Assembly: GCA_012729535.1 (NCBI GenBank)
Contig: JAAYCY010000066.1
Location: 1-64,000 of the forward strand
Direction of reading: 5' to 3'
Source: Methanomicrobiales archaeon
Lineage (GTDB): Archaea > Halobacteriota > Methanomicrobia > Methanomicrobiales > Methanospirillaceae
Length of the DNA stretch: 64,000 nucleotides
Of the stretch, positions 1 to 64,000 are shown in pieces (within the stretch, counting starts at the first letter, position 1; each line of letters opens with the position of its first letter). Below the pieces are notes generated by a model, which saw only the letters and a program-made list of their open reading frames with translations, searched no databases and was not told where the DNA came from. The translations under genes were made by a program, and so were the position numbers.

Positions 1-225
1 ATGACCGATTTCTAAATTACTGTTTTCCCTTTATTTTTTGTGTTATTCCTGAATGCGTGCTGACATTCAAAAAAAAATCCAGATTAACGGTCACCGTTAT
101 CTTCCTGTGATTATTGGTGTAAGTTTTTTCGCTTCATAATAAAAAGAATGTGGTAAATGAGATTCTCTAATAAATACCTCTATATACAAAGAAATGGTAT
201 TGGTTCATAATAATTGGTGAAAGTT

Positions 226-891
226 ATGGGTATTGGAGAGTTTGTGAGCGAATCATTTGGATATGCAAATGAGAGTCTTTTTGGCAAATGGGTGCGTTGG
301 ATAATTCTCATCATATGTTCTATCATTTTTCCCCTGATGATGGGATATTCACTGAGGATAATGCGAGGAATCACACCAGCTCCTGATCCTGGTGAATATG
401 TGAGGATGCTTATTGATGGAATTAAGGTGATTTTAATCAATATCGTGTATATGATTATTCCATTAATTATTGGTGGCGCTGTACTGGTATTAACCGGAGG
501 AATTGGTAGCCTGACAATGCTTGGGATGGATGTCTCTAATCCATGGGCTTACATGGGTTTATTTATGGCCTCGTTTGGTCTTGCATTTCTGGTCTTTTTT
601 ATTGTTGCCTTCATTTTTTCTCTCTTTGGAATAATAGGTGTAGTGAGATTTGCCAGAACTGGTAGTATGGGTGAAGCTTTTGCTTTTAATGAAATTACAC
701 AAACCGTCGGGAAGATAGGATGGGTTCAATACATCCTTGCTTTGATAGTACTTTGTATCATTCTCTTTGTCATCTCTATGGTTTTAGGGATGATTCCGGT
801 AATCGGAGGAATTTTAAACCTGATTATCGCACCATACTTATCAATTCTGATTGCACGATATTACTCACAATTATACGATGCCGGTTCTTAA
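226..891 (+). CDS. DUF4013-like multi-span membrane protein
   Basis: This is a hydrophobic protein of about 221 aa with roughly five or six membrane segments and a short hydrophilic N-terminus. It resembles the DUF4013 family common in methanogens and haloarchaea, whose function is unknown. I chose the ATG at 226 because a GGTGA Shine-Dalgarno-like stretch lies just upstream at 216-220; the reading frame also opens at a TTG at 214. It stands alone, 215 bases before the phosphatase gene. The family call rests on recognition of the overall pattern only. Confidence 0.65.
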   Translation: MGIGEFVSESFGYANESLFGKWVRWIILIICSIIFPLMMGYSLRIMRGITPAPDPGEYVRMLIDGIKVILINIVYMIIPLIIGGAVLVLTGGIGSLTMLGMDVSNPWAYMGLFMASFGLAFLVFFIVAFIFSLFGIIGVVRFARTGSMGEAFAFNEITQTVGKIGWVQYILALIVLCIILFVISMVLGMIPVIGGILNLIIAPYLSILIARYYSQLYDAGS

Positions 892-1106
892 AGGTTCACA
901 AGAAGTAAATTAAAAAAACCCCATTTTTAATAATTTCCTGATATTTCTGAATATTGGCTCCTTTTGAAATAAATTTTCTTAAAAGAATCCATACTATTGT
1001 TCATCCTAACCGACACTGACTGCTGCCTGGTTTCGATATATAATGAATAATGTTTCCCCTAAACATGGTGAGATATATCTCTTTTAACTGCAATGCTCAT
1101 ATAGGT

Positions 1107-1901
1107 ATGATTAAAATTAAACAGAAGATTGAAGCAGTTTTTTTTACAAATAAGGGGGGTGTTAGGACAAATAACGAAGATGGACTAATTATTCCCGGGA
1201 CCCTAATAGCAGATCTATCAATGCCCATTCCTGAATCATACCGGGGTGAAGTGACGAATGCAATTTTTTGTGTTGTTGATGGGATAGGTGGAGAACAGAA
1301 GGGTGAGGTGGCAACCCAGATTGTTCTGAAATATTTTCAGGATCATTTTTCTGAAGTGAATGATGAGGAGAGTTTTTCACATGTTGCATACGGTGCCAAA
1401 GATCAATTGGAAGCATATGTAGAAAAAAATCCGGATGCTTTAAATCTTGGATGTACTCTGGCTGGTATCATTGTAAAAAATGATCAGGCATTTATTTTCA
1501 ACATCGGTGACTGCAGGGTATACCGAATAAACGGGAGATTTTTTGAGCGTATTACAAAGGATCATTCAGTGGTCCAGCATCTCCTTGAAGAGGGTGTTAT
1601 TACTGAAGATGAGATGCGGCTTCACCCAAGAAAAAATATCGTGACCTCATCAATATCCGGAGATGGAATAAAAGATTCAATAAAAATCTGGTTTAAATAT
1701 TTTTCAATCCGTGATCAGGATCAATTTTTTCTTTGTTCTGACGGAATCTGGGAATGTTTTTCACAGGATGAACTGGAAATGATCAACGAGAAATTTCCTG
1801 GATATGCTTTCTGTGAAAAAATTCTCGTTGCAGCTCTTGCAAGACAATCTCTAGATAATGTGACTGCAATCCTTATGTCAACCTCTGCAACATCGGCATG
1901 A
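1107..1901 (+). CDS. PP2C-family Ser/Thr protein phosphatase
   Basis: This is a cytosolic metal-dependent phosphatase of about 264 aa, expected to remove phosphate from Ser/Thr residues. The PP2C motifs appear in order: RTNNEDG near the N-terminus, VDGIGG with the metal aspartate, IGDCRVY, CSDGIWE and the closing DNVTAI. The length is that of a bare catalytic domain. An upstream ATG at 1050 is possible, but the PP2C fold begins after 1107. Its stop overlaps the next start by ATGA, so the two are translationally coupled. The kinase and FHA genes downstream suggest it reverses phosphorylation by that kinase (inference). Confidence 0.9.
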   Translation: MIKIKQKIEAVFFTNKGGVRTNNEDGLIIPGTLIADLSMPIPESYRGEVTNAIFCVVDGIGGEQKGEVATQIVLKYFQDHFSEVNDEESFSHVAYGAKDQLEAYVEKNPDALNLGCTLAGIIVKNDQAFIFNIGDCRVYRINGRFFERITKDHSVVQHLLEEGVITEDEMRLHPRKNIVTSSISGDGIKDSIKIWFKYFSIRDQDQFFLCSDGIWECFSQDELEMINEKFPGYAFCEKILVAALARQSLDNVTAILMSTSATSA

Positions 1902-3508
1902 GTTCACTTATTGTTACAGATGTAACCCTCGCGAACCAGGAGACCGATACAGATAAACTAGTGTTAATTGGGATAATAAAAAGAATTTCCCATGTATTTG
2001 AGGTTGCAAAAAATAAATATAATGGATTGCCATTTAAAACAGATAAAATCACCCGTTTATATGATGAGTTAGAGGAAATTTTTCTTTCATTGACCAAGGA
2101 TCATTTTTCAGGGAACCTGGACCGTGACACTGCAAAAAAGAAGATGGGTTCTTTTTTTCGAAAAACCGACCGTTTTTGTATTGCATTGATTCAACATCTT
2201 CTTGAACAAAATGAATCTAAATTGTTGGAAAACACGATAATATTAGAGATTGAACATTTATTATCTGAATTTACCTCTAAAGGATATATGAGTCCTGATA
2301 ATCCCCGGTATACTTGTTTTGTTGATAAATTAACGCAAAGCAAAGATCTTTCACAGACAGATCGTCTTAATCTTCTGAAAACCTTGTTTTCTGATATTGC
2401 AACCCTTCTGTTTACTTGTGAATGCAATCAGAAAAGGTTGCATAAAAGAATTCAGGCTATAAAAATCGTGATAAATTCTTTACAGCTTAAGTCCATTTCC
2501 ATGCAGGATGTTGATGCCATTCGTAATTTTTCTGAGCAACTTTTAGAATTAAAGAAAATTCCTGATGTTTTCCAGCAGAATGATGTAATAAATGATATCG
2601 AGAAATCATTATCAGAGTTCACACACACATTGTCGGGTTTTGAATATTTTGATATGAGTGATTTAAAAGAAAAAATCAATATTTTTTCTGATGAAGAACT
2701 CCGTGAGATTAAAAAGAAAGCAGACAATGTTACTAAAGCCATTGAATCTGAATTTTTTCATGATAGAATCCAGTTTTTTGACTATGATAATACGGAAAGT
2801 ATGGATTATGAACCTGTCCGGAGTGATTTAACTGCTGAACAGTTAGCTCTTCAAAGAGAGAATCTATTGCTTGAATATGGTCTTCTGAAAGAAAAAATTC
2901 CTGAAAAAACTGTTATCCGAGAACAACTCGAAGAAATGATTCAGAATCTTTCCCTCGAGCCGGATGCAGGTTCACTTTTAGATGCTGCAGTGCTCCTATA
3001 CCATGAACCCTTTCCTGAACTCCGGGAATTGAATGTCATCCGTAGGCAATATGATGAATATTATATTCAAAAAGCGGAATCGACGTTATCTGGTGAAGCA
3101 TGGGATTACATTCTCTTAACACTATTTGAAACATTTAAAACAATGGGATATATCGTTTCATCACGTAAGTCTCATTCTCTTCGATACACTTTATATAGGG
3201 GGGTTTTAGAAGTGTTATTCCCTGCTGATAATTACTCCATTCTTATCTCAATTAATCCCCTGGATGAGTTAGTCTTCCGATTGGTTCATATTATGGATGG
3301 AATGGAGTATGATACCTTTGATTCTGAAAGTTACAAAGACAAGGATCTTAAGTTCTCTACACAATGGGATCATGATTATATCCTTATCTCAAAATCTCTG
3401 GAGGAAAAAGGAATTATTTTGATGGATAGAGTCAAAAAAAGTCCGGATGAAGTTAACATTCAGCAATTGACTCGTTTTGATCTGCTTACTTACGAAAAAA
3501 TGACATAA
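1898..3508 (+). CDS. Uncharacterised helical protein coupled to PP2C
   Basis: This 536-aa soluble protein is not recognised. It is rich in charged, helical stretches, with no signal peptide or clear membrane segment; the middle (about residues 250-380) looks coiled-coil-like and the C-terminal 150 residues look more globular. Its start overlaps the phosphatase stop, so it is very probably co-translated with it. The position between a PP2C phosphatase and a Ser/Thr kinase suggests a scaffold, substrate or effector of this phospho-signalling unit. That role is inference from context. Confidence 0.75.
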   Translation: MSSLIVTDVTLANQETDTDKLVLIGIIKRISHVFEVAKNKYNGLPFKTDKITRLYDELEEIFLSLTKDHFSGNLDRDTAKKKMGSFFRKTDRFCIALIQHLLEQNESKLLENTIILEIEHLLSEFTSKGYMSPDNPRYTCFVDKLTQSKDLSQTDRLNLLKTLFSDIATLLFTCECNQKRLHKRIQAIKIVINSLQLKSISMQDVDAIRNFSEQLLELKKIPDVFQQNDVINDIEKSLSEFTHTLSGFEYFDMSDLKEKINIFSDEELREIKKKADNVTKAIESEFFHDRIQFFDYDNTESMDYEPVRSDLTAEQLALQRENLLLEYGLLKEKIPEKTVIREQLEEMIQNLSLEPDAGSLLDAAVLLYHEPFPELRELNVIRRQYDEYYIQKAESTLSGEAWDYILLTLFETFKTMGYIVSSRKSHSLRYTLYRGVLEVLFPADNYSILISINPLDELVFRLVHIMDGMEYDTFDSESYKDKDLKFSTQWDHDYILISKSLEEKGIILMDRVKKSPDEVNIQQLTRFDLLTYEKMT

Positions 3509-3661
3509 TTATTCATATTCCCAATTGGTATATCGTATCATCGATATCTATAAGGTAGATCTGAACAATGTGATTTTATTCCGGATATTCACGCGAAGAG
3601 AAAAGGTAATTCATAATATAGTCACTATGAACATGATGATACCTGATAATTGGTAGGTAAA

Positions 3662-6259
3662 ATGTCTCCTTCTGGTAATCCTCATAGTCCTGGTAAAAGA
3701 GGTACTACTTTACGTGATGGATTATTACCTTCATCTGATATTCCATATGAAAAGACAACTGATACTAAACCCTCAGAGTCTCTTCGTTTTTTCCGTTCAT
3801 ACCGGATTATAAAACAATACCCTGCTACAGGTGGAGAGGCAGACATCTGGCTGATTCAAAAAGAACGGATATACTATATTCTAAAACATTATCGCCTTGG
3901 CATCGAACCAAAAATTGATGTTCTTGACCAGGTAAGTCATATTTCTTTAAGAAATCCTAAAAATCTGATTAAAATAATAGACTATGGATTTGATGACGAA
4001 TCTGAACGGTGGTATGAAATTCTTGAGTATGCGAGGTTTGGTTCTCTTCGGGAGCTGGTGGAGACACAGTCAATTAACAATGCAGTGTTCAATACAATAA
4101 TTGAAGAAATCGTATTTGGACTTGATACCCTTCACAAAAATAATGTTCTCCATCTTGATTTAAAGCCATCTAATATTTTGATAAGAGATTTACGTCCTCT
4201 GAATTTGATTTTAACTGACTTTGGAATTTCAACACTGCTCGACAGCGAACTATCCCGGCACATTACTTCAACTAAAGGAACTCCCATGTATTGGGCCCCG
4301 GAACAAATGGGCAATGTTGTTGGTAGAGAATCTGATTACTGGGCACTAGGAGTAATTGCCCTGGAAATTACTCAGAAAAAGCATCCATTTGAAGGTCTGA
4401 ACCACAATTTAATCCTGTCCACGTTGGCATCCCGTGGGATTATTTTATCAGATCAGATTAATCCGGATCGACGAATTCTTTTAAAAGGGCTGCTTACAAG
4501 AAATCCTAAGAAACGATGGGGAAAACGAGAAGTTTCTCTTTGGTTATCTGGTAAAAGAAATATCCCGGTATTTTATGAAGAGGAACGAATCAACAGGCTT
4601 GGAGTAACTAAACCATATGAATTCCATGATGAAAATTATATCAGTCTTCATGATTTGATGTATGCGTTTATTGGTGATCCGGTATCTTGGGAAGATGCCA
4701 AACGTCATATTGGTAGGGGTTATCTTCTCAGGTGGCTTGAATCTACTGAACAGTATAACAAAGCGGTGACAATTTCCAAATATATTGAGGAGTATCCTGA
4801 TGAGGATGAAAGACTTCTTTTTATTGCTGCTGAATTAAACAAGGATATTCCTTTTACATTGTTTGGAAAAATTATTGATGTAACTAATATTGTATGGTTT
4901 TTAGGCCGGGCATTAAACCGGGAGCAGGATGACTATGAAGAAAAGATTTTAATAATGCTTTTTTCCAGCGATCTAGAAGAGATTTATAACAAATTCCTGG
5001 ATATCACTAAACAAAAGGTCAAAAGCGTCTTCTTTATGCGACTCTTTACCTGGATCAAGGAAAACCCAAGGGGAACGAACGAAAGAAAAAGATTATTTCA
5101 ATACGCAAAAATTTTGCATGAAAGGGAAATTGCCGGAGTCCCCACAGAATGGAGTGCGAAATCGGTGATTTCGGTTATAAATATTTATAACCAGTTTACT
5201 CGTTTTTCTGCTATTTCTGATGCACAGGAGTGCAGAAATGATATGGTTCTAGCTGCGAAGAATGCTTTATCAGCCCAAGTGGTTGAACCTGATCTTCTTG
5301 TTGCTCTGGCTTGTGGATTTGAAGAATTAAAGTATCTAAAACCCGGTCAAAAACTCCTTAAAAAAGCATACGATCTTGACATTCGCGTCTTGACTCTCCT
5401 TTTTAATAAAAGAAAAGGAATTTTGAGATTTCGGTATTATACTTCACTCACTCGTGAGTATGAGAAGAATGTCTTTTCTGTTTCTTCTGACCCTTGGAAT
5501 GAGACGATGGGATTCTGGAAAGAAAAATTTGTTTATTATTATGGTAATGAAAAATATTTATTAAGTCTTTCAATATCTGAAAGGATTATCGAGATGAACA
5601 AAACCAATCCGCATGGATGGCTTATGCGTGGCATTTGTCTTTTAAAATTAAAACGAACGCATGAGGCCGGTTTTTGTTTGTCTCAAAAATTTAATAATAA
5701 TAATCCGGATCCTCTTCTCTCCTGGCTTTTAGGTGAATATAAGGAAGAGACCCTAAATTTCTCTGATGCTGAACAAAAATATTTAGATGTTCCGCTAACA
5801 CATATGGTCTATCCAGTCACCCAATTTTCACTGGCGCGGCTTTATTGCAAACAAAAAAGATTTTGGGAATCAATAGAGATCTGTGACAAGGTTCTTGAGG
5901 CATATCCGGTAAATACCTGGGCATTGTATTACAAGGGAGAATCTTTGTATGGCCTGGGTAAAATAAAGGAAGCATTTCTTTCTTATAATGAAGCATGCAC
6001 GAATAATCCAGATTATTTGCCGGGTTGTATCAAGTCTGCAAGGTCACTTATGAAAATGGGAGATTATGAAAAAGCTGATCTTGTTGTTTCTTCAGTTATA
6101 TCCAAAGATGACAGCAATTATGATGCACTCCGGATAAAAGCGTTTATTTTATTGAAAAGAGGAAAAAAGAAAGAAGCATGTTTATTTCTTGAAAAAATGA
6201 GACAGAAGAATCCTGGAGATCAGTGGACACAAAAAATGCTATCTCTCTGTAGTTCGTAA
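3662..6259 (+). CDS. Ser/Thr protein kinase with C-terminal TPR array
   Basis: This is a eukaryotic-type (Hanks) kinase of about 865 aa fused to helical TPR-like repeats. Catalytic landmarks are all present: the ATP-binding Lys75 in YYILKHY, HLDLKPSN at 164-171, DFG at 186-188, and GTPMYWAPEQ of the activation and P+1 region. There is no transmembrane segment, so it should be cytosolic. From about residue 370 to the end the protein is helical, with recognisable TPRs in the last 250 residues (for example around GWLMRGICLLKLKR and ALYYKGESLYGLGK). The ATG at 3662 has GGTAGGTAAA just before it; a TTG lies 12 bases upstream. The TPRs likely recruit partners. Confidence 0.92.
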   Translation: MSPSGNPHSPGKRGTTLRDGLLPSSDIPYEKTTDTKPSESLRFFRSYRIIKQYPATGGEADIWLIQKERIYYILKHYRLGIEPKIDVLDQVSHISLRNPKNLIKIIDYGFDDESERWYEILEYARFGSLRELVETQSINNAVFNTIIEEIVFGLDTLHKNNVLHLDLKPSNILIRDLRPLNLILTDFGISTLLDSELSRHITSTKGTPMYWAPEQMGNVVGRESDYWALGVIALEITQKKHPFEGLNHNLILSTLASRGIILSDQINPDRRILLKGLLTRNPKKRWGKREVSLWLSGKRNIPVFYEEERINRLGVTKPYEFHDENYISLHDLMYAFIGDPVSWEDAKRHIGRGYLLRWLESTEQYNKAVTISKYIEEYPDEDERLLFIAAELNKDIPFTLFGKIIDVTNIVWFLGRALNREQDDYEEKILIMLFSSDLEEIYNKFLDITKQKVKSVFFMRLFTWIKENPRGTNERKRLFQYAKILHEREIAGVPTEWSAKSVISVINIYNQFTRFSAISDAQECRNDMVLAAKNALSAQVVEPDLLVALACGFEELKYLKPGQKLLKKAYDLDIRVLTLLFNKRKGILRFRYYTSLTREYEKNVFSVSSDPWNETMGFWKEKFVYYYGNEKYLLSLSISERIIEMNKTNPHGWLMRGICLLKLKRTHEAGFCLSQKFNNNNPDPLLSWLLGEYKEETLNFSDAEQKYLDVPLTHMVYPVTQFSLARLYCKQKRFWESIEICDKVLEAYPVNTWALYYKGESLYGLGKIKEAFLSYNEACTNNPDYLPGCIKSARSLMKMGDYEKADLVVSSVISKDDSNYDALRIKAFILLKRGKKKEACLFLEKMRQKNPGDQWTQKMLSLCSS

Positions 6260-6444
6260 AAGGTTATAATTCATGAAATATTATCCTTGTTTACCTAATC
6301 CTGGCCTCTTAAAATGGATCAATTTTGTTAGTTTTTGTCCAGAAGAGTCACACCTCATGAAAAAGTAATATTAACTCATATTTCAGATAGTGAATCAGGA
6401 TAGGAGGATAACTACTCTAGGTTATAATAACCAGGATTATTATC

Positions 6445-6945
6445 ATGGTGCTACAAAAAATCTGCGATACATGTGGGATGGCAAATCCGGCCACTGAAAT
6501 GGTCTGCATGAGGTGTTTTTCTGATATCTCTGGAAAAAAACCGGTTGAAAGAAAGACTATACGGCAGATAGAAATTAAGGGACTGGTTAAAAAACCACCC
6601 GATAAACGATTTGCAAATATTGGATTGGACCAGGGTAGAACAATAAGAGAAGTTACCCCGCTTACTCTTTCAATGTCACCTGGTATATCAATTACTGTCC
6701 ATCATGGAGATACTATTGGTAGGGATGCAGTAGGTCGAACCATTCTTCAGCAGTATAATGGTGTATCCCGTCAGCATGCCACATTTAAATATTTTAATGG
6801 AAAGTGGCTGGTAAGGGATGAAAATTCCACTAACGGCACTTATATTCTTGGGAAAAAAATTGCTCCTGATAAATGGTATGAAATTAAAGATGGGGATTCC
6901 ATTTCGTTTTCTTCAAATTGCACATTTACTGTCCAGGCGATATAA
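6445..6945 (+). CDS. Zinc-ribbon/FHA domain protein
   Basis: This 166-aa protein has an N-terminal zinc ribbon (CDTCGMANPATEMVCMRC) followed by a forkhead-associated domain at about residues 75-165. FHA landmarks are GDTIGRD, VSRQHATF and NSTNGTYI, which match the phosphothreonine-binding loops of the family. FHA domains read phosphothreonine marks, so it is the probable reader for the kinase encoded just upstream. The 185-base gap before it probably carries its own promoter. Confidence 0.9.
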   Translation: MVLQKICDTCGMANPATEMVCMRCFSDISGKKPVERKTIRQIEIKGLVKKPPDKRFANIGLDQGRTIREVTPLTLSMSPGISITVHHGDTIGRDAVGRTILQQYNGVSRQHATFKYFNGKWLVRDENSTNGTYILGKKIAPDKWYEIKDGDSISFSSNCTFTVQAI

Positions 6946-6998
6946 TACCCTTTTTTGGGATCAATTTCTCAATCTTTTTTAAAAGCATTTGCACAGTT

Positions 6999-7020
6999 AT
7001 TTAGTCTTGCATGACTAAAT
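6999..7020. promoter_or_regulatory. Inverted repeat upstream of hypC
   Basis: ATTTAGTC (6999-7006) and GACTAAAT (7013-7020) form a perfect 8-bp inverted repeat with a 6-base spacer. It lies about 50 bases before hypC and about 20 bases after an A/T-rich TATA-like stretch (around 6975-6985). It could be a regulator site overlapping the transcription start of hypC, or a weak terminator for the FHA gene. The repeat is seen directly; its role is inferred. Confidence 0.45.
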
Positions 7021-7068
7021 ATCCTAATAACAACCGGGCTCAATGATCCGGCGTAAGGAAGAACTAAT

Positions 7069-7299
7069 ATGTGCATTGCAATCCCCGCAGAAATACTGGA
7101 AATCAGAGATAACAATATTGCCTTGGTTGACTTTGGAAGTCTGAAACAAGAAATCCGAATTGATCTGGTGGATGGAGCAGTAGGTGATTTTGTTCTTGTT
7201 CATGTAGGTTTTGCTATTCAGAAAGTAAACCGCGATGAAGCACTGGAAACACGAGAGTTGTTCCGTCAATGTTACGCGGCGATGGAAGAGACCGCATAA
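7069..7299 (+). CDS. hypC: Hydrogenase maturation chaperone HypC
   Basis: This 76-aa protein is of HypC/HupF size and begins MCIAIPAEILEI, with the invariant Cys2 that carries the Fe(CN)2CO precursor during [NiFe]-hydrogenase maturation together with HypD. The family pattern GDFVLVHVGFAI is also present in the middle. An AGGAAG Shine-Dalgarno-like stretch precedes the ATG. It is a single gene here, without hypD/E/F neighbours in the window. It fits a hydrogenotrophic methanogen. Confidence 0.95.
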   Translation: MCIAIPAEILEIRDNNIALVDFGSLKQEIRIDLVDGAVGDFVLVHVGFAIQKVNRDEALETRELFRQCYAAMEETA

Positions 7300-7323
7300 A
7301 TCTGTTCTTGATTTTTGCTTTTT

Positions 7324-7977
7324 TTAATATGTAGTTAACATTGGAAATGCTTGGGATATACCGTTTATGATAAACTGGACTGCGATAGCCATGAGCATAA
7401 TCCCCAGAAGGCGGTTAAATACACGATATTCACGCTGGCTAATCCTTCTTGAGATGTGATCGGATGATAACAATATCATGTAAGTGATAATGAGTGTTAG
7501 TATTACAGATGCCAGGATTATCCCAAGTTCAAGGGGATGAGTGAGAACTGGGGTATCCTTTGCAAGCACAATTACTGTAGTTATTGTTCCAGGTCCCGAT
7601 ATCATGGGAAATGCCAGGGGCATGGAAGAGATCTCATCTGCATCGATACTCTCATATTTTTCAGTTGCTGTCATCTTGGCCCGAGAATTTCGTGCATATA
7701 CCATTTCCATACCAATCCCAAAGAGAAGAACACCTCCGGCTATTGTAAAAGCACTGATGGTTATACCAAACAAAGTTAGGAGATAAGAACCAAAAAATGT
7801 AAAAAAAACCAGTACTACTCCTGCAATACGACATGCATGTCCTGCAACCCGCTTTTTGTCTGCCGGATCCATGAATTCTGTAATGGTATTGTAAACAAGG
7901 AGTGCCCCGAGTGGGTTTATAACTATTAAAATGGATGACAGTGTAAAAAGAGAGAAACTAATCAGGTCCATTGCCAT
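7324..7977 (-). CDS. MarC-family integral membrane protein
   Basis: This 217-aa protein has about six transmembrane helices and the MarC/UPF0056 signatures INPLGALLVY near the N-terminus and PLAFPMISGPGTI in the middle. The family's function is unresolved; early links to multiple antibiotic resistance have been questioned. The start at 7977 has an AGGAGA stretch a few bases upstream. It is last in the minus-strand block, 18 bases after the small secreted protein gene. Confidence 0.9.
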   Translation of the reverse strand: MAMDLISFSLFTLSSILIVINPLGALLVYNTITEFMDPADKKRVAGHACRIAGVVLVFFTFFGSYLLTLFGITISAFTIAGGVLLFGIGMEMVYARNSRAKMTATEKYESIDADEISSMPLAFPMISGPGTITTVIVLAKDTPVLTHPLELGIILASVILTLIITYMILLSSDHISRRISQREYRVFNRLLGIMLMAIAVQFIINGISQAFPMLTTY

Positions 7978-7995
7978 TGGTTTTCTCCTGGGAGA

Positions 7996-8433
7996 TTAAT
8001 AATATACAATTCCATTTTCCAGGTTTTGGATATTTTCATATCTTTCAGTTGAATGGTTTGTATTTATTGTAACTTCGGGGATTGTGCAACCAAAGGTGTG
8101 GGCAGGGAACCAGTATAGTCCGTCGCCATATACCGGCTGAATATCATATATTTTCAGGTCTGCTGCAGAATAATTCATGAATAAAATGGATGCGTTTGAA
8201 AAAGCCAGATTATTTAGCAGTCTGGTCCGGATATCATTTTCCCCGAACATGAATGCCAATACTCTGAACGCATCTTCCAGTGAATATTCTACATGAACAT
8301 CGGCATAACCGGGCATTAATGATATTGTGACTGAATGGATTGATAGATAACTATCAGTCTCATTCTCTACGGCAGATGACTGGGACACGAAAATCAGGAG
8401 ACACCCAAGAAGTATCACCAGACCTGTCTTCAT
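7996..8433 (-). CDS. Small secreted protein, function unknown
   Basis: This 145-aa protein has a clear N-terminal signal peptide (MKTGLVILLGCLLIFVSQSSA) and a hydrophilic remainder with several N-x-S/T sequons, as expected for an exported archaeal protein. I recognise no catalytic motif. It sits between alba (61-base gap) and marC (18-base gap) on the same strand, so co-transcription with marC is likely. Confidence 0.7.
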   Translation of the reverse strand: MKTGLVILLGCLLIFVSQSSAVENETDSYLSIHSVTISLMPGYADVHVEYSLEDAFRVLAFMFGENDIRTRLLNNLAFSNASILFMNYSAADLKIYDIQPVYGDGLYWFPAHTFGCTIPEVTINTNHSTERYENIQNLENGIVYY

Positions 8434-8494
8434 TCTTAAATGGTTATCAGCGTCTGTTAATATGCTTTTGTCCGGTGTTAAAAACTATTGAGAA

Positions 8495-8779
8495 TTATTT
8501 TTTTGAAATCAGGGTTATTTCTATTGATGATACGTGAGTCTTTCCACTTTCAGTATCCATTACCTCGGTTGAGGTCATTATGTTTTTTTTCTCGACACCC
8601 TGCAGAAATCTGTTCAGCGCTATTTCAGTTGTATCCACAGCCCGGGATATTGCTCTCCCCCTGGCTTTTATTGTAACTTCTTGTGCACCGTTAGAAAACT
8701 GAGTAACCACTGCCAGAACATAGTTCATGACTGGTTTGTTTCCAACAAAAACGGTATTATCTTCCTGTATATTCTCCAT
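8495..8779 (-). CDS. alba: Alba, archaeal chromatin protein
   Basis: This 94-aa protein matches Alba in length and pattern: [15 protein letters not shown] near the N-terminus contains the DNA-contacting lysine, and [20 protein letters not shown] follows. Alba binds DNA and RNA as a dimer and is regulated by lysine acetylation in some archaea. It starts 5 bases after asd, so it is co-transcribed with the lysine-pathway genes. Confidence 0.95.
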
Positions 8780-8784
8780 AATCG

Positions 8785-9801
8785 TTAGATGTAGCCGCGG
8801 TCACAGATCAACTCTGCATTTAGGACTGAAGCACCGGCAGCTCCTCTGAGAGTATTGTGTCCCATTGCTATGTACCTGATTCCTGGGCGAAGTCTTCCAA
8901 CAGATACTGTCATTCCTTTTCCCTTCATCCGATCCAACCTCGGCTGAGGGCGATCTTGTTGTGTCATGAATTCAATTGGTTTTTCCGGCAGGGTAGGGAG
9001 ATCACTGATTGGACATTTCCAGGACTGGAATGCTTTTGCTACAGTTTCAACGGGTTCTTTAATATCGACCCATACTGACATGGTATGTCCGTCGATTACC
9101 GGAACTCTGTTACAACTCGCACTGACAGTGAAAGGGGCATTGATTATTTCACTACCGTCAAATTTCCCCATTATTTTTAGTGTCTCTCTCTCCATCTTTT
9201 CTTCTTCACCACCAATAAATGGCACAACGTTGTCAAAGATGCTCATCGCTGGAATTCCTTCGAATCCTGCACCTGAAATGGCCTGCATAGTTGCCACTCT
9301 GATATCTGTGAAGTGAAATTTTCTGATAGGCGCCAATGAAACAGCAAGCATGATAGTGGAACAGTTTGGATTGGTTACGATGAATCCATCATTTCCACCA
9401 TCACGTTGAAGTTCTATCATGCGAAGATGGTCTCCATTTACTTCAGGAATAACAAGAGGGACATCCGGGTCCATCCGGTGGGAACTAGCATTACTACATA
9501 CCCCAATACCCGCTTTCGCGCAGTCCGTCTCAATTGAATGAGCAAGATCAGCCGGAAGTGCTGAAAAGACAATATCGACATTTTTCAGGCTTTTGGTATT
9601 AGTTTCTGAGACAATGATGTCTCCAATCGGTTCAGGCAGCGGTAAATCAAGTCGCCAGTTCACTGCATCACGATACTTTTTCCCAGCACTCCGCCCCGAA
9701 GCAGTCAGAACCGTAAGGTCGAAATACGGGTGATCAGCTAGGAGCTGGACAAAACGCTGGCCCACAGCGCCGGTTGCGCCGAGGACTCCAACACTAACCA
9801 T
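8785..9801 (-). CDS. asd: Aspartate-semialdehyde dehydrogenase
   Basis: This 338-aa enzyme reduces aspartyl phosphate to aspartate semialdehyde with NADPH, the branch point for lysine, threonine and methionine. The N-terminal nucleotide loop is [11 protein letters not shown], and the catalytic cysteine lies in NPNCSTIM. The length and motif style match the archaeal/fungal class. It follows dapA, dapB and a ferredoxin gene on the same strand, consistent with a lysine/diaminopimelate operon. Confidence 0.96.
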
Positions 9802-9843
9802 ACCACGTATGTATATTTGAACCAGTAATTAAAAAGGAGGATT

Positions 9844-10017
9844 TCATTCCATGGTTATAGCTTCTGCAGGACAAACATCCACACAGGAGCCACAGTCAAC
9901 ACAGAGATCATTATTTACTGTTGCTTTTTCATCTACTATGGTAATTGCAGCAGCTGGACACTCATCAACACAGGTTTCACAGCCTGTGCATTTTTCTTTA
10001 TCAACAATTACAGTCAT
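9844..10017 (-). CDS. 2[4Fe-4S] ferredoxin (57 aa)
   Basis: The minus strand encodes a 57-aa ferredoxin that begins MTVIVDKEKCTGC. It has two CxxCxxCxxxCP motifs (CTGCETCVDECP and CVDCGSCVDVCP), one per half, as in clostridial-type ferredoxins that carry low-potential electrons. GGGGAGAT lies just upstream of the start as a strong Shine-Dalgarno site. It sits between dapB (51-base gap) and asd (42-base gap), an unusual place but on the same strand. A plus-strand frame over the same bases is a shadow. Confidence 0.96.
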   Translation of the reverse strand: MTVIVDKEKCTGCETCVDECPAAAITIVDEKATVNNDLCVDCGSCVDVCPAEAITME

Positions 10018-10068
10018 CGATATCTCCCCAGATTTTTGGTGAATAGGTTAAAAAAAAGTTTCGAAAAA

Positions 10069-10833
10069 TTATGCAAGGTTTAAAACATCCTTCATTCCAT
10101 AAATGCCTGGTTTCTTATGAACAATCCAGCGTGTCGCTCTGATTGCTCCTTCCGCAAATACTGCACGGTCATACGCACGATGAGAAAGGGTGACAGTCTC
10201 GTAATTATTCGCAAACATCACTGAATGGTCCCCAACAATATCTCCGCCCCTGATGACATGAACGCCGATTTCTGAACCACGTTCTTGCATCCCTTCTCTG
10301 CCATAAACCTCTTCTTTTGGGCCAACTTCTTCCTGCAGTATCTGCAGGATTGTCTTAGCTGTTCCGCTTGGCGCATCTTTTTTGTACCGGTGATGTGCTT
10401 CGGTAAGTTCTATGTCATAGTCTCCAAGTTTTCGTGCAGCATCCCTGATAAGAGTCCAGAAGATGTTCATTCCAATGGAATAATTTGAAGATATTACTGC
10501 AGGGACATTTGCCTGAATGATTGCTTCATCTATTCCTTTTCTTTCAGTTCGAGTTAGTCCTGTTGTACCGAGGATAATGGCGCACCCTGCCTCTGATGCA
10601 ATAGGGACATTCCTGACAGTAGCGGCAGCTACGGTAAAGTCAATCATTACATCAGGTTTTACAGATGCAAGAAAATCTGTAAGCCCTTCAGAAGGTACTA
10701 CCGGAACTCCGAAGAATGATCCCTCTTTGATATCAACTCCTCCGACTAGTTCCATATCCTGTTCTTTATTTACAATGCCTCCGATGGTAGTTCCCATTCT
10801 GCCAAATGCACCACAAATTACAATTTTAATCAT
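10069..10833 (-). CDS. dapB: 4-hydroxy-tetrahydrodipicolinate reductase
   Basis: This enzyme of about 254 aa reduces 4-hydroxy-tetrahydrodipicolinate in lysine/diaminopimelate synthesis. It has the N-terminal Rossmann motif CGAFGRMG, and the catalytic and substrate region ELTEAHHRYKKDAPSGTA. The chosen ATG at 10833 starts right at the Rossmann strand and overlaps the dapA stop by 8 bases, which indicates coupling. The longer frame to 10884 lies inside dapA and adds no family sequence. Confidence 0.95.
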   Translation of the reverse strand: MIKIVICGAFGRMGTTIGGIVNKEQDMELVGGVDIKEGSFFGVPVVPSEGLTDFLASVKPDVMIDFTVAAATVRNVPIASEAGCAIILGTTGLTRTERKGIDEAIIQANVPAVISSNYSIGMNIFWTLIRDAARKLGDYDIELTEAHHRYKKDAPSGTAKTILQILQEEVGPKEEVYGREGMQERGSEIGVHVIRGGDIVGDHSVMFANNYETVTLSHRAYDRAVFAEGAIRATRWIVHKKPGIYGMKDVLNLA

Positions 10834-11701
10834 ATTTTGATAAGACCTCTTTGAGTTTTGCTGTTGTCTGTTCTGATGCTTCATCTAATGGCAGCCGAAG
10901 TGGTCCTGCCGCCATGCCAAGAAGTTCAGTGGCTTTTTTAACAGGAATGGGATTTGATTCAATGAACATTGCCCGGAATAAAGGAGAAAGTTTGTAATGG
11001 ATATCCTGCGCTGTTTTGATGTCTCCGCGTTTCATTGCATCATACATCTCAATGAGGGGTTTTGGATAAATATTCGCAGCAACGGATATCACCCCGCCTC
11101 CACCAAGTGATAAAATCGGGAGCGTCAGGTTATCATCACCTGAAATAACTGTAAAGTCTTCATCTCTGGTTAATTCGATTATTGCCGATATCTGGCCGAC
11201 ATCGCCGCTCGCTTCCTTAACTCCAACGATGTTTGGGTGAGATGCAAGTTCGGCGATGATTTCCGGTACAAGGTTTTGCCCGGTCCTTCCCGGAACATTA
11301 TACACGATTACCGGAATGTCACAGTCTGCAATTGATGTATAATGTTTAATAAGGCCTGAACGGTTGGGTTTGTTGTAATATGGGCTGATAACCAAAACCC
11401 CGTCTGCACCCGTGTCCTTAGCTGCCTTGGTAAATCTCAGTGCCTCAGATGTGTTGTTTGACCCAGTACCAGCAAGCACTGGGACTTTTCCTCCGGCTTC
11501 TTCGATAGTGACTTCGATGACCTGTTCATGCTCGGCAAAAGAAAGTGTAGCAGATTCACCAGTTGATCCACAGGGAACAACACCATGAACCCCTGCGGAT
11601 ACGAGGTGCGCTATGTTGGATCGAAGGCCATCCAGGTCCAGACTCTTCCCCTGGTTTCGTAGAAAAGGAGTAATAAGTGCGGGAAAAACACCCTCAAACA
11701 T
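10826..11701 (-). CDS. dapA: 4-hydroxy-tetrahydrodipicolinate synthase
   Basis: This 291-aa enzyme condenses pyruvate with aspartate semialdehyde. It has the usual (beta/alpha)8 lyase motifs: GSTGES for substrate binding, the tyrosine-containing YYNKPNR, YNVPGRTG, and the Schiff-base lysine in VGVKEASGD. It starts 5 bases after the S17e gene and overlaps dapB, so S17e, dapA and dapB appear to be one transcript. Confidence 0.96.
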   Translation of the reverse strand: MFEGVFPALITPFLRNQGKSLDLDGLRSNIAHLVSAGVHGVVPCGSTGESATLSFAEHEQVIEVTIEEAGGKVPVLAGTGSNNTSEALRFTKAAKDTGADGVLVISPYYNKPNRSGLIKHYTSIADCDIPVIVYNVPGRTGQNLVPEIIAELASHPNIVGVKEASGDVGQISAIIELTRDEDFTVISGDDNLTLPILSLGGGGVISVAANIYPKPLIEMYDAMKRGDIKTAQDIHYKLSPLFRAMFIESNPIPVKKATELLGMAAGPLRLPLDEASEQTTAKLKEVLSKYD

Positions 11702-11706
11702 AAGGA

Positions 11707-11901
11707 TTATTTTTTGAATTTCCCAGTATTTATCTTTCTTGTGATAAATCCTGCGACACGGTTCCTGACCCGCTTGCTCGGAACATTAGTTGCGCCTGCA
11801 ACAGCTTTTTTGTTCTCATTAAAATCGTTGGAAAACTTCTCTTCATGGAACTCTAACAGTTCAGTCCCGATTTTTTTGATATAAGTTGGTTTTATTCCCA
11901 T
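11707..11901 (-). CDS. rps17e: 30S ribosomal protein S17e
   Basis: This 64-aa basic protein matches archaeal S17e, a small-subunit protein shared by archaea and eukaryotes. The start is MGIKPTYIKKIG, and the central S-KRVRNRVAGFITRK stretch is typical. It is 12 bases downstream of the ThiN-like gene and 5 bases upstream of dapA, so a ribosomal gene leads the lysine operon. Confidence 0.95.
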   Translation of the reverse strand: MGIKPTYIKKIGTELLEFHEEKFSNDFNENKKAVAGATNVPSKRVRNRVAGFITRKINTGKFKK

Positions 11902-11913
11902 GGTATATCTCTC

Positions 11914-12459
11914 TCAGTGAGTTGCATCTATTATGCGCTTTGATATCTTAAGAAGATTTGTTGTAACCTGAATTGGATTCTCTCCAAAAAGTCGTGCATA
12001 TCCTGTCCTGAATTTTTTGTTTTTGATGCATATTACATCTGGAACACTGTTTTCGTATTCACTACAGAATGCAACTGCCCAATCCATGGTGGATACACCG
12101 GGAGGAATTTTTTCTTCATCGCATATACACAATTCAAGGAGCATGCTCTCGCAGACTGGTACCAGGCTTTCTGAGTATCTGATTTCACAGGCGCATCTGA
12201 TTTCTGGAGAAAAGCGCAGAGCAGTCAGAATCGTCCTAACAATTGTGCATCTGCTATCGAAAATGACGTTTGTATCAAATAAATCTTCCATCTGTTTTTT
12301 CTGCGGTAGAAAACAACACCCAATATCAGCCGGCGTTCGTGCGCCGGAGATGGCGTATGCAAGTTTTATACCTTTATTTGGAATAAGAAGGGGATTTATT
12401 ACATCGTCTACGAGGTCTATTGCATGAATGAGTTCCTGCCGGACCTTTTCTCTGGACAT
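11914..12459 (-). CDS. ThiN-like protein (thiamine-phosphate synthase family)
   Basis: This protein of about 181 aa resembles the archaeal ThiN thiamine-phosphate synthase domain, mainly through a middle stretch with an IRY motif, MDWAV and PDVI, and a C-terminal NPIQVTTNLLKI helix. The conserved GKEP-like segment of ThiN is altered here (FRTGYARLFGE), so catalysis is uncertain. It lacks an HTH or kinase fusion. The ATG at 12459 has GTGAT upstream; a GTG 9 bases further up is an alternative. It lies directly ahead of the S17e gene. Confidence 0.55.
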   Translation of the reverse strand: MSREKVRQELIHAIDLVDDVINPLLIPNKGIKLAYAISGARTPADIGCCFLPQKKQMEDLFDTNVIFDSRCTIVRTILTALRFSPEIRCACEIRYSESLVPVCESMLLELCICDEEKIPPGVSTMDWAVAFCSEYENSVPDVICIKNKKFRTGYARLFGENPIQVTTNLLKISKRIIDATH

Positions 12460-12538
12460 TTTAATCACTTTTTTGCTGCTTTATAAATTCCTGTTTTCAA
12501 AACCCTTAACCACATTCCCGATGAAATATGTACTAATC

Positions 12539-12715
12539 ATGAAACGATGGATGCTTGATGCCATAGTCGGAGTGGGAAGTCTCCTGGTTTTTCTGGCTGT
12601 GATTCTTCTGCTGCCAGCGTTCCTCCCTGGTGAGATTGGATATTTAGGTGCTCTATTAATCTTTGTTTTTATTATCAGCGCTGGAGGATATGCTATCCGG
12701 GAAGTTACTACCTGA
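12539..12715 (+). CDS. Small two-helix membrane protein
   Basis: This 58-aa frame encodes two hydrophobic helices separated by a short PGEIGYLG turn. An in-frame ATG at 12521 would add six residues. Its 3' end overlaps the 3' end of the convergent primase gene by 60 bases. No family is recognised. The membrane pattern and isolated position suggest a real small protein, but no strong ribosome-binding site is seen. Confidence 0.45.
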   Translation: MKRWMLDAIVGVGSLLVFLAVILLLPAFLPGEIGYLGALLIFVFIISAGGYAIREVTT

Positions 12716-13798
12716 TTCTTCAGGTTTATCTCCGCCCGCGTTTTTCTTTTCTACTGATCCGGCTTTTGCTGGATTTTTAGATTTATTTCTAGCTAAATCC
12801 CGTTTTTTCAATTTATAGTATGAGAGGGGGTGGTTTATTCTGTTGCATATGGTATCCCGATGGATGCATAACCCGTGAGTCCGCATAGTTGCACAGAGGG
12901 GGGATACGTACTCATTTCCGGTCCCTCCTCTTCCGGAAATGTGTTCTACTTGATACATAGTTTTTCGAAGGTCAAAGTTAGGGACACTCCCATACAATTC
13001 TATGATCCTGGTATTTTCCATTCCAATGTTATGTAAAAACGCAGTCACTGCAAACCGCGCCATGTGGGTAAGGTGTCCTGTACCGGATATTGCACCCAAA
13101 ATGGCCTGTATGCATGGTGGAAAGGCTGATTCTTCAACAGTTCCAAACTCTTCCAGTATCTTTTTTTGCCATTCTGATTTGATCCGGTCTATTGCTGGTT
13201 TGACCTGTTCACAAATCTGGGATGGAACCTTGAGAGGAAGGTTTCTGGCCATGATATATCGTAACCTCTCGCGGACAATTTCGTCATATTCTTCTGGTCT
13301 GATACGAACTCTGCCTTTATTTACGACCCTGTTTACCAGTCTCCATCGTTCTTCAGTCATCCGTGTAGCTACCGGGATATAATCTACCACGGAAATTTCC
13401 ATAGCCGTTTCAGGAAGACCTATCGAATGACGAATAAACTTTTTTATACTTTCATCTTCATCCTGCAGAAACGCGAAAAAAAGCCACGACTGGTACCTGA
13501 CCAAACGATCAATTAACATCCTGTCCTGTGCACAGGAGACAATGATCCTACTGACAGGATATGTAGCAATAATCGTAGTGACAGACTCCTGATCCGGTGG
13601 AATTTCGGGAACAGGTGGTGTTTCCTTTCCGGAAAAGGAAAGGGCCTGGGTAAGCATTAAAAGTGCCTCCCTGATGGCAACTCTGCCACCGGGTGATTGA
13701 AGATACTGTTCCAGTGAACTGCTTATCGTCCCGATGTATGCCTGAGACTCTTTTAAAAAAGGATATTTTGCAAGGTCTTTCCGGTCAAGGGTGACCAT
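12656..13798 (-). CDS. priL: DNA primase large subunit PriL
   Basis: This protein of about 380 aa is the regulatory subunit of the archaeal primase, which with PriS makes RNA/DNA primers. The C-terminal iron-sulfur domain shows four conserved cysteines: FPPC, PLC, HGLC and DTIC. The tail after about residue 345 is lysine-rich and low in complexity. I chose the ATG at 13798 (MVTLDRKDLAKYPF) because it follows the PCNA stop by 4 bases; a longer frame to 13867 runs into pcn. Confidence 0.92.
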   Translation of the reverse strand: MVTLDRKDLAKYPFLKESQAYIGTISSSLEQYLQSPGGRVAIREALLMLTQALSFSGKETPPVPEIPPDQESVTTIIATYPVSRIIVSCAQDRMLIDRLVRYQSWLFFAFLQDEDESIKKFIRHSIGLPETAMEISVVDYIPVATRMTEERWRLVNRVVNKGRVRIRPEEYDEIVRERLRYIMARNLPLKVPSQICEQVKPAIDRIKSEWQKKILEEFGTVEESAFPPCIQAILGAISGTGHLTHMARFAVTAFLHNIGMENTRIIELYGSVPNFDLRKTMYQVEHISGRGGTGNEYVSPLCATMRTHGLCIHRDTICNRINHPLSYYKLKKRDLARNKSKNPAKAGSVEKKNAGGDKPEESGSNFPDSISSSADNKNKD

Positions 13799-13802
13799 AC
13801 AT

Positions 13803-14546
13803 TTAATCAGCCTCGATTCTGGGTGCCAGCAGGTACTCAACCTGCCCGTTACCTCCGGCAATTTCAAAGGAGAATTTAACTGGATGGTCGGATCCTAAAT
13901 CAATGGTCACCTTTTCGGCATGACTCATAACTTTGCCCATGTCTTTTAAGTAATCGATAGAAAAGAGAGATTTTGCCTGTTGCCAGTTACATGCAATAAC
14001 CTCGCCCGCAGAGAAGGATTTCTTGATGTTATCAGAATCACCTTCAGCATACAAAGAAAATTCTTTCGTATCCGGGTCTATTGCAAACCATATCTTGTCT
14101 GATACAATGGCTGCTGATTTAATGACATTATTCAATTCAGATCCAGATATGGTTACCTGACCGGGCAGCTGAATACTTGGGGCATTGGGATCCTTTTTGA
14201 TGGTATTTGAATCGAGTAGTGTTATTGAATAGTGAAAACCTTCAAAGGTTACTTCAATTTTATTCGCTCCTTCCGGGTGCTCAAGGTTAATCTCACTCGT
14301 TTTTCCCATCATTGGATATGTGTTTTTCAGCTTTGCAATATCCAATCCAATTTCTCCGGTTGTTGCATCGTACTGGCTGAATGCCTCTTTTTTTAGAGAC
14401 AACATGATCATTGCCACATTTGCAGTATCTACTGCTCTGGCCCAGACTTCTGTTTCAGAAAAATGAAGCCTGCATTCTGTCACCAGAGCAGAGAGTGCAT
14501 CAACCGTGTCCCTGAATATATCTGCAGTGATCGTTGCTTTCAGCAT
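13803..14546 (-). CDS. pcn: DNA polymerase sliding clamp (PCNA)
   Basis: This 247-aa protein is the homotrimeric replication clamp. It begins MLKATITADIFRDTVDAL and shows the two-domain pattern, including ARAVDTANVAM in the first domain and LAPRIEAD at the C-terminus, where partner PIP motifs dock. It forms a replication pair with priL, 4 bases downstream. DNA polymerase IV elsewhere in this window ends in a PIP motif that should bind it. Confidence 0.96.
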   Translation of the reverse strand: MLKATITADIFRDTVDALSALVTECRLHFSETEVWARAVDTANVAMIMLSLKKEAFSQYDATTGEIGLDIAKLKNTYPMMGKTSEINLEHPEGANKIEVTFEGFHYSITLLDSNTIKKDPNAPSIQLPGQVTISGSELNNVIKSAAIVSDKIWFAIDPDTKEFSLYAEGDSDNIKKSFSAGEVIACNWQQAKSLFSIDYLKDMGKVMSHAEKVTIDLGSDHPVKFSFEIAGGNGQVEYLLAPRIEAD

Positions 14547-14638
14547 CTGCGCTCCCTATGCATTCAGGTTGTGATTTGACACAGATATATGTGCCGGGTT
14601 ACCATATAATGTGGGAAGCTATCAGGTAGACAACTTTT

Positions 14639-15262
14639 ATGGGTTCACAATGGAGCAAAGATAAAGCATATGTCCAGGCAAAAAAGTCCGGATATCGTTC
14701 GCGTGCAGCGTTAAAATTAAAGGAAATCCTTAAAAAAAATCCAGTTATTCGTCCAGATGATAACATTCTGGATCTTGGGGCCGCTCCTGGCAGCTGGCTT
14801 CAGGTACTCCGGGAAATGACGGATGGAATTTTGGTTGGAGTGGACCTCAATCCTATCAATCCTATACCTGGTGTGACTACTATTATTGGAGATTTTTCTG
14901 ACCCGGTAATCATTGCACGCATCAGGGAGCTCATGCCTGAAGTAAATGGTGTTGTGTGTGATGCCTCTCCAAAGCTCTCTGGCCAAAGATCATATGATCA
15001 AGCCCGGGCTATAGACCTTAACCAGCAGGCGCTCAGGGTTACACAAACGCTACTTAAGCGTGGTGGTAACCTTATCCTGAAATCTTTCCAGGGTGAAGAT
15101 TTCAGCTGGTTTTATAACCAGGTAAAAATGGATTTTTACTCGGTTAAAACGTACAAAGCGCAATCCACCCGGAAAGGAAGCACTGAAATGTACATTATTG
15201 CGAAAAATTTTATCGGTAATGAACCGGATCCAGAGGAGAATCAAGCAGATGGATCTGCATGA
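14639..15262 (+). CDS. rlmE: 23S rRNA 2'-O-methyltransferase (RlmE/FtsJ family)
   Basis: This 207-aa protein methylates a 2'-OH of 23S rRNA using SAM. It starts MGSQWSKDKAYVQAKKSGYRSRAALKL, the RrmJ/FtsJ opening with the catalytic lysine. LDLGAAPGSWLQVL is the SAM-binding loop, DASPKLSG contains the catalytic aspartate, and KSFQGED the second lysine. It overlaps moaA by 14 bases. Confidence 0.93.
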   Translation: MGSQWSKDKAYVQAKKSGYRSRAALKLKEILKKNPVIRPDDNILDLGAAPGSWLQVLREMTDGILVGVDLNPINPIPGVTTIIGDFSDPVIIARIRELMPEVNGVVCDASPKLSGQRSYDQARAIDLNQQALRVTQTLLKRGGNLILKSFQGEDFSWFYNQVKMDFYSVKTYKAQSTRKGSTEMYIIAKNFIGNEPDPEENQADGSA

Positions 15263-16127
15263 TGATTTTGGCAGACCGGTATCAAATATCCGGATTGCAG
15301 TTAACTCGGGATGCAACCTTAAGTGTGTTTATTGTCATCGCGAAGGTGAAACAAAACCAGATGCTCCGTTACCAATTGAAGACATTAAAGCAATTCTAAA
15401 TATTGCGCATGATCTTGGTATTAAATCAATAAAATTCACTGGAGGAGAGCCACTTCTTCGGGAAGACATTGTCGATATTATCCGGGCAGTTCCACCCGGC
15501 ATTGAATCATCTATGACAACAAATGGAACCCTGCTAGCGGGCTATGCACATGTACTTCGGGATGCAGGTCTTTCAAGGGTAAACATAAGTCTTGATTCAC
15601 TAAATCCGGAAACGTATCGATCAATCACAGGGGTTGGTGTATTATCTGATGTCCTTGAGGGAATTGAGGCTTCCAGGAATGCAGGTCTTACCCCTATCAA
15701 AATCAACATGGTCCTCCTGAAAGGGGTGAATGAAGGAGAAGTGGATGATTTTATCCGTTTAGTTTCCGGGGATCGTCAGATGATTTTGCAAATTATTGAA
15801 TTAATGGACCTCGGAGACTGTCCCTTACATGCTGATTTATCAGATCTTGAAGATATGATTGCTGCTGAATCCCGCAAGGTGATTACTAGGCGAATGCATC
15901 ATCGCAAAAAGTACTGTTATGATAATGCAGAGATTGAATTTGTCCGGCCATTTCATAACTCTGATTTTTGTCGCCATTGTAACCGTCTAAGAGTAACATC
16001 TGACGGGAAATTAAAACCATGTCTTCTCCGGGACGATAATCTAGTTGATATCAGAGGAAAACGTGGGGATGAACTGCTTAGACTTTTTCAGAATGCCACC
16101 AGAAAACGAGAACCATTTTATAAATAA
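15249..16127 (+). CDS. moaA: GTP 3',8-cyclase MoaA
   Basis: This radical-SAM enzyme of about 292 aa starts molybdopterin synthesis from GTP, needed for formylmethanofuran dehydrogenase. The first [4Fe-4S] site is CNLKCVYC (Cys22, Cys26, Cys29), the SAM region is FTGGEPLL, and the second cluster is in FCRHCNRLRVTSDGKLKPC. The ATG at 15249 gives the usual short N-terminus (MDLHDDFGRP); upstream in-frame starts overlap rlmE. Co-transcription with rlmE follows from the overlap. Confidence 0.93.
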   Translation: MDLHDDFGRPVSNIRIAVNSGCNLKCVYCHREGETKPDAPLPIEDIKAILNIAHDLGIKSIKFTGGEPLLREDIVDIIRAVPPGIESSMTTNGTLLAGYAHVLRDAGLSRVNISLDSLNPETYRSITGVGVLSDVLEGIEASRNAGLTPIKINMVLLKGVNEGEVDDFIRLVSGDRQMILQIIELMDLGDCPLHADLSDLEDMIAAESRKVITRRMHHRKKYCYDNAEIEFVRPFHNSDFCRHCNRLRVTSDGKLKPCLLRDDNLVDIRGKRGDELLRLFQNATRKREPFYK

Positions 16128-16169
16128 TAATTTAGGGGATATGTAGGGCACGACATTAGGTTGTGGAAT

Positions 16170-16193
16170 AAATAACCTGAACAACGGTTATTT
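16170..16193 (+). terminator. Possible hairpin after moaA
   Basis: AAATAACC (16170-16177) pairs with GGTTATTT (16186-16193) across an 8-base loop, about 40 bases after the moaA stop. The arms are A/T-rich and only a short T run follows, so termination is plausible but not certain. Confidence 0.35.
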
Positions 16194-16311
16194 TAAAAAC
16201 TGGATGCCAGATGCACTTTATATTACAAGGGAGACTGTATTCAAATCCAAAAATTTTTGCTAGAAAGTGTATTCCGGAAATCGTATTGCTGGATAACGCC
16301 ATTTTCTTATT

Positions 16312-16815
16312 ATGCTTGAAATGAATGAATATGTAAAAGTTCTCCAGTATTTCTATGAAAAATCAATGATACTGGAAAATCTCTCTGATTTTAATCCTGA
16401 TTTAAGTTATTGGTTTTTTGATGCCATGGCGCATCTTGATTATACTATCTCTATCTTTGCTTATAACGCAGATTCACCAAGAAATATGCTTTCCAGGGAA
16501 TATCTGAAATACCGAAAGGATTTATCAATGGAGAAGAATCTTGCTAGATTTAATGAATTTATGAACTGGCTTCGGGATAACCATCCAGATAAGTATGAAA
16601 TTTTTCCCCTGTTCCTTCAGAAAATTCATGATCCCACCGATGAAGCTTCTTACCGGTCATTTAGGATCGTCCTTGATCCGAATGATAAAAAACCCACAGC
16701 ATCAGATGTTTTGCGAATAATGGTTGACGAAATATTTGACAAGAAATATCTGGCATCTATTTATAATGGATCTGATATGGCCTCATTATACAATCAGTTC
16801 ATAAACAAGTCATAA
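16312..16815 (+). CDS. Uncharacterised protein (167 aa)
   Basis: This soluble 167-aa protein is not recognised. It is aromatic-rich near the N-terminus (SYWFFDAMAHLDYTI) and otherwise helical and charged, with no signal peptide. An ATG 9 bases downstream is an alternative start. It ends 14 bases before the M20 peptidase gene and may be co-transcribed with it. Confidence 0.65.
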   Translation: MLEMNEYVKVLQYFYEKSMILENLSDFNPDLSYWFFDAMAHLDYTISIFAYNADSPRNMLSREYLKYRKDLSMEKNLARFNEFMNWLRDNHPDKYEIFPLFLQKIHDPTDEASYRSFRIVLDPNDKKPTASDVLRIMVDEIFDKKYLASIYNGSDMASLYNQFINKS

Positions 16816-16829
16816 ATCAGGTTGAGCAG

Positions 16830-17999
16830 ATGGATGTTGTTCGTCTATGTTCTGAAATGGTTAAAATCCGCACAGAAAACCCTCCTGGATATACAGATGA
16901 AGTGGTACTCTTTCTGCAGGAAGTCTGCACATCGATTGGAATCGAAACGAAAATTCTTAAACAGGATAGAAAATGGAATCTCCTGTCAAAAAAGAGATGT
17001 GACCAGCTACTGCTTTGTGGCCATGTTGATGTAGTGCCTGCAATGGATGAATCCTGGGATCTGTCACCGTTTTCCGGAGATATTTCTGAAGAACACGTTC
17101 ATGGTCGCGGTTCTACTGATATGAAAGGCGGCTGTGCCGCGCTGTTAGCAGCTCTGGCGGAGGTAATCGACGATGGTTATGAACCTTTAGTAGACCTCGC
17201 TTTTGTTTGTGATGAAGAGGGAAATGGAGATTTTGGTATGGAGTACCTGGTAAAAAAAGGGTATCTTCGTCCCAAAACCTGTCTAATTGCAGAACCCACG
17301 CCTCCCCTCTCTCCTGTAATTGGTGAAAAAGGAATTGTAAGGCTTAATTTGACCTTTACTGGGAATGCAGGGCATTCATCCCTATATCCGGTAATGGGTA
17401 ATTCTGCCATTGAGCAAGCCCTGACTTCTCTAGATTATTTTAAAGAATTACATGAAAAATCATATCCTGAAGATCCGCTCGTGCATGAAGTCATTTCAAA
17501 TGCAACGGTATCTCTTTCAAAGCTTCTTTCATTATCGCCAGATCAGGCGAACAAAATTCTGAGCAGATTGGCGTATAACCCCGGAATTATTGCCGGGGGG
17601 GAGCGGATTAATATGATTGCACAGAAGTGCACCATGGAAATGGATATGCGGATTCCATGGGGCTGTAACATCGATCAGCTTTTGGAATTACTAAATTCTC
17701 ATCTCCCTTCATGTGATGTTCAGGTTATAGACCGGGCAGAACCGACATTAAGTCGTCCCGGGATTCTCTATGATCTTGTTTGTGCAGGAATAGAAGCAGT
17801 GTTTAATAAGAAAGCAATGCCTGGAGTGACACAGGCTGCGAGTGATGCACGTCATCTTCGGGAAACCGGAGCAGAAGTGGTAAATTATGGTCCCGGCGAT
17901 CTTTCACTTCTCCATGCAGTAAATGAACGGGTTCCTATACATATGCTCTATGATTGCCGTAATGTGTATAAACACATTCTAAAAAATCTGCCATCATAA
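16830..17999 (+). CDS. M20-family peptidase/deacylase (DapE/ArgE-like)
   Basis: This 389-aa zinc enzyme has the M20 metal motifs in order: LLCGHVDVVPA (metal His and Asp), GRGSTDMKGG (bridging Asp), CDEEGNGDFG (catalytic and metal Glu), and AEPTPP. The family includes succinyl-diaminopimelate desuccinylase and acetylornithine deacetylase. The local sequence does not settle the substrate, and the nearby dapA/dapB operon is only suggestive. The start has an AGGTTGAGC stretch upstream. Confidence 0.85.
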   Translation: MDVVRLCSEMVKIRTENPPGYTDEVVLFLQEVCTSIGIETKILKQDRKWNLLSKKRCDQLLLCGHVDVVPAMDESWDLSPFSGDISEEHVHGRGSTDMKGGCAALLAALAEVIDDGYEPLVDLAFVCDEEGNGDFGMEYLVKKGYLRPKTCLIAEPTPPLSPVIGEKGIVRLNLTFTGNAGHSSLYPVMGNSAIEQALTSLDYFKELHEKSYPEDPLVHEVISNATVSLSKLLSLSPDQANKILSRLAYNPGIIAGGERINMIAQKCTMEMDMRIPWGCNIDQLLELLNSHLPSCDVQVIDRAEPTLSRPGILYDLVCAGIEAVFNKKAMPGVTQAASDARHLRETGAEVVNYGPGDLSLLHAVNERVPIHMLYDCRNVYKHILKNLPS

Positions 18000-18001
18000 A
18001 T

Positions 18002-18679
18002 TCATGAAGTCCTCTTTTTTATGAGGACATTAAGTCTTTCCCGAGCATGTAAGTAATCAGGATCGATATTTATAGTCTTATTGTACCATTGTATTGCTTT
18101 TTCGTGGTCTTCAGTTTCTTCGTAAGTATGACCGATATTAAAGGTGGCATCCGGGTAATCCGGGACTATTTCAAGGATATTTCTATAAGTTGCAATTGCT
18201 TCTTCATATTTTCCAAGAGATGCCAGGGCATTTCCCATATTCAACATAGTTAGAATATGGTCTGGATGGTTCATGAGTACCTCCTGATACTGAATAATTG
18301 CTTCATCGTACCGTTCCATGGATTGCAGTGCATTTCCAAGGTTGTACTTTGTCTCAAGAGAGGAAGGATCCCTGTTTAATGCTTCCCTATACATCTCCTC
18401 CGCTTCAGAAAAACGTCCGAGATTCTGTAATGCAAGACCCTTGTTATTCCAGTAAACAGATGGAGCTGAATCATGGGAGAGGACATTATCATAACAGGCC
18501 AGCGACTGTTCATGTTCACCCATCATCCCAAATACTACTCCTTTCAGATTCCATAATACTGGATTATCCGGGTTATCATGGAACAATTTTTCAAGGTGTT
18601 TCAGTGCTTTTTCCGGTCTTCCTTTTTGTATTTCCCTGATTGCTGAAGTTGCAGTAAAAGCTTTGAATCTTGTATTCAT
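18002..18679 (-). CDS. TPR-repeat protein (225 aa)
   Basis: This is a soluble protein built almost wholly of about five or six tandem tetratricopeptide repeats, for example around WNLKGVVFGMMGEHEQSLAC and WNNKGLALQNLGRFSEAEE. TPRs act as protein-protein scaffolds. Its start overlaps the stop of the upstream surface-protein gene by ATGA, so the two are co-translated and may cooperate. There is no signal peptide. Confidence 0.85.
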   Translation of the reverse strand: MNTRFKAFTATSAIREIQKGRPEKALKHLEKLFHDNPDNPVLWNLKGVVFGMMGEHEQSLACYDNVLSHDSAPSVYWNNKGLALQNLGRFSEAEEMYREALNRDPSSLETKYNLGNALQSMERYDEAIIQYQEVLMNHPDHILTMLNMGNALASLGKYEEAIATYRNILEIVPDYPDATFNIGHTYEETEDHEKAIQWYNKTINIDPDYLHARERLNVLIKKRTS

Positions 18680-20070
18680 CGGTTTTTATCCATCCAGAAC
18701 CTGTTATACACAAAGTATGCTATAATATTTACCAGTAGAGTAAGAATAACCAGTGCGGTTATCAGACCAACCGGGCCGGACAAACTATTTTTCACCAGTT
18801 TCAAAATGTCTATCTGTTTTACTTCTTCACGTGTGACTGCTGGTTCACTAGTAATTACTGGAGTTTGCTGTGGTGTTATGCTGACATCAGAGATTGTCTG
18901 TTCTGGTGTTGAGGCAGGTTGGTTAACCGATATTGCCTGGTTTTCAGGTTCCGCAGGTGAATATACCGGGTTTTGTTCTTGAATTATTTCAGTATGATAT
19001 TGGGGTTTTATCTCCTGCGGACTGGGTAAAACCTGTTCCTGTCCTGCAACTGGGGGTAATGCTGACACATTATTGTAGCTTTCCTCACCAGTACTGGCAT
19101 TGCTATTTTTTTCACTCTCTATAAAGAGGGCATATATCCCTGCTTCATAGATGTTCGTGTAAATTGAACTTGTAAACTGGTTTGAACTTGTTTTTAGCGT
19201 GTTCCAGTTTGACAGTTGTGGATTATATGTTAAAATTTGAGGATTGTGTGAACTTATTTCAGATATTCTCTCTATTGGTATATGAAATAAAAACACTCCC
19301 TCCGGATTAAAGTAGGTCCGTTCCGGTGTTATTTCATATGCATACCCGGTGAAAAGAAGTGAGTTATCTGTGTTTACAGGTAAAAGGGTTGTAATATCAC
19401 GAGATAATATTGAAATATCATCCAGGAACGTCCCTGATGGCGAAAAAAGGAGTGTATCTCGTTTGAACTCTATGGATGCCATGCCATCATCAGAGGTAAA
19501 TTTCTCGTCCCTCTCCAATCCGTACCTGATAGATGAAGCACTGCTTGCAGTGTCTGCCTGTGATGGCTCTGACCATTTAACTCCGGACTGATCATCCATC
19601 AAAGGAGTAGAGTAATTGTCTGCTGATCCTCCGTTAACCTGTATAGTCTGGACAGGAATGGGAGTTGAGCCAGGTCCAGCAATAAAAGATGATCCTGAGC
19701 CGGTTGAGATATCAAATTGCTGTGCTGTCCCTGGTTCAAACATTATTGATTCTGATGCCGGAATTCCATTGATTTTAAATGAGACAACCATGTCATCTGT
19801 TTGAAATTCCTCTTCGGTAACATTCACCTTCAGCCGGGGATCAAAGAGCCCGGGTCCTCCGTAAAAACCATCAATAGATGTGGTCAGTTGATCTCTTGAT
19901 ATACCCTGCAGGAATGCTGTAATAATTGTTCCTGCAGGAGCAGGTACTCCGTCAATGAGAACATTCCCATAGTATTCCGCTGGCAGGGGCGGTACAGCTG
20001 TTACAGGAAGAATGCTGTAAAATATTATGATGGTAAAAAGCAGGATCATTCCTGCTGATAGAAATCTCAT
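18676..20070 (-). CDS. Membrane-anchored surface protein
   Basis: This 464-aa protein has an N-terminal signal peptide (residues about 1-25), an extracellular region, a Pro/Gln/Thr-rich stalk at about 350-425, and a C-terminal transmembrane helix with a short basic cytosolic tail (NRFWMDKNR). The first 100 residues contain a module with the pattern VLIDGVPAPAGTIITAF that resembles surface-exposed beta-sandwich domains of methanogens. Function unknown. It is coupled to the TPR gene. Confidence 0.7.
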   Translation of the reverse strand: MRFLSAGMILLFTIIIFYSILPVTAVPPLPAEYYGNVLIDGVPAPAGTIITAFLQGISRDQLTTSIDGFYGGPGLFDPRLKVNVTEEEFQTDDMVVSFKINGIPASESIMFEPGTAQQFDISTGSGSSFIAGPGSTPIPVQTIQVNGGSADNYSTPLMDDQSGVKWSEPSQADTASSASSIRYGLERDEKFTSDDGMASIEFKRDTLLFSPSGTFLDDISILSRDITTLLPVNTDNSLLFTGYAYEITPERTYFNPEGVFLFHIPIERISEISSHNPQILTYNPQLSNWNTLKTSSNQFTSSIYTNIYEAGIYALFIESEKNSNASTGEESYNNVSALPPVAGQEQVLPSPQEIKPQYHTEIIQEQNPVYSPAEPENQAISVNQPASTPEQTISDVSITPQQTPVITSEPAVTREEVKQIDILKLVKNSLSGPVGLITALVILTLLVNIIAYFVYNRFWMDKNR

Positions 20071-20170
20071 ACAGGTACTATGGTTGCCACTATTAAAACA
20101 TGAAGGAATTCCATTGAATGCTAATTATTGTGGGAGGGCGGTAACACCCTGATTGTATTTTTAGTTTAAA

Positions 20171-20183
20171 ATTTTTTAAATAA
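20171..20183 (+). promoter_or_regulatory. Candidate TATA region before cbiM
   Basis: An A/T-rich stretch with the form TTTTTTAAATAAA lies about 60 bases before the cbiM start, which would place transcription start near 20205, upstream of an AGAGAAG ribosome-binding site. A second TATA-like TTTATACT near 20202 is too close to leave room for that site. This is assigned by eye. Confidence 0.35.
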
Positions 20184-20237
20184 ATGTAAAAAAGTAACAT
20201 CTTTATACTATTTGTTCTAAAAATAAAGAGAAGTATT

Positions 20238-20879
20238 ATGCATATCCCCGACGCATTTATCCCCCTGCCGCAAGCTGTGGTTTATTGGATTGTCGCCCTT
20301 TTTTTCCTTGCATTGGCTGTAAAATGGGCACGTTCAGAGATCAACGAGGATAAAATTCCATTGATTGCTGTTCTTGCAGCAGGTATCTTTGCTTTACAAA
20401 GTTTCAACCTCCCGGTATCGATGGGGACCAGTGGTCACCTGGTTGGAGGTGCACTGGCTGCAATCGTCCTTGGTTCCCCGTTTGCTGCAATCTTCATTCT
20501 TACTCTTGTTCTGATTATTCAGGCATTTATTTTTGGAGATGGTGGTATTACAACATTAGGTGCAAATATTGTTAACATGGGCGTTATTGGTGGGTTTGTA
20601 GGGTATTATACCTACCAGGGGCTCTTGAAAGCAGTAAAAAACTCTTATGTTTCTGCAGCAATCGCAGCATGGCTGGCTTGTTTAATTCCCGCTCTTGCCT
20701 GTGCAATTGAAATGGCTCTAGCCGGAACATTCCCCCTTATACCCGGAATTATTTCCATGGGGGTATATCATGCAATCATAGGAATTATTGAAGGGATTGT
20801 GACAGCAGTAGTATTATACATACTTGCCATGGCACGACCAGACCTTATGGATGTGAAAACAGGGGTTGGCACAGCATGA
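20238..20879 (+). CDS. cbiM: Cobalt/nickel ECF transporter S component CbiM
   Basis: This 213-aa membrane protein is the substrate-specific subunit of a group-I ECF importer. It starts MHIPDAF, and His2 is the metal-coordinating residue near the N-terminus of CbiM/NikM; the usual Gly of MHIPDG is Ala here. TSGHLVGGALAAI is a family signature. Whether it takes Co2+ or Ni2+ cannot be told; a methanogen needs both for corrinoids, F430 and hydrogenase. It is followed by the N, O and Q subunits. Confidence 0.93.
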   Translation: MHIPDAFIPLPQAVVYWIVALFFLALAVKWARSEINEDKIPLIAVLAAGIFALQSFNLPVSMGTSGHLVGGALAAIVLGSPFAAIFILTLVLIIQAFIFGDGGITTLGANIVNMGVIGGFVGYYTYQGLLKAVKNSYVSAAIAAWLACLIPALACAIEMALAGTFPLIPGIISMGVYHAIIGIIEGIVTAVVLYILAMARPDLMDVKTGVGTA

Positions 20880-21223
20880 TGGACAATAAAACTTTTATTG
20901 CTGCCGGGATTATAGTTGCCATATTAATCGGAGTTATCGCTGTTTTCATGGCATCCGGTGATCCTGATGGACTTGAGAGTTCAGCCCTTGTTGTTTCTGG
21001 TCAAAAAGAACTTACTGGTCTTTCACCTGAAGATGGTGATGCTGAAGTAGTTGGAACAGGTGACTTTGCATATGAATCTCCTATGCCTGATTACTCACTT
21101 GGTGAAGAAATGGGATCTACCGGTGGAATACTCGCAATAATCGCTGGTATAATCATCACGCTTGTTGTTGTTATCGGGGCAACATATGCAATCCGGTTAA
21201 AAAATGAAGGATCAAAGAGTTAA
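20876..21223 (+). CDS. CbiN-like PDGLE-domain transporter subunit
   Basis: This 115-aa protein has an N-terminal and a C-terminal transmembrane helix around a short external loop that begins ASGDPDGLESSA, the PDGLE signature. It corresponds to the auxiliary CbiN/NikN subunit, which assists metal loading of the M subunit. Its ATG overlaps the cbiM stop, so the two are coupled. Confidence 0.88.
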   Translation: MMDNKTFIAAGIIVAILIGVIAVFMASGDPDGLESSALVVSGQKELTGLSPEDGDAEVVGTGDFAYESPMPDYSLGEEMGSTGGILAIIAGIIITLVVVIGATYAIRLKNEGSKS

Positions 21224-21359
21224 ATTCTGGATAATTTTTCTTTTTTACGAATCAAATTTTTGAGAAATGTTTCAACATTTTTTTATTCTGGCATTAAACA
21301 ACTATTAATAGCACATAACTGCTCATGATTTTTTTCCTTTTTAGGAGGGGAGAGTCTGT

Positions 21360-22190
21360 ATGTACATTCTGGAAACACAAAACCTTACCCATATCTATAA
21401 AGGCAATATTAATGCACTCAATAATATCTCATTTGTCGCTCCTCACAATACCCGGATTGCAGTTATCGGTCCGAATGGGGCTGGAAAAAGCACTCTTTTT
21501 AAGCACTTTAATGGAATACTAAAGCCAACAAGTGGTAAAGTTCTTGTTCGTAGGGAAACAATAACCAAAAAAAATCTTAAGGAAGTAAGAAAAATTGTGG
21601 GCCTTGTTTTTCAGAATCCAGATGACCAGATTTTTTCTCCTACTGTTGAACAGGATGTCGCATTTGGACCTGTCAATCTGGGTCTTAATGAGGATGTCGT
21701 AAGGCAACGGGTTCATGAAGCATTAAAAACCGTGGGTTTATTGGATTACAGGACCCGGGTGCCACACCATCTTTCTGGTGGAGAAAAGAAAAGGGTTGCA
21801 ATTGCTGGAATCATAGCCATGGAACCAGAAGTGCTGGTTCTTGATGAACCTACAGCGGGCCTTGATCCCCAAGGTGTTCGTGAAATTACGCATTTTATAA
21901 AAAAATTTTCGGAAACTTGCGGAATGACGGTGATATTCTCCACCCATCATCTCTCACTTACTGCAGAACTGGCAGATTATATTTATGTAATGAATAAGGG
22001 GGAGTTTGTTGCAGAAGGAACTGTTGAGCAAGTATTTACCCAGGCTGATCTGTTAACGAGTGTGAGGCTTGAGGTGCCTGTTCTGCCTAAACTCATATCC
22101 TCACTTCGAGACAGAGGAGTGGATATTGAGATGGGGTATACGTATGAAGAGGCTGAGACTTCATTTCTAAAAGCATTCGGGAAGAGTTAA
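21360..22190 (+). CDS. cbiO: Cobalt/nickel ECF transporter ATPase CbiO
   Basis: This 276-aa ABC ATPase energises the importer. Walker A is GPNGAGKST, the Q-loop lies in VFQNPDDQIF, the signature is LSGGEKKR, and Walker B is VLVLDEPTAGLD. AGGAGGGGAG lies about 10 bases before the ATG as a strong ribosome-binding site. A 136-base gap separates it from the CbiN-like gene, so a second promoter is possible. Confidence 0.94.
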   Translation: MYILETQNLTHIYKGNINALNNISFVAPHNTRIAVIGPNGAGKSTLFKHFNGILKPTSGKVLVRRETITKKNLKEVRKIVGLVFQNPDDQIFSPTVEQDVAFGPVNLGLNEDVVRQRVHEALKTVGLLDYRTRVPHHLSGGEKKRVAIAGIIAMEPEVLVLDEPTAGLDPQGVREITHFIKKFSETCGMTVIFSTHHLSLTAELADYIYVMNKGEFVAEGTVEQVFTQADLLTSVRLEVPVLPKLISSLRDRGVDIEMGYTYEEAETSFLKAFGKS

Positions 22191-23020
22191 TGATTGAAGA
22201 ATTATTTGACTTGGAATCTGTATCTTCCCGGAAAAGTATAATCCACTCCATTGATGCCAGAGTAAAATTAGTTGTTTGTTGTGCTGCAATTGTTGCAATG
22301 GTATCCATACCCTATTCTCCGGTTGTATACCCGGTTGGATTGGGATTTCTCATACTGTTTGTCTTTCTCTGGGTGTTTGCACAATTGCCTCCAGGAATCT
22401 TTTTTAAGCGTCTTCTTCTTGCTCTTCCTTTTGGATTTATGTTATGTGGGTTTCAGATTTTTTTTAAAAACAGGTATTATTCTGAATATCACTCTATTTT
22501 TGAATTACCTTTGGGAATTCACATTTATACCGAATCTGTAGAGTTTGCATCGGTTTTGCTGGTAAAGTTTTTCATTTGTTACTCATTTGTTATACTTCTC
22601 TCCTCTACCTCATCGATGCAGGATCTCCTTGAGGGAGCAGGAAGATTAAAGGTCCCCCCTGAAATTATCCTGGCTCTTGGCATGATGATCAGGTATCTCT
22701 ATGTGTTTGGCAGTATTTTCAGGAAAGTATCAGATTCAATGAGTACGAGATTATTTGATCCCTTTAACCGGAAACTGCCCTATAAATATCGGATTGTGAA
22801 CATGGGATATATGATGGGTTCTCTTTTTATCAGGTCTCTTGAACAGGGTGAACGGACTTATACCAGTATGCTGTGCAGGGGCTATGGAAAGGACAGTTAT
22901 TTATGTATTAAGAAAAAGCCTCTGGTTTTTCAGGATGTTCTCTTTTTTACAATAAATCTTGCGATTATTATTGCAGTTCCCCTGTTCTGCTGGTATTCTC
23001 CACTCTGTATTTTTATGTAA
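22190..23020 (+). CDS. cbiQ: Cobalt/nickel ECF transporter T component CbiQ
   Basis: This 276-aa membrane protein couples the ATPase to the substrate-binding subunit. It has several helices and the cytosolic coupling region in the C-terminal half, including the RSLEQGERTYTSMLCRGYG segment with the Ala/Cys-Arg-Gly motif typical of EcfT proteins. Its ATG overlaps the cbiO stop (TAATG). Confidence 0.93.
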   Translation: MIEELFDLESVSSRKSIIHSIDARVKLVVCCAAIVAMVSIPYSPVVYPVGLGFLILFVFLWVFAQLPPGIFFKRLLLALPFGFMLCGFQIFFKNRYYSEYHSIFELPLGIHIYTESVEFASVLLVKFFICYSFVILLSSTSSMQDLLEGAGRLKVPPEIILALGMMIRYLYVFGSIFRKVSDSMSTRLFDPFNRKLPYKYRIVNMGYMMGSLFIRSLEQGERTYTSMLCRGYGKDSYLCIKKKPLVFQDVLFFTINLAIIIAVPLFCWYSPLCIFM

Positions 23021-23040
23021 ATTACTCGAAAAAGGAGATA

Positions 23041-24003
23041 TTACGAATCTTCTTGTTTAAATACTTCCGGGAGGAGAGTATAAGCATCTGCCATGAATTC
23101 AAGGAAAATTAGAGAATAATACTTGAGAAATGTGACAACCGGTGTCATAACAACAAGGGTAATACAGCCCATAATGATTATTGCCGGGAGGATTTCGACC
23201 AGGGATGTACTTTTTCCACTATTGATCCCCGGGATGAGTAAGGTGGAAGAAAAACCCAGACCTTCTATTATTCCTACCAGTATTATTCCAACAATTACAC
23301 CGGCAACAAGATTAATTATAATTTTTATCAACAAGTAAATGGCCGTTTCATCCCATCTTCCGGAAAATTCTTTTATGATAGTTTTCCATCCCAATATAAT
23401 TCCGCAGTTGTGAATGATCATTACCGGCACTACAAAATCAGTCGTTATTATGGTCACAATCCAGGCAGGGATAATCATGATGAGAAGTCCTGTAAGAGTA
23501 TAAAGCAATGCAACCAGGAATCTGGCAGGATTATCGGGGTCTGTAACAAGTTGAGGAATAGCAATAAAGACGATAGCAACCGCTGCACATAATCCAATTA
23601 CAAATATTATCACCAGGTAAAAAACGAGAAGTCTGAATCCCATTCCTATCCGTGACCTGAACGAGGGGAGTAACCATTCTGTTCCACTTGAAAGATAATC
23701 AACAAATATAAACTGAAATATTGAACTGAACAGTGAATAAACAAGTAATATGGCAAGAATCCCAATCACAATACCGATAATCTGACCCGTTTCTACACCT
23801 GTGTTTCCATCAACAGTAAGATAAGAAAGACCTGGTATATCTGAAAAAGGGACGTCCTGTGGGAATGGTCCGGTAATCCATGCCCCTATAAAAAAAGAGA
23901 TGATTAATAGGCGCCAAATTTTTCCTGGCTGAATAGGCCAGAATCTTTTTTTGGTACTTTTTATTGCTGGATCCAGGGCAAGGATTGCCTGATATTCACT
24001 CAT
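23041..24003 (-). CDS. Multi-span membrane protein (DUF7544-like)
   Basis: This protein of about 320 aa has roughly six membrane helices. The pattern resembles the DUF7544/DUF4013-type family of archaeal membrane proteins, of unknown function. The chosen start (MSEYQAILALDPAIKSTKKRFW) begins the hydrophilic leader; the longer frame to 24135 runs into the glycosylase gene. It starts 13 bases after that gene's stop, which suggests co-transcription. Confidence 0.65.
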   Translation of the reverse strand: MSEYQAILALDPAIKSTKKRFWPIQPGKIWRLLIISFFIGAWITGPFPQDVPFSDIPGLSYLTVDGNTGVETGQIIGIVIGILAILLVYSLFSSIFQFIFVDYLSSGTEWLLPSFRSRIGMGFRLLVFYLVIIFVIGLCAAVAIVFIAIPQLVTDPDNPARFLVALLYTLTGLLIMIIPAWIVTIITTDFVVPVMIIHNCGIILGWKTIIKEFSGRWDETAIYLLIKIIINLVAGVIVGIILVGIIEGLGFSSTLLIPGINSGKSTSLVEILPAIIIMGCITLVVMTPVVTFLKYYSLIFLEFMADAYTLLPEVFKQEDS

Positions 24004-24016
24004 TAGACCAATATAC

Positions 24017-24703
24017 CTATATTTTATTCCCTGGATATGTACATCCCGGAAGGATGAGATTATTCCTGACTGGACAGACATTGCACCGTGGTGTTTTTTT
24101 ACATACCTGGTTTCCCAGGTATACGATTTGAGCATGAAAATCGTTATAAAGATGAATATCTGGTGACAATCTGCTCATGAAAAAATTCTGCATCATTTCA
24201 TAGGATGCCTTTTCATCAAACCACCCCTGCCTTTCACCGATTCTCCTTGTGTATGCATCAACAACGAATATCGGCTTTTCAAGCGCATAAAGGAGTATTG
24301 AGTCCACAGTTTCAGGACCAAATCCCTTCAGTCCGAGAAGTTGAATCCGCAATTTTTCAACAGGTTCAGTCTTCATTCTCTCAACAGAGCCATCAAATTC
24401 GGTGAGAAAAAACTGAAGGAAGTTTCTAATTTTTTTTGTTTTTTGGTTGTAATACCTTGAACTATAGATATGAGTTGCAATAATTTCATCCCGGGCATTA
24501 AATAATTTATCAGGATCCATAAGACCTGCACTAATGAGAGCTGATATTGCGGTACTGGCACCGGTCCATGTAACATTCTGGGCCAAAATAGCTCCTATTA
24601 TTGTTTCAAAAGGAGAATCCGAAGGCCACCAGTGCCGTAATCCATATGCATCATATAAAACCCGGTAAAAATTTTCAATGTATTTACCCGTCCAATCGGT
24701 CAT
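24017..24703 (-). CDS. HhH-GPD DNA glycosylase, MagIII/endonuclease III-like
   Basis: This 228-aa protein is a base-excision repair glycosylase. The helix-hairpin-helix is LLGLKGFGPETVDSI and the catalytic aspartate is in FVVDAYTRR. The position after the hairpin that is Lys in bifunctional endonuclease III (GVGRKTA) is Glu here, as in the 3-methyladenine branch (MagIII), so it is probably a monofunctional glycosylase. The four C-terminal cysteines are spaced C-x5-C-x2-C-x10-C, not the usual x6-x2-x5. Confidence 0.82.
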   Translation of the reverse strand: MTDWTGKYIENFYRVLYDAYGLRHWWPSDSPFETIIGAILAQNVTWTGASTAISALISAGLMDPDKLFNARDEIIATHIYSSRYYNQKTKKIRNFLQFFLTEFDGSVERMKTEPVEKLRIQLLGLKGFGPETVDSILLYALEKPIFVVDAYTRRIGERQGWFDEKASYEMMQNFFMSRLSPDIHLYNDFHAQIVYLGNQVCKKTPRCNVCPVRNNLILPGCTYPGNKI

Positions 24704-24932
24704 AAAATCTTCTGTAAATATAAATTACGGTTTTTTAAATTTTTTTATGGATGATCTACATTCTCATGCTTGAAAGATAAATAAATTGTTTTCAGGTGAT
24801 GGAAAGGGCAAAATAAACCTTTTGTATTAATTAGTTTGGTACTTCACCGACTTGCCAGATAGGTTTTAATGTTCCTACCCGGTATTATTTATTGCACAAG
24901 GAGGTATACCTGCTTCCTGAATAGGGTTATCA

Positions 24933-25574
24933 ATGCCACCGAATATCCTCATTGTAGATGATGAACCTGCTTTAAATGAACTATTCGTAATCGGGCTGAA
25001 TAAATTTGGATTCAGAACAGAAGGTGTGCTAGGAGGACAGGAATGTCTGGATCTTCTCGAAACCCAGTATAAACCAGACTTAATCCTATTGGATATGATG
25101 ATGGAGCCAATGGATGGATGGGAAACCCTTAACCGGCTTAAAAAAATTAACAGGTTAAAAAACATTCCTGTTATCATGCAGACCGGGAAAAATCTGACCT
25201 ATAAGGAAGCTGAACAGTTCTCATATTATATAGAAGATTATATTATGAAGCCGGTGACCCCGAAACGATGTATTGACCATATCAAAACCGCTCTAATCAA
25301 GGTTCAGGCGTTAGAAAATATCATAGATCAGGGACTTCGTTCCGGGTATTCTGAGTACAAAATTCGCAAACTTGTGCATTTGTTCCGAACTATTTCTGTT
25401 GCAAAAAAGCTGTTGATAATTCTCGAAGAGAGATATGGATCCCAACAGATTACCGATGATAAGGAGACATATGGTCCTGGGGATTATTTCACATTCCTGA
25501 ATAAGCTGCAGGCTGAATATGATTCGTTACAAAAAGAGATTGATATCATAATAACTGGAACACTTCCATTGTAA
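24933..25574 (+). CDS. Response regulator with REC domain and helical tail
   Basis: This 213-aa protein has an N-terminal receiver domain: the acidic pair in ILIVDDEP, the phospho-acceptor Asp54 in ILLDMMMEPMDGW, and the lysine in YIMKPVTP. The C-terminal 90 residues are helical with no recognised DNA-binding fold, so output may be by protein contact. It is an orphan regulator here, with no kinase gene next to it. Confidence 0.88.
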   Translation: MPPNILIVDDEPALNELFVIGLNKFGFRTEGVLGGQECLDLLETQYKPDLILLDMMMEPMDGWETLNRLKKINRLKNIPVIMQTGKNLTYKEAEQFSYYIEDYIMKPVTPKRCIDHIKTALIKVQALENIIDQGLRSGYSEYKIRKLVHLFRTISVAKKLLIILEERYGSQQITDDKETYGPGDYFTFLNKLQAEYDSLQKEIDIIITGTLPL

Positions 25575-25582
25575 TCTAATTT

Positions 25583-27649
25583 TCACGCTTCTTCTTCATT
25601 ACATCCACTTTTTATACAGGATTCCATGATTGCACCTACAGCTCTGAACGCATCCTGAAGATCCTGGTAATTTGGAATGTGGGCTTCACCGAGCATGTCA
25701 ATAGCAGATTTCATTGAATCCCCGCCAAGAAGGCAACCTACAACCATTGAACGAGTAAACCGGGAAAGTCTTATCATTTCATGGGCAAGGTTTTTCGGAT
25801 CCATGGTTGCAACAGGTGAAGTAATAACAACCGCTATATCCCAGAAATTCTGATACTTTATCAGGACATCAAAAACCCGTGCAAACCTTGATGCATTACT
25901 ATCACCAAGCAGATCTACCGGATTTTTATGTGACCAGAGGTCAGGCAGTATCTTGTTTAATTCATCCAATACAACATCTGGAAGGTTTATCATTTCCAAT
26001 CCGAATTTTTCGGCATAATCTGATGCCAACACCCCGAATCCACCTGCATTTGTCAGAATTATGGTCCGTTTTCCTCTGGGAAACCCTTCGGATACCACAA
26101 GTCTGGCAACATCGAAAGCTTCGTTTAATGAAAAAGCCGGAATCACTCCTGCTTGTTTGAATGCTGCAATATATGTTTCAAAACTGCCTGCAAGTGAACC
26201 AGTATGTGAAGATGCAGCTTCTCTCCCTCTGACAGATGACCCGGATTTGAGGGCGATTATTGGTTTTCTGCCACGCATGGTTGCAGCGTAATGTAAAAAT
26301 TCTCTTCCGTCCCGGATTTCTTCAACATATAAGATGATTGCGTATGTCATGGGATCCTGGTCAAGTACCTGCAGGTATTCCATAAAGCCCATATCACTCT
26401 GATTTCCTACACTGATAACCGAAGAAAAACCAATTCTTCGTGATATCGACCAGTCCAGCACTGTGGTAATTATTGCACCACTCTGGGAAATAAATCCAAT
26501 TTGTCCTGATAATGGCGATTGAACATCAAATGTTGCATTCAATTCCAGAGGGGGGATTATAATCCCAAGACAATTGGGCCCTACAATCCTGATTCCTGTT
26601 TCTTTTGCAACTCGTACTAGTTCGTCTTCAATCAGTTTTCCCTTTTCACCATTCTCCCTGAATCCTGCTGTCAGGATAACTGCTACCTTAACTCCTCTCT
26701 TTCCAGCTTCAAGGATAATTTCTGGTACTTGTGGAGCCGGAATGGCAACAACAATCATTTCTACTGGTTCCGGGATGTCAGAAAGAGTTTTATATACCGG
26801 GATGCCGAGAATATCTTCAGCGTGGGGATTTATTGGGTATAGTTTTCCCTTAAAATTCAGTAGATTTCTAAATACTGCATACCCTACTTTTCCCGGGTTT
26901 CTGGATGCTCCAACAACAGCAATCGAAGAAGGGTGAAGGATATCCGGAATAGGTGAAACTGCACGTACTTGTTTTTGGAAAATCTGTTCCCCAGAATTTA
27001 GGTATATTCGCGCGTCTACTGCAAAGGCACCATTTTCATACAATATAACCGGGTTAATATCAAACTCCACAATTCGGTCATCTTCAAAGAACATCTTTCC
27101 TGCCTTTGATAGAAGAGTGACCAGTGCATCTTCATCGAGTGGTTGTCTACCCCGAAAGCCGGTAATAAGTTTGTATCCGCTCATTTCCTGTATCATCAAA
27201 CGATAGTCTTTTTCCTGTACCGGAAGAACACGCATAGAAAAATCATGGAGTAATTCAACAAGGATTCCTCCCATACCAACAGTAATAATCTTTCCAAAAG
27301 ATGGGTCAGTCTTACCTCCAATCAGGAATTCTGTTCCATGTAATACTTCCTGGACCACCATATATCCATGAATTTCTGCTCCGGGAACTGCGGCTTTAAC
27401 TCTCTCATCCATTTGCAAAAGCGCGGTTTGTATTGCATCAGGGCAAGAGAGATTAAGAGCCACTCCTCCGGAATCTGATTTATGGATTACCTGGGGAGAG
27501 ACAACTTTGATAACTACCGGATATCCGATATGGTCTGCTGCTTTTAATGCTTCTGCGTGTGAATCAGCAAAAATGTACTTAGGAACTGGTATCCCATACT
27601 GGTCCAGAATCTGGTATCCTTCATATTCAGGAAGGAGTTTTTTCTCCAT
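25583..27649 (-). CDS. acd: Acyl-CoA/acetyl-CoA synthetase (ADP-forming), fused beta-alpha
   Basis: This 688-aa enzyme interconverts acyl-CoA, ADP and phosphate with the free acid, CoA and ATP. The order is N-terminal ATP-grasp (beta-type, residues about 1-225), then CoA-binding Rossmann (VVGASRNPGKVGYAVF) and ligase domains. The motif ASSHTGSLAGS holds the histidine that is phosphorylated in characterised enzymes. Substrate (acetate or an aryl acid) is not resolved. It stands alone, convergent with the response regulator. Confidence 0.92.
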   Translation of the reverse strand: MEKKLLPEYEGYQILDQYGIPVPKYIFADSHAEALKAADHIGYPVVIKVVSPQVIHKSDSGGVALNLSCPDAIQTALLQMDERVKAAVPGAEIHGYMVVQEVLHGTEFLIGGKTDPSFGKIITVGMGGILVELLHDFSMRVLPVQEKDYRLMIQEMSGYKLITGFRGRQPLDEDALVTLLSKAGKMFFEDDRIVEFDINPVILYENGAFAVDARIYLNSGEQIFQKQVRAVSPIPDILHPSSIAVVGASRNPGKVGYAVFRNLLNFKGKLYPINPHAEDILGIPVYKTLSDIPEPVEMIVVAIPAPQVPEIILEAGKRGVKVAVILTAGFRENGEKGKLIEDELVRVAKETGIRIVGPNCLGIIIPPLELNATFDVQSPLSGQIGFISQSGAIITTVLDWSISRRIGFSSVISVGNQSDMGFMEYLQVLDQDPMTYAIILYVEEIRDGREFLHYAATMRGRKPIIALKSGSSVRGREAASSHTGSLAGSFETYIAAFKQAGVIPAFSLNEAFDVARLVVSEGFPRGKRTIILTNAGGFGVLASDYAEKFGLEMINLPDVVLDELNKILPDLWSHKNPVDLLGDSNASRFARVFDVLIKYQNFWDIAVVITSPVATMDPKNLAHEMIRLSRFTRSMVVGCLLGGDSMKSAIDMLGEAHIPNYQDLQDAFRAVGAIMESCIKSGCNEEEA

Positions 27650-27701
27650 AGTTCTTCCTGAAGGTGAATTTAGAATAAGTATAAGATAAGGATGATGGTC
27701 C

Positions 27702-28076
27702 TTAGAGGTTTTTCAGAAGTACTTGAAAAATCCCTTTTCTTAACTGTTCCTGGGAGACGATTTCATTCGAAGTCAGATCAACAAGTTCTGATAATTGATG
27801 ACCATTAATGAAAAATTCAGATGAATTTTCAGGAATATTTTCTTCAAATGTATTATTAACGTACACAAGTTCCACTCCGGAAACCATCAGTTCCCCGGAT
27901 AGTGCCTGCATCATTTTCATAATATCATCTTCATTCTCCCGGGCAGGTCCCTTGTGTTTCCATTCAACCTTGATAGTTATTTTCTCAATTGCCTGCCCAC
28001 CACAACCGGTGCAGCCTCCACATTTGTCTGGAGTACAACCAGAATTACAGTCACAATCCATGTATTTTTCTTCCAT
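27702..28076 (-). CDS. DUF2703 family, cysteine-rich N-terminus
   Basis: This protein of about 124 aa has a Cys-rich leader (CDCNSGCTPDKCGGCTGCGG) followed by a small alpha/beta domain resembling DUF2703, a thioredoxin-like family of unknown role. The leader could bind metal. Start choice is uncertain: a GTG at 28091 or an ATG at 28061 (after GGAAGA) are also open. It is divergent from dinB and shares the intergenic region with a 19-base repeated motif. Confidence 0.72.
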   Translation of the reverse strand: MEEKYMDCDCNSGCTPDKCGGCTGCGGQAIEKITIKVEWKHKGPARENEDDIMKMMQALSGELMVSGVELVYVNNTFEENIPENSSEFFINGHQLSELVDLTSNEIVSQEQLRKGIFQVLLKNL

Positions 28077-28091
28077 AAATTTTACCGGCAC

Positions 28092-28533
28092 TGTCGGTTT
28101 TGTATAATATCTGGCAGTATGATTACATGAGCATTCGTTTTGAATATCAGTACCGAAAGGAAAAAATGCAATAAAAGAATGGGGGGTTATTCAGTTATTT
28201 TGTGCAGCTGCTTTTTTCGGAGCAGTCAAATATGTGGGTTGGGATGTGGGGGGTGTTGGGACGAATGACAAATTCAGAATCTCTGCTCCGAAATGTCTCT
28301 GCACACTTACAAGGTCAGAAGATGAGTATATGAGGTTTCGGTAAACAGGGTGAAAGTGAAAAATCAGATAATTCAATGGAAAATTCATGAGTCCGGACAC
28401 TGTTTTTTTCAGTTTAAGGCTTCATATGGGTCTTATTAAAATTCTGTTCACTTTCGCAGAAGTTACATTTTCTCATCAAGTACTAATAAAGAAGCGTGAT
28501 GGGTGACCATCATAATGTGGAATTTGTCAGTCG
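28092..28533. other. Divergent intergenic region between the DUF2703 gene and dinB
   Basis: This 442-base stretch holds a minus-strand TATA-like ATATTATAC (near 28115) for the DUF2703 gene, one copy of a 19-base repeated motif (28342-28360), and its 9-base arm again inverted at 28447-28455. A 69-codon minus-strand frame (28191-28400) lacks a ribosome-binding site; its C-terminal part is Pro/Ala-rich and does not look like a conserved protein. Confidence 0.5.
28342..28360 (+). repeat. 19-base dispersed motif, copy 1
   Basis: TAAACAGGGTGAAAGTGAA occurs here and again, identically, at 48283-48301. Both copies lie in divergent intergenic regions beside Cys-rich or redox proteins. Its GAAAGTGAA arm (28352-28360) is inverted at 28447-28455. 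The function is unknown; a shared regulator site or a mobile-element relic are possible. Confidence 0.6.
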
Positions 28534-29607
28534 ATGAGAGAGAAGATAATACTCCACCTGGATATGGATTCATTTTATGCTTCTGTTGAAATCCGCGAAA
28601 ATCCTGCATTATCGGGTCTTCCTGTAATTATTGGTGCAGATCCCATGGAGGGAAAAGGACGGGGTGTTGTCAGTACCTGTTCATATGAGGCAAGATCGTA
28701 TGGGATTCATTCTGGTATGCCAATATCACAGGCATATCATCTTTGTCCCCAGGCCGTTTTTCTTCCTCCTATCATGAAAAAATATGTTCGTGTATCAGAA
28801 TCAATCATGCAGGTACTTCGTGATATTGGTGGTGAAATTGAACAGGTATCAATTGATGAAGCGTACCTAAACCTGAGTACGGACATTTCATATGAAAATG
28901 CTGCTGAACACGCTGCAAAAATTAAACAAAAAATTCGAGAAAGTGAAGGTCTTACCTGTTCAGTTGGGATTGCTCCATCCAGGACCTATGCCAAGATGGC
29001 ATCAGAACACCACAAACCAGATGGATTAACAGTACTACCCCCGGACCAGGTATATGGATTTTTGTCTGCCCTCCCTGTTCATGCAATACCAGGTATTGGG
29101 AAAAAATCCGCCCAGATCCTGATAAATGCGGGAATTATTTTAATTGGTGATATTGCCAGGATAGATGTCCAGATTCTCCAGGAGATTTTTGGCAGTAATG
29201 CAGTGCGTCTCAAGGAAATTGCTCTTGGGACTGACCGGGAAGGACTTCGTATATCTGGTCCCAGAAGATCTATCAGTCGTGATCATACTTTTCAGGTAAA
29301 TATTGATGATGCAACCCAAATCATGAAATATCTGGATCAAATGGTCATGTCATTATGCCAGGAACTGCAAGAGAGGAACATGTATTCGCGCACCATTGGC
29401 ATCAGAATTCGAAACCAGAATTTTCATACCCGTACTAAATCCATAACAATGATTCAACCCTCCCGGGATTTTCGCATTTTGCAAAAAACCATTAATCTCT
29501 TGTTTTCTGACATATGGACAGGTGAACCTGTGCGTCTTATCGGTGTCCGATGTTCTGGTCTGGTAAGGTTAAACCCGGTACAAAAAACCCTGCAGGACTA
29601 TTTTTAG
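28534..29607 (+). CDS. dinB: DNA polymerase IV (Y-family)
   Basis: This 357-aa translesion polymerase begins IILHLDMDSFYASVEI with the first metal aspartates, and has SIDEAYL with the catalytic Asp-Glu. Two helix-hairpin-helix/finger segments follow (HAIPGIGKKSAQIL). The C-terminus ends QKTLQDYF, an exact PCNA-interacting peptide (Qxx-aliphatic-xx-aromatic-aromatic), so it should dock on the PCNA of this organism. Confidence 0.95.
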   Translation: MREKIILHLDMDSFYASVEIRENPALSGLPVIIGADPMEGKGRGVVSTCSYEARSYGIHSGMPISQAYHLCPQAVFLPPIMKKYVRVSESIMQVLRDIGGEIEQVSIDEAYLNLSTDISYENAAEHAAKIKQKIRESEGLTCSVGIAPSRTYAKMASEHHKPDGLTVLPPDQVYGFLSALPVHAIPGIGKKSAQILINAGIILIGDIARIDVQILQEIFGSNAVRLKEIALGTDREGLRISGPRRSISRDHTFQVNIDDATQIMKYLDQMVMSLCQELQERNMYSRTIGIRIRNQNFHTRTKSITMIQPSRDFRILQKTINLLFSDIWTGEPVRLIGVRCSGLVRLNPVQKTLQDYF

Positions 29608-29690
29608 ATGGGAATGTCTGACTAGTATATATATATGTCCTGAGCGTTAAAAAACAAGGATTGATAAATTTATTAATTAGATATACTACT

Positions 29691-29993
29691 ATGGGAGCGT
29701 CAGGGGGTCATTTTGATAGCGGGAGATGGGTTGAGGATAAAGAACCCGAATCAGCACCTGCTGGGGTCGACGAGCATATTGAAACACGACTTCGATCGGC
29801 AGCTGGTAATATTGGAAAGGGTATTGATGAATTAATTTCTGCGGGAGCCGATTTGATCAATACCCCCGAAGGTAGACAAACTATTGGACGGAAACTTGAT
29901 GGGATATGCGGGGACATCATGCAAACCTGTGATGATATCCGTCAGGAAAGTATGGAGTTTATAAAGCAGGCACGTGATCGTATTATTAAATAA
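29691..29993 (+). CDS. Small hydrophilic protein (100 aa)
   Basis: This soluble protein starts MGASGGHFDSGRWVEDKE, a leader common to a group of small methanogen proteins of unknown function. The rest is helical with an alternating charged pattern. The start at 29691 is favoured because it opens with the recognised leader; the frame can extend ten residues upstream. A TATATATATA stretch near 29625 could serve as promoter. Confidence 0.6.
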   Translation: MGASGGHFDSGRWVEDKEPESAPAGVDEHIETRLRSAAGNIGKGIDELISAGADLINTPEGRQTIGRKLDGICGDIMQTCDDIRQESMEFIKQARDRIIK

Positions 29994-30053
29994 GCGATCA
30001 GGTACCTCACAGAATACCAGCGCACTCTGCTCTTTGCACATTCGGTTTCAATT

Positions 30054-30296
30054 ATGCCCAAATGGCTAGATGTTGGTGTACAGATAATTAATCTGGATTA
30101 CATTCAAAAATTCCTTGTCGTAGAAGTAACGAAGGAAAGAAAAGGGCAGGTCGTCGTTGAAAAAGCAATACTCCGTGCTCATTTGAAAGATGGAGAACAG
30201 GTCAATATTGCAGCATTTAAAAATAAACTGGATGCTGTTACCTGGATAAGAACCCGTTTGAGAAATAATGAAGAAAAAGTAATCCAAGTCCGGTAA
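30054..30296 (+). CDS. Small protein (80 aa), unknown
   Basis: This 80-aa soluble protein has a beta-rich first half (WLDVGVQIINLDYIQKFLVVEV) and a helical second half. I do not recognise a family. It is followed 90 bases later by the aldolase gene and may or may not share its promoter. Confidence 0.6.
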   Translation: MPKWLDVGVQIINLDYIQKFLVVEVTKERKGQVVVEKAILRAHLKDGEQVNIAAFKNKLDAVTWIRTRLRNNEEKVIQVR

Positions 30297-30385
30297 ATGT
30301 AAGGAAAAATTTATTCACATTTTGTCATCTTTCTGCACCTATCATATAAGTAACGTTTATCTGTACAAAAAGTGAGAGAAATGGC

Positions 30386-31297
30386 ATGAGCAAAGCCTAT
30401 GCAGTTCCACTGGATGTACCGAAAAGTGAACAGGATACGTATATACGCAATATTAAAACGATAACCCATGATTCTGGTCGCCTCATGCTTTTTGCCGGAG
30501 ATCAAAAGATTGAACATCTGAATGATGATTTTTTTGGAGAGGGGATACACCCTGATGACCACGATCCCGAGCACCTTTTCCGGATTGCATCAAAAGCAAA
30601 AATTGGTTGTCTGGCTGTTCAACTGGGATTAATAGCGAAGTATGGGGCGGATTATCCAAAAATTCCATACCTGGTTAAGATAAATTCAAAGACCCATCTT
30701 GTTCCTACTTCACAGCACGAACCTTTTTCTAACCTTCTTCATACGGTTGACCAGGTAGTAACATTCAGGAAGACTAGTAAACTCAACATTCTCGGAATCG
30801 GTTACACAATATACCTGGGTTCAGAATATGAATCATCAATGCTTCAGGCAGCGGCCCAGGCTATTTTTGAAGCACATCGTAATGGTCTTATAACTGTTCT
30901 CTGGATTTATCCCCGTGGAAAAGCTGTTGGAAACGAAAAAGATTCTCACCTCATTGCTGGTGCAGCAGGGGTTGCAGCCTGTCTTGGAGCAGATTTTGTA
31001 AAGGTAAACCCCCCTAAAGCTGAAGGAGTATCTTCAGCAGAACTGATAAAGGAAGCAACACTGGCAGCGGGGCGGACAAAAGTAGTATGTGCCGGAGGAT
31101 CCAGTGTTGATGCCTCAGCATTCCTTACTCAGCTCTGGGAACAGATCCATGTGGGTGGATGCAGTGGAAATGCCACCGGGAGAAATATCCATCAAAAACC
31201 TCTCGATGAGGCGGTTCGGATGTGTAATGCAATCTATGCAATAACCGTGGATGGAGCTTCTATTGAAGATGCAATCAGGATCTATCATGGTGAATAA
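30386..31297 (+). CDS. fba: Fructose-bisphosphate aldolase, class I archaeal type
   Basis: This 303-aa DeoC/FbaB-family aldolase cleaves or condenses fructose 1,6-bisphosphate through a lysine Schiff base; the lysine is in DFVKVNPP. The N-terminal AGDQKIEHLNDDF and the phosphate-binding VVCAGGSS and GNATGRNIHQ are characteristic. It overlaps the phosphofructokinase gene by 11 bases, so the two are one glycolytic/gluconeogenic unit. Confidence 0.93.
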   Translation: MSKAYAVPLDVPKSEQDTYIRNIKTITHDSGRLMLFAGDQKIEHLNDDFFGEGIHPDDHDPEHLFRIASKAKIGCLAVQLGLIAKYGADYPKIPYLVKINSKTHLVPTSQHEPFSNLLHTVDQVVTFRKTSKLNILGIGYTIYLGSEYESSMLQAAAQAIFEAHRNGLITVLWIYPRGKAVGNEKDSHLIAGAAGVAACLGADFVKVNPPKAEGVSSAELIKEATLAAGRTKVVCAGGSSVDASAFLTQLWEQIHVGGCSGNATGRNIHQKPLDEAVRMCNAIYAITVDGASIEDAIRIYHGE

Positions 31298-32333
31298 GAC
31301 TGATCCCCTCAAAACTATTGGTATACTGACTGGAGGAGGAGATTGTCCCGGCCTGAATGCAGTAATCAGGGCGGTTGTCAAGACATCTAACCTGTATGGG
31401 TATTCCGTTATTGGTATCCGTAATGGGTGGAAAGGAATCGTTGAAGGTGATGTCGAGCCACTGACAGAATTTTCAGTCACCGGAATTCTGCCAAAAGGAG
31501 GTACAATACTTGGAACTTCCCGGACAAACCCTCTGAAAAGTGAAGAGCATACCCAGCAGATGCTGACCAACATCAAAAAATTTGGTATTGATGCTATCGT
31601 TGCAGTAGGCGGGGATGATACTCTGAGTGTTGCAACCCGTCTGCACCAGATGAATATACCTGTTGTGGGAATTCCCAAAACTATTGACAATGATTTATCC
31701 GGAACTGATTATACTTTCGGCTTTGATACTGCAGTATCAATCGTTACCGATGCAATTGACAGGCTACATACAACAGCAGAATCGCACCACCGGATAATGG
31801 TCCTTGAAGTTATGGGACGACATGCAGGGTGGATTGCAACCATGGCCGGAATTGCCGGGGGTGCTGATCAGATCTTAATACCTGAGGTTCCATTTGATAT
31901 TGAAGATATATGCGAAGGACTTCGTATGCGTCGTGAGAGAGGGAAAAAATTCTCCATTGTAGTTATCGCAGAAGGGGCAAAACCCAAGGATATGGCAGGA
32001 TTTGCAACAACTTCCTCAAAAGTGGATGAATTCGGGCATGAACAGCTTGGTGGAATTGGCCACCTCCTGGGCAGGGCAATCGAAGAACGTATCGGATCAG
32101 AGACACGGGTTACCGTACTTGGTCATGTTCAGCGCGGAGGTACTCCAACAGCACATGACCGGGTTCTGGCAACCAGATACGGAGTAAAGGCTGTGGAACA
32201 GTTACATGAGGGAAAATTTGGAGTTATGGTGGCACTTCAGGGAGATAAAATCATCTCAATTCCTCTTAGTGATGCAATAACCCAGAAAAAAGTAGATCCC
32301 GACCTATACGAAATGGCCAGGATTTTTTACTAA
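31287..32333 (+). CDS. 6-phosphofructokinase, probable PPi-dependent type
   Basis: This 348-aa PfkA-family enzyme phosphorylates fructose 6-phosphate. It has ILTGGGDCPGLNAVIR at the N-terminus and the catalytic TIDND. At the positions that decide phosphoryl donor it has Asp111 (in GGDDT) and Lys131 (in PKTIDND), 20 residues apart; ATP enzymes usually have Gly at both, PPi enzymes Asp and Lys. This favours a reversible PPi enzyme. It overlaps fba by 11 bases. The ATG at 31287 is chosen because the upstream frame lies in fba. Confidence 0.9.
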   Translation: MVNKTDPLKTIGILTGGGDCPGLNAVIRAVVKTSNLYGYSVIGIRNGWKGIVEGDVEPLTEFSVTGILPKGGTILGTSRTNPLKSEEHTQQMLTNIKKFGIDAIVAVGGDDTLSVATRLHQMNIPVVGIPKTIDNDLSGTDYTFGFDTAVSIVTDAIDRLHTTAESHHRIMVLEVMGRHAGWIATMAGIAGGADQILIPEVPFDIEDICEGLRMRRERGKKFSIVVIAEGAKPKDMAGFATTSSKVDEFGHEQLGGIGHLLGRAIEERIGSETRVTVLGHVQRGGTPTAHDRVLATRYGVKAVEQLHEGKFGVMVALQGDKIISIPLSDAITQKKVDPDLYEMARIFY

Positions 32334-32341
32334 TTTTTTCA

Positions 32342-33223
32342 TTACTTTCCAATTTTAACCAGAATTTCTTCAAGTGATGGATACTTGGATTCAATTCGTT
32401 CCACTGTTCCTCCCCTGTTAGTGATACTACTTGTCATTTCATTGAGTTCTTCAATAGAATAGGCAACTGATATCCAGAGATTTCCATTCTGCTCTGCTAT
32501 AATTTCAGGAATTATTTCATCCGGGTATATATACCAAATTTCATATCTGATTGATCCAAATTGTTCGCGCAGTTCCGGCATTGTTCCATATACAACCACC
32601 TTTCCTCGTTTTAGTATCATAATGTGGTCACATATTTCTTCAACCTGGGCAAGATTATGTGCAGAGAGAATGATTGTCTTACCTTCTGTTCTGAGCTGCT
32701 TGAGATATTCAATAATAAAACGGGTAGTCATGGGATCAAGTCCTGAACCCGGTTCATCATAGATTAGAATGGAAGGGTCATGGATGAGCGATCTCGCAAT
32801 TGCAACTTTCCGTTTCATACCTTTCGAGAGGTTACCTAGGCGTTTCTCATCGGGCTGAAGAGATAATTGTGCCAACAACAGGTCAGCCCGTGCATTGATG
32901 GTTGTTTTATCCAATCCGTAGATCTCTCCAAAAAAGGACAGGTAATCAGGAACAAGCATGGTTTCATACAATCTTGACTCTTCAGGGAGGTATCCTATCC
33001 GTGATCGAATCTGTATCGGATCACTAATAAGATCAACATTATTGATCAAAAGAGAGCCTGAAGTTGGAAGGATGAGACCTGACAGGATCTTAAGAAGAGT
33101 GGTTTTGCCAGCACCGTTATGTCCGATTATTCCAAATATCTCTCCTTCCCTGCAGGTAAATGAAACATCGGAAAGGGCAGAAATATCTCCGTACTGTTTG
33201 GTAAGGAAGGATGCCTCTATCAT
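32342..33223 (-). CDS. ABC transporter ATP-binding protein
   Basis: This 293-aa ATPase resembles NatA/CcmA-type exporters: Walker A GHNGAGKTT, signature LSKGMKRK (a Met-Lys variant), Walker B ILIYDEPGSGLD. It is divergent from, and 80 bases away from, the permease gene at 33304, so it most likely powers the permeases on the other strand. Confidence 0.92.
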   Translation of the reverse strand: MIEASFLTKQYGDISALSDVSFTCREGEIFGIIGHNGAGKTTLLKILSGLILPTSGSLLINNVDLISDPIQIRSRIGYLPEESRLYETMLVPDYLSFFGEIYGLDKTTINARADLLLAQLSLQPDEKRLGNLSKGMKRKVAIARSLIHDPSILIYDEPGSGLDPMTTRFIIEYLKQLRTEGKTIILSAHNLAQVEEICDHIMILKRGKVVVYGTMPELREQFGSIRYEIWYIYPDEIIPEIIAEQNGNLWISVAYSIEELNEMTSSITNRGGTVERIESKYPSLEEILVKIGK

Positions 33224-33303
33224 ACTGATGTATGCTCCTTGTTTCTCTTACATTAAAGAGTTACGGTAAGAATTGATATATAATACCGGCGAACTATCAC
33301 GCA

Positions 33304-35118
33304 ATGGAGGCAGTACATCAACTCCTTACCATAGCAATATGGGAGATTAAACGGTTTTCCAAAACGATGACCCGTGATCTCCTTCCTGTTGCAATAGTGC
33401 TCCTGGTACTTCTTGTTGCAGTCAGTGGTTTTACTGCCCAAAAAGGAATTCACCTCCAGGACGGGATGTACCGCATTGGCATTGACAGTCCGATATACCT
33501 TGATATTATCGGTAGTGATCCCAGGTACCTGGCTTATTCTCTTCCATCTGATGTTCAAAATATTCGTGCACTTGGCCTTGACCTTGCGATACGGACTGGT
33601 TCCCTCCTCCGAACAAATAGTGATAAAGGAGCAGCAGCACAGAAGAGTTTTGAAAGGGACTACCAGTCATACCAGGACTATTTATACCGGCAGCAGGAAG
33701 ACCTCTTTGCATCATATCCAGTCTGGGTAGACAGCGAATATGTTGTAAGTGAACTTGATTTTCTTGCAACCCAGAGCGGACAACAGATTTCTGCACCAAG
33801 ACGGGCAACTGATCAGCCTCCTGTGCCGGAAGAGCCAGAAATTGATATTGCTCTTCCTTCAGGTATTGCTCCTTCTGACATGGAAGATCTCCGAATACAA
33901 CTTGAAATGGAAGCAGCGAGGGGAACAGATCAACTTGGACGTTATACCGATATAATTCAGCAACAGGAAGCACTTGGGGATATCAGAATTCCTTCAATGC
34001 TCTCACCACCTCTGCCATTTGATACGATTATTTTTATTTTCGTCTTTATTTTTCCACTCTATTTTTCATCACAGTTTTTCATGATGAGTATCATGAATGA
34101 GAGGACTCTCCGGCAGGGTGAAGCACTGATTGCCTCACCAGTGAGTCCTTCAATTATTATTTTAGGGAAAATGCTTCCTTATGCTGGTGGTATGGTTCTC
34201 ATAGTAATGGCAATACTCTGTTCGGTCAAGGCCGATATTGCTGCAATTCTTCCCTTAATTCCTGTTATATTGTTTTTTTTGTCGTTTGCATTGTTTATAG
34301 GGATGGTGTCACGCAGCTACAAGGAATTATCCTTCATCTCTATTTTTTTCTCTACAATAGCAACATCATACCTCTTCTTTCCCAGTATTTTTGCAAACGT
34401 CCATATTGTAAGTCTTCTCTCCCCCGTAACTCTGGTAGTGCATGTCATTGATGGAACCGGGTACACCCTGACAGACTATCTCTATTCGACAACGCTCTTT
34501 TATTTAACCAGTATTATCCTTTTTGTTGTTTGTGTTCAGAATTTTCATGAAGAACAGTTGTTCACAGAAAAAAGCCTGCATGAAACAGTGGCTCTTTACC
34601 TTGGTGCTCTTATTTCCACAAGATACTGGTATTTCTCTCTGATTCTGATCACGGTAATGACAATTCCTTTTGTATTCATGGCACAAATGATGTACCTGGT
34701 TCTTTTTTTTAATCTCCCGATGCCCTTTTCCTTAATTCTAATTATGGTTCTTGCTGCATTAACCGAGGAACTTGTAAAAGCTGCAGGATTTATCGGTCTT
34801 ATCACCCACCGTCACCCTGCCCTTTCATGGCGGGTAGTAATCCTGTCTGCATTTCTTATTGGTTTTGGATTTTTACTTGGTGAAAAACTCCTCTTGTTTG
34901 CTACGATATCACAGATAGCAGACTCAATCTTTGGAGCCGCCCTCTTTCTTTCCGTTGGTCTTCTCTGGATACCATTCCTCCTCCATTCAGGAACAGTTCT
35001 CATAACCGGGATCACCCTGAAGATCTGGGGGAGGGGGGCACTCCCTCTTGGAGTAATCGTTGCAACAATTGTCCATACGGTTTACAACCTGTACATGCTC
35101 AGGGGGTGGGTCTGGTGA
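33304..35118 (+). CDS. ABC-2 permease fused to PrsW-like intramembrane protease
   Basis: This 604-aa membrane protein starts with an ABC-2 permease: one helix, a large external loop (about residues 38-235), then a helical bundle to about 440. The last 150 residues form a PrsW-like protease: LTEELVK (Glu488, Glu489, Lys492), GFGFLLGE (Glu527), LLHSGT (His561) and IVHTVYN (His591, Asn595). All four PrsW motifs are in order. One reading frame carries both, with no internal stop. It is coupled (GTGA overlap) to a second permease and adjacent to the ATPase. Confidence 0.88.
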   Translation: MEAVHQLLTIAIWEIKRFSKTMTRDLLPVAIVLLVLLVAVSGFTAQKGIHLQDGMYRIGIDSPIYLDIIGSDPRYLAYSLPSDVQNIRALGLDLAIRTGSLLRTNSDKGAAAQKSFERDYQSYQDYLYRQQEDLFASYPVWVDSEYVVSELDFLATQSGQQISAPRRATDQPPVPEEPEIDIALPSGIAPSDMEDLRIQLEMEAARGTDQLGRYTDIIQQQEALGDIRIPSMLSPPLPFDTIIFIFVFIFPLYFSSQFFMMSIMNERTLRQGEALIASPVSPSIIILGKMLPYAGGMVLIVMAILCSVKADIAAILPLIPVILFFLSFALFIGMVSRSYKELSFISIFFSTIATSYLFFPSIFANVHIVSLLSPVTLVVHVIDGTGYTLTDYLYSTTLFYLTSIILFVVCVQNFHEEQLFTEKSLHETVALYLGALISTRYWYFSLILITVMTIPFVFMAQMMYLVLFFNLPMPFSLILIMVLAALTEELVKAAGFIGLITHRHPALSWRVVILSAFLIGFGFLLGEKLLLFATISQIADSIFGAALFLSVGLLWIPFLLHSGTVLITGITLKIWGRGALPLGVIVATIVHTVYNLYMLRGWVW

Positions 35119-36182
35119 ACTTATCCCTGGTTCGTATCATCGCAATAAAAGAGCTGAAAAGTATCAGGTCTGAAAAAACAATCATACTGGCAATTCTACT
35201 TCAACTCTTCATTGCCATGTTCTCATCATTTCTGATGGTTGGTCTTTCTGCAATGTACGATCCTTCAATGTATGGCAGGATAACCGGCATCCAGTATGGT
35301 GTGGGATTTGTTGGAAATGAGACGATACTTTTTGATCTTTTTGAGAAAGAACCTTCGTTTAAACCTTATAGGATGGACCCGGGCATTGCTCTTGGTGCTT
35401 TAAAAGAGAGACAACTTGCTGCAGTTGTTTGGCCTTCAGAAACGCTTCCTGACGCTGAAGATCCGGTGACCGTTACACTATATACCATCAGCAATGATAT
35501 TCAGTCCACGGTTATTGAAGTAAAAATAAAAGATATTCTTCTTGAATATGAGGAAATCCTGCGTGATATTCGAAAAGATCGAATGGATTTTCATCCGGTC
35601 CAAGTAACTCCATCTCGTCCGGTTGTGCAGAATTCATTTTACGAGTTCATTTATGGTCTTCTGATCCCGATGCTCCTTTTTATGCCAGCTATAATTTCTG
35701 CAGGACTTGTCATTGATCTGATTACAGAAGAATATCAGCAGCAGACACTTGACACCTTACGCTCCACTCCTGCAACCCTTGAAGAGATAGTATATGGGAA
35801 AATCCTGGCTTGCATCCTTCTTATTCCGTTTCAGGCAGGATTATGGCTGATCCTATTGACCATCAATGGAATTCACATAGTCTCACTAATTGAGGTTTTG
35901 TTGCATGTTGTCTTAACTTCAGCAGCATTGGTTTTGATTGCTGCTGCCATTGCTGTTTATTACCGTGACCGGACAAAAGCACAGTTTATCTTTTCAACCG
36001 CGGTAATAATCGTCCTGCTGCTTATTCTGGCATTTCCATCTAATCCGATTAACCTGATTGTCCTGTTAGCATCAGGTGGGGCACCATTCTATCATTGGGG
36101 TGTAATGGCAGCAATGGCCTCAGGATGTCTTATTATGATTATCCTGGTCCGCAATCTGGTAATGAAGATTGAATACCGGTAA
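35115..36182 (+). CDS. ABC-2 permease, second subunit
   Basis: This membrane protein of about 355 aa has one N-terminal helix, an external domain to about residue 175, and five or six C-terminal helices, the layout of NatB/ABC-2 exporters. It starts at a GTG that overlaps the TGA of the fused permease-protease gene (GTGA), with a G-rich ribosome-binding stretch just upstream; another GTG lies at 35106. It completes a three-gene exporter with the divergent ATPase. Confidence 0.85.
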   Translation: MNLSLVRIIAIKELKSIRSEKTIILAILLQLFIAMFSSFLMVGLSAMYDPSMYGRITGIQYGVGFVGNETILFDLFEKEPSFKPYRMDPGIALGALKERQLAAVVWPSETLPDAEDPVTVTLYTISNDIQSTVIEVKIKDILLEYEEILRDIRKDRMDFHPVQVTPSRPVVQNSFYEFIYGLLIPMLLFMPAIISAGLVIDLITEEYQQQTLDTLRSTPATLEEIVYGKILACILLIPFQAGLWLILLTINGIHIVSLIEVLLHVVLTSAALVLIAAAIAVYYRDRTKAQFIFSTAVIIVLLLILAFPSNPINLIVLLASGGAPFYHWGVMAAMASGCLIMIILVRNLVMKIEYR

Positions 36183-36196
36183 ATCCCTGATTATGG

Positions 36197-36781
36197 TTAT
36201 TCAAGGATTTCATGTTTTGCAGATGCTAGTTTTGGTTCTAATTTTGCTGCAGTCTGTAATGCCAAGTCCGCACGATCAGACAATCCTCCCGCCTTCATAA
36301 TTACCCCGGCATTAAACCAGATTTTTGGCATAGTTGGAAATGAAGAAAGTGCTTTTTCAATTGCAATGAGAGCTGCATCATAATTGCCAGTTTTATAATG
36401 GAGAACAGAAAGGTAATGCCACCGTATTGAAAAATCGTTGTGTTCCTCTGGGATATGGCTGAAATCACTGATTGCTCCTGTAATGTCCCCCGTTTTATAT
36501 TTAATAAAACCACGACGGAAAACATATTCCGGATTATCAGGAAATTGCCTGACAAGCACTTCAAAATCAATCAGAGCGTCCTGAAAAGCACCGGTATCAA
36601 GGTGGCACATCCCCCGATAGTATAGGATATCAAAATCATTTATACCTCCGACTATTGCATTACTAAAAAAAACGCAGGCCTCTTTCAAATCACCATCACG
36701 GAATTTTTTCAGGCCTTCGATGTATGCCTTTTTAGCCTGTTCGTCTACCCGTGTTTCTGCCTGGTTTTCCATATTATACAT
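36197..36781 (-). CDS. TPR-repeat protein (194 aa)
   Basis: This soluble protein consists of about four tetratricopeptide repeats, for example DILYYRGMCHLDTGAFQDAL and EYVFRRGFIKYKTGDITGAI. There is no signal peptide. The ATG at 36781 has GAGG about 13 bases upstream; the next ATG at 36772 is also possible. It is divergent from the double-prodomain gene. Confidence 0.82.
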   Translation of the reverse strand: MYNMENQAETRVDEQAKKAYIEGLKKFRDGDLKEACVFFSNAIVGGINDFDILYYRGMCHLDTGAFQDALIDFEVLVRQFPDNPEYVFRRGFIKYKTGDITGAISDFSHIPEEHNDFSIRWHYLSVLHYKTGNYDAALIAIEKALSSFPTMPKIWFNAGVIMKAGGLSDRADLALQTAAKLEPKLASAKHEILE

Positions 36782-36905
36782 GTTGCAGATTCCTCTATTT
36801 GAAATCATCATACAATATGCGGGAAATTATTTCCTGACTTTCATACTGGTTACTCTTTTAATGTATAACAAGCCTATTATCCCACAATCGCTAATAATCC
36901 TGATT

Positions 36906-37634
36906 ATGCACAAGTCAACAAGTCTGGTGCTGGTTGTGGGGATTTTTATCATCCTTGGTGTAATTGTTCTTGCTGATGGCATTACACCGATTTTAAAGAG
37001 TGAGAAAGAAGTGAATAATTCTGCAATAATTGCTAACAATACCTCAGAGCAGGCAGAAATTCTGGTCCGGTTCAATCCTGACCTCTGGAATACAACTGCG
37101 CTGCAAACTGCTGCAAATGCTTCACATTCCCATATCCGTGCATCGGTTGAAATGGATTATGATGAACTTGGACTTTCTGGTCTTCAACTCATACTGCTTC
37201 CTCCCGGAATGTCTGTTGAGGATGGAGTTGCTTATTACGAAAACTTCCCATATGTTTTATATGCAGAGCCAAATGCTGTTTACTCCATAGAAAATTCTAA
37301 AAATCAGGTGGAACCCCAGGTTACAAATGAGTCGACTTCCTCTTTGATTTCTGAAGAAATGAAGGAGAGTCCTACAAGGCTGCTTATTCAGTTTAATGTG
37401 AGTCAATTTTCTGATGAAATTCAGTTGAACGAGTACGCAAACAAGACACATGTATCCCTGAACGCTACCCTGGTCAAAGATTATACTCCTGTTGGTCTGT
37501 TTGGTTTGCATCTGGTAGATCTTCCATCCAACATGACAGTAAAAGAGGGCGTTGGTCTTTATTCAAATGCCAGTTCAGTTCTCTTTGCAGAACCTGATTA
37601 TCAAATCAGATTAGATGAACCGGAAAAAGCATAA
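36906..37634 (+). CDS. Secreted protein with two subtilisin-type prodomains
   Basis: This protein of about 242 aa has a signal peptide (HKSTSLVLVVGIFIILG) and two tandem modules (about residues 45-115 and 150-240), each ending like VLYAEPN or VLFAEPDY. The same pattern (VRF... GLQ... YAEPN) is the N-terminal propeptide of the subtilase at 39844-41631, but no catalytic domain follows. N-x-S/T sequons are abundant. It may act in trans as chaperone or inhibitor of that protease (inference). Start chosen for the signal peptide. Confidence 0.72.
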   Translation: MHKSTSLVLVVGIFIILGVIVLADGITPILKSEKEVNNSAIIANNTSEQAEILVRFNPDLWNTTALQTAANASHSHIRASVEMDYDELGLSGLQLILLPPGMSVEDGVAYYENFPYVLYAEPNAVYSIENSKNQVEPQVTNESTSSLISEEMKESPTRLLIQFNVSQFSDEIQLNEYANKTHVSLNATLVKDYTPVGLFGLHLVDLPSNMTVKEGVGLYSNASSVLFAEPDYQIRLDEPEKA

Positions 37635-37639
37635 CTGGT

Positions 37640-38983
37640 TCAGAGGGGAGACATCCGGTATTTTCCGGCACAAATATCCCCGACCCATTTTTTATACATT
37701 TCAATACCTTCAATCATCCGCGATCCAAACTTTCTGAAGAATGCTTCTTCTTCTCTAGAGTTTTGTGGAGTTTTTTCAAGGTATTCAAGAAGTGCTGCTT
37801 CCCCGTCAAAATCAGTTGCCGCAAATCTGATAAAATAATCTCCATAAGGAGCCATCATTGCTTCTCCTGTCACAGTTGCAACATGATAGGGATGAGCAAT
37901 CATTGCAGGTGCAAGATCATTGGAGTGCATGATTCCGGCATTTTGAAGTTCAGCGGTGAGCGGGTTCATATCAACCATAAAATAAAAACCTGCTTTTGGA
38001 ACGGTCACCTTAATTCTCTCATTCTCCCGGCATATGTCAGCAAGCCTCGTTGTAAATATCCTATGAATATTTCTGACTGCATTGAGGTAATGACTCATTT
38101 CTTCGCCAGATTCATATACGGCAATGCCTGCTTCTAGTATAGGGGTTGCAGAACTCGTATATACAGTTGCAGCAATTTTTGCAATATCCTGGATAACTTC
38201 CGGATTACAGTCTTCCGGCATGATGCAGCTTCCCAGACGATACCCCCCGGCTCCCATGGCCGCTGAAAGACTATGGATGACAAAGGTTCCCTCTGGAAAG
38301 ACCTTTCCCATGCTGATGAAGGAATCCGGGTCATACGTCAGAAGGCTGTATACCTCATCAGCTAGAATGAAGGTATGATACTTCTTGCAGATATTTGCGA
38401 TTTCCTGCAATTCTTCATGCGAATATAGTTCTCCAGTAGGATTACCCGGATTATTTAGGATTAACAGGTGTTGTGTTTTTACCAGCCCCTTGAGCATTGC
38501 TTCAAGAGACTGGGGCCTGATTTTAAAATTATTTGTCCTGTTGGTATAAAGCCGGTAATAAGGAACGTTCAGGATTCGGAGTTGTGGAAGGTATCCAAGC
38601 CATCCTGGTGACGGGATGATAACCGAGCCAGTAAGCAGGGTTAAAAGCGAAAAGATTAGTCCTTTTGCACCATGGCCGACTACCACTCGGGATGGATGAA
38701 CATCCATGTCAAACTGTCTTCGGTAAAATAAGCTGACTGCATTTCTGATCTTTTCGTTTCCAATGGGATACGAGTAACTTCCCTTTCCGCTATGTAGGGA
38801 AAGCGCTTTTTGTAAGGGAGCAGGGACTGGAAAAGGTGTCTGTGCAAGTCCAAATTTAAAAAAGGGAGTCTGACACCCCTGCTCTGAACAATGTTCTTTT
38901 TGCTGCTCAATCAATCTGAAATATCGAAGGTGTTCCGGAACCTGAATCCGGTCTACCTTGGCATCGATAATAATGCCGGCCAT
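37640..38983 (-). CDS. Class I/II aminotransferase-fold protein lacking the PLP lysine
   Basis: This 447-aa protein has the class I/II fold: HGAKGLIF for phosphate binding, NNPGNPTG, and ADEVYSLL with the PLP aspartate and tyrosine, then YRLG. The lysine that binds PLP normally lies in a motif SLSK-xx-GAGGYRLG; here the motif is SLSA-AM-GAGGYRLG, so the residue is Ala241 (codon at 38261-38263, GCG on the coding strand). No other lysine is close. Either the gene product is catalytically dead or it uses PLP differently. The reading frame is otherwise intact. Confidence 0.85.
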   Translation of the reverse strand: MAGIIIDAKVDRIQVPEHLRYFRLIEQQKEHCSEQGCQTPFFKFGLAQTPFPVPAPLQKALSLHSGKGSYSYPIGNEKIRNAVSLFYRRQFDMDVHPSRVVVGHGAKGLIFSLLTLLTGSVIIPSPGWLGYLPQLRILNVPYYRLYTNRTNNFKIRPQSLEAMLKGLVKTQHLLILNNPGNPTGELYSHEELQEIANICKKYHTFILADEVYSLLTYDPDSFISMGKVFPEGTFVIHSLSAAMGAGGYRLGSCIMPEDCNPEVIQDIAKIAATVYTSSATPILEAGIAVYESGEEMSHYLNAVRNIHRIFTTRLADICRENERIKVTVPKAGFYFMVDMNPLTAELQNAGIMHSNDLAPAMIAHPYHVATVTGEAMMAPYGDYFIRFAATDFDGEAALLEYLEKTPQNSREEEAFFRKFGSRMIEGIEMYKKWVGDICAGKYRMSPL

Positions 38984-39009
38984 ATGAGAGAAGTCTCATA
39001 GAGAGTGGA

Positions 39010-39309
39010 TTAATCTTTCCCTTCTTCGTAGATGTTTACCGCAACCGGTAATATCCCTGGTCTTTCATCGGTCATGAATGAAGTGTACGCAAGGATATGA
39101 ACATAATATTCCAGGTACCCCTGAATAAAATCAGAAAGACCCTGTGATCTCCTTCCAAGGATAAGGACTACGACAAACTGTATCAACATGCAGATACCTG
39201 CAATAAATCCGTACACTGCGAGAATTATTCCCAGGATGAAACTGTAAATTATCCTGATAAATAGTTCGATTCTGCTGGCTTCCTCTTCATATGCAAAAAG
39301 TTGTTTCAT
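39010..39309 (-). CDS. DUF4389 membrane protein
   Basis: This 99-aa protein fits DUF4389: an N-terminal amphipathic start, then two hydrophobic helices (IIYSFILGIILAVYGFIAG and MLIQFVVVLILGRR) and the conserved QGYLEYYVHILAYTSFMTDERP segment. Function unknown. It lies 9 bases after the cohesin-like gene on the same strand. Confidence 0.8.
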   Translation of the reverse strand: MKQLFAYEEEASRIELFIRIIYSFILGIILAVYGFIAGICMLIQFVVVLILGRRSQGLSDFIQGYLEYYVHILAYTSFMTDERPGILPVAVNIYEEGKD

Positions 39310-39318
39310 TTTTTCTCC

Positions 39319-39834
39319 TTACTTTGATGCAGGGATCATTGGATTAGGTCCTGCACCTGAAATAACAATACTTGCTGTCTTGCTCACGGGATCATATCTT
39401 CCCTGCTTGTCGTCATCAATTATTACCGGTTCAACACTCATGGTTGCATAACCGGCGTTCAGAGCACGAAGAGATATCCTGGCAATTGTTTCCACGGAGA
39501 TTCCAGGTTCTGTCCGCCCTGAAGGATCTGCTCCTTGGATCATGACTGTTGTGCTGTTAATAGGGGTGACTTTATTCAGTGAAACCCATCCGGGAAAAGT
39601 GATGGTTCCAAATGATGCAACCATCGGATTATCCATAGTCAAGTAGAGAGTAAATCCTGAAATGCCTGAATTACACCCTTCCATGACAAGTTCGATCTCC
39701 GGTTGTTCGCCCGGGTTTGATTCGACGACTGAAGGATTAAAAAAAAGTAGTGAATATGCACTAACTGTTGCGACTGTAGAGCAAAGTACAATTAATACTA
39801 CAAGCATTCCGAAAATAACATGCATGTTTTTCAT
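39319..39834 (-). CDS. Secreted cohesin-like protein
   Basis: This 171-aa protein has a signal peptide ending near VATVSA and one beta-sandwich with the cohesin/carbohydrate-binding pattern: PGEQPEIELVMEG, GFTLYLTMD, FPGWVSLN, IARISLRALNAG and a closing YDPVSKTASIVI. Cohesins bind dockerins. The next gene upstream, 9 bases away, is a subtilase ending in a dockerin, so a physical partnership is probable. There is no clear membrane anchor at the C-terminus. The assignment rests on pattern. Confidence 0.72.
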   Translation of the reverse strand: MKNMHVIFGMLVVLIVLCSTVATVSAYSLLFFNPSVVESNPGEQPEIELVMEGCNSGISGFTLYLTMDNPMVASFGTITFPGWVSLNKVTPINSTTVMIQGADPSGRTEPGISVETIARISLRALNAGYATMSVEPVIIDDDKQGRYDPVSKTASIVISGAGPNPMIPASK

Positions 39835-39843
39835 CTTTTCACC

Positions 39844-41631
39844 TCACACCATCTGGTATAATTTCACGACATCTCCATATCCAACAAACCCGCTTCCATC
39901 AAAGTCGAACTGCCCGAGGGGTTGTTCTTTTATGGCAAAGAGGATCTGATCAAACAGAAGTTTTGTATCGTCATATTCCAACCATCCGTTCCCGTTAATA
40001 TCTTCATAAAGGCCATCATCATTAGGATCTGTTGGTAATGGATATTTTTCTCCTTTATTGTCGGCGAATTGCTTAACCGGTTGATATGGTGGTTTTACTC
40101 GGATATAATCACTTTTTTCTGTAACAGAGCTGATGCCGTCCCTTGAGGTGGTCAGGCTAACTGAATATGAGCCAGGAACCATGTACAGGTGAACCGGGTT
40201 TTGCAGTGAGGATTGTTGTCCGTCACCAAAAGACCAAAACCATGTGTCAGGCGAACCTGATGACTGATCGATAAACTGGACATTTAATGGTATGGTTCCA
40301 CTTGATGGTCTGGCAGTGAATGATGCATTCAGGGGCAGATTGATATACAGAGCATTATACGCATTCAGCCTACCTCCAGTAGCACATTTTCCCATAAGCC
40401 AGTATTTTTGATCTACGGTATTTAATATCAGGTTTTTAATTTGTGATGCTGAAAATTCAGGTTTCACACCTTTTATTAGTCCAGCTGTTCCTGATACAAA
40501 TCCCACCGCCATTGATGTCCCGCTCTTATAGTCATATGTTCCAGGAACGGTGCTGTAAATTTCATCTCCGGGTGCCATGAGGTCAATGGTTACCGCACCA
40601 TAATTTGAAAACCAGGATAGATGGTCAGCCTTGTCAGTTGAGCCGACTGATAAGATATTGGGGCAGTCATATGAGGCGGGATATTGCGGTATTGAATCAG
40701 TGTCATATCCTTCATTGCCTGCTGAACAGATAAAAAGTGCATCTGAACTGTCTATTGCCTCTTTTAATGCTTCACTGTAACTGTATCCTCCCCAGGAACA
40801 GGATATGATTTTTGCACCCCGGTCTTTTGCATAAGTAATTCCCATTAATTCAAGTGCAGTATTTGTTATTCCATTTGAATCAATTATTTTCACTGGAAGG
40901 ATTTTTGATTTCCAACTAACACCGGCAACTCCCAGGTTATTATCTGTTGCTGCACTGATAATTCCGGCAATGTGTGTTCCATGACCATAATCATCCTGGG
41001 GGTCATCATCCATGTTAACAAAGTCGTATCCGCTGACACACCTTTCCACAAGATCCTCATGATTATATTCAACACCAGAGTCAAGGACTGCAATTATTAC
41101 ATCAGGGCTACCAGTTGTAATATTCCATGCTTCAGTAGCATGGATATCTGCACGACCGGAACTGACATTATAGGTATTGTATAGGCCCCATTGGTTTTCA
41201 AATCCAGGATCATTAGGGATAGTCATCCCTGCAGGTTCTTCCTTTTGTTCATTGGCTTTATCTGTTACATCAGAAACAGGTGATGGTGCCTGCATGATAT
41301 AATTTGGTTCAGCATACGAGACATACTGACTTGATTTGTAAAAATCCACCGCATCTGTCACGGATGAATCGTTTGGAATCTGAACAACCTGTAGTCCGTT
41401 TATACCAAGTTCCTTTGAAGACAGAATAGTATCTGCTCCAATTTTTGAGTTGAGTGTTGAAACAACAGATGTCTCTGCAGTAACTGAATCAAGGTCAGCA
41501 AACCTGACAATTACTTGCCCCGGTACATAATCCTGAGTAATCTCTTCTGCTTGTACTGCCCCGCACCACAGAATAAGCAGAACACAAACCAGACAAACTC
41601 CCCTATTTAAAGATGGTCCCAAATTTCTCAT
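39844..41631 (-). CDS. Secreted subtilisin-like protease with PKD and dockerin domains
   Basis: This 595-aa S8 protease has a signal peptide (1-28), an N-terminal prodomain (about 33-112, ending YAEPN), and the catalytic domain with Asp184 (VLDSG), His217 (GHGTH) and Ser373 (GTSMA); the oxyanion Asn is in CSAGNEG. A PKD domain follows (about 437-520), then a dockerin at about 535-595 with two Ca2+-binding loops (DINGNG and DFDGSG). It is a secreted, cell-surface or scaffold-borne protease; partner cohesin is the next gene. Confidence 0.92.
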   Translation of the reverse strand: MRNLGPSLNRGVCLVCVLLILWCGAVQAEEITQDYVPGQVIVRFADLDSVTAETSVVSTLNSKIGADTILSSKELGINGLQVVQIPNDSSVTDAVDFYKSSQYVSYAEPNYIMQAPSPVSDVTDKANEQKEEPAGMTIPNDPGFENQWGLYNTYNVSSGRADIHATEAWNITTGSPDVIIAVLDSGVEYNHEDLVERCVSGYDFVNMDDDPQDDYGHGTHIAGIISAATDNNLGVAGVSWKSKILPVKIIDSNGITNTALELMGITYAKDRGAKIISCSWGGYSYSEALKEAIDSSDALFICSAGNEGYDTDSIPQYPASYDCPNILSVGSTDKADHLSWFSNYGAVTIDLMAPGDEIYSTVPGTYDYKSGTSMAVGFVSGTAGLIKGVKPEFSASQIKNLILNTVDQKYWLMGKCATGGRLNAYNALYINLPLNASFTARPSSGTIPLNVQFIDQSSGSPDTWFWSFGDGQQSSLQNPVHLYMVPGSYSVSLTTSRDGISSVTEKSDYIRVKPPYQPVKQFADNKGEKYPLPTDPNDDGLYEDINGNGWLEYDDTKLLFDQILFAIKEQPLGQFDFDGSGFVGYGDVVKLYQMV

Positions 41632-41981
41632 CCCTCATCCCTCTGTATCCAGAAAAATATGACGAAAGCTAATAATCTATTTTTTATATATCGTTATTGT
41701 ATATATAATTAGCAGATGAATATTCCCAGATGCCACGGTATACCGCTTGAAAAGAACTTTTGTGCAGTATTTTTCGGTTCCATTTTTTCCTACATCATAA
41801 CTAATTCAAACCAGGCTCTTTTTTATGCCTTTTCCTAGAAATTTTTCCCGATATGATAATTCATGTTCTCTCAAAATTTTTGTTACTGCGAGTTAATTGA
41901 GAAATTTCTTCAAAGATTGTAAATTTTCTGAACTAGGATCTTATCTGATATTACTAATGAACACTCATAAGCTCTATACAG
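41632..41981. other. Intergenic region between the protease and GNAT genes
   Basis: This 350-base A/T-rich stretch between divergent genes holds the candidate protease promoter at 41680-41692. Beyond that I see no ORF, repeat or RNA gene in it. Confidence 0.5.
41680..41692 (-). promoter_or_regulatory. Candidate TATA box of the subtilase gene
   Basis: Read on the minus strand, TATATAAAAA lies about 55 bases before the protease start, which would place transcription start about 25-30 bases upstream of the ATG. Assigned by eye. Confidence 0.45.
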
Positions 41982-42434
41982 ATGAATTGTATTATTCGCC
42001 CCGCTACCCGTTCAGATTGTTCTAAAATCCTGGAACTGATAAAAGAGCTTGCAGAATATGAAAAGGCCCTTGATCAGGTAGAAGTTTCTTTTGAACATTT
42101 CGAAGAATCAGGCTTTGGTCCATCTCCCGTATGGTGGGCTGTTGTTGCTGAAACGGATGGTACAGTGGTAGGATTTGCCTTGTATTATATCAGATATTCA
42201 ACATGGAAAGGACAAAGGCTCTACCTTGAGGATATTGTTGTAACTAAAAGATACCGTGGAATGGGTATTGGAAAACAACTTTTTGATGCTGTCATTTCAG
42301 ATGCAAAAAGTAAGAATCTGAATGGAGTAATTTGGCAGGTTCTTGAATGGAATGAGCCAGCAATACGATTTTATGAAAAATATTCTCCTTCTTTTAACCA
42401 GGAATGGATTACCTGCACAATCGAAAAGGTGTGA
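41982..42434 (+). CDS. GNAT-family N-acetyltransferase (diamine-type)
   Basis: This 150-aa protein has the GNAT fold with the acetyl-CoA loop VVTKRYRGMGIGKQLF and WQVLEWNEPAIRFYEK. The strand and motif order resemble the spermidine/diamine N-acetyltransferase branch, with IRPATRSDCSKILELIKELAEYE at the start. The substrate is not established. It is a single gene. Confidence 0.88.
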   Translation: MNCIIRPATRSDCSKILELIKELAEYEKALDQVEVSFEHFEESGFGPSPVWWAVVAETDGTVVGFALYYIRYSTWKGQRLYLEDIVVTKRYRGMGIGKQLFDAVISDAKSKNLNGVIWQVLEWNEPAIRFYEKYSPSFNQEWITCTIEKV

Positions 42435-42675
42435 GCAGATTCACTCATCTCACTCATTGCAGTAACTAGAAAAACATCTGGTAATAAATTATGCGAGAAC
42501 GACCATAGGTGGATTTTTTCCAACCGGGAGAATTTCCGAGAATAATATATTTCTTTTGTAACCTATGTATCATATGATATATCGCAACATCCGGTTTTTG
42601 TAAAGGTTATCTGTCTGGGGTTTTATTCTGAATAAAGAGGTCGGGATAGCAGAGAAAGTTCAGAAATGGCTTTCA

Positions 42676-45600
42676 ATGGGGATGGCGTTCCTCAAGAAAG
42701 ATCAATTGGACAGGGCATACTATGCATTCAAGGAAGGTCTTCGTGTCGACCCTGAAAATTCAGATCTCTGGTTTCAGACTGGTCTTGTTCTTGCAAAACA
42801 GGAACGTCACCGTGATGCAATCAAGATGTTCAAAAATGCCCTAAAATATAATCCGGACAATCTGAATGCCGAACTTCGCCTTGGAATGTCAATGCATGAA
42901 GTCGGTATGTATAAAGAGGCAATTCCTGTACTGACCCGTCTGGTAGACCGTGAATCCGAAAATCCCCTTGGATGGATGTACCGGGGTGCCTGTTATCTGG
43001 CACTAAATAAGTATCGTGAAGCTTTATCCGACCTGAATATGGCAATTGATTGGGGAGCTGATCAGGCAGAGGTTTGGGTTTTAAAGGGTTATTCCCATGT
43101 TCAGATCGGAGAATTTCAGGATGCACTGGATGCATATAATTTTGCCATTGAAATTAACCCGGATGATCCGGTTGCTTTCTATGGACTTGCCAATACTCTT
43201 ATACATCATGAAGAGCGGGAACTGGCGATTGATGCCCTGAAAAAAGCATTAAAAATTGACCCTGAATACCCTGATGCATGGAGAATGATTGCAGATCTCT
43301 ATGCAGATTCAGGTGATATTCCCCATGCTATTGGATCGTATGAACAAGTACTAAAGATCGAACCCTGGGATTTAGATACCCGTTATACCTATTCTATTCT
43401 GAAAGCAGAAATATCAGATGATAAATCAACGGTGCTGGATATATTAAATCAGATTGTAACCGAAGGTCAGGAAACTGTCACTTTTTATAACAACCATGGT
43501 CTGACGCTTATGCACCTGAAAAAGTATGATAGTGCCCTTCAGGCTTTTAATCGTGCATTACAACTCGGTCCAGACAATTCATCCGTCTGGCATAACCATG
43601 GAGCAGCACTGTACAAATTAAGGTGGTATAAGGATTCCATGAAATCTTTCCAGCAGTCACTGAAATTAAATCCAAAAAATGTGAATGCATGGATTGGAAT
43701 AGGAATGGTCGCAACGGCACAATACGAGTTTAGCCGTGCTGCTGCTGCATATACTCATGCGACCGATTTAAATCCAAGAAAAGTGAACATCTGGATAATG
43801 CTGGGTGATATCCAGACTGAACGAGGTCTCTATAAAGATGCTGTTGCAGCATATGAGAAGGCCCTGGAACTGGATCCTGAAAATAACGTAGCCTGGAATC
43901 AGCGAGGTCTGGCTTTAAGACTAATGGATAGTCATCCGGCTGCTCTAGAGTCCTTTGAACATGCAGCAGAAATGAAAAGTTCAAGATCAGAGTCATGGAT
44001 TAATCATGCTATTACCAGTTTTGAACTTGGAGAATATGATAAAACAGTAGTCTCTTTTGAACGAGCCTGCAAACGGGGACCAATACCCGTTGACAGCTGG
44101 CTTATTTATCTGAATGCCCTTGCTTACGAACATGAAAGTACTAAAGTAATCAAGGGATGCGAACGATTCATAGAACTTTTCGGACCTGACGCAGAGGCCC
44201 TCTTTCTTCTGGGTGTTGCCCAATACGAATTAAAACAATATGAAGCAGCCCTTCATCATTTTAGGGAGACATTAAAATTAGATATAGATCACACCGACTC
44301 GCTTTTCTGGGAAGGTCTGACCTTATTGGAATTATTCCAGTTTAATGAAGCTATTGCTTGCTTTGAGAGGGTTGAAGATAATAATCCTGATGATTACATG
44401 GCATGGTTTTACCATGGCAAGGCCCTTTTTTCTTTAAAGGAACTTCAGAAAGCTGAATTTATCCTGAAACACTCTCTGGCTATTAATGATCAGTCATATG
44501 ATGCATGGTATCTTCTTGCAGAGGTTCAGAGTTTACAAAAATCATACTCTGATGCACTTCAGTCTATTGGTCGGGCATTGGATCTTGTACCGTCAGATAT
44601 TGGTGCTCTTATTACCAAAGCAGGAATACAGGCTTCTTTAGGCTCTTTTAAGGGTGCATGTCAGACCTATGCTGCAATCAGTGAACCGCATGCCAGTGAA
44701 GGTAAGGTTTTGTACGGATATGCCAAGGCATTATACCATACCGGACAGTTCCATGATGCCTTTTCTAAAGTTACCCGGTTATTATCTTCCGATGAAAAAA
44801 ATCCAGAATTATGGGAACTCAAGGCAAAAATAAAACGTGCTCAGGGACAATTTGAGGAGGCAGCGGCAGCCCTGGCCGAAGCCTGCAAATATGCACCCCA
44901 GAATAAGAAATTGTTGTCACTTCAGGGAATTGTCCTTTATGAAGCAGAAAAATATCCAGAGACAATTGAAGTACTTGACAAAGTGCTAACAACCGATCCA
45001 CAAAACGGAGAATTGTGGAAGCGAAAGGGTGCTGCTCATGAGGCTCTTATGCAGTATGATCTTGCCTCAGAATGTTATGAAAAAGCATCAGGATTGTTAC
45101 AGGAAGATCCCGATCTTATCCGGAGACTTGCGGTTTGTTTATACCGATCAGGCAAATGTGCTCTCTCGATTCCCCGGCTTGATCAGTATCTGGAGGTTGT
45201 ACCTGATGATTCGGAAATATGGGAGATGAAAGGCAGGGCCCTATTCAACCAGGGTCAGTTCTCGTCAGCATCTGCTGCATTATCCCAGGCCGTTCTTTTA
45301 AAACCTGAAGATGTGAATCTTCTCTTTCGTTATGCAAAAAGTCTGGTAAATTCAGGAGAATTTCTGACTGCAATTCCGCCAGTTGATCATGTTCTGGAAA
45401 AAGATCCTGATAATGCTGAAGCATGGAAGCTCAAGGCAGAAATCGAGCAGTCCCTGGGCCGTGATCAAGAAGCTGCACATGCAGTAAAAGAAGCACTTCG
45501 TCAGATTCCTAATGATCCTGGTCTTCTTCTTTCAAGGGTGAAAACACTCTACGACAGTGATACTTATGACGAAGCACTTGATCTTATTCGCAGGGTCCTT

Positions 45601-45879
45601 GATAAATCTCCTGAAAATCTCGAAGCCTGGTTGTTATATGCTGAATTACTCTGGATGACTGCAGATCATAATGCGGCTGTTGCAGCGCTTGATCGTATCC
45701 TCGCACAGGATGAATCAAATGCCCATGGATGGTATCTCAAAGCAGATTCGCTCCAGAATGAAGGAAGATTTGAAGAGGCTGCTGTTGCCCACGAACGGGC
45801 ATTCTCACTTGGAGGTGATCCTGCAATTGGATTGTTTCTCTCCAGAAAAATGCGGTATCTTCAGCATAAAAATAGGTAG
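42676..45879 (+). CDS. Large TPR-array protein (1067 aa)
   Basis: This protein is built almost wholly of about 30 consecutive 34-residue TPRs, for example GWMYRGACYLALNKYREALS and WNQRGLALRLMDSHPAALES. There is no signal peptide, so a cytosolic scaffold is likely. The reading frame is open upstream to 42604 without an ATG, so a non-ATG start (for example CTG at 42628) cannot be excluded. No catalytic domain is seen. Confidence 0.88.
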   Translation: MGMAFLKKDQLDRAYYAFKEGLRVDPENSDLWFQTGLVLAKQERHRDAIKMFKNALKYNPDNLNAELRLGMSMHEVGMYKEAIPVLTRLVDRESENPLGWMYRGACYLALNKYREALSDLNMAIDWGADQAEVWVLKGYSHVQIGEFQDALDAYNFAIEINPDDPVAFYGLANTLIHHEERELAIDALKKALKIDPEYPDAWRMIADLYADSGDIPHAIGSYEQVLKIEPWDLDTRYTYSILKAEISDDKSTVLDILNQIVTEGQETVTFYNNHGLTLMHLKKYDSALQAFNRALQLGPDNSSVWHNHGAALYKLRWYKDSMKSFQQSLKLNPKNVNAWIGIGMVATAQYEFSRAAAAYTHATDLNPRKVNIWIMLGDIQTERGLYKDAVAAYEKALELDPENNVAWNQRGLALRLMDSHPAALESFEHAAEMKSSRSESWINHAITSFELGEYDKTVVSFERACKRGPIPVDSWLIYLNALAYEHESTKVIKGCERFIELFGPDAEALFLLGVAQYELKQYEAALHHFRETLKLDIDHTDSLFWEGLTLLELFQFNEAIACFERVEDNNPDDYMAWFYHGKALFSLKELQKAEFILKHSLAINDQSYDAWYLLAEVQSLQKSYSDALQSIGRALDLVPSDIGALITKAGIQASLGSFKGACQTYAAISEPHASEGKVLYGYAKALYHTGQFHDAFSKVTRLLSSDEKNPELWELKAKIKRAQGQFEEAAAALAEACKYAPQNKKLLSLQGIVLYEAEKYPETIEVLDKVLTTDPQNGELWKRKGAAHEALMQYDLASECYEKASGLLQEDPDLIRRLAVCLYRSGKCALSIPRLDQYLEVVPDDSEIWEMKGRALFNQGQFSSASAALSQAVLLKPEDVNLLFRYAKSLVNSGEFLTAIPPVDHVLEKDPDNAEAWKLKAEIEQSLGRDQEAAHAVKEALRQIPNDPGLLLSRVKTLYDSDTYDEALDLIRRVLDKSPENLEAWLLYAELLWMTADHNAAVAALDRILAQDESNAHGWYLKADSLQNEGRFEEAAVAHERAFSLGGDPAIGLFLSRKMRYLQHKNR

Positions 45880-46095
45880 ACCACGATACCAGATCTGATT
45901 AGAACTGATGGGTTATTTTTGCGTGTTATACATGATGTTTGCTGCTTGTAGTCTGAATCTAATATTTGTATGTAATTTTCAGCCAAAATTGATGTCATTT
46001 TTAAATGATCAGGTGGTCTTTCCCCAATCTCTTAAATATTTCGCCGTCTACCATTCTTACAATTAGTGTGTAATTTCAAAGGAGAGGGGAAACTG

Positions 46096-47643
46096 ATGGA
46101 GGATAAGGTGAAATTTAACCAACGAACGCTATTAATCTCGTGTCTTTTGATAATATCTTTTATAATTCCCTGTTGTGTCGGATCTGCGCCGTCTGTACAA
46201 CCAGTTCAGAATCAGGTTGTGATCTTTTCAGGTCAGATACCATTCGGAGATGGGACAGTATCAATACGTTCTGATTCTGGGGTGTTATCCCAGGTTCCTG
46301 CCATGACCCCTATTGGGATAATTCAGGCTCTTGCGGGGACCGGTATGATAAATGAGTATCATATTGGGGATGAATTATTTGAAAAAAGGGGTATTTTTAC
46401 ACTTGACGGAATTAATTCATACCTGGTTTCAGAATATGATACCTGGTATGTCACAGTAAACGGGATTCAACTCCGTGAGTTTCTTCTTCCTGCCAAAGAA
46501 GGACTTAATACGTTTACATTAGATAACGGAGATGATGTTCTGTATGCTTATGGTGATCCAACTCTTCCTGTTGGTGCAGCAAAAGCGTTGATCTGGGTAC
46601 AGATAGGGAATAAGAATAGTATGATGCAATACTTGTCACCGCTTCAGATCCCTGTTTCATACCCGGTCATAACTACACCATTTCCCACTCCTCCTGCAAC
46701 TCCAATTCCTGTTCCTGTTGTTGAGTTAACCGCAGTTCCGAGCCCGGTTTCAACTGAGATCCCGGCAGTCAATGTTACTGTGATGTCAACCCCTGAATTG
46801 ACTCCCCTTCCAATTCCCTCTCCTCCTGCAACTCCAATTCCTGTTCCTGTTGTTGAGTTAACCGCAGTTCCGAGCCCGGTTTCAACGGAGATCCCGGCAG
46901 TTAATGTTACTGTGGTGTCAACCCCTGAATTGACTCCCCTTCCAATTCCCTCTCCTCCTGCAACTCCAATTCCTGTTCCTGTTGTTGAGTTAACCGCAGT
47001 TCCGAGCCCGATTTCGACGGAGATCCCGGCAGTCAATGTTACTGTGGTGTCAACCCCTGAATTGACTCCCCTTCCAACTTCCACTCCTCCTGCAACTCCA
47101 ATTCCTGTTCCTGTTGTTGAAGTAAATGTTTCTCAAACAATTAACGAAACCATATCAACAGATTCAGAAATAGCCAACAACACATCGACATCAGAAGGCA
47201 TTTTTTATGATGATGTAACGAAAGAAGACAAAGAACAAAAAGAAGATGACCGGATAATTTTTTCCGGCAATTATGTCCTTCCGGAAGGAACTGTAAATGT
47301 TACAGAAAACACCGGACTCGAATACCAGATCTCAACCAACACTCCTTTAGGCCTTTTGCATATGCTGCTAACAGATAATCTGATTGAAACTTTAAGCATA
47401 GACGACAGGGGGATGCGTAAGGGAGGTATCCTGATACTTGAAGGAGTTAATGGTTATTTCAATACGGCAAGTAAAGTCTGGTATGTTAAAGTCAATGGCA
47501 ATGTCCTTGAGGATTATCTTGACTCACAAGAAGGTCTGAATATCTATCTTCTTAGTGCTGGAGATACCGTTTCTTATTACTATGGAAATCCGGATGAACC
47601 TTTACAGATGGCAGAAGCAGCAATCATTGTGGCATTAAAATAA
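46096..47643 (+). CDS. Secreted protein with two DUF4430 domains and a Pro-rich repeat linker
   Basis: This protein of about 515 aa has a signal peptide, an N-terminal DUF4430-like domain (about 40-170), a Pro/Thr/Val-rich linker of tandem 44-residue repeats (about 195-345), and a second DUF4430 domain (about 395-515). DUF4430 (transcobalamin-C-like) has the marks WYVTVNG and WYVKVNG in the two copies. The ATG at 46096 follows AAGGAGAGGGG. An outer-surface binding protein is likely; ligand unknown. Confidence 0.8.
   Translation: MEDKVKFNQRTLLISCLLIISFIIPCCVGSAPSVQPVQNQVVIFSGQIPFGDGTVSIRSDSGVLSQVPAMTPIGIIQALAGTGMINEYHIGDELFEKRGIFTLDGINSYLVSEYDTWYVTVNGIQLREFLLPAKEGLNTFTLDNGDDVLYAYGDPTLPVGAAKALIWVQIGNKNSMMQYLSPLQIPVSYPVITTPFPTPPATPIPVPVVELTAVPSPVSTEIPAVNVTVMSTPELTPLPIPSPPATPIPVPVVELTAVPSPVSTEIPAVNVTVVSTPELTPLPIPSPPATPIPVPVVELTAVPSPISTEIPAVNVTVVSTPELTPLPTSTPPATPIPVPVVEVNVSQTINETISTDSEIANNTSTSEGIFYDDVTKEDKEQKEDDRIIFSGNYVLPEGTVNVTENTGLEYQISTNTPLGLLHMLLTDNLIETLSIDDRGMRKGGILILEGVNGYFNTASKVWYVKVNGNVLEDYLDSQEGLNIYLLSAGDTVSYYYGNPDEPLQMAEAAIIVALK
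46690..47085 (+). repeat. Three tandem 132-bp repeats (44 aa each)
   Basis: Near-identical units start at 46690, 46822 and 46954, each 132 bases, with a partial fourth from 47086. They encode Pro-rich linker with TPIPVPVVE and STPELTPLP. The few differences are mostly single substitutions, so they are recent duplications. Confidence 0.9.
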
Positions 47644-47651
47644 AAAAAAAA

Positions 47652-48206
47652 TTATTTCCACCGTGATAAGGTGGAAGTAAAAACTTTGGACATCTCTTTT
47701 GCCTTATCAAGGGACATTTCTAACTGGCTGGCAATAAAGGGTGCAGATTTTTCAATCATTGCATCCTGTGTAAGGTCTGGTTCGGTAAATGCTCCATGCT
47801 GGTAACAATAAACACAATATCTGTAACTTGGTGTTTCATCCTCTTCTGTCCCTGCATCTTCAGGAGAAAAGAGGGGCATTCCACAACTCTGACATGAGGG
47901 AACAATCCTCCCGCTCCACCGTTTCAGGGGGCTGATCTGGTTTTGCATGAACATCCTGGCTTTATCAAGCGGCATCCCGAACATTTGTGACATCATACCC
48001 GCTCCAATTTCAGCCATCTTTTCGACATTACAGTTATCATCTGTAAATTTACCGTTCTGGTAGCAATATGTGCAATATATATTCGATCTGCTTCCATCAG
48101 ATTCAGTACCATAATCTTCATCTTTCATAAATGGCATGGCACAACTTTGACAAATTGAAGAAAATTCGGTAATTTTAATTCCTCCTGGTCTGGATGTCAC
48201 TGCCAT
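47652..48206 (-). CDS. Duplicated zinc-ribbon protein
   Basis: This 184-aa soluble protein has two copies of a putative zinc-ribbon module (PF12674-like), each CQSC... CxYCYQ... followed by a helix. The cysteine pairs are CQSCAMP/CTYC in the first copy and CQSCGMP/CVYC in the second. Metal binding is likely; function is unknown. It is divergent from rubredoxin. Confidence 0.82.
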   Translation of the reverse strand: MAVTSRPGGIKITEFSSICQSCAMPFMKDEDYGTESDGSRSNIYCTYCYQNGKFTDDNCNVEKMAEIGAGMMSQMFGMPLDKARMFMQNQISPLKRWSGRIVPSCQSCGMPLFSPEDAGTEEDETPSYRYCVYCYQHGAFTEPDLTQDAMIEKSAPFIASQLEMSLDKAKEMSKVFTSTLSRWK

Positions 48207-48282
48207 GATTGTTCTTTATTCATGTTTAAACGGCAATGCACATCCAATAGGATTGTATGAATTCAGGTATTTGAATCTTTAA

Positions 48283-48301
48283 TAAACAGGGTGAAAGTGA
48301 A
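48283..48301 (+). repeat. 19-base dispersed motif, copy 2
   Basis: This is the second exact copy of the motif at 28342-28360. It lies in the divergent intergenic region between the zinc-ribbon gene and rubredoxin, about 95 bases before the rubredoxin start. Confidence 0.6.
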
Positions 48302-48396
48302 GATGCAATTCAGACTGTGAATAATCATGCCATAATAACTTATTTTGTCATAAATCCAGAGTATAATTTTTTTTATCTTTAAATCTAATACTCTAC

Positions 48397-48561
48397 ATGG
48401 CCAGTTATGTCTGTACAAAATGTGGTTATCTCTTTGATGAGCGGTTTGGAGATCCGGAGCACGGGGTAACTGCAGGAACACCGTTTGAAAAAATCCCTGA
48501 CTCATGGCTCTGTCCAAGGTGTAAGGCTACAAAGGCATTTTTTGCAAAACGCAACGAATAA
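48397..48561 (+). CDS. Rubredoxin (54 aa)
   Basis: This 54-aa frame begins MASYVCTKCGYLFDE and has the two CxxC pairs that bind one iron: CTKCG and CPRCK. The core EHGVTAGTPFEKIPDSWLCP is the standard rubredoxin centre. Rubredoxins pass electrons, for example to oxygen- and superoxide-reducing enzymes in anaerobes. An A/T-rich TATA-like stretch precedes it. Confidence 0.95.
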   Translation: MASYVCTKCGYLFDERFGDPEHGVTAGTPFEKIPDSWLCPRCKATKAFFAKRNE

Positions 48562-48601
48562 TTCTTTTTTTAATTTTTAACTGAATCTTTTGGTTTCTTC
48601 T

Positions 48602-49003
48602 CTAATGGCGGTCTAGTTCTTCATTACATAATCTGTCACATCGCTGGATACCCTGGTTGTTTCTTGGCACATATTCCCAGGTAATATGAGAAAAATCTGA
48701 TGCCAGAGAGTGAACTTTGTCATAAAGAATTTTCAGATGTGGTTTATTGACTTTGTATGTCCCCGTTATCTGTCTGATAACAAGCTGACTATCTGAATAC
48801 AATCTGATATACTTGTCCTGAAATTCTCCAGCCTTTGTCAGTGCCTGAATTACTGCAGTATATTCTGCAACATTATTCGTGGTATCTCCGAGGTATTCTG
48901 AATATGTTGCAATCTCTATGCCTTCTTTATCGATGAGGATATAGGCACAGGCAGCTGGTCCGGGATTTCCCCGTGACGCTCCATCGGTATAAATCGTCAA
49001 CAT
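48602..49003 (-). CDS. Ribonuclease H-like protein
   Basis: This protein of about 133 aa has the RNase HI fold: YTDGASRGNPGPAA (first metal Asp), NNVAEY (Glu) and YSDSQLV (second Asp); the last Asp is in RCDRLCNE. This matches archaeal type-1 RNase H. The start at 49003 (MLTIYTDG) is chosen because the fold begins there. It is divergent from a LysE exporter 43 bases away. Confidence 0.88.
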   Translation of the reverse strand: MLTIYTDGASRGNPGPAACAYILIDKEGIEIATYSEYLGDTTNNVAEYTAVIQALTKAGEFQDKYIRLYSDSQLVIRQITGTYKVNKPHLKILYDKVHSLASDFSHITWEYVPRNNQGIQRCDRLCNEELDRH

Positions 49004-49046
49004 GTGGGGTACACTATCTACGTACAAAACACATATATTCATGTAA

Positions 49047-49673
49047 ATGAATTTCCTGGAACTTGCCATGATGGGATTTCTCATCGGACTAACTGGTGCC
49101 CTTACACCCGGTCCCACTCTTATTGCAACCATTCAGTCTGCTCTTCACGTTGGATGGTCCGGTGGGCCCAGGGTTACATTCGGTCATATTATCGCTGAAT
49201 TAGGGGTAATTGTTATCATAGCAGCTGGTATTTCTTCCATACCTGATTCTGCAGGACCGGCAATAGCAGGAATTGGAGGAATTGCCCTGTTAGTTTTTGG
49301 CGCAATGACTCTCCTGGGAGCCAGGGAAGCAGAAATTGTTAGTGGTAGTAATAAAGGAAAAACCGGTCCGGTTATTGCCGGGCTGGTAACCAGTGTTTCC
49401 AATCCTTATTTCTGGATATGGTGGTTTACGGTAGGAGGTGCTCTTCTCCTGAGCTCATTGTCCCAGGGTCTTTTCGGACTTTTTGCTTTTATTGCCGGAC
49501 ATTGGGCTGCTGATCTTGCATGGTTTACCTTAGTTTCAGTAGGTATATACCGGAGCAGAACCGTGCTTGGCACCAGTTTATACCGGGGTATTCTAGTTTT
49601 GTGCGGTATTATTCTGATGATATTTGGATTATGGTTTATTTCCCAAATAAATCTCTCCTTTACTGTGGAATGA
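49047..49673 (+). CDS. LysE-family exporter
   Basis: This 208-aa membrane protein has the LysE/RhtB pattern, including GALTPGPTL in the first helix and NPYFWIWW in the middle, with about six helices. Such proteins export amino acids or metal ions. The substrate is not known here. Confidence 0.85.
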   Translation: MNFLELAMMGFLIGLTGALTPGPTLIATIQSALHVGWSGGPRVTFGHIIAELGVIVIIAAGISSIPDSAGPAIAGIGGIALLVFGAMTLLGAREAEIVSGSNKGKTGPVIAGLVTSVSNPYFWIWWFTVGGALLLSSLSQGLFGLFAFIAGHWAADLAWFTLVSVGIYRSRTVLGTSLYRGILVLCGIILMIFGLWFISQINLSFTVE

Positions 49674-49970
49674 GTGCAGAATGGTTTGAACATATGCATC
49701 TGAATATTAGGCAGAAGATAATTTTCATAATCAGTATATCCTGAAAAATAATCCAATTAATGACTTAAAAATCCAAAGTAAATTACCATTTTCTTCTCTC
49801 CAGTAGAAATAAAGGGGTCATAAACCCTTCTGAGCGCATGTTTTATTGAGTACAGAGCTTTATAGTATTGGACTTTTAACTTGTCAATTCTCTTCGCAAT
49901 TTAATTCCTGATTCCTATTATGGCCATGATATGGAAAATTATTTGCCAGGTAACTCTAATGCAGATTTAC

Positions 49971-50456
49971 TCATCCAAACACCTTGCTCACAATCAGGAA
50001 AATGACAAGAAGACATGCAAATATGCCTGTAAATATGATGGGGATATATTTTTCGTATGTATTTCTGTCATTTTTTTCCATCCTTTCCTGAATTAATTTA
50101 ACTTCATTAAAACAGGTAGTCATTTCCTGTTTTAGTGGAGAAAGAAGGGACTGGACTTCATTTAGATCTGTGTTGTTATGTACCAGGTTCTCAGCCAGTC
50201 TGGTCAGTCCTTTATTCAGACTGGTCAATTCTCCTCTCAAGTAGGATATTTCATCATCCTTCATTGATATCTGTCGTAATAGATCCTTTACCTGGCTTTT
50301 TAACAGTTCATTTTCAACACGATATTTTTTTTCCGTAACGGAGTGCATCAGCCTGGAGATGGCTTCCTGTCTTGATATTGAAACCGCAGCAGCCTCATCA
50401 TCAATGATTGAGATAATTTCTTCAGGTAATTTTTTTTCCAGTTTTTCAATTCCCAT
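49971..50456 (-). CDS. Coiled-coil protein with C-terminal membrane anchor
   Basis: This protein of about 161 aa begins with a short ribbon-helix-helix-like segment (KLPEEIISIIDDEAAAVSISRQEAI), continues as a coiled coil (about 45-130), and ends in one transmembrane helix (IIFTGIFACLLVIFLIVSKV), so it is tail-anchored in the cytoplasmic membrane. Its ATG follows the polyphosphate kinase stop by 5 bases; the two genes are probably co-transcribed. Function unknown. Confidence 0.72.
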   Translation of the reverse strand: MGIEKLEKKLPEEIISIIDDEAAAVSISRQEAISRLMHSVTEKKYRVENELLKSQVKDLLRQISMKDDEISYLRGELTSLNKGLTRLAENLVHNNTDLNEVQSLLSPLKQEMTTCFNEVKLIQERMEKNDRNTYEKYIPIIFTGIFACLLVIFLIVSKVFG

Positions 50457-50461
50457 GATAA

Positions 50462-52612
50462 TCACCCAGTGGTATTCAGTAAGATGTTCCTGTTCCAGAT
50501 TTCACGGTTATCAAGCAGCCATTTTTGAGCATGGATCGGTTTTTCTGGATTCGGCGGTATTCTAACATATGATCCATCCGGTTTAAGCATCCTTGCCTTG
50601 ATCGTATCATGCAAATGGATGGGAAGGATGGTATTGATAATTTCATTCCGGATACCGGGATCGAGAGCAGGGTATAACACTTCAATACGGCGTTTCAGAT
50701 TACGAGGCATAAGATCTGAACTGCCCATTAGAACAAGGGGATCGCCTCCGTTGTGGAAATAATAAATTCTGGTATGTTCCAGGAAGCGTCCTACAATGGT
50801 TGTTACCGTAATATTGTCTGAAATCCCTGTAATTTCCGGGCGAAGACAGCATATTCCTCTAACCTGGAGATGAATAACGACCCCTTCCTGTGATGCCCGG
50901 AATAGTGCCCTGATAACTTCTGCATCCTGAAGAGCGTTTAATTTAAATATTATTCTCCCGTCTCCGTGAGTATGTTGTCGTTCTATCTCTCTTTCGATGA
51001 GAGAGATGATCCGTATTTTGATTCCTCCCGGAGCAACAAGGAGATGATGATAAGAAGAATATTGTGAGTATCCAGTCAGGACATTAAAAAGATGCGAAAC
51101 GTCTGATGATATCTCTTCATTTGCTGTAAAAAGACCTATGTCTGTATATATTTTCGCAGTAACTGCGTTATAATTTCCAGAACTCATATGAACATACCTT
51201 ACAATGCCTGTTTTTTCCTTTCTTACAACAAGGCACAGTTTTGCATGTACTTTAAGACCCATAATTCCGAAAACGACGTGAGCTCCAGCCCTTTCCAGAG
51301 CTCTTGCCCACCCAATATTATTTTCTTCATCAAACCGGGCCTTAAGTTCAACAAGCACTGATACCGCCTTTCCCTGTTCACGTGCATCAAGCAATGCCTG
51401 AATAATAGGTGAATTCGTTCCTGTCCGGTATAAGGTAATTTTTATTGCCAGCACATCCGGGTCATGTGCTGCGGTATTGAGAAACCTGATAACCGGCTGA
51501 AAACTTTCATATGGATGAAATAACATGATGTCGCGTTGTTTTATTACATTGAATATATCAGGATCTGCTTCAAGTCTTTCAGGAATTACCGGGGCAAAAG
51601 GAGAATCTTTCAGATCAGGTCTGTCTATATTCATCAAGCAGAAGAGGTCAGCCATCCCGATCGGACCATCTGCAGGATAAAACATGTGTGGATACCTTGC
51701 CAGCTTTGTTCTCATCATTTCTGTTATGGAAGGAAGAATATCCATCGATGTTTCAATCCTGACCGGCGTTCCAATCCACCGTTTACTGATAGACTGCTCG
51801 ACAGCACTCAGCAAGTCATCTGCTTCATCCTCTTCGATTTCAATATCTGCATCTCTGGTTACCCGGAACGGATATGATGCGACGATTTCCATACCTGGAA
51901 AAAGGAGGTCAAGGTTATCTGCAATCAGGTCCTCCAGAAAAATCAGTTCAATGTTATCGATTTCATTCCTTTCGTTATCTGATGGAATTTTTACCAGGCG
52001 GGAGAATAATGTTTTTGGTATCTTTATCCGAGCAAAAAGTTCATCCGGTGATCCTGGCCTTTTCAGGATAACCGCCAGATTTAAGGCAAGGTTTGATATG
52101 AATGGGAATGGATGTGATTTATCAAAAGCCAGAGGAGTTAAAACCGGAAAAATTTCCCGGTAAAAGTACTTTCGAAGAATCTTTCTTTTCTTTTCATCTA
52201 GTGAACTCCGGTTATGAATGATGATACCCTCCTGTGCAAGTTCAGGAAGTATTACTTCATTCCAGACCCTGGCCTGTTCCAGAAGAAGCGGGGTCAGGTC
52301 ATGGTTTATCCGTTCTATCTGCTCCATAGGTGTCAGACCGTCTGGAGGAAGTTTTATGACTCCTTCTGCCAGTTGGTGGTGAAGTCCTGACACTCTTACC
52401 ATAAAAAATTCATCCAGGTTATTGGCGAAAATAGCGAGAAATTTTATTCTTTCAAGAAGAGGATGAGAAGGATCCTTTGCTTCATCCAGAACATGCTGGT
52501 TAAAGCGTATCCATGATAATTCTCTGTTGATATATAAAGATGGGTCTGATAACATTGAGCAGGCATCAACCTTCTGGTTATCTACAGTCCCAGCCCTTGC
52601 AGACTGATCCAT
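50462..52612 (-). CDS. ppk1: Polyphosphate kinase (PPK1)
   Basis: This 716-aa enzyme makes polyphosphate from ATP, reversibly. The N-terminal domain begins YINRELSWIRFNQHVLDEA, the usual PPK1 start. The catalytic half has VLVELKARFDEENNI, the autophosphorylated histidine region with KVHAKLCLV, and a second PLD-like histidine in FLEHTRIYYFHNGG. Full length for the family. It is followed by the tail-anchored protein. Confidence 0.95.
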   Translation of the reverse strand: MDQSARAGTVDNQKVDACSMLSDPSLYINRELSWIRFNQHVLDEAKDPSHPLLERIKFLAIFANNLDEFFMVRVSGLHHQLAEGVIKLPPDGLTPMEQIERINHDLTPLLLEQARVWNEVILPELAQEGIIIHNRSSLDEKKRKILRKYFYREIFPVLTPLAFDKSHPFPFISNLALNLAVILKRPGSPDELFARIKIPKTLFSRLVKIPSDNERNEIDNIELIFLEDLIADNLDLLFPGMEIVASYPFRVTRDADIEIEEDEADDLLSAVEQSISKRWIGTPVRIETSMDILPSITEMMRTKLARYPHMFYPADGPIGMADLFCLMNIDRPDLKDSPFAPVIPERLEADPDIFNVIKQRDIMLFHPYESFQPVIRFLNTAAHDPDVLAIKITLYRTGTNSPIIQALLDAREQGKAVSVLVELKARFDEENNIGWARALERAGAHVVFGIMGLKVHAKLCLVVRKEKTGIVRYVHMSSGNYNAVTAKIYTDIGLFTANEEISSDVSHLFNVLTGYSQYSSYHHLLVAPGGIKIRIISLIEREIERQHTHGDGRIIFKLNALQDAEVIRALFRASQEGVVIHLQVRGICCLRPEITGISDNITVTTIVGRFLEHTRIYYFHNGGDPLVLMGSSDLMPRNLKRRIEVLYPALDPGIRNEIINTILPIHLHDTIKARMLKPDGSYVRIPPNPEKPIHAQKWLLDNREIWNRNILLNTTG

Positions 52613-52786
52613 ATAACATCAGTTTCACCTGAATGTAATAAAGGTTGAGCATTGAAAATTTTTGCTATTGAGTTATTATACTATTTAAAAAATAGGATCT
52701 GGACATATTAAAAGTGGATTTTTGCTTTCTGCCGGATATGTTTTAATGATGGAAAGATTATTGCCACCAGCTAAAGAGTATGAGGT

Positions 52787-53871
52787 ATGAAGTTGGCAGC
52801 AGTACTTCTCATACTTTGTATCATTCCTCTCCTCGCATCAGCTGAAGCAATATCTGACACGAATTCTCTTTTTAGTACCTGTCTCCAGATTAAAGAGGAG
52901 ATGTCACTCTCACTTATCGGTCTTGATATGCAGGCTTCCCGTATTCTCCTCCACATATCTGGTGGTGTAACATCCGGTAATAATCTAACAAACCTTCTCT
53001 CATTTTTTGTCGATGATAATCCTGCAGTCCTTTCTGCAGGCACTTATTGATGAGACACTTCTCCTGGTCAAGGCTGCATCTGATGGAGATTTCAATATCA
53101 GGGTTGATGTGACAAAGCATGAAGGCGAATACGGCCGGATTATCGAGGGAGAAACACCACTCCTGACAGCGTGGTAACTCCGGTTAAAGAGGCCATCCGC
53201 GTCTGCCAGGAATATGCAAACTCTACTTTTTCTGCCCGTGTTGATCCTAATCTTCAAGTTTCAGGTGAGGTATCCCAGCGTGCAGAACTGGTTTTAGTAT
53301 CAACAACAGAGGCTAATACCTTCTCCAGGGATGGGATAAACCTGGCAAAAAGTATGAGTCTGCTATGATTGGTATCATGGATTCAACAAAGGAAGTTGAT
53401 GAGATTGTTAAAGATATCAACAGGCAGATTGATGAAATTGGAAAGATTGTGAGGTTGATCACCGATATATCCAACCAGACCAATCTTCTCGCTCTGAATG
53501 CTGCTATAGAAGCTACATGAGCCGGAGAAGCAGGAAGAGAATTTGCCGTTATTGCAGCTGAAGTTAAATCGCTTGCACAGGATTCCAGAGCATCTGAAGA
53601 GAATATTGCAGAGATGATATCGGCATTGAAGTTAAAAGTTTGTAAAGCTAACAAAGCCATGAAATATGCCGGAAATGTGGTGGTTGAAGGCAGTAATGCA
53701 TTAAAAGAAACCCTTGGGGCTTTCATGAAAATTGCAGATTCGGTTGAAGGTTTCACAAAAAATGCAATGGATGTTGCATCTGCATCACTAGATCAGATTA
53801 GTAAAGTAATAGTGAATGTCAGTACTATTGCCGAATCAATCTCGCGAGAGATGACTCAGTTTAAAGTATAA
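52787..53871 (+). pseudogene. Decayed methyl-accepting chemotaxis receptor gene
   Basis: Four pieces in different frames spell one chemoreceptor: a signal/membrane segment with a Cache-like remnant (52787-53050), a HAMP-like piece (ASDGDFNIRVDVTKHEGEYG, then VVTPVKEAI after a shift near 53160), and a signalling domain ([19 protein letters not shown]). A TGA at 53518-53520 replaces the Arg in the conserved AIEA-R-AGEAGREFAV. There are at least three frameshifts and an internal deletion. The C-terminus is also shortened. It should make no functional receptor. Confidence 0.88.
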
Positions 53872-53917
53872 TGGGGTACAGGTAGGAGAGAAAAAGTAGT
53901 TTTTTCTTTACAATACT

Positions 53918-56869
53918 TTAATTTATTCCGATTCGCCATTTTCCTGCCAGAACCAGCATTTCAAACCGTACTCCTTTCCCATACGTTCCGGTTTCACTGA
54001 TTTTTATACCGGTGATGGAAAGAATCTCACCAATCAGGAATAATCCCATACCTGTATTTTTTCCAAAACCCCTCTCAAAAATCCTCATCTTGTCTTTTTC
54101 TAAAACACCGCCACCGTCATCTTCGTACACAAGAATACAATCATTTCCTTTAATCTGATACGAAAAATTGATTGATGTAAGGTTATTTCCATGACGAACA
54201 GAATTATCAACGAGATTATACAGTACCTTTTCCAGCATAAGGTCTGCATAAATCTCAAGGTTTTCAAGTTCAGACTGTAAGAAAATACCCTGTGCAAGTC
54301 CTGTTATTGTCTCTTCGTGGATAAGGGTTTCAACCCTTTGCCAGACCGGAGCAGAAGTTCCAAGATCCTGGTATTCTTTTGTCAGATTTATAAGTCGGGC
54401 AATATTAGATGATGTCTTATTGATAACATCAAGGTACTTAATGAGTTTTTTATCAGTTACCATTTCTTTCATCTCTTCACTATACAGTGAAGCAATCATC
54501 ACCCTGTTTAATATGTCATGCCTGGTGATACTGGATAGAATGTTGAGTTTGTGGTTTGCCGATTTAACTGCATCATGTGCATGTTTTATCTCATTAATGT
54601 CATGGATCTGAAGAAGTGTGCATAACTGCTTTTGGATATTAATACTGGAAATCGCCACCTCAGCATAAAACGGACTGTTATTCTTATTGATAAATTCTAT
54701 TTCAGTCCGGTTGACTTTCCCATCTTTAGTAACCGATGCTAACGGGCTGATTTCCTGCTCATCATCTGCAAATATGCCAATATTTTTAAGATTTTTTCCT
54801 GTAATTTCAGTATTAAACGTACCAAAAATCTCTTCAAATCCTTTGTTCACTTCAATGATTGTCCCCTTTGCATCAATAATTAAGATAGGATCCGGTGTCT
54901 GGTTGAAGATTGAAATAAATTTTTGTTCACTTTCTTTTAATGCCTGCTCATAAACTCTTCGTTTTGTAATATCCCTGCTTATACCCAGAAAACCAATGAT
55001 ATTGTTATGTTTGTCATGCAAAGATTTTGCAACAACTTCGGTCCAGACAGTAGAGCCATCCTTACAGGGTTGTTCAACCTCGAAAAACTCCGGTTCCGGT
55101 CTTAACCCTGTTTTTACTTTTTCAATAGTACTGTTCATTATCTGCATTGTAAGGGAGACTGATCCCGGAGAAATTGCATCAATTACCGGTTTTTCAATCA
55201 CTTCCTCCGGGGTATACCCTCTTAAATGATATACCGAAGGGCTGACAAACGTAAACCAGCCATCAAGGTTCATGGTCCAGATAACATCGGTTGAATTATC
55301 GGTAATAAACCGGTATCTCTCCTCGCTCTTTTTTAATTCTTCTTCAGCAAGTTTTCTGTCAGTGATATTGTGATGAGCTGAAAGAATACATTTTTTACCT
55401 TTAAATGATATAAAAATCCCAAAAAGAATGGCCCAAATCCGTTTTCCAGAAGATAATGAAAATTCAACTTCGTAATCTGTGACAATATTTTTATCCTTAA
55501 GTTTCTCAATCCAGTCTTTTCGTTCTTTGGGGTTAGTCCAAAAATCATGGATCATGATTGATGTTAATTCCCTGACTCCTTCCAGTTCAAAAAGTTTAAT
55601 TGCTTGAGGATTAGCATAAAGGAGGTTCCCGTTTATCGTAACTATTGTGATAGATACCGGGAAATTATCAATAATCTGTTGAAACTGAATTTCATATTCC
55701 ATCAGGGCACAGGATGTCATTTTTAATTCGGTAATATCCTGGTTTACCCCGAAAACCCTGATCGGTTTTCCTTCATTGTCTACTTCCAGTTCCCCTATAG
55801 TTGTTATATATCTCTCTTCGCCGGTACTTGGCAGCACAATACGCATTTCTGTGTTGTAGGGCAAACCTGTTTTAAGAGCCGTTTTAAAAATTTCCCTCAT
55901 CCTGGGTCGGTCTTGTGGATGAATCAAATCAGCAATCAGGTCATAACCTACCACTGATCCTAGTGGTAATCCGAACATGTGATATAATTCATCAGAAGCG
56001 GAATACTGCCTGGTTTTAAGATCAAGACTCCAGTTTCCAATCCTTGCAATCCTCTGTGTCTTCTCCAGGTTTTCCAGCGTCTGTTTCATTTTTTCTTCTG
56101 CCAGACTTCTTTTTGTAATATCAGTTGCCTGAACTAGCAGGAGATCTTCACCAGATGATGAAATGATATCCGCGGACACCAGCACATAAAGTAAATCATT
56201 GGTTTTTGTAAAAAAATTAACTTCCAGGTTATGGAGATATCCTGCCTCGTTTAAAGATTTTAAAAGTTCAGTTTGGGTTTCTTCTGTTAATATGCCAAGT
56301 TCAAGGAAAGTTTTTCCAATGACCTCTTCACGGGTAAAAAAGAGTCGTTTTAGAAATGCTTCGTTAACATCGACAAACCTCCCGGAGGAGAGTTCAGATA
56401 ACCCTGCAATGGAATGGTTTGCCTGGAAAATCTGATTAAAACGCTTTTCTGAATTAATAAGTTCTTTTTCTATTTTTCTTCGTTTGACTGCCTGTTCAAC
56501 TTTATGGCCCAGTTCAGCAAACTGTGCTTTGGGATCTCCTCCTTTCTGGAGGTAAAAATCGACACCGTGATTGATGGCCTCTATTACTATTTCTTCACGC
56601 CCTCTTCCGGTAAACAGGATGAAGGGTATATCCGGGTATTGTGAACGAATCGCCTTTAAAAATTCGATTCCATCCATTTCCGGCATCATATAATCAGAAA
56701 TAATTGCATCATACGATGAGATATTCCCAGACTTTATAATTTCATCTGCTGAAAGGGAAATATCCACAGAGAATTCTCCATTCCTCTCCAGGAATATCTT
56801 TGCCAGGTCAAGGAGGATTTCTTCATCGTCGACATAGAGGATATGGATCATGTTATTTTCCATTTCCAT
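53918..56869 (-). CDS. Hybrid sensor: receiver, multiple PAS, histidine kinase
   Basis: This 983-aa protein starts with a receiver domain (Asp59 in IISDYMMPEMDG), followed by about five PAS/PAC domains, and a C-terminal kinase core: ITRHDILNRV as the phospho-acceptor region and LYNLVDNSVRHG, YEDDGGGV and GMGLFLIGEI as N, G1 and G2 boxes. No transmembrane helix is seen, so it senses inside the cell. A GGGGAG ribosome-binding site lies before the ATG. The same HD-LN acceptor motif occurs in the DtxR-kinase fusion. Confidence 0.9.
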   Translation of the reverse strand: MEMENNMIHILYVDDEEILLDLAKIFLERNGEFSVDISLSADEIIKSGNISSYDAIISDYMMPEMDGIEFLKAIRSQYPDIPFILFTGRGREEIVIEAINHGVDFYLQKGGDPKAQFAELGHKVEQAVKRRKIEKELINSEKRFNQIFQANHSIAGLSELSSGRFVDVNEAFLKRLFFTREEVIGKTFLELGILTEETQTELLKSLNEAGYLHNLEVNFFTKTNDLLYVLVSADIISSSGEDLLLVQATDITKRSLAEEKMKQTLENLEKTQRIARIGNWSLDLKTRQYSASDELYHMFGLPLGSVVGYDLIADLIHPQDRPRMREIFKTALKTGLPYNTEMRIVLPSTGEERYITTIGELEVDNEGKPIRVFGVNQDITELKMTSCALMEYEIQFQQIIDNFPVSITIVTINGNLLYANPQAIKLFELEGVRELTSIMIHDFWTNPKERKDWIEKLKDKNIVTDYEVEFSLSSGKRIWAILFGIFISFKGKKCILSAHHNITDRKLAEEELKKSEERYRFITDNSTDVIWTMNLDGWFTFVSPSVYHLRGYTPEEVIEKPVIDAISPGSVSLTMQIMNSTIEKVKTGLRPEPEFFEVEQPCKDGSTVWTEVVAKSLHDKHNNIIGFLGISRDITKRRVYEQALKESEQKFISIFNQTPDPILIIDAKGTIIEVNKGFEEIFGTFNTEITGKNLKNIGIFADDEQEISPLASVTKDGKVNRTEIEFINKNNSPFYAEVAISSINIQKQLCTLLQIHDINEIKHAHDAVKSANHKLNILSSITRHDILNRVMIASLYSEEMKEMVTDKKLIKYLDVINKTSSNIARLINLTKEYQDLGTSAPVWQRVETLIHEETITGLAQGIFLQSELENLEIYADLMLEKVLYNLVDNSVRHGNNLTSINFSYQIKGNDCILVYEDDGGGVLEKDKMRIFERGFGKNTGMGLFLIGEILSITGIKISETGTYGKGVRFEMLVLAGKWRIGIN

Positions 56870-57018
56870 TATATTTCTCCCCTTTTTTTACAAGGGGCAT
56901 CAAAACCCTGATTTGGATGCCGGAAATAAGAAAATCCCTGTGTGAATTTATTATGATAAAGGGAAGATTGGAATGTATAACATGAATATCCTCTTATCCC
57001 TATAAAAAGGCTTCTTCA

Positions 57019-58959
57019 CTACACCCCGGAACCAATCCAGGAAAGCCAGATTGAATTGAGCAGGACTACAATTGTTGCTATCTGGTGACCAATTGCTCCC
57101 AGAACTGGTGATATCATTCCACCTGCAGCGATTCCGATGAGAATAAAATTGAGGGCCATTGCAAGAATAATATTTATTTCAATAGTTCGCCGGGTCCTCT
57201 TTCCCAGCGAGAGAAATGATGGAAGGGTAAAAAGACCTTCCTGCATCAATATTACTCCTGAACTCTCAAGTGCCAGTGTATTTTCCCTGCTTCCCATTCC
57301 TATCCCAAGATCTGCTCTGGTAAGTGCAGGGCCGTCATTTGTCCCGTCACCAACAAAGCAGACAACCTCCCCTTTCTCCTGGAGACTGGCAATATATTCT
57401 TCTTTCTGGACCGGATGAAAACCTGAATAAGTCATTGATTCTGGAATATCAAGCTCTTTTGCAATTCTTCGTGCAACATATTTATTATCTCCTGTAATCA
57501 TTGCAATTCTGTTATATCCCAGTTTTTGCAGAGAAGACAGTGCATTTTTTGTATCATGACGCAGCGTATCTGCAACCAATAATCTCCCGATATATTGTCC
57601 ATCCTTTGCAATCAGGACTTCCGTTTCATAATGATCGTTATCTGCTTTGGAATCTTTGGCATCATCTGGTATAAGTACGGAATTTTCGATGAGAAAATCC
57701 CTGTTTCCAACAATAATTGAGCTATTGTTAAATGTGTCAAAAGCTCCTTTCCCAGGAATATGTCTGGCCCTCATTGGGCCTGTGTAGACAATTCCCCTGG
57801 TTTGTGCTTCTTTTATAATCGCTTTTGCAACAGGGTGCGGAGATGATCGCTCAGCTGATCCTGCGACTTTGAGAATTTCTTCTTCTGATACTCCATTTTC
57901 AGGAATTATCCCGGTTATACTCATCTCACCTGAAGTCAGAGTTCCTGTCTTGTCAAATACAATGACGGTGATTTTTTTACAGATTTCCAGGTATTTTCCA
58001 CTTTTGATAAGAATTCCGTTTTTTGCAGCCGGACCAATAGCGGCCAGAACTGCTGAAGGAGTTGACAGGAGAAGTGCACAGGGACAGGCTACGATGAGAA
58101 CCGTAATTCCCCTGATGATATCTCCGGTTATAAGGACAATTATGCTGGCAAGGAGAAGAATGAATGGCGTGTAATATTTTGCAAACCTGTCAATCATCGG
58201 GTGTGAAGGTGGTCTTCGTATCCCTGCTTCTTTTACCAGTTCAACGATTTTTGCATAGGAAGACTGGGATGCCGGTTTTATTGCAGTAATAATCAGGACA
58301 CCATCAAGATTTATACTCCCTGAGAATACTGTCTCCCCAGGTTTTTTCAGTATTGGGTGGCTTTCCCCGCTCAGAAATGATTCATCGATAGCAGACTGGC
58401 CTTCAGATATTTTTCCATCAACCATGATACTATCCCCGGGTCTGATAATCACCTGGTCTCCCACCACAATGTCTTCAATGAGAAGATCAATCTCGTCACC
58501 GTTTCTGATTACCCTGGCAGTTGTTGGGAATGTGGACAATAAGGAATTGATCTCTTTGCCGGTTCTTGTATACAGGTATTCTTCAATGATCTCTCCAATC
58601 GTCAGGATAAGTGCAATCTCAGCTGCAGCGGTGAATTCTCCGATTATTACTGCAGCGACAATCGCAAGGGCTGCCAGTTCACATACATCCCATCTACGAT
58701 TGATAAGACCCAGAATTGCATCTTTTAAGATCGGATATCCTGTCAGGACAAGAGCTGCAATTGCAGCAGGGATCTCTAATTCATGTGGCCCTATTATTGA
58801 ATATTCTGTCAATACTGCAATTACTACCAGGATACCTGCCACAAAGAGCCTGATTACCTCTCTTCTGAATTTTTTATCATCATGATTGTGAGCATGACCA
58901 CACCCACACCCATGATCATGGCATCCCTCAGGTCCAGTATGCTGATGTTCGGATGACAT
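57019..58959 (-). CDS. P1B-type heavy-metal ATPase (probable Zn/Cd/Co exporter)
   Basis: This 646-aa pump has the P1B signatures: the transmembrane CPCALLLSTPSA, DKTGTLTSG with the phosphorylated Asp, and SSPHPVAKAI. The N-terminus has no CxxC metal-binding domain; instead it is His/Cys-rich (HQHTGPEGCHDHGCGCGHAHNHDD), which fits Zn2+/Cd2+/Co2+ binding. The CPC motif fits the copper and zinc groups, so the exact metal is inferred. A MarR gene precedes it by about 20 bases. Confidence 0.92.
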   Translation of the reverse strand: MSSEHQHTGPEGCHDHGCGCGHAHNHDDKKFRREVIRLFVAGILVVIAVLTEYSIIGPHELEIPAAIAALVLTGYPILKDAILGLINRRWDVCELAALAIVAAVIIGEFTAAAEIALILTIGEIIEEYLYTRTGKEINSLLSTFPTTARVIRNGDEIDLLIEDIVVGDQVIIRPGDSIMVDGKISEGQSAIDESFLSGESHPILKKPGETVFSGSINLDGVLIITAIKPASQSSYAKIVELVKEAGIRRPPSHPMIDRFAKYYTPFILLLASIIVLITGDIIRGITVLIVACPCALLLSTPSAVLAAIGPAAKNGILIKSGKYLEICKKITVIVFDKTGTLTSGEMSITGIIPENGVSEEEILKVAGSAERSSPHPVAKAIIKEAQTRGIVYTGPMRARHIPGKGAFDTFNNSSIIVGNRDFLIENSVLIPDDAKDSKADNDHYETEVLIAKDGQYIGRLLVADTLRHDTKNALSSLQKLGYNRIAMITGDNKYVARRIAKELDIPESMTYSGFHPVQKEEYIASLQEKGEVVCFVGDGTNDGPALTRADLGIGMGSRENTLALESSGVILMQEGLFTLPSFLSLGKRTRRTIEINIILAMALNFILIGIAAGGMISPVLGAIGHQIATIVVLLNSIWLSWIGSGV

Positions 58960-58979
58960 TACTCTACCGCCAAAACAAT

Positions 58980-59408
58980 TCAGATACGCTCGTTAATCTT
59001 TTTCAATAATACAATCAGGTGTTTTGTATCATCATCCCCAAGTAATTCGGCAATTTCAGCGGCCAGGTTGAGATGGTGGCGGTGATGCTCCTCAAATGCC
59101 TGTGTGCCTTCTTCAGTAAGTTCAATAATATATGACCTTCTGTCATGTTCTGCCCTGATCCTCTGGGCATACCCGCCTTTTTCTAACCGATCAACAGTAA
59201 TCGTTGTGGTTCCCGTGGTGATTCCAAGCTTGCCTGCAAGTTCTTTCATGTTCATCCGACCATAATGACCAAGAATTTCAATGGCATGTGCATCGGAAAT
59301 TTTGAGATTTCCGGCTTCAATAACTGATGATTCCCATGAAGTAAAACGGTCAAAAAATTCTACCAGGTGAGCATTGAGTTCTTCTTTTAGAGTGTCCCTA
59401 TCTTCCAT
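58980..59408 (-). CDS. MarR-family transcription regulator
   Basis: This protein of about 142 aa has a winged helix (MNMKELAGKLGITTGTTTITVDRLEKGGYAQR) with the MarR wing (RAEHDRRSYIIELTEEG). It starts at 59408, 20 bases before the ATPase start on the same strand. A perfect 12-bp inverted repeat lies just upstream at 59425-59455, so it probably represses its own operon. The inducer is not known; a metal is likely from context. Confidence 0.9.
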   Translation of the reverse strand: MEDRDTLKEELNAHLVEFFDRFTSWESSVIEAGNLKISDAHAIEILGHYGRMNMKELAGKLGITTGTTTITVDRLEKGGYAQRIRAEHDRRSYIIELTEEGTQAFEEHHRHHLNLAAEIAELLGDDDTKHLIVLLKKINERI

Positions 59409-59424
59409 TACTATCTTCCTAAAT

Positions 59425-59455
59425 GTTGGACAATCATATTGTTTGATTGTCCAAC
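59425..59455. promoter_or_regulatory. Operator-like palindrome upstream of the MarR/ATPase operon
   Basis: GTTGGACAATCA (59425-59436) and TGATTGTCCAAC (59444-59455) are perfect 12-base inverted arms with a 7-base spacer. They end 16 bases before the MarR start, where a MarR dimer would block transcription. The repeat is seen directly; binding is inferred. Confidence 0.75.
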
Positions 59456-59768
59456 TATTTGAATTTATGATATTCAATTCACGTGATTTTCAAAGAATCA
59501 AAATTAAACCTGAAATGAGCTGGCCAAAATAAATCTGGCGACTCTCTATTTTTACCAAAAAAAGACAGATTACGTCATGCTCTCAAAGATTCACACAGGA
59601 AAACCCAATAATAATAATACACAAATACCGGACCCTGAAAGTTCATTGCCAGATGTTAGTTTTTTTGAACATTTTTCACAAAGGAAAAAAAATTTTTGGT
59701 CACCACTCATCACTACCAAAATATAAAATTTGTAATGCGGGAGGCATATTCCCGCTTTTGGAATAGTA
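59456..59768. other. Promoter region of the small-ORF locus
   Basis: This stretch contains TTTTGGT (59694-59700) and ACCAAAA (59715-59721) as a 7-bp inverted repeat with a 14-base spacer, a TATA-like AAATATAAAAT at 59718-59729, and a hairpin at 59737-59755. No gene longer than 50 codons is convincing in it; a 66-codon minus-strand frame (59591-59791) has no ribosome-binding site. The plus-strand TATA points at the small ORFs from 59769 on. Confidence 0.4.
59737..59755 (+). promoter_or_regulatory. Hairpin at the predicted transcript start
   Basis: GCGGGA (59737-59742) pairs with TCCCGC (59750-59755) across a 7-base loop. It lies about 20 bases after the TATA-like stretch, so it would sit at or near the 5' end of a plus-strand transcript. 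Its function is not known. Confidence 0.4.
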
Positions 59769-59849
59769 ATGAGAAAAAAATCCGATCTCATAACTCATCT
59801 CAAAAAAGAGCGTGATCATGTCCATGGGAACATTGAACATAGAGCGTGA
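59769..59849 (+). CDS. Small ORF, 26 aa
   Basis: The frame encodes a short basic, His-containing peptide beginning MRKKSDLITHLKKERDHVHG. It has no strong ribosome-binding site. It overlaps the next small ORF. It could be a leader peptide or chance. Confidence 0.25.
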   Translation: MRKKSDLITHLKKERDHVHGNIEHRA

Positions 59850-59949
59850 TTTAGAGGCACTCATCAGTCACAGTAAAAATCTTGATGAGCATTTGCATCA
59901 TCTGATAAATGAGACTAATAACTCTGTAATAAATCCTGCTCCACTCTAA
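59818..59949 (+). CDS. Small ORF, 43 aa, His-rich helix
   Basis: The frame starts MSMGTLNIERDLEALISH and contains DEHLHHLI, so it is amphipathic with four histidines. A weak GAGCGTGAT lies just upstream. It overlaps the 26-aa ORF. No family is recognised. Confidence 0.35.
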   Translation: MSMGTLNIERDLEALISHSKNLDEHLHHLINETNNSVINPAPL

Positions 59950-60048
59950 ATGGGATGAATATTCGCCTGATAAAGAAGGTTCAGTACAAAATCTGCCACT
60001 TGGGGTTTCACTATCTCAAGTCACCACTAAACAAACAAAGGAGGTCAC

Positions 60049-60183
60049 ATGGGATGTCATGCATCAATCAGAGGGGCAATAAACATGGAACTTATCCCTG
60101 AATTTCTATGGAAATACATGGATAGTCCCCATGAAGAAAAAATCCCGGTTGATTGGGAAAACCAAAACGGTAAAACAGGTTAA
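60049..60183 (+). CDS. Small protein, 44 aa, strong ribosome-binding site
   Basis: The frame starts MGCHASIRGAINMELIPEFL and ends KTG. AAGGAGGTCAC directly precedes the ATG, the strongest Shine-Dalgarno site in the window, so translation is likely. The peptide has one Cys-His pair near its start, an aromatic middle (FLWKYMD) and an acidic tail. No family is recognised. It lies between the metal-exporter and iron-uptake operons. Confidence 0.6.
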   Translation: MGCHASIRGAINMELIPEFLWKYMDSPHEEKIPVDWENQNGKTG

Positions 60184-60487
60184 TAATAATCGATCATGCA
60201 GGTTTTCATTATTGTTCTGCTTTCCACGTAATCACATGTTATTATTTGCAGTCATTGGGTAAGGACACTCATGATAATCATGATAATCAGGATCGATAAT
60301 CACCACACCTGGTATACAAACAGATGTTCCTTTTAGCCTTCTAACATTTTGCATCTGTTTTAGTAATATCAGAGATTAATCGATCTATCCCGGGTTCTGT
60401 TCTTGTTTTTTTCAAATTTGTGTATTCTAAAATTAAAAGCATTGATAAATAGGGCAATTATTACGCCCGTTTAAAAAAGATGGTGTA
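60184..60487. other. Intergenic region after the 44-aa gene
   Basis: This 304-base stretch contains a short direct repeat (CATGATAAT twice, 60270-60290 region) and a weak GGGC/GCCC hairpin at 60452-60468 that could terminate the DtxR-kinase transcript from the other strand. Nothing else is seen. Confidence 0.35.
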
Positions 60488-61717
60488 TTAAACCGGAGCA
60501 GAACAATTATTAATTTTCTGAATCTGGTTTTTTTCGTATACAGGTTCAATGTTATCAGATATTATTCCCTTTAATCGGAACAATCCCTCAGGAATTGTAA
60601 TTTCAAACCTGGCTCCCTGTCCATAAATCCCGCATTCATGGATATTCATACCACATGCATTAAGGACCTGATATGCGAGATAAAGGCCTGAACCAGGATT
60701 ATTCTGATTTGGAGCCTTTAAGATTAATGCTTTTTCATTATCAGGGATGCCATGTCCATCGTCTTGAATATACCAGATAAGGTTCCCTTCTGACACTGAA
60801 TAATCACTGATGATGCGAGTAACTCCCCCTCCATGGCGTATTGCATTGTCTACTAGATTAAATACAACTTTTTCTAAAATCGAATCTCCATAGACCTCTA
60901 TTGAACTAAGGTTGTGTTCAATCTTAACATCCCTGGTATCTATCATGGTTAAGGCATTTGATACAATATTGGCAAGATTCATCCACCTCTGTCCAGAAAG
61001 CCCGGGTATCAGGTGATCTGAACTTGTTGAAATCTGCCTGTTAATTGCTTGCACAGTTGATTCTATTCTTGAAACTACCAGGTTCATCTCATCTCCTGTT
61101 GACATTGTTTTTAACAGGTCAAGATACCGGTGAAGAGCGGTAATCGTATTCAGAAGGTCATGCCGGGTTATCACAGAGAGGATGTCATGATTTGCCTGTG
61201 ATTTAATTGCCGATTTTATCACCATCTCATTGTAAGCCGGCTCCTGGATAGTAGCCGAATTTTCCCAGGGAAGACCTGCATCCTGAATTTTTGAGAAGAG
61301 TTCAAGTGCAGAAATCGTCTGTGTGCCTGCCGGAGTGTTTAAAAAACTGACCAGGTTTCCAATCGCTGATGTCGTAATAGGAGAGAGTTCATGTTCGATG
61401 ATACAGGCTTCTTTGTTTGCAATATCAGGTGCAACGCCGATAAATTCAAAAAACTGCCGTAGTGTTTCATGACGGATATGAATAACTTCCCCTCTCATCC
61501 TGCCTTCAGAAGAGAGAAAAACTCCTTCATACCGTCTCCACTTCGCAAATCCAAGTCGGGATATTTTCCCCACCATCTCAACGACAGAAGAAGGCGATAC
61601 ATTAAGAGATCTGGCTATTTCTCCAGTCCTGGCATAACCTTTGGTTTTACTGAGCACATATATTGTTTCCAAGTAATCTTCCATTGCCTGTGATAACTTC
61701 TGATCCGTTTTTTTCAT
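60488..61717 (-). CDS. DtxR/MntR-type metal sensor fused to histidine-kinase core
   Basis: This protein of about 409 aa has an N-terminal DtxR/MntR winged helix and dimer domain (about 1-145), a linker, then a phospho-acceptor helix (SVITRHDLLN, His186) and a HATPase domain (FNLVDNAIRHG, DDGHGIPDN, GSGLYLAYQ). Metal ligands by alignment to MntR: Asp14, Glu17, His83, Glu108, His109, with Cys105 in place of Glu99, as in iron-type DtxR. No membrane segment or receiver is seen. The start has GGAGGGAATGGG upstream. It is last in the feo operon. Confidence 0.88.
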   Translation of the reverse strand: MKKTDQKLSQAMEDYLETIYVLSKTKGYARTGEIARSLNVSPSSVVEMVGKISRLGFAKWRRYEGVFLSSEGRMRGEVIHIRHETLRQFFEFIGVAPDIANKEACIIEHELSPITTSAIGNLVSFLNTPAGTQTISALELFSKIQDAGLPWENSATIQEPAYNEMVIKSAIKSQANHDILSVITRHDLLNTITALHRYLDLLKTMSTGDEMNLVVSRIESTVQAINRQISTSSDHLIPGLSGQRWMNLANIVSNALTMIDTRDVKIEHNLSSIEVYGDSILEKVVFNLVDNAIRHGGGVTRIISDYSVSEGNLIWYIQDDGHGIPDNEKALILKAPNQNNPGSGLYLAYQVLNACGMNIHECGIYGQGARFEITIPEGLFRLKGIISDNIEPVYEKNQIQKINNCSAPV

Positions 61718-62009
61718 CCCATTCCCTCCGTATGAGTGCATGTCCGCGTTTTGTGAGTTCCACTCTGCTTTCGATGTTATTTTCCCGGGTTTCGCAGGAA
61801 CAACTGCAACATGCACATGTGATGCCATTTTTTTTGCACGAACATTCCGTTGCTTTTTCCCCGTCCTTTTTGAGATATCCTGTGCTACACAGCAGAGATA
61901 TCCATGATGAAACTGAACTTGTCGGAATACCAAGTTCAAGGGCAAGTTCAGAGAGCAGGCATCCTTTCCGGTTATGGATGAGGTGAAGGATTTTCAGACC
62001 TTCACTCAC
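61647..62009 (-). CDS. Cys-rich winged-helix protein (FeoC-like)
   Basis: This protein of about 120 aa has an N-terminal winged helix (LLSELALELGIPTSSVSSWI) and a Cys cluster (CSCKKNGITCACCSCSC) where FeoC-type proteins bind an iron-sulfur cluster or metal. The GTG at 62009 is chosen because AGGGGTGA lies just before it; the frame extends further upstream to 62075. Its start overlaps the stop of the membrane gene by 8 bases and its end overlaps the DtxR-kinase start by 71 bases. FeoC assignment is by analogy. Confidence 0.65.
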   Translation of the reverse strand: MSEGLKILHLIHNRKGCLLSELALELGIPTSSVSSWISLLCSTGYLKKDGEKATECSCKKNGITCACCSCSCETRENNIESRVELTKRGHALIRREWDEKNGSEVITGNGRLLGNNICAQ

Positions 62010-62451
62010 AGCATTCACCCCTGCATGAACATTTATACAGGAGTTTAGATACTCCAAGATACAAGGGTATTGCAATAATTCCTGCCCATATAAATCCTGG
62101 GCTGAGAATCGTCAGGATGTTTGCTTCTTCTTCTCCTTCCATTATTGTTGTTAGAACATTTCCTCCTTCAATCAGGACAGAGCATCCGGCAAATACCAGG
62201 AGGAGGAGACTTGCAACATATGAAAAGCTGATCCAGCCCGGACGGTCAGACCTGCCTTTCATAACAGCAGTTGCAAATATGAAAGATATCAGGATCAGAA
62301 TGCACCCTCCCGGAATATCCGGTAAGATGAAAAATCGAGTAATGATTCTGGCCCCTTCAAGTATTGATAAGAAGCCTGCTATGAAGGTGGTCAGAGTTAC
62401 AATTACTGTCCACCCATAGAGATATTTGTGTGGGTATGTTGTGTTTGACAT
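62002..62451 (-). CDS. Membrane protein of the feo operon, Cys-rich tail
   Basis: This 149-aa protein has about four membrane helices and ends LLYKCSCRGECCE, a Cys-rich cytosolic tail. It starts 3 bases after the feoB stop and overlaps the winged-helix gene by 8 bases, so it belongs to the feo operon. No family is recognised. Confidence 0.7.
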   Translation of the reverse strand: MSNTTYPHKYLYGWTVIVTLTTFIAGFLSILEGARIITRFFILPDIPGGCILILISFIFATAVMKGRSDRPGWISFSYVASLLLLVFAGCSVLIEGGNVLTTIMEGEEEANILTILSPGFIWAGIIAIPLYLGVSKLLYKCSCRGECCE

Positions 62452-62454
62452 GTT

Positions 62455-64000
62455 TTATACTCCAATGAAGAGTGATCCGATGTGTAATACCAGGTATGCG
62501 AAGATGTATGCCATAAAAATTCCCCATCCGATAGCTATTCCTGTCCATTTCCAGTTGCCCATTTCCTGTCTGATTACTCCAAGTGCAGCAACGCAGGGGA
62601 GATAGAGGAGGACAAATACCATGAATGCAAGGGCAATTATCGGGCTTAATGTTGGATCTGCAGCGAGGGATGACTCGAGCATTTCCTCTCCGCCATAGAG
62701 AGTTCCAAGAGATCCGACTACGACTTCTTTTGCAATGAATCCGAAGATAAGACCTACAACAAGCTGCCAGTTAAACTCAAGTGGTGCGAATACCGGGTGC
62801 AGTGCCTGACCAATGATTCCTGCAAGACTGTCCACTGATCCGTATTCTACGCCTGCCGGCAGTGTTGCCAGGGCCCAGACCAAGAGAACTCCGCCAAAGA
62901 TGACAATACCTGCACGCTTGAGGTATTCCCTTCCTTTATGCCACATATGAGTTGCTGCAGCAAATCCACTTGGTTTCCTGTATGGTGGCAGTTCCATGAT
63001 GAAGGGGGATGGTTCGTCCTTGAACACGAGGCGACGAAATATTAGGGCAGTAACTATTGCCACGAATATTCCCAGGACGTACAGGAAAAAGATTACATTT
63101 CCTGCTGCTGCTCCAAAGAAAACTCCTGCAAACAGGACATATACCGGAAGCCGTGCTGCACAGGACATGAACGGGATAGTTATGATAGTAATTATCCGGT
63201 CCGCTTTGCTCTGGAGAGTTCTGGTTGCCATGATGGCAGGAACATTACACCCAAATCCAATAAGGAACGGGATAAAGGATCGCCCATGCAATCCAATCGA
63301 GTGCATCAGGCGGTCCATGACAAATGCTGCTCTTGCCAGGTATCCGGTATCTTCCAGGATAGAAAGTAGCAGGAACATAACAAAGATAGATGGTACAAAG
63401 ACGAAGACAGAGCCAACACCTCCGATTACTCCATCAGAGAGGAATGACTGGATAAATGGATCCATCTCGACTTCGTTCATCAGTTCGGTAAAATAACCAA
63501 ATATGTATTCTATTCCTACCAGGAACGGATTGGATGCACTAAAAGTTACCTGGAAGGCAAACCACATACATGCGAGGAAAATGGGTATTCCATAGAACCG
63601 GTGTGTTAATACCTGGTCAATCAGGTCGGCAGGCAATACCTGCCCCATGGTGCATTTTACCGCACAGGTTGTGATTTCTTCAGCAGTCCGGTACCTGGCC
63701 AGCAGGATATCTTCGGCAATACCGTCACGTTCTGCCGGATCGCTTTTATCGATGAACGGAATTACCAGTCCCTGGTCATGCAGCATCTTTTCCAGGTGTT
63801 CATCTCCTTCCATCAGGCGGATTGCGGCATAATGGGGTGAGAGTTTACCAAGAAGTGATGCATGAGAACTGAGATAGTTACCAATTTCGCCGATGTAGTT
63901 TGTAACTGAGTGCGGATACTCAATTTCCTTATGGGTGGCCCTGGTTTTTTGTCCGGTTACACGGATGATGTTCTCTACTAATGTATCAATTCCCTCTCCT
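62455..64000 (-). CDS. feoB: Ferrous iron transporter FeoB (partial)
   Basis: The C-terminal part of FeoB is present; the N-terminal G domain lies mostly beyond the window end, with its last segment (GEGIDTLVENII) still visible. The membrane part shows the gate motifs (GFGCNVPAIMATRTL and FMSCAARLPVYVLFAGVF) and a CAALGVIRQEMG segment. Ferrous iron import at the cytoplasmic membrane. It is first in the visible feo operon. Confidence 0.94.
   Translation of the reverse strand, partial: GEGIDTLVENIIRVTGQKTRATHKEIEYPHSVTNYIGEIGNYLSSHASLLGKLSPHYAAIRLMEGDEHLEKMLHDQGLVIPFIDKSDPAERDGIAEDILLARYRTAEEITTCAVKCTMGQVLPADLIDQVLTHRFYGIPIFLACMWFAFQVTFSASNPFLVGIEYIFGYFTELMNEVEMDPFIQSFLSDGVIGGVGSVFVFVPSIFVMFLLLSILEDTGYLARAAFVMDRLMHSIGLHGRSFIPFLIGFGCNVPAIMATRTLQSKADRIITIITIPFMSCAARLPVYVLFAGVFFGAAAGNVIFFLYVLGIFVAIVTALIFRRLVFKDEPSPFIMELPPYRKPSGFAAATHMWHKGREYLKRAGIVIFGGVLLVWALATLPAGVEYGSVDSLAGIIGQALHPVFAPLEFNWQLVVGLIFGFIAKEVVVGSLGTLYGGEEMLESSLAADPTLSPIIALAFMVFVLLYLPCVAALGVIRQEMGNWKWTGIAIGWGIFMAYIFAYLVLHIGSLFIGV

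Follow-up and report, generated by a model that had tools for sequence, protein, structure and literature searches.

Repressors of the DtxR family are classic examples of one-component switches. A gene in the window (the whole stretch of 64,000 nucleotides that was analysed) raises the question of whether such a repressor could, in the same polypeptide, also act as a histidine kinase. The gene lies on the minus strand at 60488..61717, and an earlier note read its 409-amino-acid product as a DtxR/MntR-type metal sensor joined to a histidine-kinase core, knowing of no described precedent. Our search of the published literature likewise found no described DtxR-kinase fusion, and the main text of a 2018 census of archaeal two-component systems does not mention DtxR (PMC5847659). 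In that census, M. hungatei JF-1, which belongs to the type species of Methanospirillum, has the largest archaeal set, with 133 two-component proteins (PMC5847659).

The open reading frame runs from an ATG at 61717 to a stop at 60488, its frame and coordinates check out, and a GGAGGG Shine-Dalgarno sequence is located 7 nt 5' of the ATG. Pfam identifies a winged-helix DNA-binding domain at residues 7–66 (61520..61699, minus strand; PF01325, 2e-18), a metal-binding and dimerisation domain at residues 70–128 (61334..61510, minus strand; PF02742, 1.4e-10), and a HATPase_c catalytic domain at residues 281–377 (60587..60877, minus strand; PF02518, 2.1e-11), all scoring above the curated gathering scores. 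DHp helices occupy residues 164–230 (61028..61228, minus strand), appearing in the AlphaFold model as two helices (164–204 and 208–230), and the codon of the predicted phospho-acceptor His186, within the motif HDLLN, is at 61160-61162 on the same strand. Searches against the PDB with phmmer matched residues 10–127 to Bacillus MntR structures and residues 175–377 to KdpD and other kinases, while Foldseek, matching the catalytic domain to HK853-type kinases, grouped the protein with DHp-CA kinases of that type. The AlphaFold model (48 sequences, mean pLDDT 71) is confident for the winged helix and the ATPase fold, and poorly defined in the linker (139–184). No transmembrane segment was found in the protein, the best 19-residue Kyte-Doolittle mean being 0.98.

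Full-length orthologs are present in 9 of the 12 Methanospirillum genomes, including M. stamsii and M. hungatei, with 51–84% identity. This bears directly on the possibility that an assembly or annotation artefact fused two genes, which the earlier note had placed at about residue 150 as the finding that would undo its reading. The orthologs align gap-free across an identical DtxR-kinase joint, and an assembly error is ruled out because the same fusion recurs in nine genomes, of which G001, G003, and G008 are single-contig assemblies; we therefore give an artefact practically no weight, and the joined protein described earlier is real. Both halves are under purifying selection. For the main ortholog pairs, pairwise dN/dS is about 0.04–0.07 in the DtxR half, the most constrained part of the protein, and mostly 0.09–0.17 in the faster-evolving ATPase half. 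Since these values are low in both halves, selection maintains the joined protein.

How widely is this architecture distributed? The same fusion was found neither in 220 other genomes of the class nor, outside Methanospirillum, in a 393-genome sample of the phylum, and among the matches listed only the kinase half was covered. Scanning the GTDB collection for conserved peptides, by which distant or independent bacterial fusions could be missed, gave no other fusion. Within these sets, the wider archaeal search suggested earlier led to Methanospirillum only. Within the genus, G004, which is 99% complete, keeps the feo operon and lacks the fusion gene; no fusion was found in G005 and G006, but these genomes are less complete and the absence is uncertain. 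For the kinase half, the nearest relatives are native PAS-type kinases from the same order, and stand-alone DtxR relatives of about 150 amino acids, with 45–51% identity to the DtxR half, occur in most Methanomicrobiales. The simplest history would be that a local kinase core was joined to a feo-linked DtxR repressor in an ancestor of Methanospirillum and that the fusion was subsequently lost in G004. A viral origin was considered and rejected, viral contigs containing no relatives. From these comparisons, the DtxR-kinase architecture appears to be conserved, genus-specific, and new among the published descriptions found.

The synteny also bears out the view that the fusion closes the feo operon. 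The operon is headed by feoA genes outside the window, and the fusion is its last gene, after feoB (62455..64000, minus strand, running past the window; Gate, FeoB_C, and FeoB_Cyto domains), a small membrane protein recognized by synteny in orthologous loci (62002..62451, minus strand), and a winged-helix protein whose wing is rich in Cys (61647..62075, minus strand; HTH_IclR, 1.9e-05). The gene for this last protein shares 71 nt with the beginning of the fusion gene. The Cys pattern of this wing is conserved in the genus and recalls the Fe-S-binding FeoC of bacteria. Eight of the nine genomes have the order feoB-membrane protein-winged helix-fusion; in the ninth, G011, the last three of these genes are seen on a short contig.

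Several other features were observed in the surroundings of the operon. On the plus strand, a 44-amino-acid mini-ORF (MGCHASIRGAINMELIPEFLWKYMD...) with a GGAGGT Shine-Dalgarno sequence (60049-60183) is conserved in position across the other Methanospirillum loci that were compared, and the remnant of a conserved His-rich ORF of about 60 amino acids (~59721-59950) is frameshifted in the window genome and G003 and intact in G010 and others. A search with Rfam on the conserved intergenic stretch downstream gave nothing credible. On the minus strand (53918-59477), a MarR-type regulator, a heavy-metal P-type ATPase with a His-rich N terminus, and a 983-amino-acid REC-PAS-kinase follow the feo operon as a group in G010, G001, and G003, and may form a metal-efflux signalling unit.

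Which metal might the DtxR half sense? The MntR-like ligands claimed for the N-terminal half were confirmed in a PDB alignment, in which Asp14, Glu17, His83, Cys105, Glu108, and His109 correspond to residues 8, 11, 77, 99, 102, and 103 of B. subtilis MntR. The last four are inside the PF02742 domain and the first two in the preceding domain; all six are invariant across the nine orthologs, and the stand-alone DtxR relatives that were aligned share them, Cys included. The family-level DtxR/MntR features that were tested are present, i.e., PF01325, PF02742 with the ligand set, and a palindrome in a metal-uptake promoter. Judged by sequence, however, the fusion fits neither the iron subtype nor strict MntR. 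Where iron-type DtxR/IdeR has Met10, Cys102, and an SH3-like third domain, the fusion has Asp14 instead of Met in all nine orthologs, Cys105, and the kinase core in place of the third domain. Of the strict MntR pair Asp8 and Glu99, the Asp is present and Glu99 is replaced by Cys105 in all nine, and the NCBIfam MntR model scores 111 bits, under its cut-off of 138. The earlier note took Cys105 as a mark of iron-type sensing. This residue is not diagnostic of iron, because the MntR of P. gingivalis, with the same Asp, Cys, Glu, and His set, binds both Mn2+ and Fe2+ (PMC4805248), and the aligned stand-alone relatives also carry the Cys. Asp14 with Cys105 makes a mixed site that may take either Fe2+ or Mn2+, with the feo context arguing for iron.

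A predicted operator for the DtxR half is located at contig C57:64940-64955, outside the window. In Methanospirillum, the feoA1 promoter contains a TTAG-N6-CTAA box 28–30 nt before the ATG, with a conserved TATA box about 20 nt ahead of it; the box overlaps the predicted feo transcription start. Of the nine genomes compared, namely G004 and eight that have the fusion, six have an exact box and three (G002, G004, and G008) a box with one mismatch; in three genomes a second exact copy stands 38 nt upstream. A scan of 13 Methanospirillum loci (145,650 bases) gave nine exact sites, all of them in the feoA1 promoter. In five whole genomes that were scanned, other TTTAG-N6-CTAAR sites were few, and none was beside another iron gene. 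The classical DtxR box, TTAGGTTAGCCTAACCTAA, has a TTAG...CTAA core with the same spacing. In other Methanomicrobiales, several stand-alone DtxR genes adjoin, or diverge from, feoA-feoB, and at four stand-alone loci a TTAG-N6-CTAA palindrome lies 36–50 nt upstream of the dtxR start. Because feoA-feoB is divergent at three of these four loci, the box is there in the shared promoter; the fourth has no feo gene on the contig stretch examined. The second feo locus of the window genome (L104:3457-5942, G000:C42), in which a conventional 210-amino-acid DtxR protein adjoins FeoB, is without such a box. Binding at the feo promoter, raised in the earlier note, therefore gains independent support from a DtxR-type box common to feo-linked stand-alone relatives. 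We infer, with good support, that the fusion binds DNA, and we regard metal-dependent binding at feo as quite probable.

Alternatively, the protein might be a metal-sensing kinase only, its DtxR half serving as an input without DNA binding while a different protein, e.g., the winged-helix protein, acts at the feo box. Another protein may indeed use the box, since in G004, which has no fusion, the feo operon and a box with one mismatch are still present; the winged-helix gene is also retained in that genome, and other winged-helix regulators are encoded beside the fusion. However, the winged helix and its recognition helix are conserved between the fusion and its feo-linked stand-alone relatives, the same type of box stands upstream of dtxR at the four stand-alone loci, and it is the DtxR half that is under the strongest constraint. 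We consider a kinase without DNA binding improbable.

Whether the C-terminal half is a working kinase is less certain. The HD-LN acceptor helix and complete N, G1, and G2 boxes reported earlier are all present in the window protein (HDLLN at 186–190, N287 and N291, DDGHG, and GSGL), so that it combines a DHp His and acidic neighbour with an HATPase_c domain carrying the N, G1, and G2 motifs. His186, Asp187, and N287 are invariant in the nine orthologs, N291 and G1 are retained in eight, and the first Gly of G2 in six. Pfam HisKA is not significant for the fusion (0.61), as is likewise the case for sister kinases of the same type, from which the F-box/ATP lid of the fusion has diverged. In the ortholog from G007, a MAG (L011, G007:C289), the kinase motifs are degenerate (N291Y, QNEGKEIP, and DDNLYV, with the G1/G2 glycines altered) beside an intact DtxR half, and to judge from these motifs it is a natural pseudokinase version.

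These departures feed the main rival explanation, that feo is repressed by the DtxR half, with the kinase half serving only in dimerisation or in ATP-dependent tuning of DNA binding and passing no phosphate to a receiver. The loss of the N-box Asn and G-box residues in G007, the diverged ATP lid, the faster evolution of the ATPase half, and the lack of a receiver gene linked to the fusion in all genomes would be expected in that case, and these points, together with the loss of the first Gly of G2 in three of nine orthologs, count against the dual function that we prefer. It is harder to reconcile with the invariant His186, Asp187, and N287, with N291 and G1 kept in all but one ortholog, and with dN/dS well under 1 in the ATPase half. 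We view a kinase half without phosphotransfer as rather unlikely, and it seems somewhat probable that the fusion is an active kinase in most species.

If phosphotransfer occurs, which receiver could be the partner? The orphan regulator at 24933, proposed earlier, does not co-occur with the fusion: this receiver is present across the order, other families included, whether or not a genome has the fusion, and it is not a specific partner because relatives without the fusion also have it. By contrast, a convergent REC-PAS-PAS gene without its own kinase lies downstream of the fusion in five of the nine genomes, with the phospho-acceptor Asp present by inspection, and G003 contains a C-terminal remnant of it (82% identical). 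In M. stamsii, the REC-PAS-PAS protein is encoded at L035:9521-10810. Neither the gene nor a remnant was found beside the window fusion gene, and no receiver is linked in every fusion genome. As five genomes carry the gene and G003 keeps a remnant, the REC-PAS-PAS gene is an old neighbour and a candidate, though not obligatory, partner, and it seems a better candidate than the receiver at 24933.

Taken together, we hypothesize that a feo-linked DtxR/MntR-type repressor gained a soluble kinase core and combines metal-dependent repression with a metal-controlled kinase/phosphatase, an explanation to which we give not quite an even chance. In this model, a homodimer of the fusion would bind Fe2+ (or Mn2+) at Asp14, Glu17, His83, Cys105, Glu108, and His109, and the metal-loaded form would bind TTAG-N6-CTAA at the predicted start of its own feo operon, thereby repressing iron uptake. 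The same metal- and DNA-dependent change might travel via a helix at about 129–146 and the linker into the DHp bundle, shifting the balance between kinase and phosphatase activity of the HDxxN motif on a separate receiver, i.e., the neighbouring REC-PAS-PAS protein where present and unlinked receivers elsewhere. Such coupling through the linking helix is plausible because each of the two modules, DtxR and DHp, forms a two-fold dimer, and, with a kinase core joined to a metal-dependent repressor, the metal state may also control phosphorylation. We see the case for gating of the kinase by metal as evenly balanced. That a single polypeptide both sits on DNA as a metal-dependent repressor of its own iron-uptake operon and works as a histidine kinase gated by metal (or by the operator) is held more tentatively.

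If the kinase works, the fusion would illustrate a way of connecting a metal repressor inside the cell to two-component signalling, with one sensor feeding both a one-component and a two-component output. Soluble and well delimited, the protein is a system that allows metal binding, DNA binding, and kinase activity to be measured on one molecule, and the box offers a hypothesis, at the level of the operator, of how Methanospirillum controls iron.

Among known systems, Bacillus MntR (PDB 1ON1, 6KTA) resembles the fusion in its whole two-domain core, ligand positions, and lack of an SH3 domain, whereas the fusion has Cys105 for Glu99, a kinase core, and a feo rather than manganese-transport context. 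P. gingivalis MntR shares the mixed Asp/Cys/Glu/His site, but has C-terminal FeoA domains and no kinase (PMC4805248). BqsS/CarS is a histidine kinase activated by Fe2+; unlike the fusion, it sits in the membrane, has its site in the periplasm, and is paired with a cognate DNA-binding regulator, having no DNA-binding domain of its own (PMC12666569). The stand-alone DtxR proteins linked to feo in Methanomicrobiales (loci L133-L148) have the same ligands where aligned and, in several cases, a similar palindrome near feo, but are only about 150 amino acids long and carry no kinase. The PAS-type kinases of the order (TRHDILN type) are 34–42% identical to the kinase half and share its H-box, although their input is PAS or REC rather than DtxR, and their conserved lid, FxxGxGKNTG, is replaced in the fusion. 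Bacteroides hybrid two-component regulators also unite a kinase and a DNA-binding domain in one chain; they have a membrane sensor, an internal receiver, and a C-terminal AraC-type HTH, whereas the fusion is without a receiver. Finally, DtxR and IdeR themselves have an SH3-like domain at the C-terminal place where the fusion has its kinase core.
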